Assembly: GCA_040756715.1 (NCBI GenBank)
Contig: JBFLYE010000212.1
Span: 1-18,327, forward strand
DNA from: JBFLYE01 sp040756715 [NCBI: bacterium]
GTDB taxonomy: Bacteria > UBA9089 > UBA9088
Direction: 5' to 3'
Length of the DNA stretch: 18,327 bases
The notes below the pieces were generated by a model. That model searched no databases, was not told where the DNA came from, and was given only the letters and a program-made list of their open reading frames with translations. Position 1 is the stretch's first letter. Each line of letters begins with the position of its first letter. Both the position numbers and the translations under genes were made by a program. Shown here piece by piece: positions 1-18,327 of the stretch.

Positions 1-69
1 TAAGATTATCTAAACACATACATTTTGTAAAGCGTTATGGAATTAACTATAATTTATTGCCTGGTAAAC

Positions 70-357
70 TTAGCGGGGAAAAATCTCTTCCTTGGGAAGA
101 AATTCCTTGAAATCCTCTCCCTTTCCTGGAAGAAGATGGACAATATGATTTTTATTCAAGGCGATAAAATCAATATGATAGATAGGCGTTGTGCCTTGAG
201 GAAGAAAAACACTTACATTGGTTAGGGCAATAAAGGTTTTTGCTCCCGCATTTAATTCATCCAAGATCCTTGCACCCATATATGTATGCATCGTTCCTTC
301 TAATCTATGGTGAAGGGTAAAAATAATCACATCCTTTTTTGCCTTATCTATTTTCAT
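70..357 (-). CDS. Small conserved protein (resembles DUF6812-type family)
   Basis: This 95-residue soluble protein has no signal peptide, membrane segment or cysteine. Its pattern is a beta-rich start (VIIFTLHHRLEGTMHTYMG), then 'ILDELN', 'FIALTNVSVFLPQG' and 'FIALNKNHIVHLLP'. This resembles a widespread family of ~90-100 residue proteins that I remember as DUF6812, in which a short strand pair is followed by '(R)LSDxLN' and 'FLxVTxA'. The family match is from memory and the function is unknown. It is the last gene of the minus-strand operon after the DUF362 gene, 33 nt downstream of its stop. It also has its own good promoter (TTGACA-N18-TAAAAT) ending 7 nt before the ATG, and no Shine-Dalgarno, so it may be translated from a leaderless mRNA. 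No terminator hairpin is visible after its TAA, and positions 1-69 hold nothing I can assign. Confidence 0.6.
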   Translation of the reverse strand: MKIDKAKKDVIIFTLHHRLEGTMHTYMGARILDELNAGAKTFIALTNVSVFLPQGTTPIYHIDFIALNKNHIVHLLPGKGEDFKEFLPKEEIFPR

Positions 358-364
358 TGTCTAA

Positions 365-394
365 ATTTTAATTTTAAAAGCAAATTTTTGTCAA
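365..394 (-). promoter_or_regulatory. Candidate sigma70-type promoter for the small gene at 357
   Basis: On the minus strand TTGACA (394-389) is followed after 18 nt by TAAAAT (370-365). The -10 ends 7 nt before the ATG at 357, so initiation would fall at or next to the start codon. The -35 hexamer contains the TGA stop (393-391) of the upstream DUF362 gene. The region is very AT-rich, so chance is possible for the -10. The exact -35 is the stronger part. Confidence 0.5.
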
Positions 395-1455
395 TAAACA
401 CTTACTAAATTATACTCCAAATTTCCCAAGCCTAAATTTTTTGCATATTCAAGCATTGCCTCGCATAAATCCCTTTTATTAAAAAGAAAATCTGTCCTTT
501 TGTTTTTATAGGCTAGGTCTAAACATGCCTTATCCAGGCTTAAAATATCATAGGAGGCAAGTATTCCTAGATTATTTGCAATCATCTCATCACCCTTTTT
601 TGAAATGCAATCGCATTCCTTGGTTATATCAAAGGCAAAATTTATGAAGAATTTATTTTTAAACTTAAGAAGGATAAAGCTTGCCACCTCAACCATTCTC
701 TTACAAAATATATAAGGGTCTTCCTTCCAATTTACAAATATAGCATCAGATTTGCAGGCACAAAGGCACTCACCACAACCCATACACAACCCCTGGTTAA
801 TAAAAGCCTTTTTGTTCTTAAAAGAAATAGAAGAAGCAGGACAAATAGAAATGCAACATCCGCAGGCACTACATTTTTCCTCTAAAATATGTGGCTTAAG
901 TGAGGAATGGATGGTTTGTTTTGTAGCCCGGGTTGACATACCCATTGCCACATTTTTTATACTACCGGCATATCCTGAGATTATATGTCCTGTTGTATGA
1001 GAAAGAACAACCAGGTTGTCTAGCATACCCACAAAAGAGGGAATTTTTATTCTCTCTATATTTGGGGAATCTAGTTTAAATTCCTTTCCTGCCTCTCCAA
1101 AAATACCATCAGCAATGATAAATGGGCAACCTACATTGGAATAGGAAAACCCTTTTTTCTCAACAAGCTCTAGATGACTAAGGGCATTCTGCCTGTTGCC
1201 TTTGTAGATAACCGATGTATCAAAAAGGAATGGTTTCGCCCCTTTCTTTTTTATCTCTCTAACTATAAGCTTAACCAGCTCTGGACTAATATTATAGATG
1301 CAGGAAGAATCTCCAATGGTAAGCTTGACAGGAATAATCTCATCCTTATTAAATTCTGAAAAGGGAGTAATTTTTTCAAGCAGGTTTTTTAAAGCCAAAA
1401 CCCTCTCTTCTGTATTCTCTCTCCCTACCTTAACAAAATACACATCAGATTTCAT
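391..1455 (-). CDS. DUF362 domain protein with two 4Fe-4S clusters
   Basis: This 354-residue cytoplasmic iron-sulfur protein combines a DUF362 domain with a bacterial ferredoxin insert. The DUF362 part shows 'IPVKLTIGDSS' near residue 45, a Gly/Ser-rich segment around 'HTTGHIISGYAGSIKNVAMG' (153-172), and a C-terminal 'GILASYDILSLDKACLDL' (297-314). The last is the usual 'GILxSxDPVAIDxAxxD' signature. Two Cx2Cx2Cx3C motifs bind clusters: C195/198/201/205 and C224/227/230/234. Members of this family occur mostly in anaerobes and their reaction is largely unknown; electron transfer is an inference. It starts 8 nt after the M29 peptidase stop, inside an operon. AGGA (1465-1462) lies 6 nt before the ATG and is supplied by a TTTAGGA heptamer that also contains the upstream TAG stop. 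Confidence 0.9.
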   Translation of the reverse strand: MKSDVYFVKVGRENTEERVLALKNLLEKITPFSEFNKDEIIPVKLTIGDSSCIYNISPELVKLIVREIKKKGAKPFLFDTSVIYKGNRQNALSHLELVEKKGFSYSNVGCPFIIADGIFGEAGKEFKLDSPNIERIKIPSFVGMLDNLVVLSHTTGHIISGYAGSIKNVAMGMSTRATKQTIHSSLKPHILEEKCSACGCCISICPASSISFKNKKAFINQGLCMGCGECLCACKSDAIFVNWKEDPYIFCKRMVEVASFILLKFKNKFFINFAFDITKECDCISKKGDEMIANNLGILASYDILSLDKACLDLAYKNKRTDFLFNKRDLCEAMLEYAKNLGLGNLEYNLVSVY

Positions 1456-1470
1456 TTAAAATCCTAAATC
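1456..1470 (-). repeat. TTTAGGA heptamer at the M29/DUF362 junction
   Basis: The minus strand reads GATTTAGGATTTTAA just before the DUF362 ATG. This is the same GATTTAGGATTT string seen at the ribD/glycosyltransferase junction and, with one extra A, inside the TPR signal peptide. Its TAG is the stop of the M29 gene and its AGGA is positioned as a ribosome binding site for the next gene. Confidence 0.45.
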
Positions 1471-2453
1471 TTTTTTCCATCAAGCTCTATGGTTGGAGAG
1501 AAAACAACATAGTCTTCGTGGAATGGGACAAATATATTTCCACCAAAGCCTGAATTATCACCAAAGGCAATATGGCAGGTTCCTAATATTTTTTCTGCCT
1601 CAAGGATATTTGTTGGATTACTTGCTTTATCATTTATTCCCATTCCAAACTCTGCGATGTTCCTTGCAAGGGGATGTTTTGAAAATATTCCTTCAAGTCT
1701 TTCCTTTGCCTCTTTTTCTCCAGAAAGCCCTATGACCACCCCATTCTCTATCTTTGCAAATAAGGGAGATTTAAGCCTCCTTTTTTCCATTACCTCAATT
1801 ACCAAAACACCATTACAACTTTTCTCCCTTGGTGCAAGAAAGACCTCGCCGGCTGGAAGATTACCAAAATCTCCCTTTTTTGTTATCAATCCATTGTCTA
1901 TTATAATTTTCCTTCCCTTTATGTTAAACATTAGCTCTGTGCCAGAAGGGGATGAAACCTTTATGTTTTCCCCTTTTTCTAAAATCCCTTTTATTTTTTC
2001 TCCCAAGCTATTCATTTTTTCGTAATCAATATCTAACGGACCAAAGAGCATAGATTTTTCAAAGAGAGGCATACTTGCATACCTTGTTCCATTTTTTGTT
2101 AATATTTTCCTAAAGCTTGTATGTGAGGTGGAAAAATTTGTAATTGAGATTAAAATGTCTGGTGGGTTTGAAATATCAAGAAAAACAGGCTCTTTCCCTT
2201 TTATTTTCTCAAAAATTTCTTTTGTTATCTTAAAGCCTGCCTTTTCCCATACCTCTTTTGGTGGCTCCTCTCCATGCGATGAAAGGGGAGGATAGGAGCA
2301 AAGATTTGTATTAAAACCAAGCCTTTTTCCTATATCTCTGAAAAGAATGGCTATCTCACTTATCTCCTTATTGAAGCAATCGGTGATGATAAGGATTTTT
2401 TCATTATCCTTCGTATCCAAATTTATTTTATAAATCTTTTCAATTTCTCTCAT
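1464..2453 (-). CDS. Aminopeptidase, M29 family (leucyl/aminopeptidase T-like)
   Basis: This 329-residue cytoplasmic metallo-aminopeptidase probably removes N-terminal residues from peptides. All five metal-ligand positions known for thermophilic M29 enzymes are present in order. They are E203 in 'NLPAGEVF', E268 in 'AEFGMGIN', H295 in 'CHIAFGDN', and H312 and D314 in 'FHEDYVV'. The final 'SPTIELDGKKI' is also typical. It is shorter than the ~400-residue aminopeptidase T enzymes because the N-terminal part is reduced, as in many uncharacterised 'leucyl aminopeptidase' homologues. Substrate preference cannot be read from the sequence. It is the first gene of the minus operon and diverges from the GNAT gene across 63 bp. 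No Shine-Dalgarno precedes the ATG; a TATAAT ends 7 nt upstream. Confidence 0.88.
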   Translation of the reverse strand: MREIEKIYKINLDTKDNEKILIITDCFNKEISEIAILFRDIGKRLGFNTNLCSYPPLSSHGEEPPKEVWEKAGFKITKEIFEKIKGKEPVFLDISNPPDILISITNFSTSHTSFRKILTKNGTRYASMPLFEKSMLFGPLDIDYEKMNSLGEKIKGILEKGENIKVSSPSGTELMFNIKGRKIIIDNGLITKKGDFGNLPAGEVFLAPREKSCNGVLVIEVMEKRRLKSPLFAKIENGVVIGLSGEKEAKERLEGIFSKHPLARNIAEFGMGINDKASNPTNILEAEKILGTCHIAFGDNSGFGGNIFVPFHEDYVVFSPTIELDGKKI

Positions 2454-2460
2454 TATTTTT

Positions 2461-2490
2461 ATTATATACTGGACAAAATTATTAAGTAAA
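2461..2490 (-). promoter_or_regulatory. Candidate promoter for the M29 operon
   Basis: On the minus strand TTTACT (2490-2485) and TATAAT (2466-2461) are 18 nt apart. The -10 is perfect and the -35 matches 4 of 6. The -10 ends 7 nt before the ATG at 2453, leaving no room for a Shine-Dalgarno, which points to a leaderless transcript. It overlaps the divergent promoter of the GNAT operon. Confidence 0.4.
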
Positions 2491-2499
2491 GATTATAAT
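2470..2499 (+). promoter_or_regulatory. Candidate promoter for the GNAT-TPR operon
   Basis: TGGACA (2470-2475, 5 of 6) and TATAAT (2494-2499, perfect) are separated by 18 nt. Initiation would fall near 2506, giving a leader of about 11 nt. The AAGGG at 2506-2510, 6 nt before the ATG at 2517, could then still act as a ribosome binding site. Confidence 0.5.
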
Positions 2500-2516
2500 A
2501 TATAAAAGGGTTATAG

Positions 2517-3017
2517 ATGATTATAGAATTAACAAGCGATGATATACAACAAGCAAAGGCAATATTTTATTCATATCCACATCATTTTAATAAACTTGGT
2601 CTCCTCAAGCTTGAGGAGGAGATGATCGATTATGTTAACAATCCAGATTTTTCAAAAAGATGCTTCTTTGTTGAGAAAGAAAGGCATCAAGTTTTGGGTG
2701 TCATTGGATATTCAAGGAGTTTAAAAAATCCCTATGAATTTGAGGTTACATGGCTTGCTGTCCGAGCTGATTTTAAAAGAAAGGGTATAGGAAAAAGGCT
2801 AATTGAGCATCTTGAGAAGAGGGTAAAAGCTCTTTCAGGAGAGATATTGGTAGTTTATACACCCGATGATATTGGTTCTATAAGCTTTTATGAGAAGATG
2901 GGCTTTATACAAAGCGGAGGGCTTTCCTCAGATAATAAAATTGGCTATAAGAAGACAATAAAGGTTCAAAAGCCAACATTTAGGTCAAGAGAAATGATCG
3001 GAATTTATGAAAGATGA
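2517..3017 (+). CDS. GNAT-family N-acetyltransferase
   Basis: This 166-residue acetyl-CoA-dependent acyltransferase carries the GNAT core. It has a beta4 strand 'FEVTWLAVRADF' (75-86), the acetyl-CoA pyrophosphate loop 'KRKGIGKRLIEHLEKRV' (87-103, Q/RxxGxG/A type), and the beta5-alpha4 segment 'DIGSISFYEKMGF' (118-130), which is typical of motif B. There is no signal peptide. The acceptor is unknown. A short tail (residues 145-166) extends past the usual end. An AAGGG lies 6 nt upstream of the ATG. The stop overlaps the start of the histidine phosphatase gene by 4 nt (ATGA), so the two are translationally coupled. The divergent neighbour is an M29 peptidase. Confidence 0.88.
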   Translation: MIIELTSDDIQQAKAIFYSYPHHFNKLGLLKLEEEMIDYVNNPDFSKRCFFVEKERHQVLGVIGYSRSLKNPYEFEVTWLAVRADFKRKGIGKRLIEHLEKRVKALSGEILVVYTPDDIGSISFYEKMGFIQSGGLSSDNKIGYKKTIKVQKPTFRSREMIGIYER

Positions 3018-3640
3018 GTGAGTGTATATTGATAAGGCATGCCCAGACAGATTGGAATAAAAGAAAGGTCTTCAGGGGAAGAAAAGATGTTGAACTAAAC
3101 AGAACAGGTATTCGTCAAGCGGAAAAAACATCAACCCTCCTGGCAGAGCTTCCTGTTGAGACAATCTATACAAGCCCCCTTAAAAGGGCATTGATTACAG
3201 CCCAGATACTAAAAAGGCCACATCCGAATGTAGAGGTAAAGGAGGTTTCTTCATTTATTGACATTGATTATGGGGAATGGCAGGGGCTTTCAGAGGATGA
3301 TGTAAAGAATAACAAGCTTTATTTAGATTGGATAACAAAACCTGAAAGTGTCACCTTTCCAGGAGGGGAATCACTGGAGGATGTTAAAAATAGGGCTCTT
3401 CCTGTTTTTGAGGAGATTGTCCAAACCTGTAAACTTTCAATCGTGGTAACCCATCGGATTGTAATTAAAATTATTCTTCTCCATATTATGGGGCTTAAGC
3501 TTTCATCTTTCTGGAGTGTCCGCCAGGATCCTTGTGGAATAACAAGGATTGAATTTATAGATAACAAATTCATCATCTCTAGCCTAAATGAGACCCATCA
3601 CCTCTATAAACCATCAGCAGAGGTAAAAGAGGATTTTTAA
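3014..3640 (+). CDS. Histidine phosphatase family protein (phosphoglycerate mutase-like)
   Basis: This 208-residue cytoplasmic phosphatase or mutase belongs to the histidine phosphatase superfamily. The catalytic pocket is complete: 'LIRHAQTDWN' has R8 and the phospho-acceptor H9, 'SPLKRA' has R58, 'DYGEWQG' has the acid E88, and 'VVTHRIV' has H147. The subfamily, with 'VTHRxVxKxxLxHxxGL' followed by 'FWSVRQDPCGI', is common among proteins annotated as alpha-ribazole phosphatase or phosphoglycerate mutase. Without cobalamin genes nearby I would not assign CobC. It overlaps the GNAT gene by ATGA, and its TAA shares one base with the ATG of the epimerase gene (TAATG). The adjacent sugar-phosphate epimerase gene makes a sugar- or nucleotide-phosphate substrate plausible, but that is inference. 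Confidence 0.88.
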   Translation: MSECILIRHAQTDWNKRKVFRGRKDVELNRTGIRQAEKTSTLLAELPVETIYTSPLKRALITAQILKRPHPNVEVKEVSSFIDIDYGEWQGLSEDDVKNNKLYLDWITKPESVTFPGGESLEDVKNRALPVFEEIVQTCKLSIVVTHRIVIKIILLHIMGLKLSSFWSVRQDPCGITRIEFIDNKFIISSLNETHHLYKPSAEVKEDF

Positions 3641-4257
3641 TGCTTGTTTATCCTGCTATTCTAACAGAAAAAAAAGAGGAATTGGGGAAGATGTTAAAGA
3701 TAGCAAGCGCTTTTTGTAAGAATGTTCATATAGATATTATGGATGGAATTTTTGTCCCTTCTAAAAGCATAGGCTATGATGACCTTATTGAAACAGACCT
3801 CTTTATGGAAATACACCTTATGGTTAGCTCTCCCATAGATTATATAGAAGGCTTTAAAAGAAAGGGTGCAAAGAGGATAATCTTTCATATTGAGGGGAAG
3901 GATTCTCCAGAGGAGGCAATAAAAAAAATAAAGGATGGAGGTTTAGAGGTAGGCATCTCGCTTAATCCCGAAACACCTATTTCCAAACTCAAGCCATTCC
4001 TTGATAATCTGGATCTTGTGCTTATTATGAGCGTTGTCCCTGGTTTTTATGGAAGCACATTTATACCCGATGTTCTTTCTAAAGCAAAAAAGCTCAAAAA
4101 AGAAAGATCAGACCTTTGTCTTGAGATGGATGGTGGCATAAAGCTTTCAAATATTTCCCTTTTAAAAGATGCAGGGATTGATATTGCCGCGGTTGGATCA
4201 GAGATATTCAAAGCATCAAACCCATCTTTTGTTTTTAATGAGCTTTCAAAGGTATGA
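3640..4257 (+). CDS. rpe: Ribulose-phosphate 3-epimerase-like protein
   Basis: This 205-residue TIM-barrel protein belongs to the D-ribulose-5-phosphate 3-epimerase family, which interconverts ribulose-5-P and xylulose-5-P in the pentose phosphate pathway. The metal and acid/base residues are all present: H30 and D32 in 'VHIDIMDG', H59 in 'EIHLMV' and D164 in 'EMDGGI'. Other canonical positions are altered. The N-terminal 'PSILSAD' reads 'PAILTEK', and the phosphate/substrate loop 'SVNPGFGGQ' reads 'SVVPGFYGS' (N to V at 133, G to Y at 137). The length is a little short for the family (~215-225). Substrate specificity may therefore differ from standard Rpe. It is translationally coupled on both sides (TAATG upstream, ATGA downstream into the TPR gene). 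Confidence 0.8.
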   Translation: MLVYPAILTEKKEELGKMLKIASAFCKNVHIDIMDGIFVPSKSIGYDDLIETDLFMEIHLMVSSPIDYIEGFKRKGAKRIIFHIEGKDSPEEAIKKIKDGGLEVGISLNPETPISKLKPFLDNLDLVLIMSVVPGFYGSTFIPDVLSKAKKLKKERSDLCLEMDGGIKLSNISLLKDAGIDIAAVGSEIFKASNPSFVFNELSKV

Positions 4258-6650
4258 AAAGAATTTGGGATTTGGGATTTAGGAATTTAGGACTTTTATT
4301 GTTCATCATTTCATTAAATATATTTGCCCAGAATCTCCCCTATGAATTTTACAAAAATGGGCTATTTAATCTTACTCAAGGTTATTTAAGGGATACACAA
4401 GAAGAGGATGGCCTTTTTCTTAAGGCAGAATCTTTATTCTTTCTATGTTCCTATAAAACGGCATATAAAAATTATTTAATCCTTAAAGAAATCTCCCTGG
4501 ATGAAGAAAGGCTTTCTACTGTATATTACAGGATTGCTGATTGCCTGTGGTTCATCGATAAAAAAGAAGAGGCAATTTCTTCCTATCAAGAAGCACTTTC
4601 AAGATACCCCAATAACCCATCATCCTCTTATGCCATCTTTAGAATTATCCAATATTATCTTGAAATAAAGGATTATGATCGGGCTGTTTCGCTATTTTCT
4701 TCATACCTTATAGATTATCCAAACCTTCCCTGGAAAGACAGCGTCTTTTATTCCATAGCAGTGTCATTTGAAGAAATCAAGGATTATAACAGGGTTATTT
4801 CCTATTACAAAAAGATTTTGGAAACATCAAAGGATGATCTCTTAAGAAGAAATTCCCTATCCTCCCTGGCAAGAATTTATTATGAGAATGGTGATTTTGA
4901 GAAATCCCTATTCTATGCAAACTGCCTGGTTAAATCATACCCATCAGATTCCTCCTTTATTCTTCTATTTTCTTGCCTTTTTAATATGAAAAGATTTGAA
5001 GATGCGGTTTCTGTTTTTCCAAAAATTTCATCTCCCACAAAGGAGCTTTATCTTGCACAAGCAGAAAGTTTATATAGCCTTGGGAGATTTAATGAGGCAG
5101 TGGATTTCTATAAAAAAGGAGGGGCAAAAACAGGCATTTCATTTTCTTATCTTAAGCTTTCTAAAATAGACCTTGCCTTAGAGGAGCTAAAGAAAATAGG
5201 CGATGATAGAAGCTTATATCTTATAGCCCAAATAGGAGAGGATAATGAAAAGATTAAGGCGTATGAGAAGATTATTGCAGATTACCCAAAAAGCAGCTTT
5301 AGGGAGGAGGCATTTTTAAGGCTCTCTCTTTTGTATCTTAAAATTGGAAGTATAACAGAATGCTTGGTAATGTGTGATGAAATGATAAAGGAATACCCAA
5401 AGACCCCCCTTTCCCTTACTTGCCTTTACAATGTAGGAATAAGCCTTGATAATGAAGAATACCTTTGGCGCATTGTTTCTCTATACCCAAATTTCTCAAA
5501 AAATCCCGAGATTCTTTACAAAATTGGTGATAATAGGATGAAAAAGGGACAATACAAAGAGGCAATAGATGCCTTTTCTTCTTTAATAGAAAAATACCCA
5601 AAGAGTGAATTGTTTGGCTATAGCCTCTACAATACGGCATTCCTTTATAATAAAATTGGGAATCCAAAGAAGGCAAGGCTGGTGTATAAAACCATTCCTG
5701 CCATTGATAAAGAATTAGGAGAAAGGGCATTGTTTTATTCAGCAAACATATCATTTAACCTCAAGGATTATGGCCTGGCAATTTCAGATTATCAAAGCCT
5801 TATAAAGCAATATCCAAAATCAAGCTTTGTTTCTGCCTCAATATACCAGATAGGGTGGTGCTATTATAAAAAGGAAAGGTTTGATGATGCCAGAAAATAT
5901 TTTACCAAGATAATCTTAAATTATAAAGAAAGCCCATATTTTTCTTGTTCTATTTATTGGCTTGCCTGGACTTACTTTGAGGAGGGAAGGTATGATGAGG
6001 CAATTGAGGCATATTTAAGGCTACAAAGGGAGTTTCCCGAGGATAGCCTATCAAAGGATGCCTATCTTAGAATAGGCTTGTGTTTTTATAATCAGGGTGA
6101 ATACAAAGAGGCAATTTCTTCCTATCAAAAGCTTGTTGAAAAAGGGGCTGATAAAGCCTTAATGGAGGAGGCATTGTATCAAATAGGAGAGGCATTTATA
6201 AAGGACAATAAACCAGGGGCTGCCATAAATTATTATAATCTTTTCCTTGAAAAAGGGCAGGAGAAAGAGATGGCTAAAAAGATAAGAAAAAGGATTGCCC
6301 AAATCTATTATTTAGAGGGAAAGAAAAAGGATTCTAGAGAGGAATATAAAAAGCTTCTCTCAGAAGACCTTACGGATGATGAAAAAGCTGATGCATATTA
6401 TTGGATAGGAAGGACATATTTACCCGATGCAAAGGAGGAGGCAATTGTTTATTTTAGAAAGGTAGCTGAGCTTTATCAAAGCTCAGAATGGGCAGCTGAT
6501 TCCCTCTTTAGAATAGGTGTTATCCTTTATTCCTCTGGCGATTATGAGGATGCATATTTTGAATTTAAAAGGCTAATAAAAAATTATCCTAAGAGGGATG
6601 ATTTGATAAAAGAGGCAAAGGCATATATTACGAAAATTGAGAAGAGATGA
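4254..6650 (+). CDS. Secreted tetratricopeptide-repeat protein
   Basis: This 798-residue protein has a signal peptide (hydrophobic core 'LLLFIISLNIFA', likely cut after Ala-25) followed by TPR helices over essentially its whole length. Well over a dozen units are visible, with repeated 'Y..G.Y.EAI..Y..L...YPKS' patterns like those of BamD/YbgF-type and 'Tol-Pal' TPR proteins. There is no C-terminal membrane anchor or enzymatic domain. It probably acts as a periplasmic or outer-membrane scaffold; its partners are unknown. The ATG overlaps the rpe stop by ATGA. Codons 5-13 are made of a 7-bp repeat (TTTGGGA/TTTAGGA), so the stretch between the MKR start and the hydrophobic core is unusually long and encoded by repeat DNA. 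The gene ends 51 bp from the convergent PorV-like gene; I see no clear terminator there. Confidence 0.88.
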   Translation: MKRIWDLGFRNLGLLLFIISLNIFAQNLPYEFYKNGLFNLTQGYLRDTQEEDGLFLKAESLFFLCSYKTAYKNYLILKEISLDEERLSTVYYRIADCLWFIDKKEEAISSYQEALSRYPNNPSSSYAIFRIIQYYLEIKDYDRAVSLFSSYLIDYPNLPWKDSVFYSIAVSFEEIKDYNRVISYYKKILETSKDDLLRRNSLSSLARIYYENGDFEKSLFYANCLVKSYPSDSSFILLFSCLFNMKRFEDAVSVFPKISSPTKELYLAQAESLYSLGRFNEAVDFYKKGGAKTGISFSYLKLSKIDLALEELKKIGDDRSLYLIAQIGEDNEKIKAYEKIIADYPKSSFREEAFLRLSLLYLKIGSITECLVMCDEMIKEYPKTPLSLTCLYNVGISLDNEEYLWRIVSLYPNFSKNPEILYKIGDNRMKKGQYKEAIDAFSSLIEKYPKSELFGYSLYNTAFLYNKIGNPKKARLVYKTIPAIDKELGERALFYSANISFNLKDYGLAISDYQSLIKQYPKSSFVSASIYQIGWCYYKKERFDDARKYFTKIILNYKESPYFSCSIYWLAWTYFEEGRYDEAIEAYLRLQREFPEDSLSKDAYLRIGLCFYNQGEYKEAISSYQKLVEKGADKALMEEALYQIGEAFIKDNKPGAAINYYNLFLEKGQEKEMAKKIRKRIAQIYYLEGKKKDSREEYKKLLSEDLTDDEKADAYYWIGRTYLPDAKEEAIVYFRKVAELYQSSEWAADSLFRIGVILYSSGDYEDAYFEFKRLIKNYPKRDDLIKEAKAYITKIEKR
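4264..4292 (+). repeat. Heptamer repeat in the TPR signal peptide
   Basis: Units are TTTGGGA (4264-4270), TTTGGGA (4271-4277), TTTAGGA (4278-4284), one extra A, then TTTAGGA (4286-4292). They encode IWDLGFRNLG directly after the codons MKR. The single-base offset between units three and four keeps the reading frame open into the hydrophobic core. Confidence 0.7.
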
Positions 6651-6701
6651 TGTTTAGCACGGCTCAAACAATTACAAATTGTAAATTGCCTCAACTTTAA
6701 A

Positions 6702-7658
6702 TTATTCTTCCTCTAAAAACTTTATATAGAATGAGCCTTGCATTGTGTTTCCAAGATCTTGAAAGGGAAGATAGGACATATCAAAGAAGTATTTTGAAAG
6801 CTTCAATCCCAAACCAAGTGAAATACCCGAACCAATATCGGCCTCTGTGGAATATCCTGCTCTAAGAAATACCTTATTCATCAATACATTTTCAAAGCCT
6901 AGCCTTAAAATTACATCAGAATCTATGGATTTATCAAGCTCTATTGTAGAAAGAAGGGTCTTATCAAGGCAATTTACAGAAATTCCTCCCTTCATGGTAA
7001 GGGGTAAATCCTCCTTTTTGTTTGTGTATTTTATTGATTTTCCGAGGTTTGAAAGGCAAAGACCAATTGTAATATCTTTTAAAAATGGTCTGTATTGAAT
7101 CCCAAGATCAGCTGCACCTGTATTTACAGCTTTATCATCTATGCTTTCCCTGATGAATTTAAATGTTCCTCCTATTGCAATATCAGGGCTTATGTTTCTT
7201 CCATATCCTATACTTGCTGAAATATCAGAGCAAGAGAATTTGCCATCTTCTATGCCTCCATCCTTTGTTTTTAAAATATCTGGGGTTTTGAGATAAAGGA
7301 GACTAAACCCAAAACAACCCATCTCCTCTGTGGGATGGAGGTAAGATAATGAAGAAATATCTATTCCCGCAAGGTATGAATTATAAGAAAGCCCAATTTC
7401 GGCTACCTTTGCACCTCCAAGGGATGCTGGGTTTTCAAAAGATGGTTCATTAACCCCCACAAATGCACCCCCTAAAGAGGAAACCCGGCAAGGCTTAATC
7501 TTTAAGAATTGCAAAGGGCTGGTCGCTGTATAATCTACCCCAAATGCAGAAGAGCCAATCGTCAAAAAACAGAAGAACACCAGAACACTAGAGCACCAGA
7601 TCAGCCTACTAGCACCCGAGCACCAGATGACTCCTGAGTCCTGACTTATTCTTTTCAT
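6702..7658 (-). CDS. PorV/PorQ-like outer-membrane barrel (T9SS type)
   Basis: This 318-residue outer-membrane beta-barrel begins, after its signal peptide, with 'TSPLQFLKIKPCRVSSLGGAFVGVNEPSFENPASLGG' features (about residues 46-82). That is the start typical of PorV/PorQ/UPF0164 proteins ('F..i..gaR..aMGgA.va..dd..a...NPAgL'). Alternating strands continue to a short C-terminus 'GSFYIKFLEEE'. In type IX secretion, PorV receives cargo at the outer membrane and passes it to the attachment complex. Here it overlaps by ATGA the gene of a large protein that ends in a T9SS-like sorting domain, which supports that role. The signal peptide is odd: after MKRI, nearly all of residues 5-31 is encoded by 7- and 8-bp tandem repeats, including the hydrophobic core 'LIWCSSVLVFFCF'. 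Confidence 0.8.
   Translation of the reverse strand: MKRISQDSGVIWCSGASRLIWCSSVLVFFCFLTIGSSAFGVDYTATSPLQFLKIKPCRVSSLGGAFVGVNEPSFENPASLGGAKVAEIGLSYNSYLAGIDISSLSYLHPTEEMGCFGFSLLYLKTPDILKTKDGGIEDGKFSCSDISASIGYGRNISPDIAIGGTFKFIRESIDDKAVNTGAADLGIQYRPFLKDITIGLCLSNLGKSIKYTNKKEDLPLTMKGGISVNCLDKTLLSTIELDKSIDSDVILRLGFENVLMNKVFLRAGYSTEADIGSGISLGLGLKLSKYFFDMSYLPFQDLGNTMQGSFYIKFLEEE
7568..7646 (-). repeat. 7/8-bp repeat tract forming the PorV-like signal peptide
   Basis: Read on the minus strand, after ATGAAAAGAATA come two 7-bp units (TCAGGAC, TCAGGAG). Next are two 8-bp units (CTGGTGCT 7626-7619, CGGGTGCT 7618-7611), an 11-bp break, and four more 8-bp units (CTGGTGCT, CTAGTGTT, CTGGTGTT, CTTCTGTT; 7599-7568). 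CTGGTGCT is the exact complement of the AGCACCAG unit inside ribD. The tract stays open in the coding frame. Confidence 0.75.
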
Positions 7659-10600
7659 CTTATAATCGCTAAAATCCCCTTTTGTTTATTATTGCCGCTT
7701 TCTGCAAGCCATATATAAATGCCAGATGCTACAGCTTTTCCATCCCTGTTTTTTGTGTCCCATATTGCTCCCTCAAGCTCTCTAACCAATTGGCCGGTTA
7801 AGGTGAATATTTTTATCTTTCCAGAAAATCCAGAAAATGTAATTAAATCTCCCTTGCAGGGGTTGGGATATGGAGATATTTTGGAATCAAGTGGAAATAG
7901 GGTATCAATCCTATAAATTCCAGTTTCTCTTATTTCGGTGCTGACTGTGTTGCTTGCTGTATCAACAGAGGATGCAAGGGGAGAATTTCCTTTGTAAATA
8001 ACAAATGCCTTTTCTATCTCCTGTGAAAATTCATTATTGTATGGAATGGTAAGTTTTGCAGAAAGGCTATCTATTAAAACATCGGGTCTATCTTTTCTCA
8101 CCGCGGTTATTCTCCTTCCTGTCTCAGAAAGCCCTGGAATAGATGAGGGAATTAAAATGTCCTCTACGGTAATCACCAATGGATATTCAATGCTTTTTAG
8201 AATAAGGGTTGTGGGTGAAAATGTAATGGGCAGGCCAATGCTTGTTGTTCCTACCTCCTTTGAGGAAAATCTGGAATTTTCAATTTTTATGGTTTTGGTT
8301 TGAAAGATACCAATGCCCCAGGAATCATAGGGTGTAAGCCTTATGGTTAAGGTTGTTTCTGTCTCTGGGAAATCAAGGCTTGAAGCCCAATAGAACTTGT
8401 AAATACCAGGGGTAAAGGATAAAGATCCATAGGTTGTTGCCTTTGTCCATGTTCCATTAAGGAGATAATCAAAGGAAAGGGATATTGTATCATAATCGGA
8501 ATCCTCAAGCTCAAAAGAGACCTCAATAAGACCAGAATTGGATGAAAGATTAAGGCTTTTTACAATTGGTTGCCTATTTAGATTATCCAATAAGAAGGAG
8601 AGAGAAGAAGCTGTGCCAGCTGCCTTGTCCTTTGGGGTTATTCTAAAATAAACCAGGGTTTTTGTTCCAGGAAGGTCAATATTAGAATTCCATATAAATT
8701 CCTGGTCAATGCCAAAAGAAGAGCCAATTAAATTTTCCTTTGTTCCACCTGAGGCAGAGCTATAATTTACCCCATCAAGTGAATACTCTGGAATAATTGA
8801 TAATGTATCACCGTCTATATCATATAGCTTATATTTTAGGGTAATTGTGGAAACGGCTGTAGTTATAGGAGATAGAACACAGGATGGAGGCGTGTTTGTT
8901 TCCTCCTTCAATAGATATAAATATACAGAGCCATTCCTGTTTCCTAAAACAAAATCCTTCTTTCCATCATTATCCCAATCAGAAATAAAACAAGAAGCAT
9001 TCCCAGAAACAGAGGGAGAAGAAAGAATCCTTCCGTAATCATATAGGGGTAATTGGTCGCTTCCATAATTCAAGAATAGCCATAGATTGCCGTTCCTATC
9101 GCCAACTATTAAATCTGCTTTTCCATTGTTATTATAATCAATAAATGCAGGGGTTGAATTATAAGAAACTTGTATCTCTGTATTTCCTGTTCCCAATAAA
9201 AGCTTTGTCCCTGTAGCAAATGATGGATTCATATCTGTGCCATAATTAAGGTATAGCCTAATGTAGCCATATTCATCACCCACAATCAAATCCTTCTTTC
9301 CATCAAGGTTGTAATCAATCACAATAGGTGATGCCATATTTCCAACATCTAAGTCACTTCCTCCTTGTATCCTTACACCCTTCTCTAGAATACCTTCAAT
9401 ATTTTTAAAATAATAAACATAGCCAAACCTATCTCCTACAAGCAAATCTTTACTTCCATCGTTGTCATAATCACAAACAAAAGGCAGAGAAAATCCTTCT
9501 ACCTTAAGGTCTTTCATTACTTGCGTTGATGTAGATTCCCTTGCTTGAAGCCTTGAATATGAGGTAAAAATAGGGTTTTGGTCTGTTCCAGAATTAAGGA
9601 ATAGATAGACATATCCAAATTCATCTCCAATTAAAAGGTCTTTCTTATAATCATTGTTCCAATCACAAACGCAGGGCGTAGAATATGCTCCTATATCAAT
9701 GTTTTTCCCTTGTATGGTAATAGGAATAAGGTTTGTCTTTGTTGTATTGTCAACCGAGAATGGGCTTGTTTTGTAAGATTGCCCTTGATTTGTTCCATCG
9801 CTTGGCGTTATCTGAAAGACAATATTATAGATTCCTTGTCCTAGATCAGCATAAGCATCCCAGACAAAGATATGGGATACACCAATAGGAGAAGAAGAAA
9901 GACCTATTTTCCCCTCTCCACCATCAGCCGATGTTGCATCAATCCAATTGGTATTATCCTTTGAAAATTTAACATCAATTAAGCAAGTGTCAGAATCATC
10001 ATCCCTTAAGGTATATGAGATGTTTATATTCCCAGATTGTGTTTGAAGGGGTGTATTTACCACAACAGATGGTGCTAGATTTAAAATGCTTGATAGGCAA
10101 ACAAATATTGTTCCATCCTTTCCACCAACTATAAGGTCAGATGAACCATTGTTATCCCAGTCAGAGATTGCAGGGCTTGAATTATCATTTGCCTTTATAT
10201 CATCGCCATTTGAAAACTTTATTCTTTCCTTTGTATTAAAGACAGGAATTTTATCACTTCCTGAGTTTATAAATAGATACATCTCCCCATAGCCTGTGCC
10301 AATTATTATGTCCTTCTTATAATCCCTATTGAAATCTATGATAGCTGGGCTTGTATCCTTTTCGTGGTCAAGGGGAATCTGCATTGTGGTAGGAGCTGCA
10401 AAAACAGGGTTTATATCAGAGCCTATATTTAAAAATAGCCTTATCTCTCCAGATTGACAACCTGCGATAATGTCCTTTTTCCCATCATTATCCCAATCAA
10501 GGATACAGGGCGTTGCATTATAGCCTAGTGTATATGATGTAGCATATGTTCCCTTTTGAAATATAGGGGCATCGTCTGTGTTTATATTTATGAATACATT

Positions 10601-11851
10601 TATATTCCCATATTTATCGCCGACAACAAGGTCTTTCTTTCCATCGTTATTCCAATCTATGGGATAAGGTGCGGAATTATACCCTACATCCAGGTCCTCG
10701 GTTTGCGTTCCCGATGTCATTGAGAAGAAAAATCCATCTGTAAAAATAGGATTATTGTCATTTCCAGAATTGAGGAAAAGCCTCACCTTTCCCAGGGAAT
10801 CACCGATTACTAAATCCTTCTTTCCATCATTGTTCCAGTCTATAACCTGGGGCTTTGAATATTCTCCAATATCTATAAATTCCGGGTCTCCGTCTATCTT
10901 TTGTATTGTATTGAATTCGGGTGGTTCAGAGGCTTGGTATTTTGTATTCAAAAAGAGGTATATTGTTCCATCGCCTGCTCCCACAAGCATATCATATCCA
11001 CCCTCATTATTCCAATTGCAGATAAATGGTGAGCCGTAGAATCCAACATCTATTTCTTTGTTTGCAACCTTTGCCCTTTCTTTAAAGATAAAGTTTGGAA
11101 TAAATGTTCCTGTCCCTGTTTGTGTTCCTGGGGTAAAGATATGGGTATTTCCAAATATATCACCAACAATCAGGTCTTTCTTTCCATCGTCATTCCAATC
11201 AATCATTACCGGCTTTGCATTCTGTGAGACATCAAGGGTGGCACTTCCTACCAATGTCTTTGTTCCCGCAGAAAGGATGGGAGAATCTGGCCTTCCAATA
11301 TTTCTAAAAAACCAGACATAGCCAGCCTCATCTCCCACCAAAAGGTCAAGTAAGCCATCCTCATCTACATCAAAGGCGTAGGGAGAGGCATTTGGTAGAT
11401 AGATTGATTTATTATCTGCCTTTAGCTTCTCAAGGACAGTATATGTGGGAGGCATTCCCTCGATTACCTCGTTCATAGCCTTTGCAAACCAAACATTTCC
11501 CCCTCCATCTCCAATTAGCAAATCCAAGTCCTTTGCATTGTCCCATTGGCAGACAATGGGTGAGCTATATCCTCCCTCCAGCTTGATTTCTCCTGTATCT
11601 ACAGTAATCCTTTTCCCATTTTCAAAGGATGGGTTGTAATCCGTCCCAATATTTTTATAAAATAAAATGTATCCCTCCTTATTTCCCAGTATCAAATCTT
11701 TCTTGTTGTCGTGGTCAAAATCAATAACATATATAGAGGCATTCTCACCTACATCCAAAACCTCTTTGGTTATATATTGCTTTCCCAGAAATACCAAAGA
11801 TGAGCAGAATCCTAGATTAAAGAAAAAAAGGAAAAACAAAAATTTTTTCAT
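7655..11851 (-). CDS. Large secreted FG-GAP/VCBS repeat protein with T9SS-like sorting domain
   Basis: This 1398-residue extracellular protein has a signal peptide, 'MKKFLFFLFFFNLGFCSS'. I count 15 FG-GAP/VCBS blades, ten before residue ~595 and five at ~725-980. Each has a calcium loop of the form D-W-N-N-D-G-K-K-D followed by 'LIVGDxxGxVxLFLN'. Three Ig/fibronectin-like segments ('DDDSDT', 'YDIDGDT', 'LEDSDYDT' starts) lie at ~600-700 and ~990-1185. The last ~73 residues, from 'SPYPNP' through 'IKIFTLTGQLVREL' and 'DGKAVASGIYIW' to 'GILAIIR', match the type A T9SS C-terminal sorting domain (FlgD-Ig-like). FG-GAP propellers usually bind ligands or surfaces, so a surface adhesin or matrix role is likely; no enzyme domain is seen. 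I chose the ATG at 11851 over the GTG one codon upstream. The stop overlaps the PorV-like gene by ATGA. Confidence 0.87.
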   Translation of the reverse strand: MKKFLFFLFFFNLGFCSSLVFLGKQYITKEVLDVGENASIYVIDFDHDNKKDLILGNKEGYILFYKNIGTDYNPSFENGKRITVDTGEIKLEGGYSSPIVCQWDNAKDLDLLIGDGGGNVWFAKAMNEVIEGMPPTYTVLEKLKADNKSIYLPNASPYAFDVDEDGLLDLLVGDEAGYVWFFRNIGRPDSPILSAGTKTLVGSATLDVSQNAKPVMIDWNDDGKKDLIVGDIFGNTHIFTPGTQTGTGTFIPNFIFKERAKVANKEIDVGFYGSPFICNWNNEGGYDMLVGAGDGTIYLFLNTKYQASEPPEFNTIQKIDGDPEFIDIGEYSKPQVIDWNNDGKKDLVIGDSLGKVRLFLNSGNDNNPIFTDGFFFSMTSGTQTEDLDVGYNSAPYPIDWNNDGKKDLVVGDKYGNINVFININTDDAPIFQKGTYATSYTLGYNATPCILDWDNDGKKDIIAGCQSGEIRLFLNIGSDINPVFAAPTTMQIPLDHEKDTSPAIIDFNRDYKKDIIIGTGYGEMYLFINSGSDKIPVFNTKERIKFSNGDDIKANDNSSPAISDWDNNGSSDLIVGGKDGTIFVCLSSILNLAPSVVVNTPLQTQSGNINISYTLRDDDSDTCLIDVKFSKDNTNWIDATSADGGEGKIGLSSSPIGVSHIFVWDAYADLGQGIYNIVFQITPSDGTNQGQSYKTSPFSVDNTTKTNLIPITIQGKNIDIGAYSTPCVCDWNNDYKKDLLIGDEFGYVYLFLNSGTDQNPIFTSYSRLQARESTSTQVMKDLKVEGFSLPFVCDYDNDGSKDLLVGDRFGYVYYFKNIEGILEKGVRIQGGSDLDVGNMASPIVIDYNLDGKKDLIVGDEYGYIRLYLNYGTDMNPSFATGTKLLLGTGNTEIQVSYNSTPAFIDYNNNGKADLIVGDRNGNLWLFLNYGSDQLPLYDYGRILSSPSVSGNASCFISDWDNDGKKDFVLGNRNGSVYLYLLKEETNTPPSCVLSPITTAVSTITLKYKLYDIDGDTLSIIPEYSLDGVNYSSASGGTKENLIGSSFGIDQEFIWNSNIDLPGTKTLVYFRITPKDKAAGTASSLSFLLDNLNRQPIVKSLNLSSNSGLIEVSFELEDSDYDTISLSFDYLLNGTWTKATTYGSLSFTPGIYKFYWASSLDFPETETTLTIRLTPYDSWGIGIFQTKTIKIENSRFSSKEVGTTSIGLPITFSPTTLILKSIEYPLVITVEDILIPSSIPGLSETGRRITAVRKDRPDVLIDSLSAKLTIPYNNEFSQEIEKAFVIYKGNSPLASSVDTASNTVSTEIRETGIYRIDTLFPLDSKISPYPNPCKGDLITFSGFSGKIKIFTLTGQLVRELEGAIWDTKNRDGKAVASGIYIWLAESGNNKQKGILAIIR

Positions 11852-11895
11852 CACCTAATATATCGGTATTTTTATTGAAATGCTTAAGAAAAATT

Positions 11896-11964
11896 TTATG
11901 GGTTTAGCTTTTCTTTTGTTACACCACCTGAACGCTTAGCTAATGCTATTGCCTGTGCTATACC
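11896..11964 (-). pseudogene. Possible remnant of a coding 3' end
   Basis: The minus strand reads 22 codons ending 'AIALAKRSGGVTKEKLNP' then TAA (11898-11896). Just upstream in the same frame is another TAA (11967-11965), and no start codon lies between. The composition looks more protein-like than the flanking AT-rich DNA. I do not recognise the parent protein. It could be chance or part of the leader of the FG-GAP gene 45 bp downstream. Confidence 0.25.
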
Positions 11965-11989
11965 TTAAATATAGAAAAAGCCAAGGTTA

Positions 11990-12020
11990 AACAAAAAGGG
12001 AAGGATCTCTCCTTCCCTTT
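11990..12020 (-). terminator. Intrinsic terminator of the porin gene
   Basis: A perfect 11-bp stem (AAAGGGAAGGA 11995-12005 with TCCTTCCCTTT 12010-12020) has a 4-nt loop. On the minus strand it is followed by TTTTTGTTT. It starts 23 nt after the porin stop codon and separates this gene from the FG-GAP operon. It is the only clear rho-independent terminator in the window. Confidence 0.9.
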
Positions 12021-12042
12021 GTCTTAAAAACCCTAACCTCCC

Positions 12043-13290
12043 TTAAAACTTGGTTAAAAGCTCACCCCTTATCATAGTTGCAGCGTCGGAACCATTGATG
12101 AGATCCCCCGGGGAAAATCTTGCATAGGTTCCTGTTATGCTTGTTGCCTCAGAGTATTTGTAGGAACAAGAAAGGTCAAGCTCGCTTCCTAAGTTTGTTT
12201 TTCCACCCCTCTTTTCTGCGGTTGAGAAGCTGGTATAGGAGATGCCCAAGGTAATGTTATCAATTGCCTCTGGGGTTATCTGGGCATTGATGTTTATGTC
12301 CTTTCTTCCATTTACTGTTGTTAAATCTACACCTCCTGCAGGAGTAAATATAACAGCTCTCTGATCGTCAACCAATGCGGCATAGTAGTCAAGGTTAGGG
12401 GCAATTCCGGTATAGCTTTTTGCATCTGCTGTGGCTCCTTCGGTTCCCGACATCTTAAGGTAGCTTCCCTCAAGAGAGAGCCTGCCTAGCCCTTCAACCT
12501 CTGTGGTATAGCCAAGGCATACCCGATAGGCATGTGCATCCCTGTCGGTTGGGGTTCCACCCACTTGCTTTGCATACTCGGCTGAGTAATTAAGGGTTGA
12601 GGCAATATCAAGTGAGCCAGAAACCTTTCCACCTATGACATTGTTCTTGTCAGTCTTATCTTTTACTGGATCATGGATAGTTTTTCTATACCCATAGCCG
12701 GCAAGGTCAATGCCACCCAATAGGTCAAGAGGGATTGAGCCATTTAAACCCTGGATATCGGTGTCAGTATCATCATTAGCACCATCCTCTCTTGCTTTTG
12801 CACAAATCGCGCTTAAGGATAGGTTTCCCAGCTTCGCACTAGCCTTTTTGGCATCAATGGCATCATACCATAAGACGAGCTCTCTGTTTAGCTCTCCAAT
12901 CCCCTGCCTTCCTAAGGAAAGGTCAACCAGAGCCGCCACATCGTCAATGGTAAGGTAGGCATGGCGAAGGTTAGTGTCCCACTGAACTCCCTCAACAGTA
13001 TTAAAACCCCATCTTGCCCACTCACTTCCTTTATCTGGCTTCTCTAAGCAGATATGGGCACCTACGCCATCGGATAGCTCACTCTCTAACCATACCCTTA
13101 CTCTGTGCTTCACATGGGAATCCTTGTCGTCATTATTCCCTGCCGCGTCGGTATTCTTAAAATCTGTGGCATTGTTTATCTCCTCTCCCCTTACCCTGAT
13201 CTCTCCCTTTACATCAACCTTTGGCATCTTTGCCAAAACTGGTAGGGCAATTATCATTATTGCCCCAAAACTTAATAAGGCTTTTTTCAT
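12043..13290 (-). CDS. Porin-like outer-membrane beta-barrel protein
   Basis: This 415-residue protein has a clear signal peptide (MKKALLSFGAIMIIALPVLA, cut before KMPKVDV). The mature part consists of amphipathic beta strands that begin 'VDVKGEIRVRGEE' and end in 'GELLTKF', with the C-terminal Phe expected for BAM-dependent barrels. Strand patterns such as 'HRVRVWLESELSDGVGAHICLEKP' resemble alginate-export/porin-type barrels of candidate phyla; the transported solute is unknown. Signals suggest high expression: a consensus promoter, a strong AGGAGGT 8 nt before the ATG, a ~120-nt structured leader, its own terminator, and a visibly more GC-rich codon choice than its neighbours. It is monocistronic, lying between gatA upstream and the FG-GAP gene downstream. 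Confidence 0.82.
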   Translation of the reverse strand: MKKALLSFGAIMIIALPVLAKMPKVDVKGEIRVRGEEINNATDFKNTDAAGNNDDKDSHVKHRVRVWLESELSDGVGAHICLEKPDKGSEWARWGFNTVEGVQWDTNLRHAYLTIDDVAALVDLSLGRQGIGELNRELVLWYDAIDAKKASAKLGNLSLSAICAKAREDGANDDTDTDIQGLNGSIPLDLLGGIDLAGYGYRKTIHDPVKDKTDKNNVIGGKVSGSLDIASTLNYSAEYAKQVGGTPTDRDAHAYRVCLGYTTEVEGLGRLSLEGSYLKMSGTEGATADAKSYTGIAPNLDYYAALVDDQRAVIFTPAGGVDLTTVNGRKDININAQITPEAIDNITLGISYTSFSTAEKRGGKTNLGSELDLSCSYKYSEATSITGTYARFSPGDLINGSDAATMIRGELLTKF

Positions 13291-13413
13291 CCTTTTTACC
13301 TCCTAATTATAAATTTCCTGCTTTCACAGGTAATATCTTTTTCTAATATATAAGCCCCTGCTTTTTAAAAAGCATCACCTCCCTTTCAGCCAAGTTTGGG
13401 GCTAAAAATAATA
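13291..13413 (-). promoter_or_regulatory. Structured 5' leader of the porin mRNA
   Basis: The predicted leader runs from about 13413 to the ATG. AGCCCC (13403-13398) can pair with the distant GGGGCT (13358-13353), enclosing a perfect 16-bp palindrome TGCTTTTTAAAAAGCA (13374-13359). The same AGCC can instead pair with the nearby GGCT (13392-13389). A first Shine-Dalgarno-like GGGAGGTGAT lies at 13383-13374. The working one, AGGAGGT, sits 8 nt before the porin start. It matches no riboswitch class I know. Confidence 0.45.
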
Positions 13414-13419
13414 TTATAT

Positions 13420-13449
13420 ATTTTACATAATAAATTAAACTTATGTCAA
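13420..13449 (-). promoter_or_regulatory. Promoter of the porin gene
   Basis: On the minus strand a perfect TTGACA (13449-13444) and TAAAAT (13425-13420) are spaced 18 nt apart, with TG directly before the -10. Initiation is expected near 13413, about 120 nt before the ATG. It lies 34 nt past the gatA stop codon. Confidence 0.7.
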
Positions 13450-13482
13450 GTGTAATTTTAAGAATTTTTTCTCTTAAATATT

Positions 13483-14913
13483 TTAGGTATCCAATTTCTC
13501 TATTCTTTGAGCAAGGGATAGGATCTTTCCTTCACAAAGGTAAGAACCTATGATTTGAAGCCCAATGGGTAGATTGTCCTTTGTTTTTCCATAAGGGATA
13601 GAAATAGACGGGTATCCTGTGAGGTTGCTTGAAACCGTGAGTATATCTGAAAGATACATTGATAAAGGGTCTTCTGTTTTTTCTCCTATCTTAAATGGAG
13701 GTGTAGGAGAGGTCGGCGTGATAAGGAGGGAAACCTTTGAAAATGCCCGATCAAAATCCCTTTTTATAAGGCTTCTAACCTTTTGTGCCTTAAGGTAATA
13801 GGCATCATAATAGCCAGATGATAGGGCATATGTCCCAAGGATTATCCTCCGCTTTGCCTCATCGCCAAATCCTTTACTCCTTGTCTTTCTATACATTCCA
13901 AAGAGGCTTTTATCTTCCTCCCTTAAGCCATATTGGACACCATCGAACCTTGCTAGATTTGATGATGCCTCAGAGCAAGCAATGATATAATAAACAGGGA
14001 TAGCATATTGAGAGTGAGGAAGGGATACCTCAACTATCTCTACATTTAATGAGGAAAGCTTCTTGCAGGCATTCATTGTCGCCTCCTTTACCTCACAGTT
14101 AACCCCTTCAAGGTATTCTTTTGGAATGCCAATTTTCATTCCCGATATATCTTTTTCCAAGAAACTCGTATAGTCAATCTTCGGCTGTTTGATAGATGTT
14201 TCATCATTCTCATCAAACCCAGAAATGGTATTTAATAAAATTGCACAATCCCTTACATCCTTTGTTAAAGGACCAATCTGGTCAAGGCTTGAGGCAAAGG
14301 CAATAAGACCATACCTTGAGACAAGGCCATAGGTTGGTTTTAAACCTACAACACCGCAGAATGAGGCTGGTTGCCTTATTGAGCCACCGGTATCCGAGCC
14401 TAATGAAAGAATAGCTTCACAGCTTGCCACAGATGCGGCAGAGCCACCCGATGAGCCACCAGGGACATAGTCAAGGTTATGTGGATTTCTGGTAGGACCA
14501 AAGCAAGAATGCTCGCAAGATGAACCAAAGGCAAATTCATCCATATTTGTCTTTCCAATAATTATAGCTCCAGCATCTTTTAGCCTTGTAATTACCGTTG
14601 CATCATAAGGGGGGATAAACCCTTGAAGGATATGAGAGGCACAGGTCGTTTGTAAACCTTTTGTGCAAATATTGTCTTTTATGGATATGGGAATTCCAGA
14701 AAGGGGAGAAATTGGCTCATTCTTTGCAATTTTCTCATCAATTGCTTTGGCTTTTTCAATTGCTTTCTCAAATGTCCTTGTAATAAATGCATTTATCTTT
14801 GGCTCTTCTTCCTCTATTCTTTTAATGCAAGACAAAACAACATCAATTGCCTTTATTTCTTTTTTCTTAAACAAGCGATGAATCTCATAAGATGTAAGAT
14901 TATAGATTTCCAT
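13483..14913 (-). CDS. gatA: Aspartyl/glutamyl-tRNA(Asn/Gln) amidotransferase subunit A
   Basis: This 476-residue subunit is the amidase of GatCAB, which releases ammonia from glutamine to convert misacylated Glu-tRNA(Gln) or Asp-tRNA(Asn). The Ser-cisSer-Lys triad is complete: K79 in 'PISIKDN', S154 in '[10 protein letters not shown]' and the nucleophile S178 in '[16 protein letters not shown]', the same numbering as in well-studied GatA enzymes. The frame is open to 15030, but the ATG at 14913 gives the family's usual start ('[15 protein letters not shown]') and length; the longer version would run into ribD. No Shine-Dalgarno is present. A -10 hexamer shared with ribD ends 9 nt upstream. 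gatB and gatC are not in the window, so the complex is encoded at separate sites. Confidence 0.95.
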
Positions 14914-14922
14914 TCTTGAAAT

Positions 14923-14932
14923 ATTATATAAT
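14923..14932. promoter_or_regulatory. Symmetric bidirectional -10 element between gatA and ribD
   Basis: The palindrome ATTATATAAT contains TATAAT on both strands (14927-14932 plus; 14928-14923 minus). Each -10 ends exactly 9 nt before its start codon (ribD at 14942, gatA at 14913). The -35 matches are weak (ATGTCA for gatA with an 18-nt spacer). Neither gene has a Shine-Dalgarno, so both mRNAs would have almost no leader. Confidence 0.45.
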
Positions 14933-14941
14933 CTTCTTAAG

Positions 14942-15997
14942 ATGGATGACATCTTTTTAAAGAGGGCTTTTTTGCTTGCCAAGAGGGGATTGGGAAAAAC
15001 AAGCCCAAATCCTATGGTAGGATGTGTCATTGTAAAGAAAGGAAGGATAATAGGTGAGGGCTATCATAAAAAGGCAGGCTTTCCGCATGCAGAGATTATC
15101 GCATTAAAAAAGGCAGGGAAAAATGCAAGAGAAGCAACATTGTATGTTAACCTTGAGCCCTGCTCACACTATGGAAGGACACCACCCTGCACAGATGCAA
15201 TAATTAAGGCAGGAATAAAAAGGGTTGTTGCATCAACCCTTGATCCAAACCCAATTGTAAAGGGAAAGGAAATATTGGAAAAAGGGGGAATAAAGGTTGA
15301 TATTGGGCTATTAAAGGATGAGGGAGAGCATCTTAATGAGGTCTATTTTAAGTATATAAAAACAGGGATGCCATTTGTTATGCTTAAAGTAGGAATGAGC
15401 CTGGATGGGAAAATTACAATAGAGCACCAGGGCACCAGGGCACCAGAGCACCAGAATAGGTGGATAACAAGTGAGGCGTCAAGGAGGATGGTTCATCGAT
15501 TAAGGTCTTATGTGGATGGGATTATGGTGGGAAAGGGAACAATTATTAAGGATAACCCCTATCTTACCACAAGGCTTGTCAAAGGAAAATCGCCGATGAG
15601 AATAATTGTCACAACAGATGGAAAGATTCCAGCAGAGGCAAATGTATTTGGGAAAAAGGAAGAGCTAATCATTGCAAGCACAAAGCAACCTCCTTCTGAG
15701 ATTGCAAAAAAGGCAGAGGTGCTCATTGTAAAAGAGGAAAATGGCTTGGTTTCTCTTCCTGACCTTCTTTTAAAGCTTGGCAAAATGGGCATTACCTCCA
15801 TCCTTCTTGAGGGAGGACAAAGGCTAGTAACATCATTTTTGAATAGATGCCTTATAGATAAGGCAATATTCTTTATCTCTTTGAAGCTCATTGGCGATTC
15901 TGGTCTTTCCCTTTTGGGAAATATTTCTCCTCTTAAGCTTAAAAACATAAAGACAAAGCGGATTTCAGATGATATTATGTTAGAGGGATATTTGTGA
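14942..15997 (+). CDS. ribD: Bifunctional riboflavin biosynthesis deaminase/reductase RibD
   Basis: This 351-residue cytoplasmic enzyme performs two steps of riboflavin synthesis. The N-terminal deaminase acts on diaminohydroxy-phosphoribosylamino-pyrimidine and the C-terminal reductase reduces the ribose of the product. Zinc-site residues H49 and E51 ('PHAEIIAL'), C74 ('[12 protein letters not shown]') and C83 are intact. The reductase half starts near residue 145 with '[14 protein letters not shown]' and keeps '[15 protein letters not shown]', '[16 protein letters not shown]' and '[13 protein letters not shown]'. Between DGKI and WIT there are about 15 residues where the family usually has about 8. 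The extra segment (E161-Q171) is encoded by four tandem 8-bp repeats. The gene is the first of an operon; the next ATG lies 10 nt past its stop. No other rib genes are in the window. Confidence 0.94.
15423..15454 (+). repeat. Four tandem 8-bp repeats inside ribD
   Basis: Units are AGCACCAG (15423-15430), GGCACCAG (15431-15438), GGCACCAG (15439-15446) and AGCACCAG (15447-15454). They encode [11 protein letters not shown] in a surface-loop position of the reductase domain. The unit is the complement of the CTGGTGCT unit in the PorV-like signal peptide. Four units of 8 bp are not a multiple of three, so flanking bases must have adjusted to keep the frame. Confidence 0.85.
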
Positions 15998-16011
15998 TTT
16001 AGGATTTATGA
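15991..16011 (+). repeat. Three heptamers spanning the ribD stop and the next start
   Basis: TTTGTGA, TTTAGGA and TTTATGA lie head to tail. The first contains the ribD TGA stop, the second offers AGGA as a ribosome binding site 3 nt before the start, and the third contains the ATG of the glycosyltransferase gene. They are the same family as the heptamers at 1456-1470 and 4264-4292. Confidence 0.55.
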
Positions 16012-17084
16012 AAATAATTGTCTTTTCTATTAGGGCTGGGATGGGACATATTAAAGGAGGAGAGGTTCTCTGTGAGGCAATAAATACATTAGAGGGAAAT
16101 TCTGCAAAATCTATTATTCTCCTTGAAAATACATTTCTTGGCTGGTTTATCAATTTCTCATATCTATGGATGGCAAGGCATCTTCCTTTGGCTTGGAGCC
16201 TTCTTTATAAGCAAAAAATATTCTATTCACATACAGGGTATATTGATTATAGGATAAAAAGGGAGACATTAAGAATAATTGATAAAGAAAGTCCTGATTG
16301 CCTCTGTTCAACCCATCCATTCATTACATCTGCTATTTCAAAAATAAAAAATAGAAATTTCAAGCTTATATCAGTAGCAACAGATTTTAGCTGCCATCCA
16401 ATAGGGATAAAGCCCAATGTTGACCTTTTTATCGTGCCACACAAACATACATCAGAGCTTCTTTTAAAGATGGGTGTAGAAAAAGAAAAAATAAGGGTAA
16501 TTGGAATTCCCATATCATTAAAGTTTTCAAAATCAGGAAATATGTCAAAGAAAAGCCTTGGATTTGATGAAAAACCTATTATCCTTGAGATGGGTGGAGG
16601 TTATGGTCTTGGTCATATAGAGAGGTTTATTCCCGTTTTAGCAAAAAATAGGGAGCTATTTCAAGTAATAGTCATTGCAGGGAAAAATGAGGGTCTTAAA
16701 AAGAGACTAGAAGCCTCTCTTAAGAAATATGGAATAAAAGGAAGGGTATTTGGCTTTGTTGATAATGTTTCAGAGCTTATGGAAATATCTGATATTATTA
16801 TTGGAAAGCCAGGGGGTGTGGGGATTATGGAGGCTTGTGCAAAGGGTCTTCCCATTGTTATTACAGGGGTAGTGCCAGGTCAGGAAGAGGCAAATGCAAA
16901 AATTTTAATAGACGAAGGAATAGCGATTATGCCAAAATATAATGATATACCAAATGTGCTAAAAGATTTTTTGAATTATAAAGAAAAAATGAAGGAGATA
17001 AGCGAAAAGGCTTTAAAATTTTCAAAGCCCTATGCAAGCTTAAAGATTGCAAGGGCAATAATTGAGGAGGTTAAGATTAAATGA
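16008..17084 (+). CDS. MGDG-synthase/MurG-like glycosyltransferase (GT28 type)
   Basis: This 358-residue GT-B glycosyltransferase is related to monogalactosyldiacylglycerol synthase, UgtP and MurG. It has an N-terminal 'SIRAGMGHIKGGEVLCEAI' (7-25) as in MGDG synthases, 'STHPF' at 101-105, and the linker 'VIGIPIS' near 164-170. The nucleotide-sugar half has 'MGGGYGLGH' (195-203), 'GKPGGVGIMEA' (266-276) and 'PGQEEANA' (290-297). Enzymes of this group transfer a hexose from UDP or GDP sugar to a lipid at the inner face of the membrane, so a glycolipid role is likely. The acceptor is not determined. An aromatic stretch near 44-64 could contact the membrane. The start follows the ribD stop by 10 nt, and its end overlaps the Lrp-like gene by ATGA. 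Confidence 0.85.
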   Translation: MKIIVFSIRAGMGHIKGGEVLCEAINTLEGNSAKSIILLENTFLGWFINFSYLWMARHLPLAWSLLYKQKIFYSHTGYIDYRIKRETLRIIDKESPDCLCSTHPFITSAISKIKNRNFKLISVATDFSCHPIGIKPNVDLFIVPHKHTSELLLKMGVEKEKIRVIGIPISLKFSKSGNMSKKSLGFDEKPIILEMGGGYGLGHIERFIPVLAKNRELFQVIVIAGKNEGLKKRLEASLKKYGIKGRVFGFVDNVSELMEISDIIIGKPGGVGIMEACAKGLPIVITGVVPGQEEANAKILIDEGIAIMPKYNDIPNVLKDFLNYKEKMKEISEKALKFSKPYASLKIARAIIEEVKIK

Positions 17085-17560
17085 AGAAAGAAATCCTTGA
17101 TATTCTTGAGAATGACGCAAGGCTATCAAAAGAGAAGATAGGGACTATGCTTGGGATCTCCGCCGATGAGGTAAAAAGGGAGATTGAGCAGTTTGAACAG
17201 GATGGGGTTATTGTAAAATACAAGACCATTATTGATTGGGAAAAGACAAGTGAAGAAAAGGTCTATGCCTTTATTGATGTTAGGGTTACACCAGAGAGGG
17301 ATAGGGGTTTTGATGCTATTGCAGAGAGGATTTGCCAATATCCTGAGGTTCATTCCCTCTATCTTATGTCTGGTGCTTATGACTTTGCTGTTGTGGTAAG
17401 CGGAAAGTCAATGAAAGAGCTTGCCTATTTTGTGGCAGAAAAGCTTGCCATAATAGAAAATGTCCGATCAACCACAACACACTTTATCCTTAAAAAATAT
17501 AAGATGGATGGCGTCTTATTAAAGAAAGAAGAGGATAAAAGGATACAAATGATGCCTTGA
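17081..17560 (+). CDS. Lrp/AsnC-family transcriptional regulator
   Basis: This 159-residue regulator has an N-terminal winged helix-turn-helix (residues ~1-50: '[17 protein letters not shown]' then '[21 protein letters not shown]') followed by the RAM/AsnC ligand-binding domain. The latter is seen in '[20 protein letters not shown]' (~61-80) and '[14 protein letters not shown]' (~95-108). The '[11 protein letters not shown]' end is typical. Members form octamers and sense amino acids or related metabolites, acting locally or globally. The short Lys-rich tail is unremarkable. It is the last gene of the ribD operon, coupled to the glycosyltransferase by ATGA. Its TGA stop lies inside the -35 box of the rpsO promoter. 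The target genes are unknown; autoregulation of this operon would be normal for the family but no operator is evident. Confidence 0.87.
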
Positions 17561-17585
17561 CAGCCATAGGTTGCCAATTTATAAT
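17557..17585 (+). promoter_or_regulatory. Perfect consensus promoter of rpsO
   Basis: TTGACA (17557-17562), a 17-nt spacer and TATAAT (17580-17585) are an exact match to the sigma70 consensus. The expected transcription start, 7 nt past the -10, coincides with the A of the rpsO ATG at 17592. The -35 hexamer contains the TGA stop (17558-17560) of the upstream regulator. Confidence 0.85.
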
Positions 17586-17591
17586 TTTGAT

Positions 17592-17852
17592 ATGAAGGTA
17601 GTGAAAAAAGATATAATTGAGGAATATAAGCTTCATAGCACAGATACAGGTTCACCAGAGGTCCAGGTTTCTATATTTACGGCAAGGATTAACAACCTAA
17701 TAGAACACTTCAATGTCCATAAAAAGGACTTTCAAACAAGGAGAAGCCTGATAAAGCTTGTTAATAAAAGGAGAAGGCTTCTTTTGTACCTTAAAAGGAA
17801 ATCAAACGAAAGATATACCTCCCTCATCCAAAGGCTTAAGATAAGAAAGTGA
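17592..17852 (+). CDS. rpsO: 30S ribosomal protein S15
   Basis: This 86-residue ribosomal protein binds the central domain of 16S rRNA. The family signature is clear: '[23 protein letters not shown]' (11-33), '[30 protein letters not shown]' (39-68) and the closing '[12 protein letters not shown]'. The frame is open to a TTG at 17571. The ATG at 17592 gives the usual N-terminus and length (88-89 in most bacteria) and coincides with the start predicted by the promoter. No Shine-Dalgarno is present, so the mRNA is probably leaderless, which would rule out the classic S15 feedback on its own leader. The usual downstream pnp gene is absent here; decayed DNA follows and no terminator hairpin is evident. 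Confidence 0.95.
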
Positions 17853-17916
17853 GGTTTATGGATTTTGGGTAGATTTCAGGTTCGAATATTAGGGCTGCTT
17901 AAGAGAATTTTACTAA

Positions 17917-18079
17917 GTGAAGTCCAAAAAGAAAAAGAAACCAGCACAAAAAATTGCCCTTTCTTTTGTCCTTCTTACAATCCTTACATTTTATAACCCA
18001 TCTTCGCAATCTTACTCAACAGCCACTCTTTGGTGATGAGGCAATCTATAGTATCTTCCCTCACTTAGTGCAAAAATAG
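17917..18079 (+). pseudogene. Frameshifted 5' fragment of a GT39/ArnT-like membrane glycosyltransferase
   Basis: From the GTG at 17917 one frame reads a Lys-rich start (KSKKKKKPAQK) and a hydrophobic segment IALSFVLLTILTFY. At the TATAACCC near 17994-17999 the sense moves to the next frame, which gives THLRNLTQQPLFGDEAIY then SIFPHLVQK and a TAG at 18077. Removing one A in TATAA joins them as one sensible N-terminus. First membrane helix followed by 'PLxGDEAIY' is the hallmark of GT39/ArnT-like dolichyl-P-mannose-type glycosyltransferases, whose Asp-Glu is catalytic. The rest of the ~500-residue protein is missing. The evidence is the motif and spacing; with only ~50 residues, the family call is moderate. 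Confidence 0.6.
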
Positions 18080-18229
18080 ATAGTGTGTGTTTAGCTGTTT
18101 AAAAATTCATCCACCTTTAAAAAATTTAACATAATTTTGCTTCGCTTTCGCTCACAAGATACTTCGTATTCCGTAGTAATTATTTTTAACATTTTGATAT
18201 TGTAACTACAAGTAAAAAGAAAAATATTA

Positions 18230-18327
18230 CTAAACTTTGGCAAAAAATGACTTCATTGCTCCTAAACTATCATCTAACTCTAACTCCTTTAGAATATACT
18301 CTGTGCTGTTTCCTGTTTTGGCCATCC
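18230..18327 (-). CDS. 3' end of an unknown gene running off the window
   Basis: The minus-strand frame from the window edge to TAG (18232-18230) reads MAKTGNSTEYILKELELD and then DSLGAMKSFFAKV. It is charged, probably helical, and more protein-like than the surrounding DNA. It may begin at the ATG at 18325 as a 31-residue peptide, or be the C-terminus of a longer protein beyond 18327. AAGGAG occurs inside it, not upstream. I do not recognise it. Confidence 0.4.
   Translation of the reverse strand, partial: MAKTGNSTEYILKELELDDSLGAMKSFFAKV

What the first reader, a model, noticed from the sequence alone, without database searches (positions are those of the whole stretch)
7568..7658. Signal peptide of the PorV-like protein is built from tandem 7- and 8-bp repeats
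Directly after ATGAAAAGAAT, almost all of the signal peptide (residues 5-31) is encoded by TCAGGAC/TCAGGAG heptamers and CTGGTGCT-type octamers. The hydrophobic core itself comes from the octamers. Repeat DNA seems to have been captured as working export signal. Short tandemly repeated heptamers are known in heterocystous cyanobacteria, but mostly between genes.
Basis: partly seen in the sequence, partly recalled or inferred. Interest (0 to 1): 0.75.

Follow-up and report, generated by a model that had tools for sequence, protein, structure and literature searches.

The report
Dispersed DNA repeats inside signal peptides
In an uncultured bacterium, short repeated DNA that is scattered through the genome has apparently landed in-frame just after a gene's start codon and now encodes much of the predicted export signal of a surface protein, a case of repeat DNA becoming a protein part.

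Summary
Codons 5-28 (perhaps 31) of the PorV-like gene are mostly two TCAGGA[C/G] heptamers, an 11-mer and four or five CTGGTGCT-type octamers. They are copies of dispersed families: 25 heptamer-pair, 29 octamer-pair and 15 octamer/11-mer-junction matches, often overlapping, in this 1.55 Mb genome. The same-genus and same-family orthologues have short ordinary N-termini at the same start, supporting insertion after the start codon.

It is not unique. By eye, 23 of 32 repeat sites lie in genes, 11 near the start. Of 118 PorV-family genes from 19 genomes, 10 have 7/8-bp arrays in the first 120 nt, 13 upstream, against 1 of 580 internal segments. Stop-free 7- or 8-bp units read as one peptide in every frame: CTGGTGCT gives hydrophobic LVLWCSGA, its complement hydrophilic STRAPEHQ. 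In genes of two species the hydrophobic strand occurred only in presumed signal cores (4 of 4), the hydrophilic strand only elsewhere (13 of 13 groups). Export was not tested. Best reading: dispersed repeats captured at permissive sites and filtered by selection, a new variant of known in-frame repeat capture.

The parts
6702..7658 (-). PorV/PorQ-family protein gene, 318 aa, ATG start
   Evidence: ORF; NF033709 PorV_fam 148 bits, cut-off 90; PorQ and PorV equivalog cut-offs not reached
7631..7644 (-). two TCAGGAC/TCAGGAG heptamers, codons 5-10
   Evidence: family of 25 genome matches
7611..7626 (-). two octamers CTGGTGCT, CGGGTGCT, codons 11-16
   Evidence: match
7600..7610 (-). 11-mer AGTAGGCTGAT, part of the dispersed GGTGCTAGTAGGCTGC junction
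   Evidence: 15 genome matches
7568..7599 (-). octamers CTGGTGCT, CTAGTGTT, CTGGTGTT and degenerate CTTCTGTT, codons 20-31
7539..7658 (-). presumed signal peptide, residues 1-40, cleavage inferred after SSAFG
   Evidence: inference from alignment with G001 and G002 and hydropathy; not tested
7655..7658 (-). ATGA overlap of the porV start with the stop of the upstream gene, also in G001, G002, G004
7655..11854 (-). upstream FG-GAP repeat protein; weak C-terminal PorZ-like match (29 bits, cut-off 260)
   Evidence: next to porV in G001-G004 too
15421..15455 (+). octamer array read in the hydrophilic direction (AGAGCACC) inside ribD; G002 RibD lacks 9 residues here
4261..4288 (+). ATTTGGG heptamers just after the ATG of the TPR gene 4254-6650 (start of its presumed signal peptide)
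   Evidence: G001 and G002 orthologues start differently

Best explanation
Short repeat families (7-, 8- and 11-bp units) disperse through this genome and its relatives by an unknown route. A copy landed directly after the start codon of the porV gene. Because a stop-free unit whose length is not a multiple of three is open in whatever frame it is entered and gives the same cyclic peptide, only the total insert length must keep the frame. Protein starts, including signal peptides, and ends, domain linkers and loops tolerate such inserts, so they accumulate there, while selection removes them elsewhere. Selection also sorts the strand: CTGGTGCT read forward gives LVLWCSGA, which can serve in a signal-peptide core, and its complement gives STRAPEHQ, which suits hydrophilic stretches. 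In porV the insert supplies a long front part and about the first third of the most hydrophobic stretch of a signal peptide that is probably still functional. Shown: array, genome-wide families, absence in the two closest orthologues, position bias in the PorV survey, strand pattern. Inferred: direction of change, tolerance and selection, continued export. Unknown: how the repeats move.
For: Array and coordinates. Genome-wide families. Short N-termini in G001 and G002 with the same ATGA start. 16 repeat-bearing segments (15 of the 23 in-gene sites plus the TPR gene) searched in two relatives: of 14 found in G001, 3 carry the same kind of repeat at the place (LeuC, ThrC, ProB) and 11 do not; of 12 found in G002 (one, C59, only as a distant paralogue), none does. 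Clear short forms: RibD in G002 (-9 aa), MobA in G001 (-12), UvrD in G001 (-9) and G002 (-5), TsaE in G002 (-14), C172 in G001 (MRQ-VILIILF). Other presumed signal peptides with octamer cores: C98 and C59 in G000, C40 in G001. Same place, different repeat: GrpE N-terminus (G000 heptamer, G001 octamer) and a YfhO-like loop in two G001 genes. PorV survey: 10 of 118 first segments against 1 of 580 internal ones, Fisher P 1.3e-7; with only 7 counted, 2.3e-5. Strand pattern 4 of 4 against 0 of 13 groups, P 4e-4.
Against: Gene starts, signal peptides and coding status at repeat sites were judged by eye. Signal peptides evolve fast, so replacement of the old signal rather than clean insertion cannot be excluded; the non-repeat remainder does not align well with G001. 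In G001 the SMC, C106, C188 and TsaE places hold other residues of similar length, so those are not clean empty sites. The start bias is not special to 7/8-bp units: periods 6 and 9 show it as well (12 of 118 first segments, 6 of 118 upstream, 1 of 580 internal). Upstream segments carry 7/8-bp arrays as often as the first 120 nt (13 versus 10 of 118), so some may sit before the true start. Four forward cases are few, and two forward sites that I placed outside genes or left unclear (C53 and its G001 counterpart C4; C207) would count against the strand rule if they are coding. No expression or export data.
Confidence: 0.8

Rival explanations
1. The array is a phase-variation switch, as in Neisseria opa genes: slippage by one unit shifts the frame and turns the protein off.
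For: Repeats of non-triplet length lie in the presumed signal-peptide region of a PorV-family gene; the Opa precedent, CTCTT coding repeats in the leader region, was read in passages of PMC3960869.
Against: No two neighbouring units in this array are identical, so slippage should be slow. The same families sit inside housekeeping genes such as ribD, SMC and grpE, and the ThrC-, ProB- and LeuC-like arrays are kept in frame in two species.
Confidence: 0.06
2. Translation starts downstream of the array and the repeats are leader DNA that merely happens to be open.
For: Arrays are as common in the 120 nt upstream as in the first 120 nt of PorV-family genes, and stop-free units extend ORFs mechanically.
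Against: The ATGA overlap with the upstream gene is present in four genomes, two of them (G001, G002) with short ordinary N-termini. The later in-frame GTG (codon 27) or TTG (codon 32) would lack the positive n-region and part of the core (sequence).
Confidence: 0.05
3. The array is an assembly or binning artefact of the MAG.
For: The genome is in 218 contigs and repeats can break or collapse assemblies.
Against: The array lies inside an 18 kb contig, in frame, with conserved flanks; relatives carry related arrays, some at the same places.
Confidence: 0.03
4. The repeats arose on the spot by slippage from an older signal peptide and are unrelated to the other copies.
For: Tandem repeats can arise by slippage, and start regions of PorV-family genes carry arrays of several periods.
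Against: The octamer/11-mer junction has 15 matches in this genome, 3 in G001, one 2-mismatch match in G004 that is not an array, and none in G002, G003 or G009, which fits copying, not local slippage. Heptamers and octamers from two genome-wide families lie side by side here.
Confidence: 0.06

Closest known systems
Rickettsia palindromic elements (RPE)
   Same: Dispersed repeats inserted in frame into unrelated protein genes (passages of PMC10969869).
   Different: RPEs are about 150 bp and palindromic; here direct arrays of 7-, 8- and 11-bp units, mostly well under 100 bp. Capture as a signal-peptide core is not mentioned in the passages read.
Neisseria opa CTCTT coding repeats
   Same: Non-triplet tandem repeats in the leader-peptide region of opacity-protein genes (passages of PMC3960869).
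   Different: Opa repeats vary in number and switch expression; here units are degenerate and belong to families spread over the genome.
Heptamer repeats of Nostoc and Xanthomonas; cyanobacterial STRR
   Same: Short heptamers scattered through a genome.
   Different: In Xanthomonas 89-93% are intergenic; Nostoc has more inside genes (passages of PMC4692102). Here 23 of 32 sites were judged to be in genes. The name STRR is recalled and was not found in that paper.
Tandem repeats of archaeal Borg elements
   Same: Tandem repeats inside genes that create new protein stretches, with repeat proteins enriched in signal peptides (passages of PMC9879509).
   Different: Borg units inside ORFs are of lengths divisible by three; here they are 7, 8 and 11 bp and lie in contigs binned as a bacterial genome.

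Membership tests
PorV/PorQ family (NF033709) | Whole-protein score above the curated cut-off | tested here: met
   148 bits against 90
T9SS PorV (NF033710) and PorQ (NF033711) equivalogs | Whole-protein score above the curated cut-off | tested here: not met
   65 bits against 250 and 117.5 against 220
Rickettsia palindromic elements | In-frame presence of a dispersed repeat in unrelated genes | tested here: met
Rickettsia palindromic elements | About 150 bp palindromic unit | tested here: not met
   In-gene copies looked at are direct arrays, from 14 bp to about 140 bp in one G001 gene
Opa-type phase-variable repeat | Non-triplet repeats in the leader-peptide region | tested here: met
   that the region is a leader peptide is inferred
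Opa-type phase-variable repeat | Runs of identical units prone to slippage | tested here: not met
   no identical neighbours in this array
Opa-type phase-variable repeat | Copy number varies within a population | not testable with these tools
   no reads or sister strains held
Xanthomonas-type heptamer repeats | Dispersed heptamers, mainly between genes | tested here: not met
   Dispersed yes, but 12 of 14 heptamer sites were judged in genes

The most novel reading that the evidence does not exclude
Stop-free repeats of 7 or 8 bp act as frame-independent peptide cassettes: wherever they land they add the same peptide, and one strand of the octamer is a ready-made signal-peptide core. In this lineage export signals are repeatedly remade from such repeats, with different repeats captured at the same gene start in sister species.
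Probability: 0.4. Interest if true: 0.75.

Novelty: new variant of a known kind. Interest (0 to 1): 0.62.

Why it matters
It gives a concrete, countable route by which dispersed repeats become protein parts, with with-and-without states in related species. Frame neutrality explains how non-triplet repeats can live in genes, where in Borg elements the repeats in genes are triplet multiples. The strand pattern makes selection on repeat capture directly testable, and the lineage offers a natural set of repeat-derived signal peptides for export assays.

Tried and rejected
A scan of genome contigs with the window protein found no relative; a scan with an alignment gave four records, UBA9088, Yes70-25, DeMMO4_10 and a distant Chloroflexi-titled MAG, but no phylum name could be established. 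Contig lengths of the first three equal those of G002:C30, G003:C144 and G004:C57, so these are probably the same records (inference).

Considered and rejected: phase variation, downstream start, assembly artefact, local slippage (see rivals). A third pattern, TTTGGRA triples, gave 5 matches at 3 places with 1 control match and was not used for counts. In one search the rows for L030, L033 and L037 were printed on the wrong strand; the window gene is taken and the other two.

Rows handled by judgement. G000: 19 octamer/junction sites and 14 heptamer sites, porV shared, make 32. I judged 23 in genes, 7 outside (C49, C95, C53, C188 octamer pair, C183, C161, C186) and 2 unclear (C190, C207). G001: all 11 octamer sites were looked at (C42 and C4 outside genes; C169 chance-like; the others in genes); of its 49 heptamer matches 12 sites were looked at, the rest not, and none was used for counts. 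A 2-mismatch junction match at G001:C138 is not an array. For the strand count, LeuC of both genomes and the three TMEM260-like G001 genes (C92, C130, C158; Pfam run on the first two only) were each counted once; unclear sites, outside sites and C169 were left out.

PorV survey: 120 genes taken from the capped list (genomes G000-G018), not all listed matches; 118 usable. The start was set by script as the first ATG within 60 codons before the match. Of the 10 first-segment hits, L182 has a doubtful start, L033 is at the threshold, and L090/L205 and L035/L037 look like orthologous pairs.

Names: GrpE, SMC, TsaE, MobA-like, UvrD, YfhO (C33 only), TMEM260-like and M6 peptidase come from Pfam, RibD, TPR and FG-GAP; LeuC (Aconitase family), ThrC (PALP), ProB (AA_kinase) and EngA are my reading of those families. 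The second YfhO-like gene (C7) gave no Pfam match; it is called so from the similar stretch around GWKAYI. The proteins C59, C98, C172 and C40 gave no Pfam match.

Papers: searches were read as search listings (one search found none); passages were read from PMC3960869, PMC4692102, PMC10969869, PMC9879509 and PMC4585086 (in the last only a reference entry). None of the titles and abstract starts listed reports dispersed heptamers or octamers forming signal-peptide cores; these lists were cut and the library lacks most subscription papers.

Full report
What is there. The PorV-like gene (window 6702-7658, minus strand) belongs to the PorV/PorQ family (148 bits, cut-off 90) but reaches neither the PorV (65 of 250) nor the PorQ (117.5 of 220) equivalog cut-off. 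Right after ATGAAAAGAATAAG come TCAGGAC, TCAGGAG, TCAT, CTGGTGCT, CGGGTGCT, AGTAGGCTGAT, CTGGTGCT, CTAGTGTT, CTGGTGTT and a doubtful CTTCTGTT. Matches to the two units cover 54 of 91 nt; none of 5000 dinucleotide shuffles reached that, while tandem self-similarity was reached by 8 of 5000. The units were read off the same sequence, so genome-wide recurrence is the better test.

Genome-wide recurrence. The window is contig 212 of a 1.55 Mb, 218-contig, 96% complete genome, G000. Octamer pairs give 29 matches (reversed-pattern control 0), heptamer pairs 25 (control 1) and the octamer/11-mer junction 15 (control 0). Among 18 relatives searched for octamer pairs, 14 have a match; G009 has 136, G001 26 and G003 17, the other fifteen 0 to 8 with controls up to 4, and G002 none. 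The junction has 3 matches in G001, one with 2 mismatches in G004 that is not an array, and none in G002, G003 or G009.

With and without. The G001 orthologue (same genus) begins MRKIIISLVFGGFLWG, that of G002 (same family) MKKSIIIFLVFCGIVFG, followed by VDYTAT and EDYTAT. The window's N-terminus up to that point is 24 residues longer than that of G001. The start ATG overlaps the stop of the upstream FG-GAP gene in the window, G001, G002 and G004; G003 has a similar AAGATGA there, whose upstream frame I did not check. G003 and G004, more distant, have longer N-termini of other sequence.

Other genes in the same genome. I listed 32 distinct octamer/junction and heptamer sites (19 + 14, porV shared) and judged by eye 23 in genes, 7 outside and 2 unclear. 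Eleven of the 23 begin within about 30 codons of the start; with 10% expected this has P 4e-6, with 15% 2e-4 (the expectations are my assumption). Other sites lie inside RibD, an aconitase-family gene (LeuC-like), SMC, a MobA-like gene and UvrD. Joined segments of 16 such genes, 15 of the 23 plus the window's TPR gene, were searched in G001 and G002. Of 14 found in G001, 3 carry the same kind of repeat (LeuC-, ThrC- and ProB-like) and 11 do not, four of these with other residues of similar length; of 12 found in G002, none does, C59 being matched only by a distant paralogue.

Same place, different repeat. GrpE starts MAEMSQESGVRGQESKERIQ in G000 (heptamers) and MAEISAPEHQNSLLAPEKETI in G001 (octamers reversed). 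Two YfhO-like genes of G001 have octamers or heptamers in the same loop after GWKAYI. The orthologue of a G000 M6-peptidase-like gene with heptamers at its N-terminus has in G001 a TTTGTGCC octamer array in the N-terminal core, although that G001 gene shows an in-frame TAG further on.

PorV-family starts in 19 genomes. 120 genes were taken from the capped hit list by homology, not by repeats; 118 were usable. 7/8-bp arrays (score 9 or more) occur in 10 of 118 first 120-nt segments, 13 of 118 upstream segments, 1 of 580 internal segments and 1 of 20 downstream segments; codon-shuffled first segments gave 0 of 118. Fisher P for first against internal is 1.3e-7, or 2.3e-5 if only 7 hits are counted. 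Periods 6 and 9 behave alike: 12, 6 and 1 of the same totals, so the start bias is a matter of tolerance and not of frame neutrality as such. The start region carries about as many arrays as the DNA before it, and the gene body almost none.

Why non-triplet units can work. A tandem unit whose length is not a multiple of three passes through all three frames, so every frame gives the same cyclic peptide. CTGGTGCT gives LVLWCSGA (best 11-residue hydropathy 2.35), its complement STRAPEHQ (-1.75), TCAGGAG gives SGVRSQE (-0.98), and the complement of TCAGGAG contains a stop. In genes of G000 and G001 the forward octamer occurs at 4 sites, all in presumed signal-peptide cores (porV, C59, C98, G001 C40), and the reverse octamer in 13 groups of genes, none in such a core; P 4e-4. 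In the TMEM260-like membrane proteins of G001 it is also the hydrophilic strand that is read. Selection after insertion is the simplest cause (inference). Sites left out as outside genes or unclear could change this count (see Tried and rejected).

How far the insert matters in porV. The best 11-residue stretch is residues 25-35 (2.75, against 2.66 in G001). Without residues 5-24 it is unchanged; without 5-28 it falls to 1.82. So the octamers lengthen the front and supply the first part of the core, and the rest is not recognisable repeat.

Comparison with the known. It works like Rickettsia palindromic elements (passages of PMC10969869) but the unit differs; it looks like Opa leader repeats (passages of PMC3960869) but lacks identical units; it differs from Xanthomonas heptamers in lying mainly in genes (passages of PMC4692102) and from Borg repeats in unit length (passages of PMC9879509). 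The listings of searches showed no report of dispersed 7/8-mers forming signal-peptide cores; they cover only openly licensed papers.

Verdict. Export has not been shown, the route of dispersal is unknown, and gene-start calls were made by eye.

Noticed in passing
window 15421-15455: Octamer array in the hydrophilic direction inside ribD ([11 protein letters not shown]), within its RibD_C domain stretch; absent from G002 RibD.
   Followed up: yes
window 4261-4288: ATTTGGG heptamers encode IWDLGF just after the ATG of the TPR-repeat gene, in its presumed signal peptide.
   Followed up: partly
L091 5398-5464 (G000:C188), L251, L256, L264, L267: Outside genes, octamers occur at these places as inverted pairs around an A/T-rich core, a possible hairpin form of the element.
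   Followed up: no
L090 1027-1077 (G000:C205) and L205 (G001:C3): A PorV paralogue has TCAGGAG repeats in its presumed signal peptide in both species; the G000 copy has a TAA inside the match.
   Followed up: partly
L238 (G001:C38): N-terminal core encoded by a TTTGTGCC octamer array in the orthologue of a G000 gene whose N-terminus has heptamers; in-frame TAG downstream.
   Followed up: partly
L035, L037 (G016, G017) and L049 (G008): Other heptamers (GGAAATT, and CAATTAT-like units) form the front of presumed PorV-family signal peptides in other families of the phylum.
   Followed up: partly
G009: 136 octamer-pair matches, more than in any of the other 17 relatives searched.
   Followed up: no
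L337, L341 (G001:C41): A long ORF with a stretch of about 140 bp of TCAGGAG-type units, the longest in-gene array seen.
   Followed up: no
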